From NCBI GenBank assembly GCA_900169235.1, contig FWCC01000067.1:1-64000 (forward strand): a stretch of 64,000 nt of DNA. Direction: 5' to 3'. Position 1 is the stretch's first letter; each line of letters begins with the position of its first letter. Made by a program: the position numbers and the translations under genes. Origin of the DNA: Zarea fungicola. Lineage: Eukaryota; Ascomycota; Sordariomycetes; Hypocreales; Cordycipitaceae. This document shows positions 1 to 64,000 of the stretch, in pieces. The notes under the pieces were generated by a model, which was not told where the DNA came from, did no database searches, and worked only from the letters and a program-made list of their open reading frames with translations.

Positions 1-717
1 TGACTTTTGTCCCCCCACTGTACCATTATAACACAGATGTAAAGGAAGGTACCCACCCGCTTAATTGCACCGCTTTACAGTGGGCGCTGGCCTATTGGCC
101 CCCCCGCAAAAGGCGCCACCGAATCGGTTGGCTGCCTGTTGGCACGGACACGATGCCCAACTAGCCGTGAATCTTGCACGACAGGTTTTTGAAAATTCCA
201 TTGCAGCTAATTCTAGCTGGGAAAGGCGCCTTTTTAAGCCAACTAGACCCAGGGAAAAAGCTGAAGTTAGGCCTAATTGGGCACATCCGCGCTAAGTTTT
301 CTAAAATCCATGGTGCAAAATTTGCCGCTCCTTGTATCCAACCATCAAACATCGATTACCCCAGTCGTCAACTCAGCTTCGGCACTAGCCTCACAACAAT
401 CAAAGCATCATCCACCTCGCACCAACGACACCGACCGCGCTACGCGGTAAATGCCACCACAGGCCGCCATTACTCACGGCACAATAGCACTCAGCTTACC
501 GGTAAACTACGACATCCACCACGCCGGTTCGCCTTGCCCCATTCCGCAGCTATCGGCCGGCTTGAACCCTATATCCCTTTCTACGCGACAGATGATCGCT
601 AGACTGCCTCGTCGGGCGACCATCGTTCGTGTAACTGTTTCTTCTCCACATTGGAGCCTTGGAGACCACCGGAACGTCAACTGAATTGCTCAAGCTAGCT
701 CCTGCTGCTCTGTTGCC
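1..717. other. upstream region of the F-box/WD40 gene
   Basis: No gene can be supported here. The overlapping reading frames between 65 and 684 are short, run in conflicting frames and show no domain-like stretches. The segment most likely holds the promoter and 5' leader of the gene starting at 718. No clear TATA box is visible. Confidence 0.5.
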
Positions 718-3700
718 ATGGATCCCTTCTCCCCTGCACAACAGCCTGACGAAGGCTACTCGGAAGACCCCCTCAACTCCCAGGACGGCTCTGCACTTCT
801 GGCGTCACTGTCGAGCTTCCAGTCTCCCTCTGATCTTGCAGCATGGGTGGCTCGCAATGCATCCATGTTCCCTACCTCTGTCAAAGCCGGTATGGTACAA
901 ACCTTCAGGGGATAACCAGCTCTACTACTTTGTTTTTGCATTTATACTGATGTTGGTAGAACTTACAATGGCTTTACTCGAAGAGCTTCCCACATCCACC
1001 ATCGCTGGCATTGTCCAACGGTTGCGGCCCCGGCTCTACATTGACTTCATCAATCATCTTCCAGCCGAAATCTGTCTCAAGATTCTCTCCAACCTCGATC
1101 CCACATCACTTGTCAACGTACTGCAAACATGCCGTGCCTGGTACAATCTAGCTCTCGATAGAAAGCTCTGGGAGCGACTCTACTACCTTGAGGGCTGGAA
1201 AGTGATTCAAAAGGAAATAGACGCAGAGGAAAAAAGAGCCAGCGAGAATATAAACACCTCCATCTGCCAGATACAGTCCACGGATGGTCCTGCCCCGAAA
1301 GTACGTGCCATCATGAATGACGAGGACGAGGACATGGAAATGGTCGACAGCGAGCGCTCCCAGAATTACAAGGATAGCTTTTCCGGTCAGAGTTTATTTG
1401 GATCTCCTGCCACTTCCTTTTCTTCCAGCCGCCGAGCTGTAACGCCGTTGGGTGATGTTGATATGCCAAATTATTTCTCCAAGGGCAAATCCGTGGATAG
1501 AAGCTTTGGATCTAGTGATGTGAGAGCCAAACGCAAGGCTCCTGACAGCAGCCCAGAGCCCTCGCTGTCTGCGCTACCAGCTCAAGAATCTGGCCGCTTT
1601 CTGCGATCTAAACTCTGGACCTGGGACTCGGCAAGCTCCAAACATAGAGTGAATTGGAAGCATTTATACGGAATGCGTCGTCGGCTGGAGTCCAACTGGG
1701 AGCTGGGAAAGTTTTCAACATTCATGTTTCCTCACCCAGACTACCCCGAGGATGGACATCAGGAATGTGTCTACACTATTCAATTCGATTCCAAATACCT
1801 CGTCAGTGGCAGCCGAGACCGAACGATGCGTATATGGGACATGGAGACCGGTAGGCTTGCTAGGCCCCCACTTGTAGGACACCTCGGATCTGTGCTCTGC
1901 CTTCAGTTCGATGCAGATCCGGAAGAAGATCTTCTCGTCTCTGGTAGTAGTGACTCCAACGTTTTTATATGGAAATTCTCAACTGGAGAACTTATACAAA
2001 GAATCACCAGGGCGCATAGGGAATCTGTGCTTAATGTCCGATTTGACAAGAGGATTTTGGTCACATCGTCCAAGGATAAGACCATCAAGATCTTTAACCG
2101 TCGTTCATTGCGCTTCGGTGACCTCGGGTACGGACAAGTTGACTTGGTTGCCACAACTGTGAGGCCATATGGCTATGAACCTGACCTTGCACAAGAGTTA
2201 CCCATTAAGCCCCCCTTCACAATGATAGGCCGCCTAGATGGCCACAGTGCTGCCGTCAATGCTATTCAGGTCAAGGGCAGGACCATTGTCTCCGTCTCTG
2301 GAGACAGATCGATCAAGGTCTGGGACTGGCCGGACCAGGTCTGCAAGCAAACAATTCCGGCACATGAAAAGGGTATTGCCTGTGTTGAATTTGACGAGCG
2401 ACGTATTGTTAGTGGCAGCAGTGATTATGAAGTTTGCATCTTTGATGCACCGACGGGCTTGAAGGTAGCTTCACTTCGCGGTCACGCGAATCTGGTTAGA
2501 ACTGTCCAAGCCGGCTTCGGCGACCTGCCATACAGTAGAGTTGAAGATGAAGCAGAAGCACGTCTTTTGGATGCCGAGTACCTAAAGGCTGCCGAAACAG
2601 GGGAGTTGGGCTCCGAGAGTGAGCGTCGCTCTATTAGAAGAAGCAGGCGTGCTACTGCTAGCAGCTCGAGGTCGGCAGATATTCAGGTATTTGGTGCCAA
2701 GGTGCCACCTGGAGGTGGCGGCGGCCGCAAATACGGCCGCATCGTCTCTGGTTCTTATGACCAAAGCATCATCATTTGGCGACGGGACAAGGAGGGTGTC
2801 TGGAAACCTGCTCATTACCTCAGACAAGAGGAAGCCGCCGAGCTTGCGCAGACTCAGCACGCGCAGGCTGCTTCAGCAATGCAAGCTTCGCACGCCAGCC
2901 TCCCCATCCATCATCCGTCGACAGCTATCATCCACCAGGGTGCCACTGGTACACCAGGTCAGCTGCCACAAGACTCGGCTGCTGGTCGTACCCAGCATTT
3001 TGCTAATGTATACATGACATATATTGATCAAGTGGTGCCTTTGGGTGTTACTGCCCTAGAACATGGCCTTGCAAACTACCCTCCTTTACTTGGATACCAC
3101 ACATATCTGCAGTCTGCTATCGAAAGAGAGCCATCACCGCACCTACGACTTCAGCTGCGCCAGTGTGTGACTACAGCGTTGAACAACATTCAAAATGGCC
3201 GAGCACAAGCACAACGACAGAGACGCGAGGTGCTTATCCCTCCAGGCGGTGCCGCATCTGTGTCATCATCAGCCGCTGCGATTGCTGGATCGACCAGCGG
3301 GTCTTCGATGGCAGGCGCCAGCACTGTACAACAAGGACAGCAAGGACAACAAGCAGCACAAGCAGCCCAAGCAGCCCAAGCAGCACAACCGGCTCAACAA
3401 GCACTACAAGCACAACAAGTACAACTGTCTCAGCAACCAACCTCAATCAGCACTGCGAACCAGGGTCAAGCACCCACACCCGCACCAATACCGACATCAG
3501 CAGCGGCAGTCCAAGTTCCAACCGGCCCTATGGTTGGCTGGGCAGTCCCGCCCCCGACGGCAAATCACCACCATCATCATCGACATCATCATCACCACCA
3601 CCCTCATCTTCCGCCCGCCGAAAATGCGCCGGCTCGCGTTTTTAAGCTGCAGTTTGACGCTCGCAAGATTATCTGCTGCACGCAGTCACCCACAATTGTT

Positions 3701-3769
3701 GGTTGGGACTTTTGCAATGGCGATAGAGAATTACAAGAAGCTTCAAAATTCTTTGCTGCGATTGATTGA
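718..3769 (+). CDS. fwd-1: F-box/WD40 repeat protein, FWD-1-like SCF substrate receptor
   Basis: The CDS is join(718..889,960..3769), 993 aa, with one 70-nt intron (GTATGG...GTAG). I chose the ATG at 718 because splicing joins its frame to the conserved block before the F-box; the frame open from 659 has no ATG at its start. An F-box lies at about residues 88-133 (LPAEICLKIL, then CRAWYNLALDRKLW). A long acidic and Ser-rich linker follows, then a WD40 propeller from about residue 330 with repeated VSGS.D..(I/V)W motifs. A low-complexity insert rich in Ala/Gln, ending in a His tract, separates the penultimate repeat from a final blade at the C-terminus. F-box/WD40 proteins recruit phosphorylated substrates to SCF ubiquitin ligases. 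About 1000 aa with long insertions fits Neurospora FWD-1, which targets the clock protein FRQ, better than the shorter SCON-2/Met30 or Cdc4. The exact orthologue is inferred from memory of the family. Confidence 0.85.
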
Positions 3770-4236
3770 TGATAACGAGACGCAGCACAATTATTGCATT
3801 GTAAAATTCAAGTTTTGAAAGCATTCTAACGTTTAGTTAGACCTGGGCATTGAGAATGGGCGAGGTGTAAAAGGGGGACCATTTTCTGTATTGGATATGC
3901 ATGCATAGAAAAAGGGTGTTTTTTTTTCAATTTGGTACGAAAAGTTGGTGGAAACAAGGAAGGCTTTTGGATAAAAGACATCCAGAAAGGGAGCAAGGGA
4001 GGTTGCATATTAAGTGTCATTATTGGTGGTATAAATGAATAGCTATCCGCGAGCGGTATATTCACCCGTTGCAGAGTGCAAAATACAAACCTGCTATCCA
4101 TCCCAGAATGGTGCTGCAATAGATTGAATCAAATATATATCGCTAAAAAAAGATGTAGTTCCCACGAGACAAAAGAAAGAACCGTCGACGCTTTGAAACG
4201 AAGAAAGTAGCCATGCAGTATATAGCTACTGCAGCA
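3770..4236. other. convergent intergenic region
   Basis: This 3' flank is shared by the F-box gene (+) and VPS60 (-). It contains A/T-rich runs compatible with 3' UTRs. I see no additional gene. Confidence 0.5.
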
Positions 4237-4875
4237 TCAGCCAGCAACCTGCTTCACCTTGTCCTCTGCCTGGGGCGGCTCATCAACAAACTCTGGTACA
4301 ACCTCATCCTGCAGGAATCCGGGCAGTCCGCCATTCATCTCCTGCTCCAGCTCCTGCTCCAAGCCCAACGCCTCAAGCTCCGCATCCAGCTCCGTCTCGT
4401 CCACCTCATCGGGTATATCGTAGCTCCGGGCGAGGCTGTCCTGAATCTCGTTGCCCATGTCCAGTAGATCGGCCATCTCGTCCTGCATGCTCTCAATCTT
4501 GTCAATATCAATCTTGCCGTACTGCCGCCGCAGCTCCTTGTTGGTCGTCTTCATGGCGTCGACCTGCGTCATGACATTTTTGAGGTTGTCCTGCATGCCC
4601 TGCGCCTGCTCCATGTTCCACACCTGCCCCTCGAGCTTGTCTTTTTCCGCCTCGTAGGCCTTGCGTTTCTGGAGGACCTTGAGGGCCTTTTGTTTGATGG
4701 CCTGCTTGCCGGGCCCCTCGCGCATCCGTGAGAGTTTCTCCTGATAGGCGGACAGCTCGCCGTTGATGGCTTTGAGTTTTGTGTCGACCGAAGCGATGCG
4801 TGAGTCGAGGTTGGCGATGGCGCCGTTGAGAGTTGGCTTGGGCGCCGTGGGCTTGGAGCCGAATAAACGATTCAT
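4237..4875 (-). CDS. VPS60: ESCRT-III subunit Vps60/CHMP5
   Basis: A single exon of 212 aa. I start at 4875 (MNRLFGSK) rather than at the upstream in-frame ATG at 4905, because the Snf7 family begins with a short basic N-terminus of this kind. Most of the protein is charged helix with coiled-coil character (residues 20-150), followed by an acidic C-terminus (DEVDETELDAELEALG) typical of Snf7-domain proteins. The family assembles on endosomal membranes during multivesicular-body formation, and Vps60 binds Vta1 to control Vps4. The length matches the usual 210-230 aa. The gene is divergent from the gene beginning at 5571. Confidence 0.9.
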   Translation of the reverse strand: MNRLFGSKPTAPKPTLNGAIANLDSRIASVDTKLKAINGELSAYQEKLSRMREGPGKQAIKQKALKVLQKRKAYEAEKDKLEGQVWNMEQAQGMQDNLKNVMTQVDAMKTTNKELRRQYGKIDIDKIESMQDEMADLLDMGNEIQDSLARSYDIPDEVDETELDAELEALGLEQELEQEMNGGLPGFLQDEVVPEFVDEPPQAEDKVKQVAG

Positions 4876-5570
4876 CGTAGTTTTGTGAGAAGGGTTATTT
4901 GTCAAATCGTTCAGGGGTGGGACCGAAAAGGAGACGTTTTATTTTTGTTTGTATTTAAAGTGTTGTATTTAGAGGTTCGGTGGATTTATCTTCTTTTTAA
5001 ACAAGAGGTCACGCAGAGTGTTGTCTCGACAGTATATGGTAGCCTGGGCAGATGACGTTGCTTCTGTCGAGGTCGTGCCGCCACTGCTTTGGAGGGGCAC
5101 ATGGAGACGAATCCAGCCATTGCAAGTTGATCTAGCTAACGAAAAAGTGATGAGTCAGCAGACACACCAAACACTCAAAAAGCTCAATAGCAAAAGAAAC
5201 AAAGTTCCTGTCTGGGACTAGCGCCAAACTGTTGTAACAACCCTGCACGAATTGGGCAGATTGTAAACAAATGAAGCTTGGCTGGGGCACAAAGTGAGCT
5301 CCACCAAGCTTCCTGCTCTCCTCGACTCGACAAACCCACGCACGCGTCCGTGTGCGACAAAGGCGGCCTTTTCTGCTTGTTCTGAGCCATTCTGTCTTCC
5401 ATTCTCCGTGGCGCTTGCGAATTGGTCTTCTTTTTCAACCCCATCTTTCTTCATGCTTTGTTTATAATACCCCAGTCTTAGACTCACTTGACCATTTTAT
5501 CAAACGCGACCAAGCATCCTTTTCAATATCGGGAACCGCGTCTTGGGCTGTCAAGCTCACCGATGACGAT
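4876..5570. other. divergent promoter region, VPS60 / S/T-P-rich protein gene
   Basis: This 695-bp region lies between two divergently transcribed genes. It has pyrimidine-rich stretches at 5380-5460 that look like a fungal 5' leader. No RNA gene or other coding frame can be supported. Confidence 0.5.
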
Positions 5571-8500
5571 ATGGATACCAGCGCGCAACAACACAACGCT
5601 TTCAGAGCTGTTGGAATAGAAAGGTACCCGACGCGATTTTTCTTCCTTCCTCTGAAATGTTGAGCAACTAATTCTCTTTAGAATATCATATACAGTACCG
5701 GATTCGTTCTTCCCAATCAGAGACGCGAGTGCACCCACGAATATGATAGACAACGCCTCCAAGTCTTCGACACCGTACGCCGAATCTATGCCAGTCTTGG
5801 GCGCTTTTATCTATTTTGTTTGCTAAGAAATTGTCACATAGATGGTCAAAATACTTTCAGGGTCCCAAGTTCCTAACCCAGTTGCGAGCTTGGTCGCGCC
5901 TCCAGCTCCCCTCGCAAACATCTCGCAACTTTAGTGGCACCGTTATGAAGCGCGTCGGCCTGCCGATACCGCGACCGACGAAAAGCCCAAAAACAGCATC
6001 ATTAGCTTCGACTACGAATATAGAGGCGCCAACCATGTCTGATGACGGCCTTCCCATCCGGCGCGTCCTGCGCAGGTTAGAATCATATGAGCCCTCAGTG
6101 GAGGAGTACAACGTGAAGGGGAAGCCGCTATCGAAGCTGGAGATCACAGGACTGCAGATGCGGGCTAAAGGTAGGAGGAATATTCTGCTTATGCCCCCCA
6201 AAATGGCTGGGCTAACATACTGCAGCTGATGTCGCCCACTGCCTGAGAACCTACCCAACAGGCATCACAAGCGACGAAGCACGACAGCGCCGGGCTGGCC
6301 ACTATGTCCAAACAATCCCGCTGAAGCGACGAGCAGATATGATTCGCAGTGGAGGAAATAGACTAAACACATATACAGAAGCCTTGGATAATGCAGACAG
6401 CGCGTCACAATTCCGTGTCCCTTCGCGCCGATTCAGCATCCTTCCTCGCCAGCAGACTATCAGTCCTGTGCGATCTCCCGTCGGGCTCTTTGTTGGCCCG
6501 ATGCAGGAGCCCGTCACACCTGCCGCTGTTATAGAACCGCCCAGTCGCTCATCCGACGCCAAGTCTCCCACCAAGAGAAGCCCTCGCCACAAGAGCCCGC
6601 CCATCAAGACCAACGGACCGCGCATCAGTGAGCCAGCAGTCAAGCTACTGCCCACCAACACGCCAAAGATTGAACCGTCGCCTATCAAGTCTGCGTCGCC
6701 TCCTCCAGCGACTCCCCTGAGTGAGTCTCGCCCATGGCGCAACTACAGCACGAATGCGACCCCGTCAACGTTCCCCAGGGCCGCGCCGTTCGGCACTGCA
6801 TTTGCGGATATGAAACGATTCTCTGCGATTCGGCCAGGCGCAAGTCCAAGGCAATTGTCTCCCACAAAACTCGTCGTCGCTACGCCATGCCCAACATCTC
6901 GCGTGGTTGTTGAACCCTCGGCAATGTTGTCGCCGGTTAAGCTTGGGCAGTTGGCTGCTCAAACACCGTCAAAGAGTGCTGCTGCAGCCGAGCCAGCTAC
7001 GCCGCGTATATTTACCAACTTGCAATACTTGACTGCCGACTTACCCAGTCCAGTTTCTTTCCTGCCCATACTTTTCTCACAAAGCCCCGTCAAGGAGCAG
7101 CAAATAGTAGACTTGGAAGCTGGCACGTCGCAGAAGCCTGCGAACTTTGACTTTGGCACTACATCACCATTGTTTAATTCAGTCACTTGGCTGAGAAATA
7201 CTGAGGATGTAACACCACTGGCAGCAGGAGCGTTCAAGAGGAAGGGTTCCAGGAGACAGAGTGAACCCCTTGTTCACAACTTTTTAAAATCACAAAACCG
7301 TCGACAGACTATTTCGCCACGGAAGCTTGTTTTTGAGGCTGACAATATGTTCAATGGATCGACGGATGGTCTTTTTTCACCAGTCAACAAGAGGGCTCAA
7401 ACTAAGACCCCTGTTGATGTCGAGTTATCATCTGCATCAGCTGCGCTGGCTAAGCCGACTGGCCAGAGTTTCGGTGGCCAAGCTTTTCCTGCTGCTCCGC
7501 TACCGACACCAGAAGAGGTTGTGGATATCGATATGCGCGAAAATCCAGATATTTTTAGCAGCAAGCCTGTATCTCTTAGCCTTTCACCTGTCATAGGTGC
7601 TGTTCTACCCAGCATCGCCGAAAGCTATTCTGACGTGGTGGGGACCGAGAGTGCTCGTAAAGCCGGACTCTTCTCGCCGTCCGCTAATTTCCAGAAGCGA
7701 GAGAATAAGGAAGCATTGGCCGTGACACTATTGGCCTCACCTGCTGGATCTACACTAGCAGGTCTTGGCATATTTGACAATCTCCCCGAAGTCCAGGTAC
7801 CAGTTCGGTCGATTGAAACTCCGGAAGAGCCTGTGAAAATTGCGCCCATTGTAATCGAGCGAAGCCCAAACACGTCTTCCCGGCCGGCAGTTTCTCAAAA
7901 GGGACAACAACTCAGCCCGAGTCCGACGCTGAACCTATCATTCACGCCTGTGAACAGCAGGAGTCCTACTGGATCTGAATCAGCACAACAGGCCGAGTCG
8001 ATTCCCGAAAGCCCTCCAACAGTCACGACGGAAATCGTGGAGACGGTTTCTGCGCAGTCTCACGACTATGATAGCCCTGGACGTGATTACATGCGGGAGT
8101 TTATTAGACGGTCACGACCCAAGCGCCCATCAACGACGGAGGCTGGGTCACCTGTTCGGCAGACAGCAAAGCGTAAGCCATTGGGTCCCAAGAGTCCCAA
8201 TACCGAGAGCCCGAAAAAGAGCAAGCGCAAGCATGAAAAGGATCACAATCAGCATGAATCGCCCCTCAAGAAACTGACTAACGCTTCGCCGAAGAAAATT
8301 CATCGCTCCGGCAAGGCGTCAAGTAAAAGACTTGTGGCGGCCAACGAAAATGACGAAGAAGAGACGAAGTCGTTGGACGTCAATACTGTCTCCAGCACCA
8401 CTGCAATTGCAGATGAAGATGAAGATGATGCTGAAATGGACAGTGAAGCTTCTCGACGGTCATCGCGGCTGCGAAACCAACAGACACGATTGCCGTCCAT

Positions 8501-9020
8501 TAAGTCCGCAATCCCGACACCTATCAAGATTGGGCGGAACAGCGGTCCCACGCTGAACTCTGCCGTTCGAAGCGAGCAGCAGGAGTTGACAAGCCAGACA
8601 CGCATGAACACACTACGGAACAGAGGCAATGCTGAGTACCCCGCTCAATTCCTCGCTAAGCAATCGGAAGGGGCGCAGACGGACTCAGAGCCTGAGCTGC
8701 GTGAATCATCGTGTGAAAACGAGGGGCGCAAATGCGTCAACTGGAGCAATCCTCTGGCAATGTACCAAGAAGATAGCCAGGACAGGGGCAAGGAAACGGG
8801 CAAGACGTCAAAAAGGGCAAAGAATACCGCCACATCTGCTGTTGCTGTCAATAATAAGTCCAAGAGTGTGCAGATGAGCGGTATTGCCAAGCCCGTCACG
8901 CGAGCAAAGACGACGGCTGACAAAGAGAGAACCGCACGGTTGGCGGAGCATTTTGGTATGGTGTCGAATGGAACACCAGCCAAGCCTCAGCGGTCGACAC
9001 GATCGCGAATGAGAATTTAA
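5571..9020 (+). CDS. unrecognised large Ser/Thr-Pro-rich, probably nuclear protein
   Basis: I do not recognise this protein. The four-exon model join(5571..5623,5682..5774,5842..6170,6226..9020) gives 1089 aa. The introns are 58, 67 and 55 nt with GTAC/GTAGG donors and TTTAG, CATAG and GCAG acceptors, and all joins keep frame. An internal ATG at 5945 would give a shorter product. An N-terminal block of about 150 residues looks ordered (SKLEITGLQMRAKADVAH, then PTGITSDEARQRRAG). The remainder is low complexity, with many S/T-P sites (SPTK, SPVK, TPSK), basic clusters (KPLGPKSPN, KKSKRKHEK) and an SRRSSRLR motif. This composition suggests a nuclear protein phosphorylated by cyclin-dependent kinases, such as a chromatin or spindle factor. 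That is inference only. The exon calls are firmer than the function. Confidence 0.72.
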
Positions 9021-9611
9021 CTGGCGTCTTGTAGTCAATGTGTTGTACAGTGGGGGGTGCAACAAGAAAAGGAGGAGAAGAACAAGAGACTGTGCATCAG
9101 CGCTGTTGAGTTACTTTTTGTTTAATTGTTTTACGAGAAGAAGGGATATAGACTGTTTGTGCGTGTCGTGCCGAGTTTAATATTTCTTGTCTGGCATGTA
9201 CAATGGAGTTTGTTTTATTTCTTACATATAAAGGGTACGAAGAGAATGACGAAGGAGTCAAATTGGTAGCTTAGCGAATATTTTTTTAGTCAGATTCTTC
9301 ACAATACAGCCTCACCATTCCGTACTCTCTCTCAGCTTAATAAAGTAGTTTTTAAGCTACCGATGGTTGTTTTCCATTAACTGACTCTACTCTTCTCGGA
9401 GGTGCCCAAATGTTTAATGTCACCTTCCTCCTGCAGCCACTTAGACTTGCTTGAGGCGAAAGTTTTGTACCCCTGTTGGGTATCGAATCTAACACTAGGC
9501 ATTTTGAAGTTTAGTATATCCACATATAAATCTGTACATATTGTAAAACTTGCCTGTGTAATCTATATGTTAAGGGGTATTTCCTAAGCCAGCCAGCCAA
9601 TAACCCTCACA
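9021..9611. other. intergenic region before the transposon
   Basis: AT-rich 3' flank of the preceding gene followed by the left flank of a Tc1-like element. No gene is seen. No convincing terminal inverted repeat could be paired with the sequence after 10663. Confidence 0.4.
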
Positions 9612-10663
9612 ATGCCTCCTGAAAGAGGCCGACAAAAGCATCTCATCTCCATACAATTGATCGTAGCCGAGTCCGTACCCTGTACTATGATGGCCGCCTT
9701 GCGCCAACCGAAATCGGCAAAATAACCGGCTTTAGCATCCACCAGGTTAAATATGCGATCCGGACCAGTAGCCCGACCCCAAGCCAACGTACCGGTCGGC
9801 CCTTAGCAATGTCATATAAACAAGAGGAGGAGCTAGTTGAATATGTCCGTGGCAGCCGGGACACTAGGCAAAAGACCTACTTGGAGCTTTCTTTGGCTCT
9901 ATTTGAGGGTCAATTTAGCAAATGGGTCATCAAACGAGCATTGTATCGTCAGGGCTTCCGTCGCCGTGTGGCTCGCCAAAAGCCTCCCATCTCAGAAACC
10001 AACAGAGTTAAAAGGCTAGACTTTGCTGAGGCACATAAAGACTGGACTCCAGCACAATGGGCAGCAATTCTATGGACTGATGAGACCTGGGTCAATGGTG
10101 GGACTCACCGGCAAGTACTCGTTACCCGTAGGGCCGGCGAGGAATGGGATCCTACCTGTATTGTTGATAAGCATCAACGGAAGCAAGGATGGATGTTCTG
10201 CGGGTGTTTTTCTGGCCAAGGGAAAGGCCCTGGTATTCTTTGGGAGAAGGACTGGGGTACAGTTACAAAGGAGTCGTATCAAGAACACACAGTGCCAGCC
10301 ATTACTGGCTGGATTGAGGTGGCCAGACGTGATGGAGAGACACTTTCGTTAACGCAAGATAGTGCCTCAGCTCACAAAGCAAAGGAGGCTATCCAAGATC
10401 TCTCAGAGCGTGGAATTGAACCAGCATTATGGCCTCCTTTTAGCCATGATTTGAACCCTATTGAGACCTGCTGGGACTGGATGAAGGACTATATAGAGGA
10501 TAAGCATGGCCAAAATGCTAAGACTAGCTATGACCAGCTCCGTGAGTACGTTAAAGAGGCCTGGGAGGCTCTCCCAGACGAATTCCTCCAGGCTCAAATA
10601 GCAGCAATGCCAGACAGAATGGCTGCAGTTATCACAGCTAACGGGCTACATACAAAGTACTAA
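9612..10663 (+). mobile_element. Tc1-like (DDE) transposase copy with a 5' frameshift
   Basis: The DDE domain is open from 9809 (MSYKQEEELV) to 10663. Acidic residues expected for catalysis are visible in WTDETW, QDSASAH and HDLNPIETCWDWMK, the last being the typical Tc1/mariner D-x34-E region. The same frame is open upstream from 9623 and encodes a helix-turn-helix-like block (LYYDGRLAPTEIGKITGFS) followed by a TPSQRTGRP linker, but it lacks an early ATG. The only nearby ATG, at 9612 (MPPERGRQK), is in another frame and reaches a stop after about 35 codons. One missing base in the A-run near 9633 would reconcile the two frames, so the copy is probably inactivated by a 1-nt deletion, or it starts at 9809 without the DNA-binding domain. 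Terminal repeats and a TA target duplication were not found by eye. Confidence 0.85.
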
Positions 10664-10946
10664 TAGACAATCAATATTACGAGGCTGGAAGTGCTGGGTA
10701 TGCATGGAATTAACGCACGAACCTGTGGAGAACAGTGGAGGCATCTGTGTGCGGGGAACGGGGAGCACCACCCCGCATCTAGGAGTTTTGATAAAATTGG
10801 TGTGCCACCCACCACCGAAAGGACCACCAAGGACAGCGACCCAACTGATGTCTTTTGCATCCATCGCTGCTACAACTTTTAAACGCTCTCTGGCTGTCCC
10901 AGCTCCCCGACTACGGCTCTATCCGTTTATCCACCAAATCGCCAGA

Positions 10947-12035
10947 ATGACGACTGTTCCCTCTCTCAAGCTCTCCTCTGGAGCTGTAAGTCTAACCCTC
11001 CAAGTCGAAAAGCCAGTACACACAACAGCTACAAATGGTATTCACCAAACTAACACACGCACCACCCCTCGCCTCCTTTAGAGCATGCCCATTGTCGGCT
11101 TCGGTATCTGGAAGGTCCCCCGCGAGTCCACGGCCGACGCCGTCTACAACGCCATCAAGATGGGCTACCGCCATATCGACGGCGCCTACGACTACTGCAA
11201 CAGCGCCGAGGCGGGCCAGGGCATCAACCGGGCCATCAAGGACGGCCTCGTCAAGCGCGAGGATCTCTTCATCACCTCTAAGCTCTGGAACAACTACCAC
11301 CGCCGCGAGCATGCCGTGGCCATGGCCAAGAGTGAGGTGGCCGAGTGGGGTCTCGACTACCTCGACCTCTACCTCATCCACTTCCCCATCTCGCTGCAGT
11401 ACATTGCGCCCAGCGAGATCAAGTGGCCGTGCTTCTGGACCGACGAGGCGCGCACAAAGTGCACCCCGCTAGACCCCGTCCCCATTGCCGAGACATGGGC
11501 CGCGCTCGAGAGCCTGGCCCGCACCCCGTCCAACCCGGACGGCATCCTCAAGTCGATTGGCGTAGCCAACTTCCACACCCAGCTCCTCTACGACATGCTG
11601 GGCTACGCCAAGATCCGGCCCGCGGTGCTGCAGGTCGAACACCACCCGTACCTGACGCAGCGCCACCTCGTCGACATGGCGCAGGAGAACGGCATCGTCG
11701 TGACGGCGTACAGCAGCTTCGGCCCGCAGTCGTACCTGGAGATGGGCAGCGGCAAGGCGGCCGCCGCGTCGTCGCTCTTCGAGAACCCCGTCGTCAAGGC
11801 GGTGGCGGACAGGCACGGCAAGACGCCGGCGCAGGTGCTCCTCCGCTGGGCCACGCAGCGCAACGTCGTCGTGATTCCAAAGTCCAACAGCGCCGAGCGC
11901 CTGGCGCAGAACCTGGACAGCACCTCGTTTGACCTGACCGAGGAGGAGATTGCCCAGATCTCGGGCTTGAATATTGGCCTGCGCCTGAATGATCAGGGCG
12001 ACCTGGACATTCCCATTCGAATCCACACTGCTTAA
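10947..12035 (+). CDS. aldo-keto reductase, D-xylose reductase type
   Basis: The CDS is join(10947..10985,11082..12035), 330 aa, with a 96-nt intron (GTAAGT...TTTAG). The AKR catalytic tetrad is visible: D46, Y51, K80 (ITSKLWN) and H113 (LIHFP). The C-terminal IPKSNSAERLAQN matches the cofactor-binding signature of NAD(P)H-dependent xylose reductases. Length and organisation fit that family, whose members reduce D-xylose and other aldoses to polyols. The substrate of this paralogue is not certain. An in-frame ATG at 10848 would add 33 residues rich in Ala, Arg and Ser with no acidic residue, resembling a mitochondrial presequence. I prefer 10947 because standard AKRs start just before the first strand. 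The exon is strongly GC-rich at third positions. Confidence 0.92.
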
Positions 12036-12576
12036 GGCAAACTGGCAGGCGGTGGGTGAGATTACGTTTATAATAACAGGCAAAGAAAAGTTTTAAGTCC
12101 AGCTACGAAAAAGAAAATTAAGATGCATTATTAGGTATAGCAAACATACTCTATGCCATCTTGGGACTTAATTCCGACCTAATGAAAATGGCCGTTCTCC
12201 AGAGAATATTTTCCCCCTTGATTTCCTTCGAGCCTTGCTGATACGTTGTCCACACTGTAAATTGCACATAACAGCGAAGAAAAGTTGATAAAATCCCTCG
12301 TCCACCAACATACCAAGGTATCTATCTGCCTTACCAACCCTTTCAACGAAAATGATGTTTCCATCTCTATTCATGGAGTATTACATCGTTTTATGCCCAG
12401 TCGGATGTCAACGTCCAGTTAGTCACGTTTCTCTGTTTTTGTTACTCAAAACATAATTATGTACCAATGTAATTACTATACACATCAAATCCTACCGTGA
12501 TAGCCGCCTAAATCATATGTATATGCTAATTCAAAAAATAAAAAAAAAGTCTTTTTTACCTTTCTTCCTTTCCCAT
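12036..12576. other. convergent intergenic region
   Basis: AT-rich 541-bp spacer between the 3' ends of the aldo-keto reductase and dioxygenase genes. It includes A-runs around 12535-12550 next to the dioxygenase stop. No gene seen. Confidence 0.5.
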
Positions 12577-13637
12577 TTAGAAATTATTCTGATTTGCATT
12601 TTGCATCAACATGGTTGACTCAGGCTTGTACTTGTTGGAGATTAGGTTCACGTTGAACTCGACATCGAGAATGGCACCGTTTGCCTCATTCTCCACGGGC
12701 TTAAACGTCAGAAGCAGATCCTCCTTGACAGCGCATGCCGTGTCCGTCTCCAGATACGGGTCGTCTTTGGGGTACAGCTGCGCCGTGACGCCGAGGTAGT
12801 CGTCGTGCGTCACCATCATGTGGATGTGCGCAGGGCGGTACGGGTGGCGACCCATGATGCGAAGCAGCTCCGCCGACGGGCCCGAGGTGTCGATGGCGTA
12901 CTCAGTGGGCTTGAGACAGTAGAACCAGAACTTGCCGTCCGCATCGGTACGGAACTTGCCGCGGAGGTTGTGGCGGGACTGGTTTTCGGGGTCGTGGGCA
13001 TCGTATTTGCCGTTGGTGCTGGCCTGCCACATGTCAAACACGGCGTTGGGGATGCCCTGGCCCGTCTCCAGGTCGCGGATGACACCGTGGAAGAGGGTGA
13101 GCTGGCCGTCTTTCGGCATGTCCTGGACGACGCTAGCGCCAAGATCACGGAAGGGAGTGTCGGGGGACCAAAAGGGTCCGAGGATGGTGGATGATGTGGG
13201 TGTCTTTCCATCAGCGGACACGACCTTGTGGTTGATCTCATCGACAAGGCTGAAGAATTTGTTAGTTTATTATATATATATATATACATATAAAAAGGCT
13301 GCTTATATGCTAGATCAGTAGGATGGTGGACGTACGACTCGATTCCAAGAATATCGCACACGCGCCATGTCTCGTTTCGGTTCTTCTGGTAGGCCTGGCC
13401 AAGAGAATTGATGTAGTTGACACCAAGAATCCACTCGTCCTGCTTGAGCTCAACCTCTCGGCAGAAATCATGCATATGGCGGATGAGGGAACCAAGAATC
13501 TCACGGTGTCGAGGCTTAGTCTCTGGGCTCATGAGGTCGATGACATGCTGTGTGAAGTTGGGGTCAAACTTGGATTCCTGATGGACGCCATTGGTGCCGT
13601 TGGTGCCGTTGGCACTGCTGGTTCCGTTGGCAGTCAT
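12577..13637 (-). CDS. intradiol ring-cleavage dioxygenase (catechol/hydroxyquinol 1,2-dioxygenase)
   Basis: The CDS is complement(join(12577..13249,13336..13637)), 324 aa. The 86-nt intron runs GTACGT...TTCAG and contains a TA repeat. The N-terminal part (about residues 25-110) corresponds to the dimerisation domain of fungal catechol and hydroxyquinol dioxygenases, and the C-terminal part to the intradiol fold. The expected Fe(III) ligands are present with family spacing: Y183 (NGKYDAHDP), Y218 (KPTEYAI), and H242 and H244 (RPAHIHMM). The enzyme would open catechol-type rings to muconate or maleylacetate derivatives in the cytosol, feeding the 3-oxoadipate route. Catechol versus hydroxyquinol preference cannot be read reliably from the sequence. 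The N-terminus is a low-complexity NGT repeat. Confidence 0.92.
13269..13286. repeat. (TA)n microsatellite inside the dioxygenase intron
   Basis: An uninterrupted AT/TA run of about 18 nt lies inside the single intron of the dioxygenase gene. It is likely length-polymorphic. Confidence 0.9.
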
Positions 13638-15614
13638 TATGTTGAAAAGGTGTGTTGTGTGGAATGGGGGCAGGAGAAAAATGAAAAACAGTTGAGGCTC
13701 TGTGACTATGCGAGTTTATGAAGAAGAAAATGAGAATGGTTCCGTAAGGGATGACTGAGCTAATGGCCAGCTAATAAATATAGACAAATGCATCTGCCAT
13801 TCTAAAAGCCGGCAGTGCGGAGGTCCGGAGGACGCGGGGCCGTGGATCAGCACTGAGCCGTAGCGGCAATTCGACACGGCAACAGGTCGCGGGTAAAACC
13901 TACACCCCACAGTCCCCCAGACGTGCCAAATCATGTCATGCCTAAAAATCAGCTGTAGTTCTTTGGCTGGCCGATGGTAATCACCCGAGTTCCGATTAGC
14001 AGCGTTGTTACTGTCGGCTATTCTTTCGGGATCCCGACATTTTGTCAAACGCGAAGTGGCGAGGACGACCCCGCCTAGCGAATGGTTTATAATTGATGCA
14101 ATTATTGAACCAAGAATTTTTGAGACCATGCTCGAAGCAGGAAACCTCTACACACGTCATCCATCATCATCAAACCATATTTCACGCTCAGACAGTTCTG
14201 CTCCGTGGTGATGCGAATGGATCCGGACACTACCAAGAACTTGTAATAAAAAACGCGATTACCCGCAATGCATGTATACAACAATGTACCGGGGACTGCA
14301 TGCTCACACGTATTTCAGATAATATGTGGTCAGACCTGACTGAAAATTGAGCGACCTTTGAGACAGAGTTACTGAGTGAGTTTAAGTAAGCCTCACGGAC
14401 TCCCAAAGTTTCCCTGTAAAGGATCTAGAAATAATTTTAATTGCTGCCTTATTCCTCTTTTCGACCCATTCATAAAATGCTGTTACTGAGTCCATCACCA
14501 ACTCATGCAAGATCCGCTCCGTGCAGCTATGGAGGCTGCTCCAAACGACTGGCCCGTTGTGATATAGGATTTGCATGCAGATTTCACGCTGAATTCATGT
14601 ACAAATTATTATTGAAATCTTCAGGCAAATCTAAAGTCACTACATCTCGTCCGGCTGCAAGGTTCAAGGCGAGGCGTTGACCTGATGCTAGCCGAAAATC
14701 TGGAACAAATTGTACGCAATACATACCCTGATGACCTTTGCCTTGTTCAGAGAATATTTCACTGTTTCTTTGATTTAATAATCTATTTATTTCTATAATT
14801 AGATAGTAACTAAAACCACTGGTGTAAATGCACAGTCTGCCTTGCAGTTTTTCGTCTCATTACTTCTTACCGTAGCAAATGGCACAATCCAAACGCCGCA
14901 AAAAGGAAAATATCAACATCCCGTGCTAGGGCGTATGCCATTCCTCGCACAGTATTCCTCAGATATATTTTATAAATAACTTCATGAGAATAACTTCCCC
15001 CAATTTTTGGATTGATCTGCCGCCAAGCAGAGCCGTCAGCTCCATACTTAGTTGCGGCTGAGAGCCACCCCCGGACTTCTACTCTTGCCGAGCGCTTGGC
15101 CGAACCATACAGTGGAACATATTCAGAAACAAGCACACGGGAGACTGGTCGCACTTTAATTTCGGGGTAACTTTTGGCCCTTTGCTTATTACTTGGCATA
15201 AAATATGAAGCACGTTGTACTTTAACTAAAGGCATCTCCTCCATTGTTTTGTAGTCTTGGCTAAGCATTAGGAACTCAGCCGTATTGGTGCTAACGCCTT
15301 GGCAAGGCTCATGGGGCTGAAGGGGATGTAGATGTGCCAGATACAGTCGATCAAGTCGATAAGGTTATTCTGAGCCTAATCATAACGCCTCACCATGTAA
15401 AGGGATTGTTTTGTTAGTAGTAGATTCGTTGTTGATGATGCAGAGCTTCTTGAGCCCGTCGAGCCTCATCAACAGGTATAAAATGAGGCGACTGCCCCCG
15501 GTGTTCTTCAATATTTCCTCTACCTCATCAAACTGCTTTGCAAACAATCAAGCCTCCTTAAAAAAATATTACAAACAAATACTCTTACGAATATCTACCC
15601 GTTTACCAGACATA
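13638..15614. other. intergenic region with one doubtful reading frame
   Basis: About 2 kb without a supportable gene. A 133-codon minus-strand frame at 14867-15268 has a basic, fairly ordinary amino-acid composition (MPLVKVQRASYFMPS) and could be a small gene or a remnant. It has no recognisable domain and no splice partner that I could find. The last 140 bp form the promoter and leader of the secreted peptide gene. Confidence 0.45.
15477..15484 (+). promoter_or_regulatory. TATA box of the secreted peptide gene
   Basis: TATAAAAT lies 131 bp upstream of the ATG at 15615 and is followed by a CT/A-rich leader. This is a strong match to the eukaryotic TATA consensus and consistent with an inducible secreted-protein gene. 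Confidence 0.6.
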
Positions 15615-16337
15615 ATGAAGTTCATCATTGCCATTTTCCTGTCCATGATGGCCCTCGTCTCGGCCGCCGCCATTGACTTTGACTTGGAAAATGTCAAGCG
15701 CGAGCTGGAAACTATCACCGCTCGTGAAAATGTTGAAATCTTCAGCAGCAATGAAAACGGAGAGCTTTCAAAGCTTATTATTGTTGTTGATGGTGTCATG
15801 GAGGGCACCCTCGTGGAGACTGAAGACCACGGCTGTAAGTAATGTCTCCATGATGATATAGCCATGCCGGCCGTCTGTAGTTATCACTCTTGTCCATTCT
15901 CCCAATGGTGCTCTGTTGAGATGTTCTGCTCAGCCTATATTGTCTGAGAATAAACGCTAATGGCAGTCAACAGTCAAGGCATTCGATGCCAACGGTCGGG
16001 AGATGAATGTTGATGATCTCATGGATGGCAATGACGATGATGGCAAGTCGGAGCAAAAACGGTGGATTCCCATCGCCCTCCGCATTGCACGCCTCCTCGC
16101 CCCTATCATCAAGCGCTGGGGTAAGCGCGCCTGGTCATTCTTCAACTGTGTCGGCATGAACTCGACCCTGCTCAACTGTGGTGACAAGGTACCGTGTAGT
16201 GATCCACGCTTCCTTTTTTGAAGAATATGCTAACAGTTTCTTGACAGATTTTGAAATGCGCGCAGGGCGGAAAGGCACCTTGGGAGTGCGCCTCGGCTCT
16301 TGCATGCCTGGGCAAGTCGGCCAAGAAGTGTATTTAA
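15615..16337 (+). CDS. small secreted cysteine-rich peptide precursor
   Basis: No family is recognised. The three-exon model join(15615..15834,15974..16188,16248..16337) gives 174 aa, with introns of 139 and 59 nt. Residues 1-19 form a clear signal peptide (MKFIIAIFLSMMALVSAAA). Residues 20-101 are acidic and look like a propeptide, ending in DGNDDDGKSEQKR with a KR pair at 102-103, a typical Kex2 site. The predicted mature part, about 71 aa, begins with a Trp-flanked amphipathic basic helix (residues 104-127; further KR pairs at 120-121 and 124-125). It ends in a domain with six cysteines at 132, 142, 149, 159, 165 and 173 (C-x9-C-x6-C-x9-C-x5-C-x7-C). Signal, acidic pro-part and cationic Cys-rich core is the layout of secreted antimicrobial or effector-type peptides. 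That role is inferred. Confidence 0.8.
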
Positions 16338-17140
16338 GTGGCATTGGTAACGATTTGTTGCGGAAAGGATCATGTTACTTAGGTTATATGGCTTGTTTCG
16401 GATTTTTCTATGCTGTTCATGATGGAAATATACAAGTGTTGAAGAGTTTTATTACGTGATTGCCTCTCTTGAAACATGTTATAGAGATAGTAGAGGTTTC
16501 AGTGCGCAGGGCAGTAGGGAAAGCAGGTGAGATATCAGTATTACAATCTTGTGTTATTTGATCAACCTTGAGCCAGTCGTTCTGCACTCCCACATGTCAC
16601 TATGCTCTAAATGTCATAATACTCTATCCTCCTATTTCTGTTATTCAAATAAATGTATAGATATATTCTTAATTAAAAAAAGATGCAGCATAGTCGATGC
16701 ACATGCAAATGATAGCTACATCTGACCTAACCTTATCGGGAGCCTGTAGCGGGGATTTTTTATCAATTTAGCAGGGAGCTTGCGGACCCTTCCTTACCTT
16801 GGCCACTCCATTTTTTCCATCTAAATATTGTTAGATCAGAGTCCAGAACACTGAGGGTCGAAAGAATCCATATAGGCGGTATTGCACAAAGACGGCATTG
16901 GCAAGAACCACCAAAGAGGCGGCTCACACAAAGTAAGTAGTGAGAAGGGCGGAAAATGCACACATTTAGGAGCCCAACCAACATCGTGGAGATTTGAATA
17001 CATTTACTGCCACCAGCCTATTTTCAAGCCACCAAAAACCGATTGATTGTTTATCCATCCGGATTTAAACCCCCAGAACCATCAGACACTAAATCTAATC
17101 CCGATCCTTGGCGCATCCCATCTTCTACCTGTCCACACCA
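16338..17140. other. intergenic region
   Basis: About 800 bp covering the 3' flank of the peptide gene (AT-rich to about 16690) and the leader of the methyltransferase gene. No other gene or RNA is seen. Confidence 0.5.
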
Positions 17141-18236
17141 ATGGCCGCCTCACCGTCTCACTCACCACCATTTGGTGCCATCCACATCAGCGAAGATCTC
17201 ACGCCATTGCCTCAGCTGAAGCCCGCCGGCAATATTGACGTTACCTTTGACGGCCAGCTATCCCGGCCACTTCGGTTGCGAGAGGACCTGCGCACGGGAT
17301 GTGGCGGCCAGACATGGCCCGCCGGCATTGTTCTGGGCAAGCACATGCTCCGTTACCACCGTAATGAGTTGCAGGATGCCAGGATGTGAGTTTTTTTTTT
17401 TTCCCTCCGTGGACGGAGAGGGAGGCAACAGTGCCATCTTGACTCAGTACAAGAGTAATGAGTCCCGTGTTTTCAAACGTCACCCCGCAAACAATTCACA
17501 GAAAGAGAGAAGTTGGGGAACCAAAAGGAAAGAGAAAAAAACGAGGAGAAATTACTGACTATGGCTCCCAAATTTGTAGACTGGAACTTGGTGCTGGTGG
17601 CGGTCTTGTTGGCCTTGCCGTCGCGCTCGGATGTGGCGTCGAGAGCCGCCTCATGCTGACAGACCAAGACGAGATGTTTGAGCTAATGAAGCACAATATT
17701 GGTCTAAACAACGTTGAAGACAAGGCTACTGCGTCTATTCTAAACTGGTAAGGACTCATCCCGTCCCTATTTACCTCAAAAGACATTGTCGACCAATGAG
17801 AACGAGGGAAGATACATGGCCATGCTTTTCCCGCATCTCGTCTTCCTTCATTCTGCTAACCGGTATCCGCAGGGGAGAGCCTTTACCCCAAGAGGTTGTC
17901 GACTACAAGCCCAATGTGATACTGGCTGGCGAATGCGTCTACTTTGAGCCCGCTTTCCCACTGCTCATGCAGACCCTCAAGGACTTGATTGCCCTCAACC
18001 CAGACGCCGTTATCTACTTTTGCTTCAAGAAGCGTCGCCGCGCCGACATGCAGTTTGTCAAGATGGCCAAAAAGGCATTTACGGTCGAGGAAATTTTCGA
18101 CGAGGACCGGCCAGTCTTTTCTCGGGAGTCATTGTTCCTCTTCGCTTTTACCGCAAAGCGGAATAAAGGAGTCGCGCCTCAGTCCAAGAAACCCGCCGAG
18201 GTGAGCACGACGACGACGCCGCCGCCGACATCGTGA
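17141..18236 (+). CDS. EFM6: EFM6-like protein-lysine N-methyltransferase
   Basis: The CDS is join(17141..17385,17580..17747,17873..18236), 258 aa, with introns of 194 and 125 nt. Start is at 17141 (MAASPSHSPP). The protein has the layout of family-16 (METTL21-like) methyltransferases. It begins with an IHISEDLTPLPQL block and a W.AG motif (GGQTWPAGIVLGKHM). The SAM-binding motif I follows at about residues 83-91 (LELGAGGGL), created exactly by the first splice junction, then the acidic LTDQDE motif and a GECVYFEPAFP motif near the active site. Yeast Efm6 methylates a lysine of elongation factor eEF1A. The IHISED..PLPQ start is what points to Efm6 rather than a related paralogue. The tail (about 30 aa) is Lys/Thr/Pro-rich and unstructured. 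Confidence 0.85.
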
Positions 18237-19545
18237 TGGCCCTCCATCACGATCAGTAGCAGCTTTTTTTGGTTCCTTGACGCGCCCCATTTTATCTTTC
18301 GTCCTTTGTAGGCTTCCAACCCGACAATTAAACGACATGCAAGCCGTTTAATTTAGCCACGGTCAGCCTCTTGGGTACTTGGGTGGTGGTTTCGGGGAAC
18401 CTGGGCGAGACTTGGGGGGTTGTCATCGAGCTTTCCTGCAAACTGCCCCCGCAATCGACTCCAAAGGCAGGTAAGATATGTCGGTTCCGTTGTGGACAGC
18501 CGAGGCAATAGTATCCCGCATATTCATGCCGTGGGTGAGGTGCTGGGAGGGGAGCGGGCTTGCATGACCAAGACAAAGGATGGAATCTGAATGCTGACAT
18601 GCGCCACGTGCTGTATTGCCAACTCTCTTTTCCAGTTTCTATCCGCCCGATACCCTTGTCTCACCATTTTTAGCGGTAGTTTTTTAGTCAGTCGGCTGGC
18701 CATCCCCGGTGTGCATAGGCATTTTAATCTCAGACAAGCATCCCGTCGAGAGCCATTTTAAACGAGGAAACGACACGAATTTCCATGATACCAAAGAAGT
18801 ACAGGCATTATTTGATAGACAACTGGCCTCGGACAGTCGCATAAAATATATTTACATGACAAAACCTTGGTACTAAATTTTAACTGGACGCCAGTTTCTT
18901 TCAAGGCACAAAGCATGGTAATCAACCGTCCAAAACCCAATTCCCCTACCTTATTTGGTGACCCCCGTCGCTACATCGGACGTCTGGCACATGGCATCTC
19001 AACTCGGGCTCCCACTTCCCTAGCCTCGCAGCCTGGGTCGTGCACTTTGAAGCTTCTAAATATTGCTGCGGCGCAGCGCTCGTCCGCGGCGATTTTTTTC
19101 GATTTTTTTTTGGACCTAAAAATGAAGCCCGCGCCACCCCGCGACCGTACTGAAGTCACAACACGGAATTAAAAATCTGACACGCAGCCCCAATTCGCCA
19201 AGCCCTGCGTCTACTGGGTCGGAATTGCAGGGAAATAGTACCAAGTTAGGAAGTGAGTAGCGCATCGGTCTTCATCCAAGTTACCTATATCAAAATTACA
19301 ACAATGCGTGGAGAGACAAGGAGTTCAGGGAGTTTCCGTATAATATGAGCCCCAGCTGATACAGTACGCACCGACGCTCTTTACAGGGGATCAGGAAAGG
19401 GCTAAGAACTTTAAATGTTGGTTAAAATAGGACAATATATTGTTTACTTACCCCCATTGTCCACCGTTCCCGTACTCTATTCTCTCTACACATTTATGTA
19501 ACTCATTGTCGACCTTGATTCGCCCGGTCTTTGCCTCTTGTTCAA
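18237..19545. other. intergenic region
   Basis: About 1.3 kb with no supportable gene. Short frames at 18867-19172 (+) and 18946-19159 (-) overlap each other and lack any domain-like pattern. The last 100 bp look like a 5' leader for the gene at 19546. Confidence 0.5.
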
Positions 19546-20595
19546 ATGACGCGCTACAGTGGCAGAGCTGCACCGACACCCTCATTCACCCTCTTCAACC
19601 AGCTCCCCTGTGAGCTCCGACTGAAGATCTGGGAGGACTCGCTCCCCGACTCCGAGAGCAATGCCGTCTACTTCTTCCGCGACTGGAAATGGAAGCCAAA
19701 CGTCCCGACAAGCAACAGCACCACGCCCTCGCCAATGATGGAAACTGATGATGAGCTGGACGAGGAGGATATTGTCAACCCACACGTGCCCATCTACCTG
19801 CCGCACGTGCTCGTCAGCCGGGAAGCTCGCGCCGTGGCTCTTCGATGGGCTGCGTCCGCCGAGCACGGCGGAGGTGGCGGCGGCATGACGCTGCAGATAC
19901 ACGACCGGGCCTGGGACGAGGACTACGACGCCGGCGGGCGCATCGTCGTGCGTCCATGGCAGCCCGCGCAGGACGCCGTGTACGTCGGCAGCGACAAGTG
20001 GTCCGAGTTTTGCGAGCGGCCCTGCACGTTCCCCTTTAACGGGCAGGCGGCCGTCCTGTACGGCACCGTCGACTGCGGCTACGGCGCCGCCACCAGCACC
20101 AGCACCACCACGAGCTCGGCGTCGTCGCCGTCGTGGAGCGTCTACAGCCGGCCGAGCCCGCGCGGCGTCGAGATCCGCGCGCTGGCCGTGCCCGCGGCGG
20201 AAGTCCGCGGGCGGGACCTCGCGGGCCTGCTGCACTGCCTGCCGAACCTGGAGAGGCTGCAGCTCGTGTACGGCCCGCTGCCGCAGCCGCACGAGCGTGA
20301 GGAGGAGGCAATTGTGCCCCGGCGCTGGACGCTCGAGGACGCGCACGCGAGAGCCGAGGGCGTGCGGCCATACTATTACACGGACGCGCCGAGGGGCGGC
20401 GGGCGGTATGCCCCCCGCGAGGGCGAGGAGCCGCTCGTTGGGGTCTCGCTGCTGCAGCACATGGAGGGCGTGGAGAGGATGTTGCTGAGTGAGGTCAAGC
20501 GGTGCGAGGTGGAGAGCGAGGCGCGCGATGCCGTCGAGCAAAATGATAGTCTGCCTTTTATGCTGGAAGCCGTTGTGCTCACTCGCGGACTTTAA
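19546..20595 (+). CDS. 2EXR-domain protein
   Basis: A single exon of 349 aa. The frame opens earlier at a TTG, but the first ATG is at 19546 (MTRYSGRAAP). Residues 13-30 (SFTLFNQLPCELRLKIWE) match the start of the 2EXR domain, common in Pezizomycotina proteins of unknown function (F/P.L..LP.ELR..IW). VSREARAVALRW further on matches its second conserved block. The middle contains Gly and Ser/Thr low-complexity stretches. Third positions are extremely GC-rich, so long antisense frames appear on the other strand; these are shadows. Function unknown. Confidence 0.8.
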   Translation: MTRYSGRAAPTPSFTLFNQLPCELRLKIWEDSLPDSESNAVYFFRDWKWKPNVPTSNSTTPSPMMETDDELDEEDIVNPHVPIYLPHVLVSREARAVALRWAASAEHGGGGGGMTLQIHDRAWDEDYDAGGRIVVRPWQPAQDAVYVGSDKWSEFCERPCTFPFNGQAAVLYGTVDCGYGAATSTSTTTSSASSPSWSVYSRPSPRGVEIRALAVPAAEVRGRDLAGLLHCLPNLERLQLVYGPLPQPHEREEEAIVPRRWTLEDAHARAEGVRPYYYTDAPRGGGRYAPREGEEPLVGVSLLQHMEGVERMLLSEVKRCEVESEARDAVEQNDSLPFMLEAVVLTRGL

Positions 20596-23500
20596 CTGGC
20601 GTCTCCCTTTTTTTCCTGATTACTCTCTTATGCCTTTTCTTCTCTCTTCATTTTTTAACAACATTATTTTTTTTATTAGCGGGAAGGGATAATCTCTACT
20701 TTCACATAACAAGATAGGCCCGACGACATGTAAATATTTGGCCAAGGTCTGCGGTGTAATAATTAGCATACGAGGTTGAACAGGGTGGACTGTGTACATA
20801 GCTTCATCACATATTTCAAACAAAAACGTACAAAATTGCAATAATCGCATTAACAGCCATGAGCTAAAGGTTACAATACGATTCACTCATGCACATGATG
20901 TGGACGACAATCCCTATTCTTGCCAACCAAACGCCGACACATGTCAATTGGGTCGCACATCAATACACTTCCTGGCATATTGCATAAAAAAAATACTTCT
21001 TTCACTGTTGCGGTAGAGCAACCCAGCACAGCAACATGCGTTATTCTCATTAACGGATTTCACAATTGCCGAAGAAAGTATATATTAACTTGCCAACCAA
21101 TGCATACTTCAGCTGCACCGTTTTTGTCATCAACTCTACATCCAGGCACTTGAAGTCATGGTGGGTGCGCCACAACAGCTTCTTTTAGTAAAGAGTTGCA
21201 TCGTATACTTTCCCGGGCAATTGTTTAACTGCCGCTGGCTATTGGATACTTCCAAGGGTGGAGGAGCCAGCAAATACAATCAATCATGGGCTCGTGATGA
21301 CATCCAAACCCGGACCGGGGGTCGGCCCCGGCTATCGGGTTTCGTTTAAATGCCCGCTAATAACGCTGGACATTGGATGGTGCTTGAAAACTGCCTAACC
21401 CGCTAACCCGCGGTTTGCCACATGGCATGGATTAGGTTATCTTTCTTCCTTTATGCACTTGTCAGCATTTAAAAAGTCGCACTCGGTGACTGGTAAGTTA
21501 AATCGAGGCTTTGGGATTGGCTGTGAGTCTCTGTGGGAGTGGAGGGGAATGGAATATTGATTTCCTAATCTGGAGTACCATGCCCGAGCCTTGGCAGTTC
21601 AGCTGAACTAACCTAGTGTGCTGACAAGGACAAGTTCCGACGATGGCGGCATATTCCTAATTCAGTATTACACACAAATTTGAATCGATTTATGAATGAG
21701 CTTTGAAATACGAGGTGGGCTTGCAGACTCTGGGGTGACACCACTGCTGTAAACGTGGTAGATTTGGAGAACATTGCTTTTACTGCAGGTGCTTGCTATG
21801 GACATGATAGTAAGTCATGCAACAGACGTGGAGAGACCTCAGACAAGAGCTGCACTGTTTAAAGCTTGTCTCATGTTACAACGCAAGAAGGTCCATGGGG
21901 AATGTGAGACAATAGGCCAGGCTCTGGATATACGATCTACAACAAATAATAGCTGTATCACTTATCATTTAATGTGGCGTTTGCACCAGGCGCTGATGCA
22001 GATGCAGGGCAAGACATGGCTATGTAGTGTTGGAATGGCTTCACTTCTCTTACATTATCCGTTTTTTTTTTCTATCCAGGAGAGAAAACATTGCTGGTAT
22101 TAAATAAAGAAATTCAAAACACCGGAATGTATAGTCAACGCCAACCGAAGCAGCGCTGTGCTTGGCAGACAGGGCGGCCAGTGTGGTCTGTTTACAACAT
22201 TGTAACCTAGTCTCCTCGGCTGCCGATGAATGAGCCGGTCTTTGAGAGATTTTAATTAATGTGCGACTGCTGCACCAGCAGTCTTACAAAAAGGAAGCAC
22301 CCCCCAAAAAAAAGGAAACACGTGTACATGGTGATACGGGCAGAATAGTGAGACATGCTTGCCAGAGAGGTCAAAGTCACACCTGCATAGATTCCTTCTG
22401 CTAGCAAAGCAAATGTCTTTCATGCAGGGCGCAACTATTTAATTGACAGCGCCACGAGGTAATCAGAGTCAAAGTCCTTCTGTGTTGTGGAAATTGTCAC
22501 TGTTGGAGGCTTCCATCTATACATACTACCAGGTTTTGGAAGTTTATCGTCTGCATAGCCACGGGTGGGTGGATTGTGTAATTCATTCATCCTCTACCTG
22601 TTGAATGAAGCACATCGCGAATCTAGCATCAACTTTTTGTTTTCATGCAAATGATTGGGAGAGCTGGCTCCGCCTGGCAAGGACGGAGCCGAAACTCGCA
22701 GGTTACGAGAATTGAGATTTTGCAACAAGTCAGAGACTCCGAATGTAGCTATAGTTTTTTATCCGAGTATAAGTGATGATGCTCTAGCCATTGAAAAATT
22801 TATTCAAGGTAAAACTTCGTCGAGCGCGTTCGCGACCAGTTCCCGCGCAAAGCCACACACCAGCCTCTTGCCTCTCTTGAGACGGTCTCAAACTCATCCC
22901 CAGTGTCTCTATGATGAGTTCGTCTTCTCAGCCGCTGGGGGCCCTTATCTTAAACGAGTCTCAAATTGACGATCACGGTCGAGGCCGGGATACGCAGCCT
23001 ATGCACTTTCATCTCTTCGTTGTACAAGTTTCGGATGTACGTCCAGTACTTGCTTTCTTCAACATGCACGGGTCCGACCAGCATCCAGTTAAGGTAACAT
23101 GAAAGGAAGGCAGACAGCCGCTTGAAACGAACAGAAGATCGCAAGACACCACCAAGGCTGAGGGTAGCGTTGTCGCAATGACTGTGATAGCCGTCGTGTA
23201 TCACCTGTCCAAGGCGCATGGGCGAGCAGGTGTTTACTGATACCAAGTGCTCCTATTCTATCATGTATATTTTGTTTATTATCTGAAGCACAAGTTGATG
23301 GGAATGCGCGTGGCTACTGCGACGGCGTTGCACAAGGGGGTGTTCGGAGAGGAGTGGCAGGGCATCACAACAAGCTCTGATTCTGAGACGAGTTGAGGAG
23401 CATGAATTCTCGAGGTAAATCTAATTATTGACGGTGTGAATGACGTTGTAGAATAAATGGTGCGCGCTGAAAATCTCTGGACGGCATGTCGTGGATGGCC

Positions 23501-26239
23501 ACTGAAAGCAAGCTGCCACGCTACAGAGGACGGCGTTGGCGGCTACGTGGGCAATGAACAACACGGGAAAAGAAAAATACTGAGAATTTCCTTCATGACT
23601 GGCAGCGTCAGATTAAGAGTCAGGCAGAGCCAATCGTTGCTCAGCGTACGGTTGGCGGCATTAATAACGTGCTACATCAATGGCAGTTGCTTCTGCCAGC
23701 CAACTTGGCTGAGCCAAGTTACCACCACTTTAAAAAGGAAACCTTTATTGGAGGAACAAGATTGATGGGAACAACGCGCAGACAGTTAGTAAGAACATAT
23801 TGGCCGCGTATCTGTAAGAAACCGGCAGCGACACCACAGCTTAGATTTTAGCACCCACTGCACCTGCTAGAATCTGAGGGAACAATGGTTATTGACTGAG
23901 ACATTACTTGTTGGTGTCGCTTCATCCAAACAATCTACCAAAAACTACTCAGTATGTTACTCAGTAAAGTCGCACCACGCGGTCCAGCATGTCGTGCATG
24001 GGCTCTGCATGAGCGATTTGAGATGATTTGCTCCAGCAGTACGACAACGGCGCAATACGTGTGTCTAGACCAGGCCATGCAGGTCTTGTATCAACTTCTC
24101 AGGGATGCGTGGCCTGGCTTGTGACGGCGCAAGTGCGGAGGCCAGCCAAAGTGCTCGCATGCGCCGTGGGCAGCAAAGAGTCCCAGGGGCGGGAAAGGGA
24201 CGACGAGCCCCAGCAACCACCGAGCCACCCCGGCCGGTTCTACTGGTATGTACCTAGCAACCTAGGCCCTGAGCCACGCACTGCCTCGGATAATTGAAAG
24301 AAAGTGGTGGAAAGAAAGGAAAAAAGGCAACAGCAAGGGAATCCGCCGGAATTGGAATAGCGCAAGGCACCCAGCCTGACTCAGCCAATGAGCGCGAATG
24401 AGTGCCTGACACGGTCTAATGGTGGTGTGGGGAGGGAAGAGTTTTCACAGCATTGTTTGGTTTTTTTACAGCGCACTTGGCAGGCCTGCAGGTACCTTGA
24501 CGCCTCTGAGCGCTGGCAACAACAAAGAGTGTGGAAATAAAAGATACCTATCAGCGCCACAGAGACAACGCAGCACACAGGGCGAGACCGACCACTAGCT
24601 GGAACCAAGAAGTGTGTACAGTGGTCCCAACCAAGACAATTGGGCACAAAAGGAACCCATTCGGCATAGTAATACCAGTACGGAGTACTGTTTTGGCTAT
24701 TTTCTTAGTCAAGCAGCAAAGGAGCACTGCGAGCAGTGGTTGCCCCAAGTCGTGCCAATAGCGGCGGCCGCTGGGGGTATCCGCTGGCGCTACTGGAACC
24801 GTCTCCCGTTGAGCCGTTCAACCGTCCAGCCAGCGTTACAGAGGCTGCAGGGGTCTGCAGAGCCTGTAGTGTGCTCCGTGGCGGCCTGGGAAAATGGCAC
24901 AGGTACCCTGGTGGAGCCCTGGAGTGAGCCGAGCCCATGCAGCCTCCCTGCAGGTACCTGCATTATGCGCCGCCACAGCCTGCTGTGCTGGACTCGGAAA
25001 AGGAAAGCCTGTGTGGGCAAAAAAGAAAGAAGCAAAAAACCGCGCATACCTAGTAGTTAGTGGGTACTTGTTTCCGAATAGCAACAGTCAGCTTGGACAA
25101 AGTACCAAACATCCATGATTATTTTTGTCCCCTTGCTTCTTTTGTTTCATGTCCTCGGCCCTCGGCTTGCTCTGAGATTTGATTTTAAAAAAAAAAAAAA
25201 AAAACCCAAAGTTGAAAATTCTATTTTGCCTTTGATTCGTCATTGCATTGCGAAAGGGTCCACTGGAAAACACAATGTTTTGGGTTCATTATTTAGGTTA
25301 ACTGTCACTGTGTCGAAGCAGAGGCAGACAAAAAAAAATAGAGTAGGTACATAGGTACTTGGTTGCTTGTGAAAAACCACTCACACCACCAATTCAATGT
25401 TTGCAGCCGAATTCTAGACCACCCTTTCAACCTAACTGTAAAAAGTCTCCTCTCCATTGTGGACTGTTTCCAGTGCTTTTAGTGGTCACCATGGGTCCTT
25501 GTCAACGGAGGCCCACTGAGTGCCACACCGATTGCTAGATCAACCCTCCGCTGCTATTCGCGGACTAGTCCACCCATTCTGCAACCGCCAACCAGTACTC
25601 CAGTAACCATCAGGTCCCGCTAGTCAGGTACCCAGACACGCCAAACCTGGACCCGGGACAGGCACAGGCACAGGCTCACTTGCATTCAGGTACCAGTGCG
25701 CCACCTGTATTGCTTCTGAAGAGTCTGTATCCCTCTTGTGCCGTCCCAGTCCTCTGCCTCCCCCCCCTCCCGACCGCTTGCTAGTTTCCTCCACATTCTC
25801 AGCTTCCGGTCCACCTTCCTGCTGGACCTTTTTACATCGCACGCAAACAACTCTCTTTTCCATTCTTTTTTATCTTTACCCTTCTTTCCTACTTAGTCAA
25901 CATTCCTTTTCATTCGTCGTGCTGCCTTCCTTTATTAGCCCGTCGAAGCCCTTCTTTGTTCGCTTCCACTTCCTATCCTCCCTTCCTTTCTCAACGCCCA
26001 CTTGGCCAACGTTCCTTTAAACCAAAAGCCTATAAAACCAAAACTGTCTCTCACGACAATCACGCGCAACTCACACTCCTTGCATTGGCTGCGCCAACAA
26101 CAACATCAACATCAACAAACAGTCGACAACGACGTTCGACTTTCAGTCCTTTTCCACCATTTGCTGCTTTGCTGTGCTTAGCGCGTCAATCAACTCAACT
26201 ATCTGAACAATCGGAAATTTTGAATATCACACATTCACT
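20596..26239. other. 5.6-kb gene-free region with repeated GGTACC/GGTACT motifs
   Basis: No coding frame longer than about 150 codons shows domain-like sequence or sensible splice partners. The part nearest the next gene (24.2-25.7 kb) carries at least eight AGGTAC or GTACCT motifs. These include the palindrome CAGGTACCTG at 24951-24960, and a TACGGAGTA motif lies near 24673. The last 500 bp (25740-26239) are strongly pyrimidine-rich on the + strand, as expected for a long 5' leader. The region may be an extended promoter, may hide a non-coding RNA, or may contain highly decayed sequence. Confidence 0.5.
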
Positions 26240-26970
26240 ATGAAGTCCTTCACTATCGCCTCCGCTGCCTTGATCGCAGCCGTTGCTGCCAAGCCCATCA
26301 GCCCTCGCAACGTCGTCATGGTCACCGAGACCGCATGGGTTACCGTCACCGACTATGTCACTGAACTCATCGACTCTAGCACCACCATCTGGGTTACTCC
26401 TGGCCAGCCTACTCCTACTATCCATGCTACCGTCACCGTCGCCAAGCCCACCGACGCTCAGTTCTTTGAGCCGCCCTCGACTGCCCAGCAGAAGCCTCAA
26501 CAGACTACTACCACCACTCCTCCTCCTCCTCCCCCTCCTNNCCTCCCCCTCCCCCTCCCCCTCCTGCTTCCTCCTCGGCTCCTGCTTCTTCGTCAGCTCC
26601 CGCCGCTGCCCAGCCCAGCAGCAGCCCTTCAAGTGGCGGAGGTGGCGGCTCCGGTACTGGCACTTACTCTGGTGACCTTACCTACTACACCATTGGCATG
26701 GGTTCCTGTGGTGAGGATGACAGCGGCAAGGACCTGACTGACAACATTGTCGCCATCTCCAAGGACCTCATGGGTCCTGTCTCCAACGGCAACGAATACT
26801 GTGGCAAGACCATTACTATTTACGCCGGCGGCAAGTCAGTTGTCGCTAGAATCGAAGACAAGTGCATGGGCTGCGCGAAGTATGACCTCGATGTGAGTGA
26901 GAAGATCTTCCGGGAGCTCGAGGGCGGTCTCGGCGCCGGCCGTGTACCTGTCACTTGGTCATTCAACTAG
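26240..26970 (+). CDS. secreted RlpA-like double-psi beta-barrel protein (Asp f 7-like)
   Basis: The protein starts with a signal peptide ([19 protein letters not shown]). A Thr/Ser/Pro-rich region includes a long proline tract interrupted by two N bases at 26540-26541. Upstream of the gap the gene reads in the frame of 26240, and downstream in another frame continuing through Ser/Ala/Pro- and Gly-rich sequence to the stop at 26968-26970. The apparent frameshift is therefore best explained by a wrongly sized assembly gap in the CCT repeat. The C-terminal domain of about 100 aa ([44 protein letters not shown]) is the double-psi beta-barrel of fungal Asp f 7/expansin-like proteins, with the paired cysteines present. 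These proteins are cell-wall or extracellular; catalytic activity is not established. No intron is needed. Confidence 0.88.
26540..26541. other. assembly gap (NN) in the proline repeat
   Basis: Two N bases sit in a CCT/CCC repeat. Coding frame differs on the two sides, so the true missing length is not 2 nt (nor 2 modulo 3). Confidence 0.9.
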
Positions 26971-28139
26971 GCAGATCAACCAAAAAAAACGATGTCTGCT
27001 GCGAGGCTGGTGCCTCGCGCGTTTGAAATGAGTCTCTGAACAATAGCTTGTCTGGACGGGACCATTGCAGAGACTGTTTTCTGTTTCATCAATACACATT
27101 CTTCTTCTCCGTATATAGACCTATTTTTTTAACTCCTTCTCGGCTTGGACTTTGAGATTGAGATTTATGATATGAGACATGGCAACCACAACACACACTT
27201 CAGAATAGATTGGATTAGATACCTCGGATAGATTTGGGACCACATTTACGACTATCTCACTGAATATAGCCAGATAAATGCAGAATAAAAAAATTGAACA
27301 AACTTTAGACTGCTCTACAACAGTGACATGCTGTGGCGATAAACTGTCGCTTTTCGGGTGTAGTCTTCCTATGAAGAAACTGTGTCAGCCATCGATTGTC
27401 TGCGTCGAGTCAGTGTTTCTACGGGGTTCAAGCCACACAAACACACCAAGCCTTGCTGTTTCTCAGCGCCACACATAAAAAGAACTCCGAGATAGGCGAT
27501 TGCTCGTTCTGGAACAACTGCCGATTGTGGAGAGTTTGCATTTGAGAAAATAAAAAAGTGGAGGATTCGTCTTTTGTGTCAATGGAACTAGAGCAAGGAA
27601 AAGAAAAAATCAAACATCAAAGGTTACCCAAGATTTTCATGTGGCTGTACTTGGGCTGATTTGGTTGCTTGTTGTCCAACCAAGAGCTACCTTAAGCTCA
27701 TGGCGGCCTGTTTTATTGACCAACGAAATGTCAAAGGCTAGGCGCCAACTTTGGACATCGTTTACCCTGGAGAGGAATTGCAAACGGCGACTCTGGCCAT
27801 GTCGATTCATGCACGTTTCTATGTGATATCCTTGGTGCTTTTCTTTGGTCGCATTATCTGAATTTCCATTTTCTAGTGTTTTTATGTGCTCGGATGAAAC
27901 ATGCAAGAGTTATATCCAAGCTAGGTGATTAACAAAACACGGTTCGTGGGTTTGATCGGAGCAATATAACAAGTGGATGCAAGAAATAGCAGCCAGCATA
28001 AAAGAAAGAGAAGCAGAGTAGAGAAAATTGAAGCCAACCTTTAAATTGGGTTTCTATGGCCAAAAAAAGAATAATCATTAATATGCTCTGGCTGACTTTT
28101 GTAGCCATGAAAAGAATAGTAATAAATATTAGGAACGGC
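26971..28139. other. intergenic region
   Basis: About 1.2 kb of AT-rich sequence between the RlpA-like gene and the left tRNA-Leu. Small frames at 27278-27478, 27637-27906 and 27929-28141 are not convincing as genes. Confidence 0.5.
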
Positions 28140-28146
28140 AAAAAAA
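28140..28146 (-). terminator. Pol III T-run of the left tRNA-Leu
   Basis: Seven A on the + strand (T7 on the coding strand) lie 8 nt after the 3' end of the minus-strand tRNA. The right copy has the same GAGATATC spacer and T7. Confidence 0.75.
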
Positions 28147-28154
28147 GATATCTC

Positions 28155-28263
28155 TGATGANNACCTTAACCTGGCGCCATAACCTGATAGGTCATTAGAT
28201 GTCGATCGACTAGTTATAGATAACAGTGTTGTAGGTTAAACTTACCAACTCGGCCATCTCACC
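28155..28263 (-). tRNA. tRNA-Leu(AAG), D-loop interrupted, 3' half lost in an assembly gap
   Basis: On the minus strand the gene starts GGTGAGATGGCCGAGTTG (28263 downward), the same acceptor strand, A-box and D-stem as the right copy at 32239. After a 62-nt insert (28245-28184) it resumes GTTATGGCGCCAGG and then TTAAGGT, which is the anticodon stem and the start of the loop with anticodon AAG. An NN gap (28161-28162) follows, then TCATCA. Compared with the right copy, about 50 nt (canonical intron, variable arm and T-arm) are replaced by the two N, so the gap is mis-sized. The gene is probably intact in the organism, but this cannot be verified from the window. Confidence 0.75.
28184..28245 (-). 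other. GT-AG insert in the D-loop of the left tRNA-Leu
   Basis: The insert is 62 nt, begins GTAAGTTTAACC and ends CTAATGACCTATCAG on the minus strand. It lies between GAGTTG and GTTATGGC of the tRNA. The ends resemble a fungal spliceosomal intron: GTAAGT donor, CTAAT branch-like element and CAG acceptor. Confidence 0.7.
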
Positions 28264-28482
28264 AACTGGTGATAACAACCTGTAATATTTTGAACTATAG
28301 ACGTTAACATAGCTCAGCTTCGGATCTACAACACTTGACGGACCGTCATCACTTGGTCTTCGGTGCGCAGCTGCTTTATCAACCATTCGCTTAATTCTAA
28401 GCTGCTCTCTGATGGGACTGAAATTTTTTCCTTTATCATACTCCCGTAACCACACCAATCTCAATATGCAGACATTATTGCC

Positions 28483-31400
28483 ATGGCCACCTTTCCTCAA
28501 GCTTCAACAAACGGTCCGTTGATAAATTCAACATTTGTACCTGGCTCTTCTCTTCAACGTCGGTCAAAATTGGCTCTGCAGTCTCTAAAATTAGGATCTA
28601 GCACAGACGATAGCTTGGCTTCTTCGAAATTGGGCGGCAGAATCCGAACCAGGCGCCGCAGCGAGGGCAGTCTGCCATTGAGACATGAGCCTACTCAGAT
28701 GATATACCGAGAGCTGAAAAGGTGTGTCTCGTGCGAACTGGACAAGGGCAATCATGATTACACTCAATATGTCGCGATGCGATGCATCTCCGAATCTATC
28801 ACAGAAGGTGATATTGAGATACTACGAGCTTGGCTGCACGAACCAATGCTCGTAACGGACGAGCAACTCCCACGAATCCTCCATATCCAACAGTCAACAT
28901 CTAAATCGCCGAAACTCTCGTCCGCCTCGGTCTGCTACTTTAGATCCTGGACAATGCTTGCATGGCAACTCCGCAAAGTAATCGAAGATCTTGTTTCTCA
29001 AGGATTTTTTCATGATCTCCTCCGCAATTGGCTTTCCCTTTTAAAAACTTGCTCGCGCGAAACTATCGTCACTCCCCGATACGTGGGAACGACGTCTTCA
29101 CCATCAAACCCATGGCAACGCACACAAGCTCAGCCAAAGCGACCCAATTCAATCAAAGGTGCCTTCATTGATTCTTTGGAGTTTCTCTTTCCTGACATTG
29201 CAAAGTCACACAAAATATACACAATCATGAACACGATGGTCTTTGATCTACATCGCCACCAGAGTACTGATATCAATGCAGGACTCTTGCAACGAGCTAC
29301 TCATTTGCTTGTGGATCAATTTGAGAAAGGGATGATTGGCTATTTTCGACCCCAAACGCTGCTAAATTGTCAATTTGGTGGGCAAAGACCGACAATTACC
29401 CCAACTCAACAAGATGAGCGCGCATTCCTTCGTTGTGGCACGTCACTGCTATCACGTCTCACCAGAGGGCATCTTGCAAGAGATGGAGCTCTCTCAGAGA
29501 AAGTTGCACAGCTTTTTAAGGATTGGTAGGATGAAAACTTCAAAAACTGCTCAACGATTGCTGGAATTGGGGAAAAGGAGACGTGTAAAGCGTATCTTCA
29601 AAGTTGCATTGTACAATCGGTGCCGTTTTTAGCCAACGGTGCCGTTCTTGGTGCGATTTGCGCTGAGGAGCCGCCTCAAGCAAGTGTCAAAGACGCAAGT
29701 ACTTTCTGGGCTGCAAAACGGATATCTTCTGAATTTGTGTGCAATATCCTCAAATCTATTGCAGAAATGGAACATGGAATGTTAAAGTGTGGGCTTTATG
29801 ATTCGATCAATGCCTTGCAATCAACAGTCTGCTTCAGTCAGCTCTATAACTGGCCAACAAGGAATGTGTGCCAGCGAGAACTCTCCGCAGTTAGTACTCA
29901 ACTTGTCTCGACAAAACATTTCTAATCAATTCTTAGGCGACCATTTTATCATGGCTACGCATTGTCTCTCCGATGATAGTTATCACTTTTGGAAAACTCG
30001 CCTCAGGTTGGATTTGTGGTGGCAAGAAGAGCCCCATGGCAAAGTATCAGACATATTCATGAATGATAATCATCATAAGCTAATACTTCATTTAGCTTGC
30101 TGCAGGAGTGCGGGAAGGCTAGAATTGTTACCCTTCAGCGAGGTGCAATGTTCCGACTATCGCAATCCCCCACCTGCATCCTGGATTTTTTGTGCGAACC
30201 TATCAGCCCGAGGCTTTGCAACGTGTTGTTTGGCTTTCATGGGCAGTCACTTGGGTTTACTTGGACACTTCCATGCACATATGGATGACTTACTTGGATT
30301 CAAAGCCAGATAGAATCCAACTCTGTCAAATGATTCAAGAGCATGCTGAAACTGTGTTAGAAAAGAGCGGGCTTGAGAACAATCTTCGGAACGCCAAAGC
30401 AAAATTGGAAGCTGTATGGACTACCGGTATTGTGAAACGAAGCGAAGAATGGGTAACAGAGGCAAACAAGAGGCTACGACAAACAGTTTTCGCGTCTCAC
30501 AAAACAAAGCGACAAGAAATTCTTGACAGATTTGACGCAAAGCGCAGACGTATGAGCGGCCTGGATGTATCGAGGCAAGACGTTTTAACTACCGATGACG
30601 AACCAATGTTTAATGGACAGTTCTCTACCGGTAGCCCGTCTCAAACAACTAATAATTCTACTCATTTCATGGAAGAAGAGGAGTTTCACGACCGGGAATT
30701 TCTGTCTTGTCTTGAATGTTTCGGAGCTTTACAGGGTTTGCCACATTCTCACGAACGAAGCAGACAAGCTCAAGGTTTACTCGGTACTTGGCTATGGCTG
30801 CGTTATGGCCAAATTGACAAAGCAACATGGCTGAAATTCTTACTTGAACAACCTCAAAACTATTATTTGGCAGCTTGCCTTGAGTCGAATGATAGTCTCA
30901 GTGCGAGGTCATACAGCAAGCGTCGTTGGCTGCAAGAAGCCACAGAGGCAGGCACAGACATGCACCGAATCGACAACTTCACATCCCGCCGCGAAGTATT
31001 CCAGAGAGTGTCTGAGCGCCTAATGACTATGCAAGCGCAGTGGTTGCAAGACTCCCACAAACGAGGGCAAAAGTTACTCAAGGATGCCCCTGTCGCCAGG
31101 AATCTAGATGGATCTCCGGTACACATCAACCAAGACGGGTTGATCACGATCAAGTATCGGTATGACACCCGCATCAAAACAATTCAAATAAAGTTCGGAT
31201 CGTCTGTTATCCCTCAGAATTATCTTGATTTACGAACTATACACTTCACAGAAAGTGGTATCGACATTAGAAACAGCCAAGGCACAACCTTATACGCGAA
31301 CGGTAACCCAAAGGCTGCAACGATTACTCGGGATTCTTTTTCCGGTTATGCGAGTGGTACAGATATTAAGACTGTCTGGGGTGATGTCACTGGCCTGTGT

Positions 31401-31963
31401 AGCTCCTCATTGACTTTTGCTGCAGTCGGAAGACCACCTAAAGCAACCCTTGGCCGCCCAATCCCGAGCAAGATGCCAAGCACAAAAACTACACCTGTAC
31501 TTTCAGAACATGACGCATTATGGCTGTTAGATAAATTTCTCTACGAAGTGCTGCCTGCAGGTGGCGATTTTTGGACAGGGGACAAAGCGTCATACCCCAT
31601 GCGACCAGATTCCGCGGTTGGAACTGATGATTTCCTGCTGTGAGTATCTTCTATAGTAGTGGATATTAGCTATTGAGTGGGTTTCTTCATGGAGAGTGTG
31701 TTGACTAATGGCAAAGGCGCAGTTTTCTAGGGTCTCCGGCACAGTCGCAACATCCATATGCGGCACATTGGTCTACCCTGCTACACTCCTCCAAAAATTG
31801 CAATGCATTGCGAACCTCTTTGCAGCTTCTTCGCCCTACAACAGTGCGACGCCAGAATGCGCCGCGGAGCAAAGTGCCTCCGGGACAGAAAACTCTGAGA
31901 TGTATCATTTATATGTTAGGTGTTCGTGAGGAACGATTAATAGGGGCAAGCTCAGAGCAATGA
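28483..31963 (+). CDS. unrecognised multi-exon gene, possibly decayed
   Basis: No family recognised. Four reading-frame blocks are coding-like. The first (28483-29525) has an in-frame TAG at 29527-29529, after which the same frame runs on to 29889. The model join(28483..29525,29604..29889,29937..30043,30106..30142,30207..31639,31717..31963) is open throughout (1050 aa). Two of its introns are convincing: 29890-29936 (GTTAGT...CTAATC...TTCTTAG) and 31640-31716 (GTGAGT...CTAATG...AAAG). The introns at 29526-29603 and 30143-30206 are weak and could instead be a TGG-to-TAG nonsense change and a 1-nt deletion in the C-run near 30168. The predicted protein is soluble, helical and without transmembrane segments (for example AETVLEKSGLENNLRNAKAK). 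The gene lies between two divergent tRNA-Leu genes, and its third-position GC looks lower than that of its neighbours. Confidence 0.55.
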
Positions 31964-32238
31964 ATGATGCGCTTCGCCGGAGCTCATCAACTAGTAGACA
32001 AGGAAGAAATTCATAGCCAGGCGATTGGTGAGAGTTGGGAAATGCGCGTGATTTGCTCATGGCAGTTGGTTTAATTTTTATTAAAAAAAAAAGCAAGCCT
32101 ATTACGCTACAATGAAGTGAACTGGTTGAGTGTTGGTGACAAGAAAGAACTAGTTATCCAGAATAGTTGCACATTGGACTGGAATTATAGTTCCTTTATG
32201 CTTAAATATTAATATAATCGAACATTTTAGACATGATC

Positions 32239-32392
32239 GGTGAGATGGCCGAGTTGGTAAGCAACCCTGAACAACTATCTAGTCAATCAGCTAGTGTCTA
32301 ACAACATCATAAGGTTATGGCGCCAGGTTAAGGTTACCTTAACATGTTTCCTGGTGGAGCAATCCTCGTGGGTTCAAATCCCACTCTCATCA
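32239..32392 (+). tRNA. tRNA-Leu(AAG) with a D-loop insert and a canonical anticodon-loop intron
   Basis: The acceptor stem GGTGAGA pairs with TCTCATC and the discriminator is A73, as in leucine tRNAs. The A-box TGGCCGAGTTGG (32247-32258) is intact. A 57-nt insert occupies 32257-32313. After it, GTTATGGC completes the D-arm. The anticodon stem CCAGG (32323-32327) pairs with CCTGG (32350-32354). The anticodon AAG is at 32330-32332, and the loop is split by a 15-nt intron (about 32334-32348) whose ACCTTAA is exactly complementary to the anticodon-loop TTAAGGT, as in classical pre-tRNA introns. A class-II variable arm (GGA-GCAA-TCC) and a perfect T-arm (GTGGG TTCAAAT CCCAC) follow. Removing both inserts leaves a fully canonical tRNA-Leu. 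T7 follows at 32401. Confidence 0.88.
32257..32313 (+). other. GT-AG insert in the D-loop of the right tRNA-Leu
   Basis: The insert is 57 nt, begins GTAAGC, contains GTCTAACAAC (matching a fungal branch site) 13-14 nt before the end, and finishes CATAAG. Exact removal gives GAGTTG-GTTATGGC, a normal D-loop with the invariant GG. The body differs from the insert in the left copy, although position and ends are the same. Confidence 0.75.
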
Positions 32393-32400
32393 GAGATATC

Positions 32401-32407
32401 TTTTTTT
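32401..32407 (+). terminator. Pol III T7 terminator of the right tRNA-Leu
   Basis: A run of seven T begins 9 nt after the discriminator base. This is a standard RNA polymerase III stop. Confidence 0.8.
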
Positions 32408-32755
32408 GCTTCCCGTGCCGTGCCAAATGATATAGTCGTAATTTTTCTCTCTCTTTCTGAATGCTGCGGCCTGGAATTTTTCCCTGTTGGCTTTCATGAG
32501 ACGCAGTTGTGCGAAGGAAACCCTTCGTCTCTTTTGCAAAGGATGCCTAGCTAGTATAGCGAACCACGTCGAATCTACCACTATCAACCACCTTCATCAT
32601 ATATAGAAAAATTCCATGTCATAATTCTTTTCAACTGCAGTATTAAAACTGAGTCCATGCATACAGCGAGCTAAAACTCACAAACGCCAAAGACAAAAAG
32701 CCTGCACTTTAATTAAGAGCGCTCTTTAACGAATTATGCAAAGAATTCCAAAACG
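32408..32755. other. intergenic spacer between tRNA-Leu and CCZ1
   Basis: About 350 bp holding the trailer of the tRNA gene and the 3' flank of CCZ1. No gene seen. Confidence 0.5.
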
Positions 32756-35352
32756 TTATAGCATACTGAGCAAGTCTTCCACATATCGCCTCGTGTCGAC
32801 ACCGATTCCCTGTGCAAGCTTGCTCACCGCATCTGCCCCTCCCCCGCCTCCCATGCCCATGCCCAAACTGCCACTGCTTGACGAAGCATGGTCACTCGCT
32901 CGTCGCACAAGGAAAATCTCCTTGGTCGTCATTGCTGGCGCTTGCACCAACAATCCTGCCGCCTCGTCTCCGGCGTCCGATTCCGGCCGCGGCGATGGAG
33001 GCGCTGATGTCGCAGGTGAGCCCCGCGCACTCGAGGTTGTTGCGGCCGCGGTTCGCTGGTACGTGGCTCTGGATCCGGCCTCTCTTTGTACCAGGCGTGT
33101 CCAGACCACCCACCATCCACGGCTCGTCTTTTGAGTGCGCTCCAGGTCGGTGACCCGCGGGGGGCGCGTCCCGCTGTACATGTTAAGCACATGCAGATGC
33201 GTGTTGACAGCATCTAGGCGCGACCACAGCTGAAGCGCAGCCGAGTACTCGTCAGCCGGGTAAAGGTGGTCTGGAATATTGGGTATAGTCGAGAGTAGAG
33301 TGAGATCAAGAGGGTTCCACACCAAGTCGTAGATACCCGGTGCACCGCTGCGGCCGCCAGTGTCGGGACGCTCGGGGCGATATCGCGTTGAGGTGAGAAG
33401 CGGCTTGCGCAGGGGTGAGAGCTGGTAATGAAGCGAGCGGTACAGAAAGTCCCAGGCGAGCGAGTCTGTGCGCAGGCGGAAGAGAAAGACGAAAATAAAC
33501 GGTCGGTTGACGTAGACGACTACGCGCAGTTTTTCTGATTTGCTATTCTCTCGCGCGTTCGCGCCGGGACGCATCGTTCCGCGCATTTGTTGCTCCGTGA
33601 GGGACTCGCCGCCGGCAAAGTCTTGCGCTACTGTTTCCAGATGACTTTCGTGTATGTTATCGTTGGTTATATTATTGCTCTCTAGCTCAACATGAATGGC
33701 CCGTAGCACGGTGCGTGAGTCGTACTCAGGGTCTGATTCATTAGATGCGTCGTCTTCGTCGGCTGCGCCGCCGTATGCTTCTTCGATTTCGCCCTTCAGG
33801 CCGATGAGATAATGACCCGCCGCGTCTTGCGACGGAGAATGCTTTGACAAGGGAGGCCGTTTTGGGACGGTAGCGTCGGTGGCCTTTGGAGGTGTGTGTT
33901 CTGCTTTGCTAGCAATTGCTTCCGCGGTAGAGCCAGATAACCCTGGGACACTAGGAAGAGTCCAATATTGGCCATACCCTAGCTTCAGATAGCTTACCAT
34001 CTTATCCAGCTTGCCATCTTCAGACTGCTGCTCAATATGTTGTGAATCTTCTACCGCTCCAGGGCCTATGGGCATCGGAGCCACTTCAGACTTATCCTTA
34101 GAGGCGGCGTCAGTTGCTGAGCGAGCTTCGGAGGCCACCTTTTGTTCTTCGGATTTCTTTGACACTACCGCAGTCGTCATTCTCTGCTCAGTAATCTCTG
34201 CTGAAGTTTTGACCGCTGCTGGAATATCTCCATGATCAATATTCCGTGCCGGTCTGGCTTTACGCATAGAGATTGGACTCTCAATTACGCCGTATGCGTG
34301 TTCGCCCCAAGTATACAAATCCTCCATCCATTGTGTTATGTCTCGGATAGACTTTCTAGACAGTGCGCCATTACCCAGAAAGATAGCTCCATCCTCCGAT
34401 GAAGGCTCCCTCCCACTCCCCAGCCACGGCGTGACGGCTGCAGCGTGAACTGCCTTACCTGTTGCCTCTGCACCGTCGTCTTCCCCATCTCCACCAAACC
34501 TGGATACGACCAAGTCCACGAGGCCCTCCGTCCTATCAACAAGGCCCTCGAGAACCTCACGCTCGCCACTGCCACGCTCTTCCTCGCCGACACCGACACC
34601 AAGCTCTCCGGACGCCGCAACATTGATGCCTTGGTAAATGTCCCTGGCAGGGTTCCCGTGCAGCGAGACGTTCCAGGTAGACAGGAAGAGATCCCAGTAG
34701 CGGCCGAGTACGGCGACGAATTTATGTCGCGGTAGGCGGAGGAAGAGAGAGCTCAGAGAGACGTCGTGGTGCATTAGAAAAAGACGATGTGCGCGCTGGA
34801 GGTCGCGGAGGACGAGGGCGGCCGGCTTCATCTCCTTGGTGTTGTATTCAAACTTTTCTTCTTGCGGCTCGCTGCTCTTAGTTAGGAGTCGAGGCGGTAG
34901 CGGTATTTTGTTTAAATCAATACTCTGTGTGGTTGATTAGTGCTCTGCTTGTAAATTGGCAGAGAGAACAAGCCTCTTCTCGTCTTGCCGGTTCTGTTTC
35001 TTTCATCCCTTTCATTCATGTTTTCACATACTGCCAAGATCCACCATCCAGATTCAAGCTCATGAACAATCACCCTAGACGTCTCCGTCTCAATGCTGTC
35101 TACGGCGCTGCCGTCCGCAAAGCCTTGGCTGAAGCTGACCATACCCTGTGCGAGGCCGATCTGGCGCAGGCGCTCGTTGCGCTCCTCCTGCGAGGTGGCC
35201 TCAGTTGGCCTGCCTCTTGTGCGCGCGGTCACCGACGCGTAGTACACGATTTGGTCGTCAAGGGTGTCGTCTGAATTGCCCAGAGACGGGTTGTAGATGG
35301 CGAGGAAGCCGAGCTGCGCGGGCGCAGGGCTGCCGGACGCGAGGGCGGCCAT
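32756..35352 (-). CDS. CCZ1: vacuolar fusion protein CCZ1
   Basis: The CDS is complement(join(32756..34924,35032..35352)), 829 aa, with a 107-nt intron (GTATGT...CACTAATC...CACACAG). Start is at 35352 (MAALASGSPAPAQ). The N-terminus LGFLAIYNPSLGNSDDTLDD followed by QIVYYAS is the hallmark of the CCZ1 first longin domain. The splice junction restores GWWILASIDLNKIPLP, which continues that domain. Later blocks (DFLYRSLHYQLSPLRKPLL, YDLVWNPLDLTLLSTIPNIP) fit the C-terminal longin-like part. Central regions are acidic and Ser-rich linkers. CCZ1 pairs with MON1 as the guanine-nucleotide exchange factor for the Rab7-type GTPase Ypt7, acting in late endosome, vacuole and autophagosome fusion. Confidence 0.9.
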
Positions 35353-35880
35353 GGTTGGAAAAAGCAAGGCCGCTGACGATACTTCAAGCCTCAAGACTAA
35401 TGTGCAATAAATAATATTTAATCCTTCATTAACTAGTCTTTAATTCTGGCCCAGTATGAGAAGGCAAATCTGGGCCATGGCAGCGTGAAAGGGCGAAGCT
35501 GGGTCGCGTTTGGCGGGGTAGAAGATCAACTACGTGGTGGTGACGAAATTGGCCGCGTGTTTTTGTTGCCGTGACGAGAGTACCATGGTGAACCTGAACA
35601 TAACCAATAGCATAAAATTAATGGAAAATCACAGTTAATTTTTGCTTGCAATTTTATTCCATCTGAAGCTCACACAGAACAGTTTACGCTCAAGAAAGAC
35701 AAATTGTCCGCGCTGGGTATGAGGCTGGTGTAGTACCTACACTGCAGCCACCATCTTTGTTGGCCGCTTTTTGCCACTGTACCCGTCGGTATCAAGAAAA
35801 TTACACACGATTTGGTTCGATACTTGTATACGACTGCCAAAGATTCAATGCTGCAATTCACGATTCAAGACCTTGGCGCC
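35353..35880. other. CCZ1 promoter / 3' flank of the CorA-like gene
   Basis: About 530 bp between two minus-strand genes. No additional gene is seen. Confidence 0.5.
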
Positions 35881-37393
35881 CTACAGCGTAGTCTCACGCC
35901 TCCTCCTCGCGAGCCGAACCCCTAAGTCCTCCCTCAACTCCCCTTCCTCACCGTCGCTGCTGTCCTGCTTCTTGTGCGAAATACTCTCAAACTCCCGGTT
36001 CTTCTGGCGCTTGAGGTGCCAGAGCCATGTAAAGTAGAGACAAAACGTTGCAAGTGTGAGCGGCAGAGTAATAGCCCAGTACAGGCTAAACTGGGGAAAG
36101 AGACTAACGGCAATCGAGCCAGTGTTGGCCTCCTTTGCCTTGTCCCAGTCAAACATGGGCATGGAGAATATGGCAGAGACAAAGCTGCCGGGGAGGAAAA
36201 ACATGGTGACAATGGCGAGTGTCTTCATGGAGGATGAATCGCGGTAGCTGGCGTGGGCGATTAGGTGGGTGGACTTGGCCAACTCGATACCGTTTAAGCT
36301 GTCTTCTTGGGTCATCATATGGAAGATCTGGGGGGAAATTAGTTGAAATACTGATGCTATAAGATAACGTTTGTTTACTTACTGCATCTATCTGGATGTC
36401 TGCGCGCTTCATTATGTATCGCGTATCAAGTGCCTGCATCTCAAGCCTCTCTTGAAGCACACCGACATGGTGTCGCAGTAACTGCTGAGAAACATACCGT
36501 CCACTACCCTCTTCCTGGACACCGTCCTTGTCCAACTGTGAGGAAATGAATTCCAAAACTTTCTTCATGGATGCGCTTTTTCTCTCGACACTTGCCAGCT
36601 TCGTTGCCGATCCGCTCGCTCGTACCGCCAGTTCACCAAGCTCAAGCTGCTTGGATGATGTTGCCACTCTGCTATTAAATGTGTGGTAGCCGGTCTTGCT
36701 TTCAATATCACTGACGCTGCCCTTGATGCGACGTTGTGTGATATCAATCTCAAAGCCGAGCTGCATCGCCAGTAGTAGTGCAGGCGCCATGCTGTTTGAG
36801 TATAGATCAGCTCGCCAGGTTGACTGGAGCAACTTGACGAACAGCATTTTGGGAGTCATGTCTTTGTCGCCCTTGGTGTCCGTAATATAGACAATCCCAC
36901 GGATTGGAACAGGGTTGTTCCGTGCCTCCTCGTCTGTGTAGCGGACCTGCGACCATATGGCGGCCAGCTTTGGTGCATGGCTAAAAGCGTAGGCGTAACA
37001 TTCGCTTCCGGCACCAAGCACACTTGTTGGAGGGAACGCCGAGACGTTCGTTACTGTGGTCCCCAAGTACGCATTGGCAAGATCCAAGCCAAGGGTTTTG
37101 ATGAGATCGCTGTGCACACTTTCTGGCAGGCGAATAGTCTGGGTCTTCCCTGCCTGGGCAACTGTCACAAGGACGAGCTGGAGGAGCAGCGTGTCACCGC
37201 GACTCAGCCCCGACTGGCCGCCATTTTGTAGAAAAACTTGCACAGACTCGACTGCATAGTTTTCAATGTACGGCTTGGTCTCTCTAGAGTCGCCATGCGA
37301 CCACACTTCATAGGACTCAAAGGAGCGGACACCGTTGTCAAACCTAAACGTCGCCCCGGGCCTCACAGACAGCTTCCGATATATCTCGTCCAT
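35881..37393 (-). CDS. CorA-like fungal membrane protein
   Basis: The CDS is complement(join(35881..36327,36383..37393)), 485 aa, with a 55-nt intron (GTAAGT...CTAATT...CCAG). A soluble N-terminal domain of about 350 aa ends in a long helix (LLRHHVGVLQERLEMQALDT). The sequence DSSSMKTLAIVTMFFLPGSF and FSMPMFDW follows, with a first transmembrane helix there and a second at WAITLPLTLATFCLYFTWLW, then a basic and acidic tail. This is the C-terminal arrangement of CorA-type Mg2+ channels. The GMN selectivity motif of true CorA is absent and the loop reads GSFVSAIFSMPMF, as in the large Pezizomycotina CorA-like group. Mg2+ transport is therefore not assured. Confidence 0.85.
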
Positions 37394-38658
37394 GACTTGT
37401 TTTGGATTGTGCGGCTGTGGAAATGTTCATATATACAATACAAATGCAAAGTTTTACGAAATTGATGAGAGAGAAGGCAGAACTGAACATTCTACACTGT
37501 TCAAGACTTTTGTTAATCGGTAAACTCATGATGCGGCCGGCCGGTAGGGCAGACGGAAGGCGCCCATTTGTTGGGCGCTAATCAGCAAGAGCTGGCTGGT
37601 GAGGCTGAAGATGCACTTGGCCCAAAAATGCGACCGTCGCTGCAGACGATCACGGGGCGCAAAAATGATTGGATGAGAGACAGACGATCGAGAGGGTTGC
37701 ACACATTACAGGTACTCTGCCTTTTTCCACTTTCCCCAACAGAAGAATGTGTACTCCGTAAATGAGGCAACTTACCGGCGATGATGATGTATAGAGACGA
37801 TTCGTAGTTGGTGATGCAGCGGTGCCTCAGGGAAACAGCCTTGAGGCTGAACTCTGGTGTTTTAGATAACTCAGTATCAATCGCCCAAATTGCCCAAAGA
37901 TTGGCAAACTTAATGGACCAGCAAAGATAATCGCCGTTCATGCGAGTATTGCAGGCTGCTCATTTTGCTCTAGCCGCCGTCTGCATGGCGGGAATGTGGC
38001 AGTGGCAGTGTTGAGACAGGCGCAGCACAGTTTTGTTTCTGTAATAACCAAACCCATAATTAGTCCATATGTCTGTCGCCACATCGCCTTCTATTGGATG
38101 CGGGAAATCACAGCACGGACCGGACCGCTGGCTGGGCAATGCCGACTTTGGTGTAGTAACTAGCCCGTCCGCGTTTGGGCTGTTTGTCAACGGCAAGATA
38201 CGCGCCGCCTCGAAACTTGCAGAACAACTCCAACCCATATCCAGCTCCAGTTATAACTAATTTAGTTGCTAGATCCGTGGAGAACAAGTCTCAGCCAAAT
38301 CGCCGCTAGGAATTCATACATCCCACCCAGTTCACGTCACTGAAACAAGAAATATCGATGGTTAAAATTAGAAAGAAATGACTGTTGGCCTCATAATATT
38401 CGCTAAAATTATATACAAATTTACATGATATGCATGGAGTGACTACTCAAGGTAGCAGAGAAACTTAGAAAAAAAACAAGTAATGCCAACGTTTTGTTGA
38501 AACGCAGAATCCTAAACCCCCGCGCCTTCTAAACTCAAAATTTTGTCATTTTTCCTCTTCCTCCCCAGGGATAAAACACAAAAGGGCAACATATTACCAC
38601 CTTACTTGCCGCAATTTGCCCCGTTTTATCCCCCCCAGTCGCTTTGTAAAGAGAAATA
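37394..38658. other. intergenic region
   Basis: About 1.26 kb with no supportable gene. A minus-strand frame at 37582-37941 (119 codons) and a plus-strand one at 38069-38260 show no recognisable features. Confidence 0.45.
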
Positions 38659-39551
38659 TTATCGTCGTGGTTCAGTGGCAGGAAGCTCGTGAACCTGTTG
38701 CTGCTCCAGTGGTGCATAGAAGCCAGCCGTCGTGGAATCCGACTTTGGCTGCGAGGCACCATAGTACTGCTTATTCGGGTAACTGCCCTCGGCGTTTTGA
38801 TCGGCGGGTCGTTCGTACCCTCCAATCTCTTGAATTTCGTTTGCAGGCTCATGTTTCTTCGTATTGCGACGGCGGAAGAACCAAAAGGCGGCGCCGAGCA
38901 GTGCGATGCCGGCCAAGGGTCCTACAACGGCACCCGCGATCCAGGCCTTGCTCGATGAGGCGGAAGTGTTCGGGTTGGGCGTCGGCGTCGGAGTGCCGGT
39001 GGCCGCGGCGCTCGTGGTCGCGCTGGCTGAGTTGCTGCTGGGTGAGGCGCCGGCCGAGGCGGATGTGCTGGCTGAAGTGGTCGAAGTCGAGCTGACAACC
39101 TTTGTGTCGCGGTAAACTTCATAGGCGAGCCAGACCTGGGCGCAGAAAATGCTCGAGACGACCGGGCTCTTGACGCCGGGCGCAGGCAGGATGGACATGG
39201 TCTGACATGTGGCCGGGGAGACGCAGGAGGCCACAGCAAAATTATCGAAGCCGAGTTTGTTGCTGCTGCAAGCTGTGGGCATTGGGCATTTGCTCGAGTT
39301 GCAGCAAGTAGCGTATGAACCCGATGTCGTAAAAGTGCCCTGGGGGCATGTGAGTGCCTCGGCTGTACATGTGGTATTAGAAATGACGAGTTCCAATGCA
39401 GGAAGCATCACGGGCAACACGTACTGACGCCATCTGGATGGAAATACCAGGCCTCAAAGTTTGGCGAGTTTGTAACGCTGCCGTCCACCGAAGACGTTGT
39501 GTGTGAAGACGGCGGCGGTGTAGTTTGTTGTTGTTGGCGTTCGACAATCAT
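38659..39551 (-). CDS. Ser/Thr-rich single-pass membrane protein (surface/mucin-like)
   Basis: The CDS is complement(join(38659..39362,39425..39551)), 276 aa, with a 62-nt intron (GTACGT...CTAAT...TACAG). The ectodomain has a Cys-rich segment (LTCPQGTF, SYATCCNSSKCPMPTACSS, ASCVSPATC), then a long Ser/Thr/Ala stalk. One transmembrane helix (AWIAGAVVGPLAGIALLGAA) is followed by a basic FFRRRNTKKH stop-transfer and a cytosolic tail with Tyr/Pro-rich sequence. This is the layout of fungal cell-surface sensors and mucin-like proteins. The model start (MIVERQQQQTTPP) lacks a signal peptide, so an upstream exon with a signal sequence is probably missing. No specific function can be assigned. Confidence 0.72.
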
Positions 39552-41994
39552 CTTGGCCTTCTCAATCTGTGCGTAACTCTCTGAGACTGGGAATTTCTGT
39601 TTCAACAAAAGCTACAATAAGAATTGAAGACTATGTAGATGAGAAGAACTATCCCAAGTGTCAGGCCCAAAGGGGAATGCCTATATTATGCTTGTCTTAC
39701 AACCTGAAAATAATACAGGCAGGGATAATAGCCATTACAATCTACCTGGGGGATCCTTCAGCCGCAGCCTGAATCAGTGGCTGCTCGCTGGCGGCGGGGA
39801 CTTTGGATTGAGGCTTGGTCGAGAGCCCATCGTTGATTTTACAGTGCTCCGTACACACTAGGTACATTTTGTTAGACAGCCACATGCTGTGATCGGCGGC
39901 CAGGCCCATCCCCTCTTGTTGCTAAATAAAAACAAAAGCGACTGGTGCTCCTCCATCATGCAGTAGCCGGACTTCTGCTCCGTCTTGATGCTACAATCAT
40001 CTCTAACGCACCAAGAACCTGTGGTGGCGATGCCATTGAGCTCCCTCTCCTGCAAGTGCGAGATGCCAGCCCATTCTTTGCCCTACCAGTCTTCTTAATT
40101 TCTGTGGGAATAGCCAGGGCCATGGCGCTGTTTTGGTTCTTGCAGGGGGCCATTGGCTCAACCGAGACCCCGTTTCTCTACGGAGTAACTAGTTCATTAA
40201 ATTAAAACTTTCGTATTCTGCCAGATTCGGATACAAGATTAGCTCAACATGACAGCGGTTCAAATATTAATAAGGAATATCTCTTGTCGAATTGCAAAAC
40301 GCCTCGCTGTTCATTTCCTTATTCTATTCTTTGGCATCAATTTGGAATTGGCCCGACCTGGCATTCAGTACTAATTGCCTCCGCGCGACTGCGTCTCGTC
40401 TGAGAGCACGTAGTTAAGGAGAAACAGCCCCCTGTACATTCTACCACGGATAAGCTACAGACCATCATAACGTTCCCAAGCCCGTCAGCGCGTCGTATTG
40501 CGCCAAGTCAGCCTTGCCACGCAATTTTGAGACGGGCCAAGCTACGACCAAACGAGCCAATGGTGGGCTAATTTGAGCAATTTTCCTCTCCGCCCATGTA
40601 AGCGCTGTGTTACATTCTACTCTCTCCGCTGGACCGCTAGGGGCTGGAACAAATTGCTTTTTAGGCTTGGCCGCCACCGCGCCGCCTGCGAACGCTACGT
40701 GCCGTTTTTACTTCCTGGTAACCGGCGGGTAAGGAGACCCGAAGTGTGATAGCAACAAGCCATTCATGTATATTGCATTCCCAGAAAAAAAAAAGCCATT
40801 GCGCAGAAAAGGGTAGCCGCATAAGCATCGTCTTGACTAAATTCGCACATCTCTGAGCGGTACTATGAGAAATCAGGCAGCGAGACGAGCTACGTGGATC
40901 GTCAGTTCACGCTGTGGCTTGCTACTGCCACCGGTGGCCTTCCTCCCGGTAGTTGTGGATTACTGATAGGAGGAAGTTTGCTAAATTTAACATAGCACCT
41001 TCGGAGGAAACGGCTCGGGTCCGCCAATTAATAACTAGTAACTAGGTAAGGCATCAGATTATCGACCTTGCTAGTGACTACTAGTATAATAGTAAGCCAT
41101 CGGCTGAATAGTAATCAACGATTAGTTATATTTAATCCATACGCTCGGACTCGGGAATTTCGACATCAGTACAGATCGTCTCGATGCAGTGCTGCTCAGC
41201 AAAGTATGGATGGATAGGGCCGAGGGGCTGCTTATAATAAAGAAGGTATGATGGTTACGTAAGTTGTCGTCCCTTCTCAAACAGAATATCAGTAGTAGAG
41301 TGAGAGCATGATTTCCCTGTGATACTCTAGCAGGCAATAACCATGCTGACGGCATTGGCGTCGGAATTTTTTTGTACTGTTCCCAACGCAGTTTCAAAGC
41401 GCCAATGCACTTGTATCTGGTTGGGATTATCTTGATGCACTTTGAGCATCACGCATTTGTGTGTGTATTTAAGTTATGAGCATTAAAAAACCTTTTAAGT
41501 CTACATTAACCGCGCAAGCTTACACCCTGTGGTACCAGGGAAAGGTGGAACTAATTACCTGCCGCACAACCCTGCACTAGGGCGCCGAACATGAGTCGCG
41601 ATGCAAAGCTAGTTACATATCTAGCGCAAACTTACAGGCGCCATCAGCTAGTTACCAGTGGAATGCCTCAAAAAACCAAATCTTGCCGAAACTGCCGGCA
41701 TCCGCAAGCCAAGTTGATGGCAGTATTGCATCAAGCCTCATCGCCTAAACCATTAATACGTTTCTAGATTGTCTATCGTTTTCAGCTCTTCCAGCTCTGC
41801 CAACCCAACTAGAGCTATAGCCAGTGCTTAATTAACAACAGGCGGAGACAATAATCTGGGGTAATGTGGAGAGGTCTCAGTAAACCCTCACGGTGCGCCG
41901 CAAACTTAGCTTCTGACACGACGAAGCACAGTTAGATGCGAAGAGCTAGACAGTCACGAGGCTCCCTCGCCATCCATAGTTATTGGCAGTAGCA
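39552..41994. other. intergenic region with an unexplained Cys-rich frame
   Basis: About 2.4 kb. A minus-strand frame at 39858-40055 contains SWCVRDDCSIKTEQKSGYC and continues, in another frame, with SNKMYLVCTEHCKINDG. This could be a decayed or multi-exon small secreted-protein gene, or an upstream exon of the gene ending at 38659. I could not build a consistent spliced model. The stretch 40206-41994 holds no supportable gene; its last part is the promoter of the Zn2Cys6 gene. Confidence 0.4.
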
Positions 41995-44263
41995 ATGCTA
42001 TCTGTGCGGATGCGCCCGGAAGGAACGCCGCGCAAGGATCGTCGAGCATCCAAGGCTTGCAGTGGCTGTCGGACACGCAAGGTGCGATGCGACGTCTTGA
42101 CGAGTGGCATTCCCTGCTCAAACTGCAGAGCAGACCAGTTCGAATGCAGCATCTTGCCGCGAAAAAAACGCGCCACCAAAAGCAAGAAGCAGCGGGAGGG
42201 CAATTGGGCTGCTCTCAATACCACCATTTCGGATGACTCTGGTTCCCTCGTCGGCGTCGCCCCAGCCGGGCACGTCACACAACACATTGCCCGACATCAG
42301 ATACCACACTATCCACTACTCAGAGACTTCACCGAAGGCAATGATGGAGATGAATCCGCCAGCGCAGACGGCCAAGCTTCCTTGGGAGCAGCCTCGACGA
42401 TTACACGTACAAGGCAGGTTCTACCGTCTCTTTCGCAGGAGGACATGCAGTACATGACCCTCAAAGGAGCCTTTGATGTGCCACCAAAGCAGGTGTTGAA
42501 CGATCTTGTGTCGAATTACTTTCGGGTTTTCCATCCATTTTTTCCAGTTGTGGATAAAAGGGCATTCTTGCAACAGTATGACGCCGCGACGGCGCAGGAC
42601 CGGTTCAACCAACACGGTATCAGCCTGCTTTTACTACAAACCATAATATTCACTTCTTGCGCTGTAAGTCTAAATCTAACCGGAGATGTTACCTTGCTAA
42701 CGAGACCGCACGTAGTCGATCGATGCGTCCGTGATCAGCAGCATGAAATTTACTTCGCGAAAGCAGGCGCGTGCAGTCTTTCACTCAAGAGCTCGAGTAT
42801 GTGATCAAGTCGATAGAGGTTGTGTAAATGTTTTTAACCATGCGGCGTTAGTGTCTCTATGAATTTGACTATGAAAAAGATAGTATTGTATCTGTTCAAG
42901 CCCTTCTTCTCATGAGCCATCATTATCCATCTATGACGGATCAGAAACACACCTGGTTTTGGGCGCAGCAAGCCATTGGCCTCGCCCAAGGCGCCGGACT
43001 GCACCGTGACCCGGGGCCAGTTTCCCAACGAAAGCACTGGGCGCGGATATGGTGGACATGTCTTTCCCGAGACAGGCTGATTGCGATTGGTACTGGAAGA
43101 CCCATGCACATCAACAGCCTCGACTGCGACGTCCCTATGCTTACGCTCGACGATCTTGCCGAAGACGGCGATGACGACGATATCATGGCCACCAAGACTA
43201 CCTTTATCGAGCTCATCAAACTGTGCCAGTATATGGAGTGTATTCTGCCACTGCATATTACGAAATCGACATCTGACAAATCGTTGGAAGAGCAGGTGGG
43301 GATATGTCAAGGAACGCTCCAAAGGTGGCTGGATCACCTCCCTGTTGCTGCACAGCTAGATCAGCCGACCAAAGCATCTCCGGGCTTGATATTTCCAATA
43401 TACCGAGCAGTTTTGCACATGATTTATAAGTACAAATTCCCATCTCGAACACCTACCACAACAAATCTGCTGACCAATGTGACTCTAGCATCGTGGTAAT
43501 AGCCTTGTATCAATCCCATCAAGCTGCTCCAAATTATACGCCAAGCGAGTCCCGTCTTCCACATCCCAGAGTCCAAGTGGCTGCACAAAATATCACCGAA
43601 CTGGCTGAAAGGCTAATGGAATTGGACGTTGTCAAGCTATGTCCCACAATATGGTGAAACTGAACTGTCCTAGGATCAATAAGGAAGCAAAATCACTAAC
43701 ACGGTTGCAGCGTCACCTCGATATTATCGTCGCTCATTGTACATCTCCTCATGCAGCATTTTAGCCTGGAAAAAGAAAACTGCGCAAGCGGCGCAAGCTT
43801 TGGAATATGTTTAAACTTCATTTCAGAGCTGAGCGACATTTATTGGCACGCAGGCTTTTACCATGATTTGTTCAAACTGGCGTTCAAAACGCAGGGAAAC
43901 CGCACCACCCCATTGTTGGATAATGATAAACACTCGGTTCTAGCATTCTTGCAGGAAACAACGAAAAATGGAAAGGCCACAAAACAGCCAAGGCTTGCTA
44001 CTCCGGAAATTTCTACCGCTGATGATATTGTCGAGGAGTCACAGACCCAGAACCAGCCGAGGGCTACTTCTACCGCTTATGAGTCGATGGTGGCAGAAGC
44101 GACGGGTATGGCTCCAAGCCAAGAGGTGACTGACACCGATGCTGTGGCCTTTGCTTCGGAATTCGAGTACCCGTCACTAGACAATTCAAATATCGATTCC
44201 GCTCTGTTTGAAGACTGGTTGAATGAGTGTGGATACTATTACAATAGTTTACCATCTGCCTAA
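41995..44263 (+). CDS. Zn2Cys6 transcription factor with fungal-specific TF domain
   Basis: The five-exon model join(41995..42663,42716..42796,42852..43429,43489..43653,43711..44263) gives 681 aa, with introns of 52, 55, 59 and 57 nt that are all GT-AG. The frame opens at a TTG at 41983; the first ATG is at 41995, with an alternative at 42010. The binuclear cluster is perfect: C22-x2-C25-x6-C32-x8-C41-x2-C44-x6-C51 (KACSGCRTRKVRCD, then PCSNC), followed by a basic linker (LPRKKRATKSKKQR). The middle-homology domain is evident in HPFFPVVDKRAFL, the LLLLQTIIFTSCA block and WARIWWTCLSRDRLIAI. The C-terminus is acidic and Ser-rich, suiting an activation domain. The gene is convergent with the dehydratase gene, the stops lying only 56 bp apart, and probably regulates that gene and the transporter beyond it. 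That is inference from position. Confidence 0.93.
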
Positions 44264-44319
44264 CCGAGAGATCTAGAAGAAGAAACAAAACGAGTTATGG
44301 ATGATATTTTGCTGCTTTT

Positions 44320-45911
44320 TCAAAGATGCGGGCCGTTTATTATCTCTTGACCCTGTTCGCTTTGCCAGAAAGTCCCATCGGGGTACTTGTATTGAGCCAG
44401 AGCCTCCTCTCTATACTGGACGCTGTACCCAGATTCCAACGGCGTGACGAAATGCCCATTTTTGGTCTTGACGGGGTGCGTCAGGACCTCACGGAAGGAA
44501 TTAATGTGCTCCAAGAGGCTCTTCTCGCCCGAAACACAGAGGTAGTTGATCAGGGCTAGATGTTGCGTATATTCATTCAGACCAATTCCGCCACTGTGCG
44601 GGACAATTGGAACGTTGAACCTATCAGTGTGTAAGCCTTTTTAATCACAAATAATAAAACTAATAGTATACTTACTTCTTGGCCATGAGAAGAACGGCCA
44701 TAACCTCGTTCACTCCGCCTAGGCGGCAAGCGTCAATCTGACAGTAGTCAATGGAGCCAGCTTGGAGCAGCTGCTTGAACATGACACGATTTTGGCAGTG
44801 TTCGCCTGTTGCCACGCCAATGCCGTGCGGTTTCAGTGCTTTTCGAATTGCTGCATGACCTAGAATATCGTCTGGTGAGGTAGGCTCTTCAATGAATCTG
44901 CACCGTATTATTAGTCAACCATCCTTTTTCAAGCCAAGAAAAAAATATCCCCTCCATTGGCCACTCACTTTGGCTTGAACTCAGCGAGGGCGAGCATATA
45001 GTCGATGGCCTCCGGCACATTCCACACTTGGTTGGCGTCCACCATCATCATGCGATCGTACCCAATAATGTCGCGCGCGATTCTTAGTCGTCGCTTATCG
45101 TCCTCCAAATCACCACCCACTTTAAATTTAAACTTGTCCATCCCCGCGTCCAAGTTGTCTTGAATCAGCCGGCTCATCCTTTCATCCGAAAACCCGAGCC
45201 AGCCAGCCTGCGTCGTGTACGCGGGCACGGCCTCACTGCGCATCGCCTCCTCCAGCCTCTGCACCTTTGTTGGTTGCTGCGCCTTGAGCATCTTGACCGC
45301 CTCCTCGGGCGTGATGGCATCGGTAATGTACCGAAAGTCGATGCAGTCGACAAACTCCGTCGGCGTCATGTCGGCGACGAGCTTCCACACGGGCTTGTCG
45401 AGACACCTCGCCCACAGGTCCCAGAGGGCGTTCACGCAGGAGCTCAGGCCCAGGTGCACGACGCCCTTTTCGGGGCCGACCCAGCGCAGCTGCGAGTCGG
45501 AGACGAGATCGCGCCAGGTTCGGCCCATGTTGGACGTCAGGTCGGCGAGTGACTTACCGACGAGCCGCTCAGCAATCATCTTGGCGGCCTCGGTGCAGAG
45601 GTTGTTCCCGCGACCGATGGTGAAGGAGATACCGTAGCCCTTGAGGGGGGTATTCGTCTCAAGGATGGTGTACGCCGCGCTGTAGTTTGGGCCAGGGTTC
45701 ATGGCATCGGACCCAGACAGGTCCAAGCTAGTAGGAAATCGCATATCTACATATATATTAGCAATACGAAATTTATGCAAGTTACGTAAAGTATACCGTG
45801 TGCCTGAAACCCCGTGATTTTTATATCACTTGGTAGAATAGAAAGGGGTTCCATGTCTGAAGCACGTCCGTTCTGCTCGTCCAACTCGGACGTCGTCTTT
45901 GAAGGAGCCAT
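44320..45911 (-). CDS. enolase-superfamily sugar-acid dehydratase (L-galactonate/L-fuconate type)
   Basis: The CDS is complement(join(44320..44620,44676..44897,44969..45746,45797..45911)), 471 aa. The introns are 55, 71 and 50 nt. The N-terminal [16 protein letters not shown] and [15 protein letters not shown] blocks match fungal L-galactonate dehydratase (LGD1) and animal ENOSF1/L-fuconate dehydratase. The barrel carries the expected residues: the KxK motif in [10 protein letters not shown], metal ligands in [16 protein letters not shown] and ATGEH, and the catalytic His in VPHSGGIGL. Such enzymes dehydrate L-galactonate or L-fuconate to 2-keto-3-deoxy acids in the cytosol. Which acid is used cannot be decided here. 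The gene shares a 542-bp divergent promoter with a sugar transporter and is convergent with a Zn2Cys6 regulator, so a small inducible cluster is likely. Confidence 0.92.
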
Positions 45912-46076
45912 GGTGTAGTGATACTGCTACAAGTGATGCCCAAGTTCTTCTTATAACCGCTTCAGTGGTTCGACATAAATATAGAGAGACATGGTAGTGA
46001 GTTACTTTTATTTCGTGTCTCCCAGCTGTGTCCAGTTCACGAGTTGAATACAATTGACCAACCGCATGTAATTGAT

Positions 46077-46087
46077 CGGTTCTTCGG
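46077..46087 (+). promoter_or_regulatory. CGG-N5-CGG site 1
   Basis: CGGTTCTTCGG is a direct repeat of the CGG triplets recognised by Zn2Cys6 regulators. The same 11-mer recurs at 46199. Confidence 0.6.
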
Positions 46088-46198
46088 CATTATAACAGTT
46101 AAATATGGAGCAAGCTGGAGATAAATCGTGGAGAGCACGTTTATAACCGTCGGTAATTGGGGAAACCGGTTTGCTTCTACCAAACGCAATCCACCGAG

Positions 46199-46209
46199 CG
46201 GTTCTTCGG
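46199..46209 (+). promoter_or_regulatory. CGG-N5-CGG site 2
   Basis: An identical CGGTTCTTCGG, 122 bp from site 1 in the same orientation. Confidence 0.6.
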
Positions 46210-46311
46210 TAATATAGTTCTGCGGATTGTGGGGAAATCGTGGGGGAGCATTCACGTCACTTTGATGCTTGGCACGGCTTGTTTTTCTCTCGCCAACCAC
46301 CGTTGGTTATC

Positions 46312-46322
46312 CGGTAATTCGG
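46312..46322 (+). promoter_or_regulatory. CGG-N5-CGG site 3
   Basis: CGGTAATTCGG has the same geometry with a different spacer, 113 bp after site 2. The spacer TAATT also occurs in the near-match at 46151. Confidence 0.55.
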
Positions 46323-46453
46323 CTCTTCAAGAAATGTAGATCAGCAAACGCCTCTTCATGAATGAAATAGATAAAAGAGCACGTTGATAATGGATCCGAA
46401 GACGAGATAGAGTCTCGCAAAAGACGAGAGATAACGATAACCTTTTACACATC

Positions 46454-48611
46454 ATGAGAAAGGTCTGGCAACCTCGAATCGCATGGCGTGGAGTTATTGT
46501 GCAAGGCTGACAGTACTTCCAGGAAGTTTACCTCTACGGAATTGCTCCCTGCACGGGCGGGCTGGCCTTTGGCTATGTAAGTACAGCTATGTCGAGTATG
46601 AAGTTGCTACAATTGCGGCTAACATGAGCAGGATACTGGCTCAATGAGTGAGATGAGTCCTAGAGAAAGTTAGTAGCTTTTTTTACTAACATGCTATGCA
46701 GGTGGAATCTTGGCCATGCCGCAGTTTCTCAACTTTTTCAACCAGCCAAGTAACTTCTTGCAGGGCGGGATCACGGCATCCATTCTTGCCGGTGCCTTTG
46801 TCGGGTCACTTCTCACTGGTGCTTTTTTGGCCGATAGACTCGGCCGACGATATACCATTCTTCTTGGCTCAGCCATTTTTACTATTGGCTGTGCAATTTC
46901 TGCTGCGGCAAACAATGTTGAAGCTCTCATCGCAGGGCGAGTTATCAATGGCCTCGGCAATGGCTGTCTGACTATGATGGTAGTTTTGCTCCAATATCTT
47001 TCCCCCTTCGTAGGTTTATTCGAGTCTGACATTGATGTACAGGTTACAATGTACCAGAGTGAAGTTGCTCCTCGCGAGTAAGTAGAACCAAGGTCACAGG
47101 AATTTATCAACGCTAACAACTCGTTAGAATTCGAGGACGTATTATTAGTGTTTTTCAGTGTTTTGTTAATTTCGGCATTCTCATTGCTTTTTGGATCCAA
47201 TATGGTACTAGCCACATACAAGGCAATGCGTCCTGGCGGTTACCAATGGGTCTACAGATGCTGGTAAGCCCCCCCATCGCACCATGACCTTGATGCGCAG
47301 CTGACGGAGAAAATTCTTCTCAGGCGACAGTTGCATTGCACGTTACGATGTGGTTCATGCCAGAATCGCCACGTTGGCTCGTCCAGAAAGATCGTCAAGA
47401 GGAAGCGCTACAGGTGCTTGCCCGAATCCATGGCGGCGGAAATGTCGAGGACAAATATGTCCGAGCTGAGTATGAGGAAATCGTCGCCAAACTCCAGTTT
47501 GAAAAGTCTCACAAGGCGCCAAGCTACTATGATCTGCTGTTAGGGTCGCAGAAGCGTCGCATGTGGATCGGCATTGGCGTGGTATGTACAAAACTTGCCG
47601 AGAAGTCTGGACTTGCAAAACTAACAACCTTGAAAGCAATTCTGGCAATCAATGACGGGAATTAATGTGTAAGATTTTCATGTTCTCAAGAGAAACTCAT
47701 GCTTTCTTCTGCTAACGAGCGCAGCATCATGTATTATGCCGTCTTCCTGTTCCAGCAGGCGGGTCTGGGCGCGACGTCGTCCTCTCTACTTGCCAATGGT
47801 CTACAAGGCGTTGTCCTGAACCTATTTACCTATCCAAACATGTTTTACATGGACAAATGGGGTAGGCGATGGCCGATGATTATTGGCGGTGTAGGGATGG
47901 GCATCGCGATGCTCATTATTGGCGTCGTGATGAAGACGGAGGGCAACCCCATCTACGACGAGCTGACGAAAAAGACCAATTTCAACTTTTCGTCTCCAGC
48001 CGCATCACGCGTTGTCATTGCCTTTGTCTACGTGTATGTGGCTGTGTTTGCCATTACATGGGCTTGCGTCGCGTGGGTGTATCCGCCCGAGATCTTTTCA
48101 ATGAGTATGCGAGGCCGGGCGACATCTATGACGACGGCGACAAATTGGTTTGTGGTGAGTCCTAATCATTGAACAAAAATATGCAATATGGAAAGTGTGT
48201 TGACGGGGGGGGGAAGAACTTTTGGTTCGCGCTGTACATTCCGACAGCGATGAAAGAAATCAGGTACGAGCGGTGGACAAGCTTAAAACATGAGCAGAGA
48301 GCTAATCCGGCACGCCACAGCTGGATGCTGTATATGATATTCATGGGATTCTGCTTCCTTATGTCGATTGTTGTATTTTTATTTTATCCTGTGAGTCTCC
48401 CCTGCAGATGGCGTCTCCTACCGGAAGCTTACTGGCTATGTAGGAATCGGCAGGCAAAACGTTGGAGGAAATGGACTTTCTCTTCACAAAGGACAGGACA
48501 CCATTCACCTTTCTCGATCGCGATGCAGTCAAGATCGGTGCACTATTTGCAAGGGATCTTGCTCAAGGTGAGGCGTTGACGGTTTTTGGCGATGGCAAGG
48601 GGCTTGTTTAA
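46454..48611 (+). CDS. MFS sugar-porter transporter
   Basis: The twelve-exon model is join(46454..46462,46523..46576,46632..46647,46702..46979,47043..47077,47128..47263,47324..47581,47637..47668,47725..48154,48217..48263,48321..48390,48444..48611), 510 aa, all introns GT-AG and in frame. It contains a 16-nt exon. Sugar-porter signatures are clear: TGGLAFGYDTGSMSGIL, FLADRLGRRYTI, MYQSEVAPREIRGR, PESPRWLVQKD, GINVIMYYAVFLFQQAG, YMDKWGRRWPMI and WVYPPEIFSMSMRGRATS. About 12 transmembrane helices are expected. The N-terminus is the weak point: reading straight through from 46454 meets a TGA at 46508, so I place an intron at 46463-46522 (GTCTGG...GCTGAC...TTCCAG), leaving only MRK before EVYLYG. 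Likely imports a hexose or uronic acid for the adjacent dehydratase pathway. Confidence 0.88.
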
Positions 48612-49311
48612 GATGACGTCGAGTTGAAGACTTGTGCGAGTCTCAAGTAGATGAAGCGTACCCACCAGATATCAGTTTAGTTTAGCTTTGTTGCTAAGAA
48701 TAGATCGGCTTGGCAGACTGTGCCGTGATATTGTACTACTGCATACAGCCAAGTGAAGGAACCGTTCTTCTAATGCGACACTGAAGATGCAACCAGACTC
48801 TAAAAGAATACCGAAATTGATACGGAGAAAAGGAAAGGGAAACCCGTTGAGATCACCTATCCTTTCGAGATACAATTAAAAGATGTCCAAAATGCAGAAT
48901 TGTTGGCTGAAACGTGTCTGCTGACGCCGTCCCACTCAAACTATTCTGGGGCTCGGCAAGGCGGACAGGTGTTGCCGGAAACAACAGACGAGGCTCATCA
49001 TCCACGAACAATGGCTGCTTGATTCTGTTTCTTTGTGTCACTTCCTCTGTCTTGTTGGTGTAAACAATTGGCCCAGAAAATCCGCTCTCTGCCAAGCTCT
49101 GCCCCAAGATTCTCGTCACTGCCGACGACCCTTTTTTTCTGTTTCCGTTCTAGCTTCAACGGTTGAACCGTCATTAACCTAAAAGTACGTCATCGGCCAG
49201 CGATCCAGCCACACTTCAAACAACGCACCGCGGGTTTCCTTTGTTTTGTTTGATCTCTTGCCAGCATCATCACATCTATTCTACGTAAATACGTATACGC
49301 ATAACGCCACC
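48612..49311. other. intergenic region
   Basis: 700 bp between the transporter and the kelch gene. The part after 49140 is the leader of the kelch gene. No further gene is seen. Confidence 0.5.
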
Positions 49312-51183
49312 ATGGAGCAATTCAAGCTTTTAAGGCGTCGCACAGGCGATCTCATCGCCAACGCCCAGCAAAACCTCCCCGCTGTGTCCGTGCCCCAGAT
49401 CAACATGACCAGTCTCAGCCAGGCTTTATCGCCATCCTCCTATGCTCCGAATACTGGCGCCACTGCTGCTGCCATCACTGGCCCCAGGGGCACATGGGAA
49501 CGCATCGACGACATCCCCGCCCTCCAGCGCTCCTCGCACACACTCGACATCGTCGCAGGCAGCGCCTACGTCTTTGGCGGTGAGATCAACCCGCGCGAAC
49601 CTGTCGATAATGACATGCACGTCGTGCGCCTGCCTTTAAGCGGTGCTAGTGCCGACTACTACCGCATCAAGGCTATCTCGGAGAAGCCAGACGAGGTATA
49701 CACCAGCGACTCCGAGCAGCAGCAGAAAACACTCGTCGATTCGCCCTCGTCATCGCCGACCAGCAGAAGCAGCCCCAAAGGAAAAGGCAAGGGCAAAGAG
49801 AGAGCGATTGACATTGTCCGGCCAGACCTGGGCGACGTCCCGGAGCCTCGTGTCGGCCACGCTACCGCAGTCATTGGCTCCCGCATCTTCCTCTTTGGCG
49901 GCCGCGGCGGTCCGGACATGAAACCCCTCGAGGAAGCCGGCCGTGTTTGGGTCTTTGACACTCGCACCCGCGCCTGGAGCCATCTCGACCCGGCCCCGGC
50001 CGTCAAGGGCGGCGCCATCACCCTCCACCCAGCGCCGCGCAGCTACCACTGTGCCACGGCGATGGACAGGCCCCAAGATTTCTCAACGCCAGTCTCCTCC
50101 TCCGCAGAGGTGACAAATGCAGCGGCCGCTGCTGCTGCCGCCGCCGCCGCCGCCGATCCAGGTGTCGGCGGTGGCTTGCGGCGCAGGGCGCAGAGCTGGC
50201 GCGACTGGGCCGTCGGTGACATTTCCAAAACGGGCATCCCCCAGGATCCCATTGTCGGCAACGTGGCCGAAAACGCCGTCGACGACGAGTCCCGCGGCTA
50301 CGGGACCTTCTTCATCCACGCTGGCTGCCTGGCGAGCGGCGACCGCGCGAGCGACATCTGGGCGTTTGACGTGCGCTCCCGCATGTGGTCGGAGCTGCCC
50401 TCGGCGCCCGGCCCCGCGCGCGGCGGCACCGCGATATGCATCAGCAGCAGGAGCCGTCGCCTGTTTCGCTTTGGCGGATTTGACGGCACGACGGAGATTG
50501 GCGGGCAGCTGAATGTCCTGAACCTCGAGGTCGAAATGCTGGACGATAAGCGCAACGGTGGCAAGATTGAGGCGGCGGTGCGTGCGCGCGAGGGCTGGCA
50601 GACGATCGAGCAATACCCGGCGACTGCATACCACGGCAGCAGCACCGTCACATCGCCTACCTCGCCAGTCTCTTCGCCGCGCGCAGAGATCGGTGGTGAG
50701 GGTGCTACTGCGGCCGCCTCCGCCGCGCCTGATAGCCCAGTCGACCACAGCACAGCATCGTCGGAGTGGCCGAGCCCGCGCAGCGTCGCCATGCTCGAGG
50801 CCATGCCCCTCGGCCCGGGAGGGCGCGAGTTCCTCGTTTTGGGTTTTGGCGAGCGCGACCCCAGCGCCGAGGGCCACGAGGGTGCTGGCAAGTTCCTCGA
50901 TGACGTGTGGCTGTTCCAGGTGCCTCCGCCGCAGGGCATGTCGGCCGCCAGCGTCACGTCCGCCGTCATGCACGCCGTAGGCCGCAGGACAGGCGAGGGC
51001 AAGTGGACAAGGGTCACGACGACGCCGCATGATGCCGAGGATGTGTGGGCAGGTGTGCCCAAGGGGAGGGGTTGGCTGGCGAGTGCGCCCATGACGAATA
51101 TTGAAGATAGTGGCATTTTGATCTGGGGCGGTCTGAGCGAGGATAACAAGAGACTTGGGGATGGCTGGGTTCTCAGATTGTAA
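49312..51183 (+). CDS. kelch-repeat beta-propeller protein
   Basis: A single exon of 623 aa. The ATG at 49312 sits in a good context (CACCATGG); the frame opens slightly earlier at 49246, but that extension looks like leader sequence. Kelch blades are marked by repeated hydrophobic-FGG and W motifs: RSSHTLDIVAGSAYVFGGE, RVGHATAVIGSRIFLFGGR, WVFDTRTRAWSHLDPAP, PRSYHCATAMD, YGTFFIHAGC, IWAFDVRSRMWSELPSAP, LFRFGGFDG and SGILIWGGLSEDNK. Linkers are low complexity, including an alanine tract near residues 269-280. Kelch propellers are usually protein-interaction scaffolds. The partner is unknown. The gene is GC-rich and casts long antisense shadow frames. Confidence 0.87.
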   Translation: MEQFKLLRRRTGDLIANAQQNLPAVSVPQINMTSLSQALSPSSYAPNTGATAAAITGPRGTWERIDDIPALQRSSHTLDIVAGSAYVFGGEINPREPVDNDMHVVRLPLSGASADYYRIKAISEKPDEVYTSDSEQQQKTLVDSPSSSPTSRSSPKGKGKGKERAIDIVRPDLGDVPEPRVGHATAVIGSRIFLFGGRGGPDMKPLEEAGRVWVFDTRTRAWSHLDPAPAVKGGAITLHPAPRSYHCATAMDRPQDFSTPVSSSAEVTNAAAAAAAAAAAADPGVGGGLRRRAQSWRDWAVGDISKTGIPQDPIVGNVAENAVDDESRGYGTFFIHAGCLASGDRASDIWAFDVRSRMWSELPSAPGPARGGTAICISSRSRRLFRFGGFDGTTEIGGQLNVLNLEVEMLDDKRNGGKIEAAVRAREGWQTIEQYPATAYHGSSTVTSPTSPVSSPRAEIGGEGATAAASAAPDSPVDHSTASSEWPSPRSVAMLEAMPLGPGGREFLVLGFGERDPSAEGHEGAGKFLDDVWLFQVPPPQGMSAASVTSAVMHAVGRRTGEGKWTRVTTTPHDAEDVWAGVPKGRGWLASAPMTNIEDSGILIWGGLSEDNKRLGDGWVLRL

Positions 51184-51807
51184 AGACGTCAAGGTGGAAC
51201 GGCTAGAGAGAGCAAAAGGAAAGAGGGCAAGTCAACTTATGAAGTTTGAGTAGTATTCGTTTTTCTTCGCCTTTCTTTTTTTAGTTCTTATGACTGTATG
51301 GCTTGGATATAGCTAGTCACTGGCTTCGCTTACTTGTTTGATGCGAGGTTTTTTTTTTTACAACAGAATATTGGGAATCGAGCAATTGGGTTTGTTTATA
51401 CATGTATGCATATCAAATAAAATATCCGTCGCGAGCGTGAAGCAGACATCTTCGTAAATCTTCATCCAGTCAAAAAAAAAATTGATGCCTACCGTCACAT
51501 GAATAGAAACTTGACACACACTGCATGGCTTTACTTGGTCATTGTTGTATTTCTATGTACAAGTCCATGCTAACCTCTAATCGTCCCACACAATAATATG
51601 CACCAATTCCTCAGTTACTCTTTCTTGACCACTGAAAGAGAGACTGAGAGTTGGCAAATCGACAAAGCAAAAAAAAAAAAAAACCAAGATGTAAAAAGGT
51701 GGGTAGCTATATAGCTTTTCTGGAGAGGCAGCAGCGCACAAACCCAAAGCTCTCCTCCGCAATCCTCAGTCTCCCCTTCCGTTCTTTTTTCTTCTTTTCT
51801 TACAGTT
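51184..51807. other. convergent intergenic region
   Basis: About 620 bp between the 3' ends of the kelch gene and NUO-24, with several A and T homopolymers. No gene seen. Confidence 0.5.
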
Positions 51808-53012
51808 TTACAGGTCAGCTCGCGTCGTCTCGGTGCCCCAGGGCTCAGACGTCAGGTTCGTGAGACCGTCGCTGTTCTCGCAGGTTTCGCGGCCGCTGAG
51901 GGGACCAGCAGCAGGGATCTTGCCGGAGGCAGCACCGGCCCTGAGGTCCTTGATGAGCTTGGTGACCGTCTCGGGTGTCAGATCCTCGTAGTAGTCGTCG
52001 TTGATCTGGATCATGGGGGCGTTGACGCAGGCACCCAGGCATTCGACCTCGATAAAGGTGAAGAGACCGTCGGGGGTAGTCTCGCCCTGCTTGATGCCGA
52101 GCTCCTCCTTGATGGCCTTGACAATGACGTCGGAGCCGCAGCCGCCCAACTGGCAAGGAGTCTATCAGATTATTAGCAAAGATGCCCTACTCATGGAGCT
52201 TCGTTTCCACATAGTCCGAACGTAGGTTTTTAGCCTTCTAAACGGCGCAGCCTTCACATCGTGGATGTTGTAGAGCCAGCGAGTAGCTTGGGAGACATAC
52301 AGTAGTACAGGCCTGGACGAAGAACTTTCCGACAGGAGTGCGGTTGTACATGGTATAGAAGGAAGCGACCTCGTAGACACGCATGGGGGGCATCTCAAGC
52401 AGACGGGCGACCTCGTTCATGACGCTGATGCTGGTGAAGCCGTGCTGGCGCTGGCCAAGGTCGAGAAGGGGCATGACAGCGGCCTTCTTGTACTGCGGTG
52501 GGTAGCGCTTCAGGATCTCGGCAATGACAGTCTCATTCTCGGCGCTGAACTTGAAGGGGATATCAGGGTTGTTGTCGGGGGTGTTGCGGTGCTAGGAGAT
52601 ACAATTGTCAGCAAATCTTGGTCGTCTCAATCCGTACATTTAAAGAGCATCTCCCAATCTCCTCTGTCGGAAAATACCAGCTGTCACCGCCTTGGAGGTA
52701 CTGATTGGCTCAATTGCTACTTGTAATATCATTTTTATGTCGTTCCGTTGCTCAAGTTCTAGCAAGCCCAACAATTCTCCGCCGGACAGTGATTGATTCG
52801 GCTCTGCCTTCCACCGCACAGCCAATTCTCTTCCAGGAGATGCTCTCAAGAGGAAAAAAAACGTATCAATGTCGGATCCTTACCACACTGAGGGTATCGC
52901 TTGATCGGGTCGCTGTGACGGAAAAGGCGCGGCGGCTGATCTGGGGACGGGCGGCGACACGCGCACCAGCGCGGACGCAGGACAGGAAGAGGGGGGTGAG
53001 CTTGCTGGCCAT
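51808..53012 (-). CDS. nuo-24: NADH:ubiquinone oxidoreductase 24-kDa subunit, mitochondrial
   Basis: The CDS is complement(join(51808..52161,52301..52591,52884..53012)), 257 aa, with introns of 139 and 292 nt. The N-terminus ([20 protein letters not shown]) is Arg/Ser-rich without acids, a typical mitochondrial presequence. The thioredoxin-like [2Fe-2S] domain carries its four cysteines: C138 and C143 in ACTTTPC, where the second splice junction rebuilds the motif, and C181 and C185 in ECLGAC. The conserved [17 protein letters not shown] and [17 protein letters not shown] blocks fit NDUFV2/NuoE. The protein holds cluster N1a in the matrix arm of complex I next to the NADH-binding 51-kDa subunit. 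The 292-nt first intron is long for this genome. Confidence 0.95.
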
Positions 53013-53834
53013 TGTGAGATGTTGTAAAAAAATGTTGCTCCGACTGTCCACCGGGCGAGTCGAGACGGATTGTCAATGGGGCGGGCGGGTGTTGACCGTG
53101 ACAATTGGGGGATGGACGGAGAGTAGGGTGCGAGTCAATTGGAGCTTTTGGCAAATGTCCTTCTCTCCCGACACCAATTGGATGCTGCTTGTAAAATACG
53201 TTGCTGTGATTGGTTGAAGGGGAATGTGAACGGATAATTGTCGGCTAAGCTCAGCAGAGTTGGCGGTGCGTAGGCGACTGATCAATGTACAATACGGCTC
53301 GCTGTACGCTAACGTAAACCTGTAGAGCTAAACTACCCAGGTAAATATGTGAATTCTTTCTTCTTGTTACCTGTCAGGTCTTGTTATAGAGCCAAGCCTT
53401 AACACAGCCTTCTGAAGGCGCTGGAAAGGCAACTCAATTAACTGAATAGCCTCAATTGACTAGCTGGCTGGCTGTACATTGATCAGTTGCCTGGTACGTA
53501 TCTAACTACAAGCCAGAACCTCACCCTACACATACGGAGTACACTGGAGTGATCGATGATGGAAGGACGAAGTGTATCAAATCAGTGAGTGCAGGGAAGT
53601 AATTTTCCGTCTCACAATACGGTCCACACAAATGCAAACTTCTCTTAATTTTCTACATTTTTGTCCCTTAAGCATGCCAATCTACATTTAAGGCTTACTC
53701 ACTGTTGACATCCCCGAGGGTGATTCCTGTCCCCTGACAGAATGCTGACTACATGTATCCTCGGTTTAGCAATCAACTCTTGAACTTGATCTTCCTCACA
53801 CATCCATTCATGATGCAAATCAGACAGCCACAGC
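53013..53834. other. intergenic region
   Basis: About 820 bp between two minus-strand genes. It holds the nuo-24 promoter and a TACGGAGTA motif near 53536. No gene seen. Confidence 0.5.
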
Positions 53835-55319
53835 TCACTCCCGCTGCAGCCAAAACGAGTTCATACGAATCTCCTCCTCCATAGTCTGCGGCAGCACCGT
53901 CCTCGCCGCCTCTTGCGCCCTCTGCTCACTAACATCGAACTCCGGCGGCAGCTTCACATCCCCCGTGCCTCTTCCCAGGATCATGTTCGCCACCGCCATG
54001 CCACTCTGCGACGCTGCTGGCATGCCGTGTCCCGTGTACCCCGCGGCAATGTACAAGCCCTCGCCGCCGCCCAGCGACGCAGGCACCTTTCCGACCCAGG
54101 GATGCTGGTCGCGCGAGTCACCCATGATGCCTGTCCACTCGTACTCGGCCCGCAGCTCTTTTGCCTCGCCGCCTTTCTGGCCAGGGCGCAGCTCTAGTGC
54201 CTTGTAGCATGCCTCGCGCAGCTGCTTGCTCACTTGCGGGTCCGTCACGTCGTCGCGGGATGTGCGGCCCTGGGGCGCCGTAGGACCAGCTCTCTCCCCG
54301 CCGAGGATCAAGAGGCCATCGCCCCCATCGCGCTGGATCAGGTAGTCAGAGGCACCGGCAGCCGAGCTCCAGATGTGCGTGTGCTCCAGCGGCGTAGACC
54401 CCTCCGGCGGCAGCAGCGCGTTGATCTGTCCGCGCGTAGGGCTAATCAGGTCTGTCATCGCGGGAAGCAGATGCGACGTGTACCCATTCGTCGCCAGCAG
54501 CACCTCTTTGGCCACGACCTGGCCCCTCGGCGTGTGGACCACCCACGACTGCTTGTACTTTTGCAAATGTACGACTGGCGTAGTCGTCTGTAGATTAAAC
54601 TTCGTGGTGGCGGTCTTATTCCTGGTATTGTACTCTCGCAGAAGTCTCTCCAGAACCCACGCCACCAGCTTGTAGGGCCACAACTTGGCAGCGTTGGGGT
54701 GCACCACGGCCGCGCAGGCGCCCGGCACGCGCAGCCTCTTGAGCTCGTTCTTGTCCTCGACGTACAGCGCCTTGTCTGCCAGCGATGGGTGATTGCGGCG
54801 AATCAGTCGCACATTTTCCTTAGCCGCCTGTGCGGCGGCTTCTGTGTCCAGGCTGCACACGGCGCCGACGGCCTCGAAGTCACAAGGGATCTGGTTGAGC
54901 CGGACAAAGTCGCGCAGGAAAAAGAAGTTTTCGAGCTCAAACTGGGCGATGTGCGGTTTGCTCATAAATACAAGTGGGTGGCAGTGACCCCCATTCTTTT
55001 GAAAGTCAGCAAAGGCTTTTTTCTATTAAATGGTGACTCAAGTTGGGTTGTTGAGAGATCAACTCACTCGCCCAGTGGCTCCCCAACAAGCCTCTCTCGC
55101 CTCGAGCATCAGAACACTGCGTCCTCCCTGAACAAGCTGTTGTGCCGCAAATACGCCTGTGATTCCGCTTCCCACAACTATAACATCTGCTTCGGCAGGC
55201 AGCTTGTCCGTCGTGCGGTGGCCCAGCAGCTCCAGTGATGGGGCGTGATGCCAGTAGGAATGTGTACTTTGAGGCGTCGGCAGCTCAGCCTGTCCGTCGC
55301 GCAATTTGGTCTGCGTCAT
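53835..55319 (-). CDS. FAD-dependent oxidoreductase, DAO family
   Basis: The CDS is complement(join(53835..54995,55068..55319)), 470 aa, with a 72-nt intron (GTGAGT...GCTGAC...CAAAAG). Start is at 55319 (MTQTKLRDGQ). The dinucleotide-binding motif VIVVGSGITG (glycines at 50, 52 and 55) lies in exon 1. The junction creates CWGATGRNGGHCHP, typical of the D-amino-acid-oxidase/glycine-oxidase-like fold used by gamma-glutamylputrescine- and sarcosine-oxidase-like proteins. LLATNGYTSHLLP, WTGIMGDSRDQHPWVGKVP and YIAAGYTGHGMPAASQSGMA are the conserved later blocks. The enzyme probably oxidises an amine or amino acid with O2. The substrate is not identifiable. No mitochondrial or secretion signal is seen. 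Confidence 0.9.
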
Positions 55320-56385
55320 CGTGAAATAAAGTTGAAATAAATGATTCCTTGTTATCACCTTGTTTTCGCAGTGTCCTTTTACAAATAAATCTTGTTGATG
55401 TCTTGTCAGTGAAAGAGGCACAAAGTCGGTCTTGTTGGGTGGGGTAGCTGGCGTGGTGAGATGGTACGCGGCAAGGCCCGCAAGGCTGTCGTCGCTGCCT
55501 GTCTCGCGTTTATACCGAGTGTCCGCCGAGGGCAGCTCTCCGAATAAGGCTGGGATTACCTGTGTTGCTCTAAAAAAGCATGTCACGATCCCTACCTAGG
55601 TACCGAGTGTCGGGTGCGGTTCCCGCTGGAAAGACAATCTTGGACAGGGCCAACTATGATTACCTCACAAGCTATAATCAATCACTAAGGTGCATCACTC
55701 AAGAAATGAAACAGGTAATACCATAATATGTTCATATCATTTCATCGTTACTCATGCGCAACAAATAAAACCTCCTCCAATAATATGTTCGCGAGTCCCT
55801 ATGTTGAGATCCATGGCCATCCCAGGTCCTATTGATGTCTCCAATCTACCATGATAAGTCTTATGTACATGATCCTTTAACGCCAAATGTCATCCTGTTT
55901 CTTCCTGCTCTGTGGCACTGTAAGCCAGATTCTTTGTAGCCGTTGTTTTGTTTTGCTTCTAAAGCACAATATCGTTTCCCAGTATATATATAATTCCGAG
56001 CTGGCCTATGAGCTCTGTATCCACCAGCCATATATCTAATATTTCAAGTATAATTCGTTAACCGACGTTCATGTTTTTTGTCGCTAGTTTTTTTCAGTAG
56101 CGGCTGCAAATGCGTAGTAATAGCATTGCGAGTTGTGCCAGATAAATCAAGATCAACGATGTTTTTCCGTCTCTTGGCACTTCTGTATGGCTGCCCTGGA
56201 TTCTCAGCTGTGGCTTCCAAGACGGTTACCCAGCGCCAGAGGTTCGACGCCATGTTTCCAACAACTGGGTGATGTCTCGCTTGTACATTTCTCAGTACTA
56301 CTTCCGATCCAATCGAGGTAAGAGGTGTATGTTTGTATTTATCCAGCAATACTCTTGGGCTAGATGGGATGCTTGGCCAAACAAT
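55320..56385. other. intergenic region
   Basis: About 1.07 kb holding the promoter of the oxidoreductase gene and the AT-rich 3' flank of wee1. A CCTAGGTACC motif lies near 55595. No gene can be supported. Confidence 0.5.
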
Positions 56386-59300
56386 CTAGACATCCGTCAT
56401 TTCAGTATCACTGTCGATGGCAATTGCCACTGGGGGCATGTCTTCGAAGGCCCAGCTTCCTTCGTAGACAGTGGCGGGGGCGTTGCGGTGCTCGGCGACC
56501 CACTGTAGGCCCTCCAGTTCCAAGATCTGGTCGATGCGAGGTCTGTCGCTGGGTTCTTGAGCGGTCATCCATCTAACAATGGAATCAAGAGAGCTGGGAT
56601 GGAAAGCATCCACCATGAAGGAGGGTTGTTGGCCAGCATCAGGACTCTTGAACGAGTTGGGCACATTACCCCTGCTATGTTTGTTGGTCAAGAGCTCGCT
56701 GCTATGTACTACCTCAAGCGGGTTGCCACTCGCATCACGCTGCACCTCATTAGAGGGCGTCCAGGTGAGGCTAGGAACTTCGGAGAGGTCCCCTGATCGG
56801 AGGGCGATCCAGGTAGGGCCGTTATCAGGGAGAACCACATTAGCAGCAACTTCCAGAGTGATGAGGCCAAGGGAGAACACGTCAGCAGGCTGGCCAACCT
56901 GGCCCTTTAGCATCTCAGGGGCCATGTATTCTCTATCGCCTTCCACATCAACGCTGGAAGATTCCGAGCAGGCCTGGGCGAGACCAAAATCACCAATCTT
57001 CAGAGCACCCTCAAAGTTGATGAGAATATTTGCGGGCTTCATGTCCAAATGCATGAAACCAGCATCATGAATCTCTTTCAGACCCTATGAGGCATTAGTG
57101 TGTAAACGCAAAATTTACAAATCAGAAACTACATACCAGAGAAAGATCCTGTAAAATCTTGAAGATACGGAAGTCGTCAAGTCTCCCTCCACGGCCGACG
57201 TTACCCAAGAACTTCTCTAGTGTACCTTCTTCGCAGTACTCTGTCTGAATATATAGGTGAAAGTTATGCTCCCAGTCATCGATGTAGTGGACAACATGTT
57301 CTGCGTGGGATAGAGATTGAAGGATACGAGCTTCTCGCAGCTTGGCATCTCTGTCCTTGGGGCCATTATAAGCATGTCTGCTCTTTTTGACGGCATACAC
57401 CTGGTTCCTCGTCGGGCTCTGGCCAACATCACGGCCAGGAGTCAAAGAAAGGGAACCAGAAAAAAGATTCTGGCTCGTCTTGGTAACGCGGTAGACGGTA
57501 GAAAATTCACCCTTGCCAACCTGCTCAACTTTGTCAAACTTAGAATACAAAATTGCATCAATATCAAGGTCACTTGTGCGATCATTGACAGGTGTAACAA
57601 AGATGCTGGTTGAGGATCTGAAATCTCTCCCAGTTGTAGGGGTAACAGGAGGCGGCATAGAAGTTTCGGCATTCTCGTTAATCTGTGACAGAGAGAGACG
57701 GCTGGTATCCAGTGGCAGCATCCCTTCCTGTGGGGTTTGGGGAGTCCGTTGTCGCTCAATAGGACTCGCTACAAAATACTCGTTAGGATACGCTGAAGAG
57801 GGAGAGAATGTGAAGAAAAGTCCAGACGTACATGTTGAGGACCTCGGGGGCATTTGCTTTACAGCTGAAAGAGGAGGCAGCACAAACGTACGGTTTGTGC
57901 TGGGGCTTTCCAAAGACTGTTCACTGAGATTGCTTAGGCTAGGTGTCAAAAGGTTCTTGGTAGGCGTTGGCGGAACATCGGTTTCCAAATTGGCAATTGA
58001 GCTGACAGGGTCACCAAACAACGCGCGATCCTCACCATCAAGACTAAGGATACTACCACGACGGGCACCCAGTCCAGACGGGCCACGCTGAAAGATGGTC
58101 AACCCCTTTGCGGTATTACCAAAAGTGTTGGGAGCTCGGTTTGGTGTGGCTGTAAATGGTGTCGAGGGCAGGCCGGTAAACGAACTTCTGCTGTTGCCTC
58201 TCTTCCTCATACCACTTCCGGCTTGCGGAGGAAACGTAGCAAACGGGTTGCTGTGCTTCTTGCAGGGCGTGTCAGGGGGGGCAAACTTCCTGTCTGCCTC
58301 TTCTTCAGGATTGCGGTTCACTTTGGAAACCAGACCAGTCGAATTGAAGGCGCCAACCCACAGCTTTCCTTGGTTTGGTGTCGCGACAGCTTTGGAGTGA
58401 TCGAAGGTAGCACGGGCACTTGGCCGCGTAGCATTTAGTGGGAGAGAGCGGGAGAATGGGTGCGGCTTAGGTCGCTCGAAACGTTCAAAACTGGGACGGG
58501 CTGGCACATACAAGGCCGGTTCCTCTTCGGTCAAGCTGTTTCCAGAGGTCGAAGTGGTTAGGGTCTTGGAAAGGGGATGAGGTTGATGCGCCTTGGTCTC
58601 CATCGGGTGGATGGATGCGTTTAGTAGCGGAGGAACGCTGGAAAATGGGCTCTCTCTAGGCGCTTGAGGAGGGACGAAGTGGTCAGTAGATAGCCGTGGC
58701 CTGCTTCTACCAGGAGTCGATAGCTCCGAGGATATTTGTGCGAGTTGTCGTTCGCCAGTGCGTCTGCCCAGCGAACGCTGCTGTAATGTGGACTTGCGGA
58801 GAGAAGACGAGCGCTTGGGAACAGAGGAGGAGGGGGAAGGGGAAGGTAGAGAGTCGCCGTGAAAAGTAACGGGCATCGCGGAGAGTTCGTATTCAGTCTG
58901 CGCGTCCTCGTGAATATCAAAACTCTGCGAAGAAGTAGTGTTACTACCAAATATGCTGAAGCCTTCCGGGTTACCAAACGTCGCAATGCCGTGCATGCTG
59001 CGACGCTTGGCAACAGGGCTGCCTTGATTTGGATGATCAAGATTCATTGTCGCATCACTGCGCTTGAGAGCACCAGCGGTTGGGACCATGTATTCAGGGT
59101 TAATATCAAGAGCCTTGAGAAACGCAGTTTGAGATGAGCCAGATACGTCGAGATGCAGACTATGACGGGACGGCTTGTCGAGGTTCTTGAGTGTGGAAGT
59201 ACTAGCGCGGGCGTTTTCTTGGCCAGGCGAAAATCGGGTGCGAGGAGATGCTGATGTTGCAGGACGCGCGTAGTGACCCGAATCTGAGGAGTTATTGAAG

Positions 59301-59722
59301 GTGCGTTTTAGCGGACTCTTGGGTGAGGCGCGGCGCGCCAGCTGGCGGGCTGGTGAGAGGGTTTTGGTAGACTTGGCGCTACGAAGTGAGAGTCGCACGC
59401 TAGGGCGAAGCGGCGTCAACACCGGCGACTGCAAGGGCGTAGTAGATTGCAGAGGAGCGGCGGGAGCGGGTGGTGCAGATTGCGGGAGGGCAGAGACAAG
59501 TCGATGTTGATGTTTTGGAGTCAAAACAAAACGGCGCGAAGGTGTCCTGGGCGACGCTGGTAGCGAATGGTCGGAGCTTTGTGAGCTTGTGCGGGAGAGA
59601 AATTTTGAGGGAGATCGTGACAGAGAGCGACGGAGCGTGCGAACTGCTGACGAAACATCAATGTGATGGGCATGTGTGGGTGATGGCAGAGCCAACGTCC
59701 CGCCCGAGTTGGAGAATGACAT
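56386..59722 (-). CDS. wee1: Wee1-family mitotic inhibitor kinase
   Basis: The CDS is complement(join(56386..57084,57137..59722)), 1094 aa, with a 52-nt intron (GTATGT...CTAATG...CATAG). I start at 59722 (MSFSNSGGTLALP); the frame opens a further 99 bp upstream. Residues 1-720 are a disordered, S/T-P-rich regulatory region. The kinase domain (about 726-1060) has the G-loop VGKGEFSTVY at 735-744, the Lys in VYAVKK (K779), HLDMKPAN (D876, K878, N881), IGDFG (D894) and VEGDREYMAPE. The EGD.RYMAPE-type activation segment and the H.DMKPAN loop are Wee1 hallmarks. Wee1 phosphorylates the conserved N-terminal tyrosine of Cdc2/Cdk1 in the nucleus to delay mitosis. A proline-rich VPPTPTK motif and many CDK sites in the N-terminus suit cell-cycle control of the protein. 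Confidence 0.94.
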
Positions 59723-62700
59723 TGTTCTGTATGGAATGCACGGCGGCCTCGATAGCGGGGTGAGGCAAACGAGGAGGAATGTTGACGAAACGGGTGCTAG
59801 CCCGAGGTAGGAAGTCGACAAACAGAAAATTGTTCAGAAACCGTGTTTTAGAAACGGATTTTAAAACAAGAAACAAGAACTTGAAGCGTCAGGGTATATA
59901 AGATGATCTTGGTATCGATGATTTTCGAGGTATTAACCAAGCCAGTGAGTGGGAGAGGGTGGAGTGCCCAGTTGGCAGTTAATATGGATGCCAAACTGCG
60001 CAAAAGACGAGCTGCGGCAGATTGGGGAAAATCTCAAAATAGAAACAAGGACTTGTTATGTTAGAATCATCACCATGACTCGGTGATTGCGGTAGTAGCG
60101 ACAACCAAAAGTGCAGCTGATGGGCAGCGCCCAATAGCGATCATGCAGATGTGGCTGGTTGAGTCGGATCAGGAGAAAGGCAGTTAGCACATGGCCGTCT
60201 CACGAGGACAGCACATGTAAATCGCTCCTGCTAAAAACGAGGCAAAATCGCTGTCCACAAGATATGGCAACACCGGGAAACTGGTTTGTTCCTGTGGTCA
60301 GATGCTCGTTTGGTTTTACGAGCGAAGCTATTCGCAACTCGAATCTACTCCTCCAACAATGCGATGGGCCACGGTCGTCGGGAGTCGAGTATCGCACCAC
60401 TGCCGAATTGTTCTCAGTCCGCAACCATACCTCCGGGGGGGAAATGGCAGCGCAAGATGTCTGAGAAGCTGGAAGCGAGCGTCAAAGAAGGGCAATATCC
60501 GACAAAAGGGCGAGCGAGGGGGCGGCGAGACTATGTCGATATTGACGATGCAGATGAGTAAATGAATGAGGAATGCAAAAAGTAGACGCAGGGCGGGTTC
60601 ACGGAACAAGGAGCAGGGTGGCCACAAGGGGAGTAGCGCGGCCGATAAAAGCCCACTCTGACAAGCCAGGTCGAATCCTCTGGGTTTCTCCTGGGTCCTG
60701 GTGCTATTTCGTTGAGGGGGTGTGCGTACGTGGAGCCTAGAGCTTGGACAAGAGGAGAACAGTCGCGGCACAATGTGTGGTTGAAGGTGAAGCACTCAAA
60801 GGTGGTCGGCGCATTTGTTTACACTGTTTCCTAAATCAGTTAGCGTGACGCGCCCAAGACGCGTCGTGAAGAGGCTGCTTCCCGGTCCCACTGTTGGGGC
60901 GGGTCAGGTCAGGCCTAAAATACAGGGGTCCTTGCCGCTAGAAGAGCGGGAATCCACTATACCGCGCACTAAACGGGGCAGCTAGCCCACTATTCACAGC
61001 GCCACTCTCTCCCCAACCTAGCAGTCAAGCGGCCACCATACGACTTGCAGTGACTGTAGCAGCTTCCCAGTCGCTACAGTGGGCTAGGTACTTCCAGTTT
61101 ACAGGCCTTCTCGGTCCAACTCACCCCTAATGTCCCCTAAAACCGGTCCACTGTCGCACTGTGCCGCCTACCTACTAGGTACCTAGCACCTGGTACAGCC
61201 ATCAGCACAACCTGGCTTCAGAGAGCCGCGCCGTTGAAAAAAGTGCTTCACCACTATTCTTTCTCAGGGGATATCGAAATTCCATCAAAAATCCCCATGC
61301 TAATTTCCACTGCCAATATGTGGCCCGGAGCATTTCATTTCTTGCTTCCCATGCTATTGTTATTAGATATTACGAGGCCTCCTTTTCCAGTTCAAATGAG
61401 CAGGGTTCTTTCATGCGGATTGCTGGTAACTACTGTACTGTACGGCTGCCCGTTTTTGTTGTTGTTGTTATTGTTATTGTTTTCTCCCCCACCTCTCCTG
61501 TCCGCGCTGCGGCTTCACTTTGTCTCGCTCATGCCCAGCATTGTCCTATCCTCAGCCGACCCTCCAAGACCTATGAGAAACCGGGGCGCCCGCCGCTCTG
61601 CGAACCAAAGAAACTCTGCGACAATGTCTAAGCTGGGACGGTTCCACCACCACTCAACCGTCCATCATGTCCAGGGCCTGTCTAATAAACCTGCCTGTGT
61701 GCCTGTCTGTCCAACAGCGAGCGGACAACAGGGGCAGAATCTTTGGCACATCTAGGAGCGAATCCTCGCGTGAGGATGGGGCCAACTAGTAACGCACGCC
61801 ACGCTGTCATCCGTCATGCAAAACGCCTGCATCATCGACAGAGACGAGACCCTTGCACACCCTTGCTGAGCCTTTTGCTAATAACAGACGAGCATCAGGC
61901 CTCAATTTATTAGGGGACCAAAACACACAAAGGGACTTGTTGCCACCAGCTGGCCTATCAACCCATCATGCTACTCAATCCAAAAAACTTGTAAATACTT
62001 GTTTCTCCTCCGGCCTTGGCCCAGGTAGGTATACATTAAGTAGTACATAAGGAGTACATAGCTAGTACTCGTTTCCCTTTCGCCACCACTAAAGACATGC
62101 TGCCTTGATCGCTCTGCATTCAGCAGGACAAGTCCACTCTTACAAGTCACCTTGTTGCCCAAAGTCTACATCATAAGATATATACTCACATATGATACTC
62201 ACGGCATATTCCACGCACTCTACACCAGTGGGTCGTGGACATATTGAGGCAGAAAGCCAGTCATGCGCTCCGGCATTTCCTGCTCTTGTTGCATTTGACA
62301 AGTCTTGCGTTAGCTGCTGATACCCGACGTTTGCCACATCAGGCATTCATTGCTGCAAGCTACTCTGGCCTCATTCTCTCATCTGACTGTGTAGTCTTCC
62401 TTGATCGTGTCGCTGCGGCCATGCGCGCGTCGCCTGCTGGTTCTTCCAGATCGGGATAAGCAAAACAATAATCATTAATATCCTTCCTTTACGGATGTAC
62501 TTTCCTAATATTAGTTCCCAATTCTACCCCTATTTATTCCCCCCGGCCTCTCCACACTACGGGGCTCTGTCATCCCAGCATGAACAGTTCAGGACAATTG
62601 GTCTGGAGCCCATCGACGACGGCTGCAAGTCCTGGGCCATCTGCTCCGTTCAAACTCCTTCCATCGCAGTTTCTCAGCCCCTTTATTAGATATTGGGTCA

Positions 62701-64000
62701 ATTGAGTTGTGGGCAGCGTGGCCAAAGTCTCGCCCACACTAGGCCCGCATTAGTAGCAGTCTAGCAGGCCACCTAAGCCCGGCCCGCAGCAGACGGAGAC
62801 AAACCCGGTGGTTCCGCCCAACCTACAGTTTTCATCTTGGGCCTGACTCTTTGCAAAGAGTCGCGTGTTTTGAAGCAATTGCTGTTCCCGTACTGTACCC
62901 TGTAACTAGTCGTACTCGGGATATGGACTAGCTTCGCGAAAGATCCCTGGTTGCGCCTCTGCCAGATGTTTCATGGGATACCATGTTCCCAGACCTGTTT
63001 CTTTTTTTTTTTTTTATGAACTCGCCCGGTCCGAACGAACCATTGGCGCTCTGCCAGGTCCGGCCGCCTCCCGACCCGAGAAACCCTGCCGCACAGGAAT
63101 GTTAGAAACCCTAAAAATACCACAAGATCTCTGATACTCATAGTAGCGGCATGGCCGACACAGTGTATTGTCATGTGGCTATTAGAGCATACAAGCAAAT
63201 GCCCAGATCTCAAACACATCAGCTTCTATTGTTGTCGATGACTTGACTCAACTACCGTCTCTCCTCACAGCTGGCGCTTGTCCTACTGAGTACACAAGTT
63301 TCTTCCACAATTTCGTGTGCCCCTCTTCTCTGTTGTTTTACGTGCACAGCAAAAAGTTGTCTACGAGCGGAGTCTCTTGTTGTCTCTTCATGGGGCAACT
63401 GGGCAAAAGTCTACGTGTGTCTTGACTGACCGCCCCATGTTACAAGCCTCGACATAAAAAGAGCCTATGTTGATCTGGGCAGTGCTAGTAGCGCCATCCT
63501 GAGCACAAGGCGGTAAAAGACAAATATCCTGGCCAGTTCGTTCTGGGAATATCACACCGCATAAATCAAATATCATATTCCACATAAACTTCGAGGCTGG
63601 TCCGGCAGTGAAACGCACAGGCGTAATACTGCCCATGACACCGGCACCGTTGTAAGCCAGCCCTCTGCAAAATCTCCGTACAAGGCAGAGCTCGGCAGGG
63701 AAAAAATGAAGCCACTGCAAGGGACAAGGATGGTAGTTGCCGGTAGGGCTCATTGACCGCTTCATGGACTGTGCATGATCAACGAACAGGAGTCAGTTTG
63801 GTTTGTGGCTGGGAATAAAAAATTGCCAGTACATCTCGCGTAACTTGCGTGGTTGCTTTTTTTTGGTGGCGGGGAAACCCTTGTATCTGGTCAGGAGGAT
63901 ACACAAGGGCACGTTTTACATCGTAGGATACCTGGCTGCTGTGTGGATGTTCAGGTGGATTTGCCTTGCCCTAACAGGCGAGGTTATCTTGAGAAACTTG
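59723..64000. other. 4.3-kb region without supportable genes
   Basis: Upstream of wee1. The first 300 bp are its leader and promoter. Several frames of 100-173 codons (60328-60795 -, 61234-61755 +, 63388-63765 -) lack recognisable domains, and the longest is a low-complexity Leu/Ser frame. The palindrome CTAGGTACCTAG occurs at 61175-61186 and related GGTAC motifs occur nearby. A gene whose coding part lies beyond the right edge may begin here. Confidence 0.45.

Follow-up and report, generated by a model that had tools for sequence, protein, structure and literature searches.

Candidate spliceosomal (GT-AG) introns in tRNA genes of the fungus Zarea fungicola

In the 43.1-Mb assembly of Zarea fungicola (456 contigs), 17 tRNA genes carry 20 GT-AG inserts, distributed over nine tRNA sites. 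These inserts are very probably spliceosomal introns of the U2-type, GT-AG kind, at least 20 in the genome, lodged in tRNA genes transcribed by RNA polymerase III (Pol III). A wider proposition also appears likely: that all cytosolic tRNA-Asn, tRNA-Trp and tRNA-Leu(UAA) depend on the spliceosome, for at most two introns each, before the tRNA splicing endonuclease acts on them, so that an ordered two-machine pathway would serve a new class of tRNA intron that paralogues gain and lose.

The type case is a leucine tRNA gene in the window, by which we mean the whole 64-kb stretch of DNA analyzed. Its features are as follows; the numbering of tRNA positions, here and below, is our own assignment.

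32239..32392, plus strand: tRNA-Leu(AAG) gene with two introns, read from the sequence; the joined form is called tRNA-Leu(aag) by ARAGORN
32246..32257, plus strand: A box, TGGCCGAGTTGG, intact since the intron starts with G
32257..32313, plus strand: GT-AG (spliceosomal-type) intron, 57 nt, in the D-loop between positions 18 and 19
32257..32262, plus strand: 5′ splice site GTAAGC
32298..32302, plus strand: CTAAC resembling a branch point, its presumed branch A lying at 32301, 12 nt before the intron ends
32311..32313, plus strand: 3′ splice site AAG
32330..32332, plus strand: anticodon AAG
32334..32348, plus strand: ordinary anticodon-loop intron, 15 nt, ends placed by eye
32371..32381, plus strand: B box, GGTTCAAATCC
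32401..32407, plus strand: T7 run, presumed Pol III terminator

This is a type II tRNA gene in which the acceptor, D, anticodon, variable and T arms are all present, followed by T7. The 57-nt insert separates two G of the D-loop, and its excision yields GAGTTGGTTATGGC. The A box stays whole because the first base of the intron is itself a G. Downstream, the ordinary intron contains ACCTTAA, which is able to pair with the loop TTAAGGT. On both introns the letters agree with the original prediction, which had described an insert that begins GTAAGC, contains CTAAC, ends in AG and leaves a normal D-arm when removed, together with a 15-nt intron pairing with the anticodon loop.

Annotation programs handle such genes poorly, as had been anticipated. 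ARAGORN reports no tRNA gene in the 64-kb window, and Rfam cmscan gives nothing above threshold there, none of its five matches up to E 5 being a tRNA. When large introns are allowed, ARAGORN miscalls 32239-32392 as a tRNA-Arg with a 78-nt intron; once the insert is excised, it returns tRNA-Leu(aag) with the 15-nt intron. The same behavior extends to the whole set. After joining, 16 of the 17 genes are called (14 with the isotype given here, two Trp genes as "???"), the remaining gene being interrupted by Ns. Uncut, only 5 of the 17 are called, three of these with the right isotype attached to a wrong structure, and the proposed structure is recovered in none of the five.

A second gene of this kind, as claimed at the outset, lies in the window about 4 kb from the first and on the opposite strand.

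28163..28263, minus strand: 5′ part of a second tRNA-Leu(AAG); a 2-N assembly gap at 28161-28162 has removed the 3′ part
28184..28245, minus strand: GT-AG intron, 62 nt, GTAAGT...CTAAT...CAG, at the same D-loop site as 32257-32313
28140..28146, minus strand: T7 run downstream of this copy

The 18-nt 5′ exon of Leu(AAG) occurs exactly twice in the window, with a third match at three mismatches; 0.03 chance matches with up to three mismatches would be expected there. A third interrupted Leu(AAG) gene was located elsewhere in the genome (C123:62791-62944), 93% identical to the window gene. Across the 39 nt common to all, the three genes agree exactly in their joined 5′ exons, as do the two full copies over 97 nt of joined sequence. 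Two-N gaps in or beside tRNA genes are found not only at window positions 28161-28162 but also at L188, L161 and L167, where repeated exons or T-runs have perhaps confused the assembly. Elsewhere in the window, positions 9809-10663 hold an open reading frame of 284 amino acids whose product looks like a Tc1/mariner-type transposase. The F-box/WD40 gene in the window has its nearest named relatives in Aphanocladium album (78% over 91%), Cordyceps species (81-82% over 73%) and Beauveria bassiana (75% over 90%), with other Hypocreales next and one other record closer, at 94%, in keeping with a filamentous fungus in or near Cordycipitaceae.

Across the genome, the interrupted genes are distributed as follows.

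Leu(AAG), three genes: insert in the D-loop
Leu(CAG), two genes: D-loop, at a different place from the Leu(AAG) site
Leu(UAA), one gene: within the anticodon, 34^35
Asn(GUU), three genes: anticodon stem
Lys(UUU), one gene: directly 5′ of the anticodon, 33^34
Thr(CGU), one gene: within the anticodon, 35^36
Pro(AGG), two genes: boundary of D-stem and D-loop
Trp(CCA), four genes: variable loop; three of the four have an additional insert at the end of the D-arm

None of the nine sites is the canonical one, a single nucleotide 3′ of the anticodon. That position is occupied by an ordinary anticodon-loop intron in the interrupted Leu, Lys, Pro and Trp genes, such that three Trp genes contain three introns each. 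The Trp copies (L134, L135, L151 and L152, on C318, C357 and C341) include one, L152, that lacks the intron at the D-arm end and thereby provides a natural gain/loss pair.

All Asn (3/3), Trp (4/4) and Leu(UAA) (1/1) genes found are interrupted, albeit in an incomplete census, and splicing is therefore probably obligatory for these three tRNAs. The census drew on searches with the tRNA family, with B boxes (100 listed of 224 places) and with B boxes of four stem classes followed by T5. Most places were fetched, excluding full-length RF00005 matches of ~72 nt and places whose 3′ sides were unlike an acceptor stem. The RF00005 search of the genome gave scores for 63 of 1250 candidates and passed over simple genes, Val(AAC) among them, making it unsuitable as a census. 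On the fetched loci ARAGORN found neither Gln(UUG) nor Gly(UCC), and its Arg(CCU) calls were all miscalls of Leu(AAG) genes; given these absences, uninterrupted Asn or Trp genes may likewise have been missed. A further 33 B-box places yielded no new tRNA gene, and two more loci proved to be known genes. The pattern of an A box with GTRNG gave 113 matches; the 100 listed include the three Leu(AAG) genes, and the others inspected (29 loci plus 6) contained no tRNA gene. One pair of these is a minisatellite (L144, C335:18700-19280) whose unit includes TGGCACAGTTGGTAAG, mimicking an A box with GTAAG. Relatives were also sought among prokaryote contigs and among viral contigs, each in a single exact-pattern scan, with no matches. 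The fungal assembly also contains a 73-nt gene that resembles tRNA-Thr(GGT) and looks bacterial or organellar (L172, C309:13985-14057).

The argument for spliceosomal introns begins with the signals that the inserts share. All 20 run from GT to AG with a G at +5, and 17 of the 20 have a T at +6. The 5′ splice sites are GTAAGT (9), GTACGT (4), GTAAGC (3), GTTAGT (3) and GTGAGT (1); the 3′ splice sites are CAG (14), AAG (4) and TAG (2). Within a length range of just 53-69 nt, every insert contains CTAAY with its A located 11-16 nt from the 3′ end. In 18 of the 20 this distance is 11 or 12 nt, and in two, both from Leu(CAG), it is 13 and 16 nt. Shuffled interiors place CTAAY at 5-20 nt in 3-17% of trials, depending on the intron; multiplied across the nine sites, this comes to ~10^-10.9, an approximation under the assumption of independence. 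Of the 133 distinct tRNA-like genes that were fetched, 14 of which lie on contig C218, apparently mitochondrial, 16 contain the composite GT..CTAAY..AG. All 16 are genes described here; the 17th interrupted gene falls outside the count since Ns cut it, and the other 117 genes have none. For comparison, the composite arises in 105 of 6000 random 210-nt stretches from the fetched loci and in 98 of 6000 from the window. Extending the scan by 210 nt upstream produced a single false positive, L002, a stretch whose start lies 5′ of an ordinary Arg gene, and this hit disappears when the scan is limited to gene bodies. Intron boundaries were set by visual inspection with the motif in mind, and 13 of the 20 (five of the nine sites) have no exact empty-site paralogue. 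In the other seven (Lys, Thr, the two Pro and the first insert of three Trp genes), uninterrupted paralogues hold the boundaries to one or two registers. A single register yields the joined sequence in 13 of the 20 inserts, and that register is GT-AG. Collectively, these signals, common to 20 inserts in 17 genes, support at the level of sequence both the description of the Leu(AAG) insert as spliceosomal-looking and the suggestion that two different cutting systems may be needed.

A second line of evidence comes from four mRNA introns in the same window, which were placed by protein homology (tblastn) using no motif. The splice choice was made by alignment score, which left three tied choices in each case, one of them GT-AG.

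GTGAGT..CTAAT..CAG, 71 nt: branch-like A 13 nt from the end
GTAAGT..CTTAC..TAG, 55 nt: A 11 nt from the end; CTGAT also present 3 nt from the end
GTACGT..CTAAC..CAG, 86 nt: A 12 nt from the end
GTATGG..CTGAT..TAG, 70 nt: A 9 nt from the end

Lengths of 53-69 nt in the tRNA inserts compare with 55-86 nt in these mRNA introns (n = 4), and branch distances of 11-16 nt with 9-13 nt (n = 4); CTAAY is replaced by CTTAC or CTGAT in two of the four mRNA introns. The apparent splice grammar is the same in the tRNA inserts and the four mRNA introns, down to the 5′ splice site GTACGT.

Excision of the inserts on paper restores ordinary tRNAs, in several cases with an uninterrupted paralogue for comparison. 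The joined Thr(CGU) gene is identical to its paralogue at 72 of 72 positions, counted over the Thr(CGU) gene in an alignment that spanned two neighboring genes. Joined Lys(UUU) matches its paralogue at 84 of 89 positions, and joined Pro(AGG) gives 85 of 89 and 87 of 90; the differences lie mostly within the ordinary intron. These empty sites also feed an alternative, namely that the interrupted genes are pseudogenes that have suffered insertions, which is how short insertions in the arms of eukaryotic tRNAs are usually taken according to one report (PMC4090602). Uninterrupted genes do exist for Lys(UUU), Thr(CGU) and Pro(AGG), along with three for Leu(AAG) arranged in tandem on contig C450 (matches at 43590-44085); an uninterrupted Leu(CAG) at C450:44216 is by our own reading a different gene. 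The original prediction had named several uninterrupted Leu(AAG) copies, together with a lack of RNA reads across the D-loop junction, as a sign that the interrupted ones are pseudogenes. As far as Leu(AAG) alone goes, the C450 trio supplies the first half of this and the pseudogene reading would survive, while Asn, Trp and Leu(UAA) turned up only in interrupted form. For the latter three, a pseudogene reading does not fit unless uninterrupted copies were missed, because all copies found are interrupted. Moreover, within families the joined genes are 94-100% identical, as opposed to 56-81% for the inserts, and the splice signals are kept in 20 of 20. For the set as a whole, pseudogenes are thus very unlikely.

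Similarly improbable is the notion that the interrupted genes are transcribed by RNA polymerase II (Pol II) inside longer transcripts and spliced there. It would accommodate ordinary pre-mRNA splicing, and the intron of the two Pro(AGG) genes does break the A box. Against it, 15 of the 17 interrupted genes have an intact A box, and B boxes (in the 16 genes without an N cut) and T5 or longer runs are present, partly by construction, as 16 of the 17 came from searches for a B box plus T5. The earlier idea that the window gene may be partly a Pol II product finds no support, its A box, B box and T7 all being in place.

The inserts could instead be tRNA introns of the non-canonical type, with the tRNA splicing endonuclease cutting at a bulge-helix-bulge as in archaea or Cyanidioschyzon, and their location is what lends this reading its appeal. 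Sites in the D-arm, anticodon stem and variable loop, and several introns per gene, are also known from archaea, C. merolae and nucleomorphs. In its strict form the bulge-helix-bulge core has intron +2..+5 paired with exon +2..+5 in a 4-bp helix. This central helix forms at 0 of the 20 junctions, whichever register preserving the joined sequence is taken, the best score being 3 of 4 in a single Thr register; random position pairs form it in 977 of 51000 cases (1.9%). Nor is the tRNA splicing endonuclease known to require fixed GT..AG ends or CTAAY at a fixed distance. Cleavage of the inserts by this enzyme is accordingly a most unlikely account.

Finally, copies of one mobile (introner-like) element, or self-splicing introns, might be imagined from the many sites within one genome, yet this is scarcely credible: among the 20 introns those at different sites share no stretch longer than 18 nt, at E 0.039 or more (0.042 for the 18 nt), target-site duplications are absent with a junction ambiguity of 0-3 nt, and at 53-69 nt the inserts are below the size of group I or group II introns, which are longer, and have folding energies similar to those of shuffled sequences (mean z -0.04). 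The whole-genome DNA searches used the Leu(AAG) and Leu(UAA) genes alone as queries.

If the inserts are spliceosomal introns, maturation may proceed in steps. Pol III would make the interrupted tRNA precursor, whose GTAAG-type start and CTAAY would be recognized by the U1 and U2 snRNPs, and the spliceosome would excise the GT-AG insert as a lariat in the nucleus. With the tRNA fold restored, the tRNA splicing endonuclease and a ligase would then take out the ordinary anticodon-loop intron. This spliceosome-first order is suggested by introns such as those of Lys(UUU) at 33^34 and Leu(UAA) at 34^35, which split the anticodon loop just 5′ of the ordinary intron. The Leu(UAA) intron also contains TTTTT (L065/L097, C98:27449-27604, the only Leu(UAA) gene found), possibly a premature Pol III terminator. 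Several tRNA genes, interrupted or not (L122, L155, L156 and others), have a TTTCAACAA-like stretch ~10-25 nt upstream, noted by eye, which is possibly a Pol III upstream element.

Such a pathway, if true, would mean that Pol III tRNA precursors are processed by the spliceosome across a whole genome, and that mRNA splicing is coupled to the supply of tRNAs reading Asn, Trp and Leu(UUA) codons. It would open intron gain and loss to study in very small genes whose paralogues have empty sites (Thr, Pro, Lys and Trp). It would also follow that essential genes can be missed or misinterpreted by tRNA finders that look for introns next to the anticodon alone. The accessible text on tRNAscan-SE 2.0 treats non-canonical introns for archaea (PMC8450103), and that of a Cordyceps genome paper lists 91 tRNAs and has nothing on such introns (PMC13254215). 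The accessible portion of the open-licence literature yielded no account of tRNA genes carrying spliceosomal introns, and one may exist elsewhere.

How, then, do the inserts relate to known systems? They resemble the mRNA spliceosomal introns of this genome in their ends, branch-like element, branch distance and length, and differ in host, sitting in genes with Pol III-type promoter boxes and a T-run. Ordinary eukaryotic tRNA introns (37/38), although present in several of the same genes, differ in position, length and splice signals, and no bulge-helix-bulge core forms at the GT-AG junctions. Introns of C. merolae and nucleomorph tRNA genes likewise occur in the D-arm, the anticodon arm and other positions, several per gene; those of C. 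merolae are linked to bulge-helix-bulge motifs, which the present inserts lack, and those of Guillardia are 3-24 nt long, many without a defined motif, in contrast to the GT-AG ends, branch element and 53-69 nt seen here (PMC3978253 and PMC4090602). As tRNA introns, the inserts would be a new class. As introns, they would be a known kind, spliceosomal by sequence, in a new class of gene, for which U6 is the nearest case. The sole U6 match in the Z. fungicola genome is full length and uninterrupted. The U6 snRNA of fission yeast is a Pol III RNA that loses an mRNA-type intron; it parallels the tRNA inserts in placing such an intron within a short non-coding Pol III transcript, and differs in being one snRNA as against several tRNAs here (PMC10484740).
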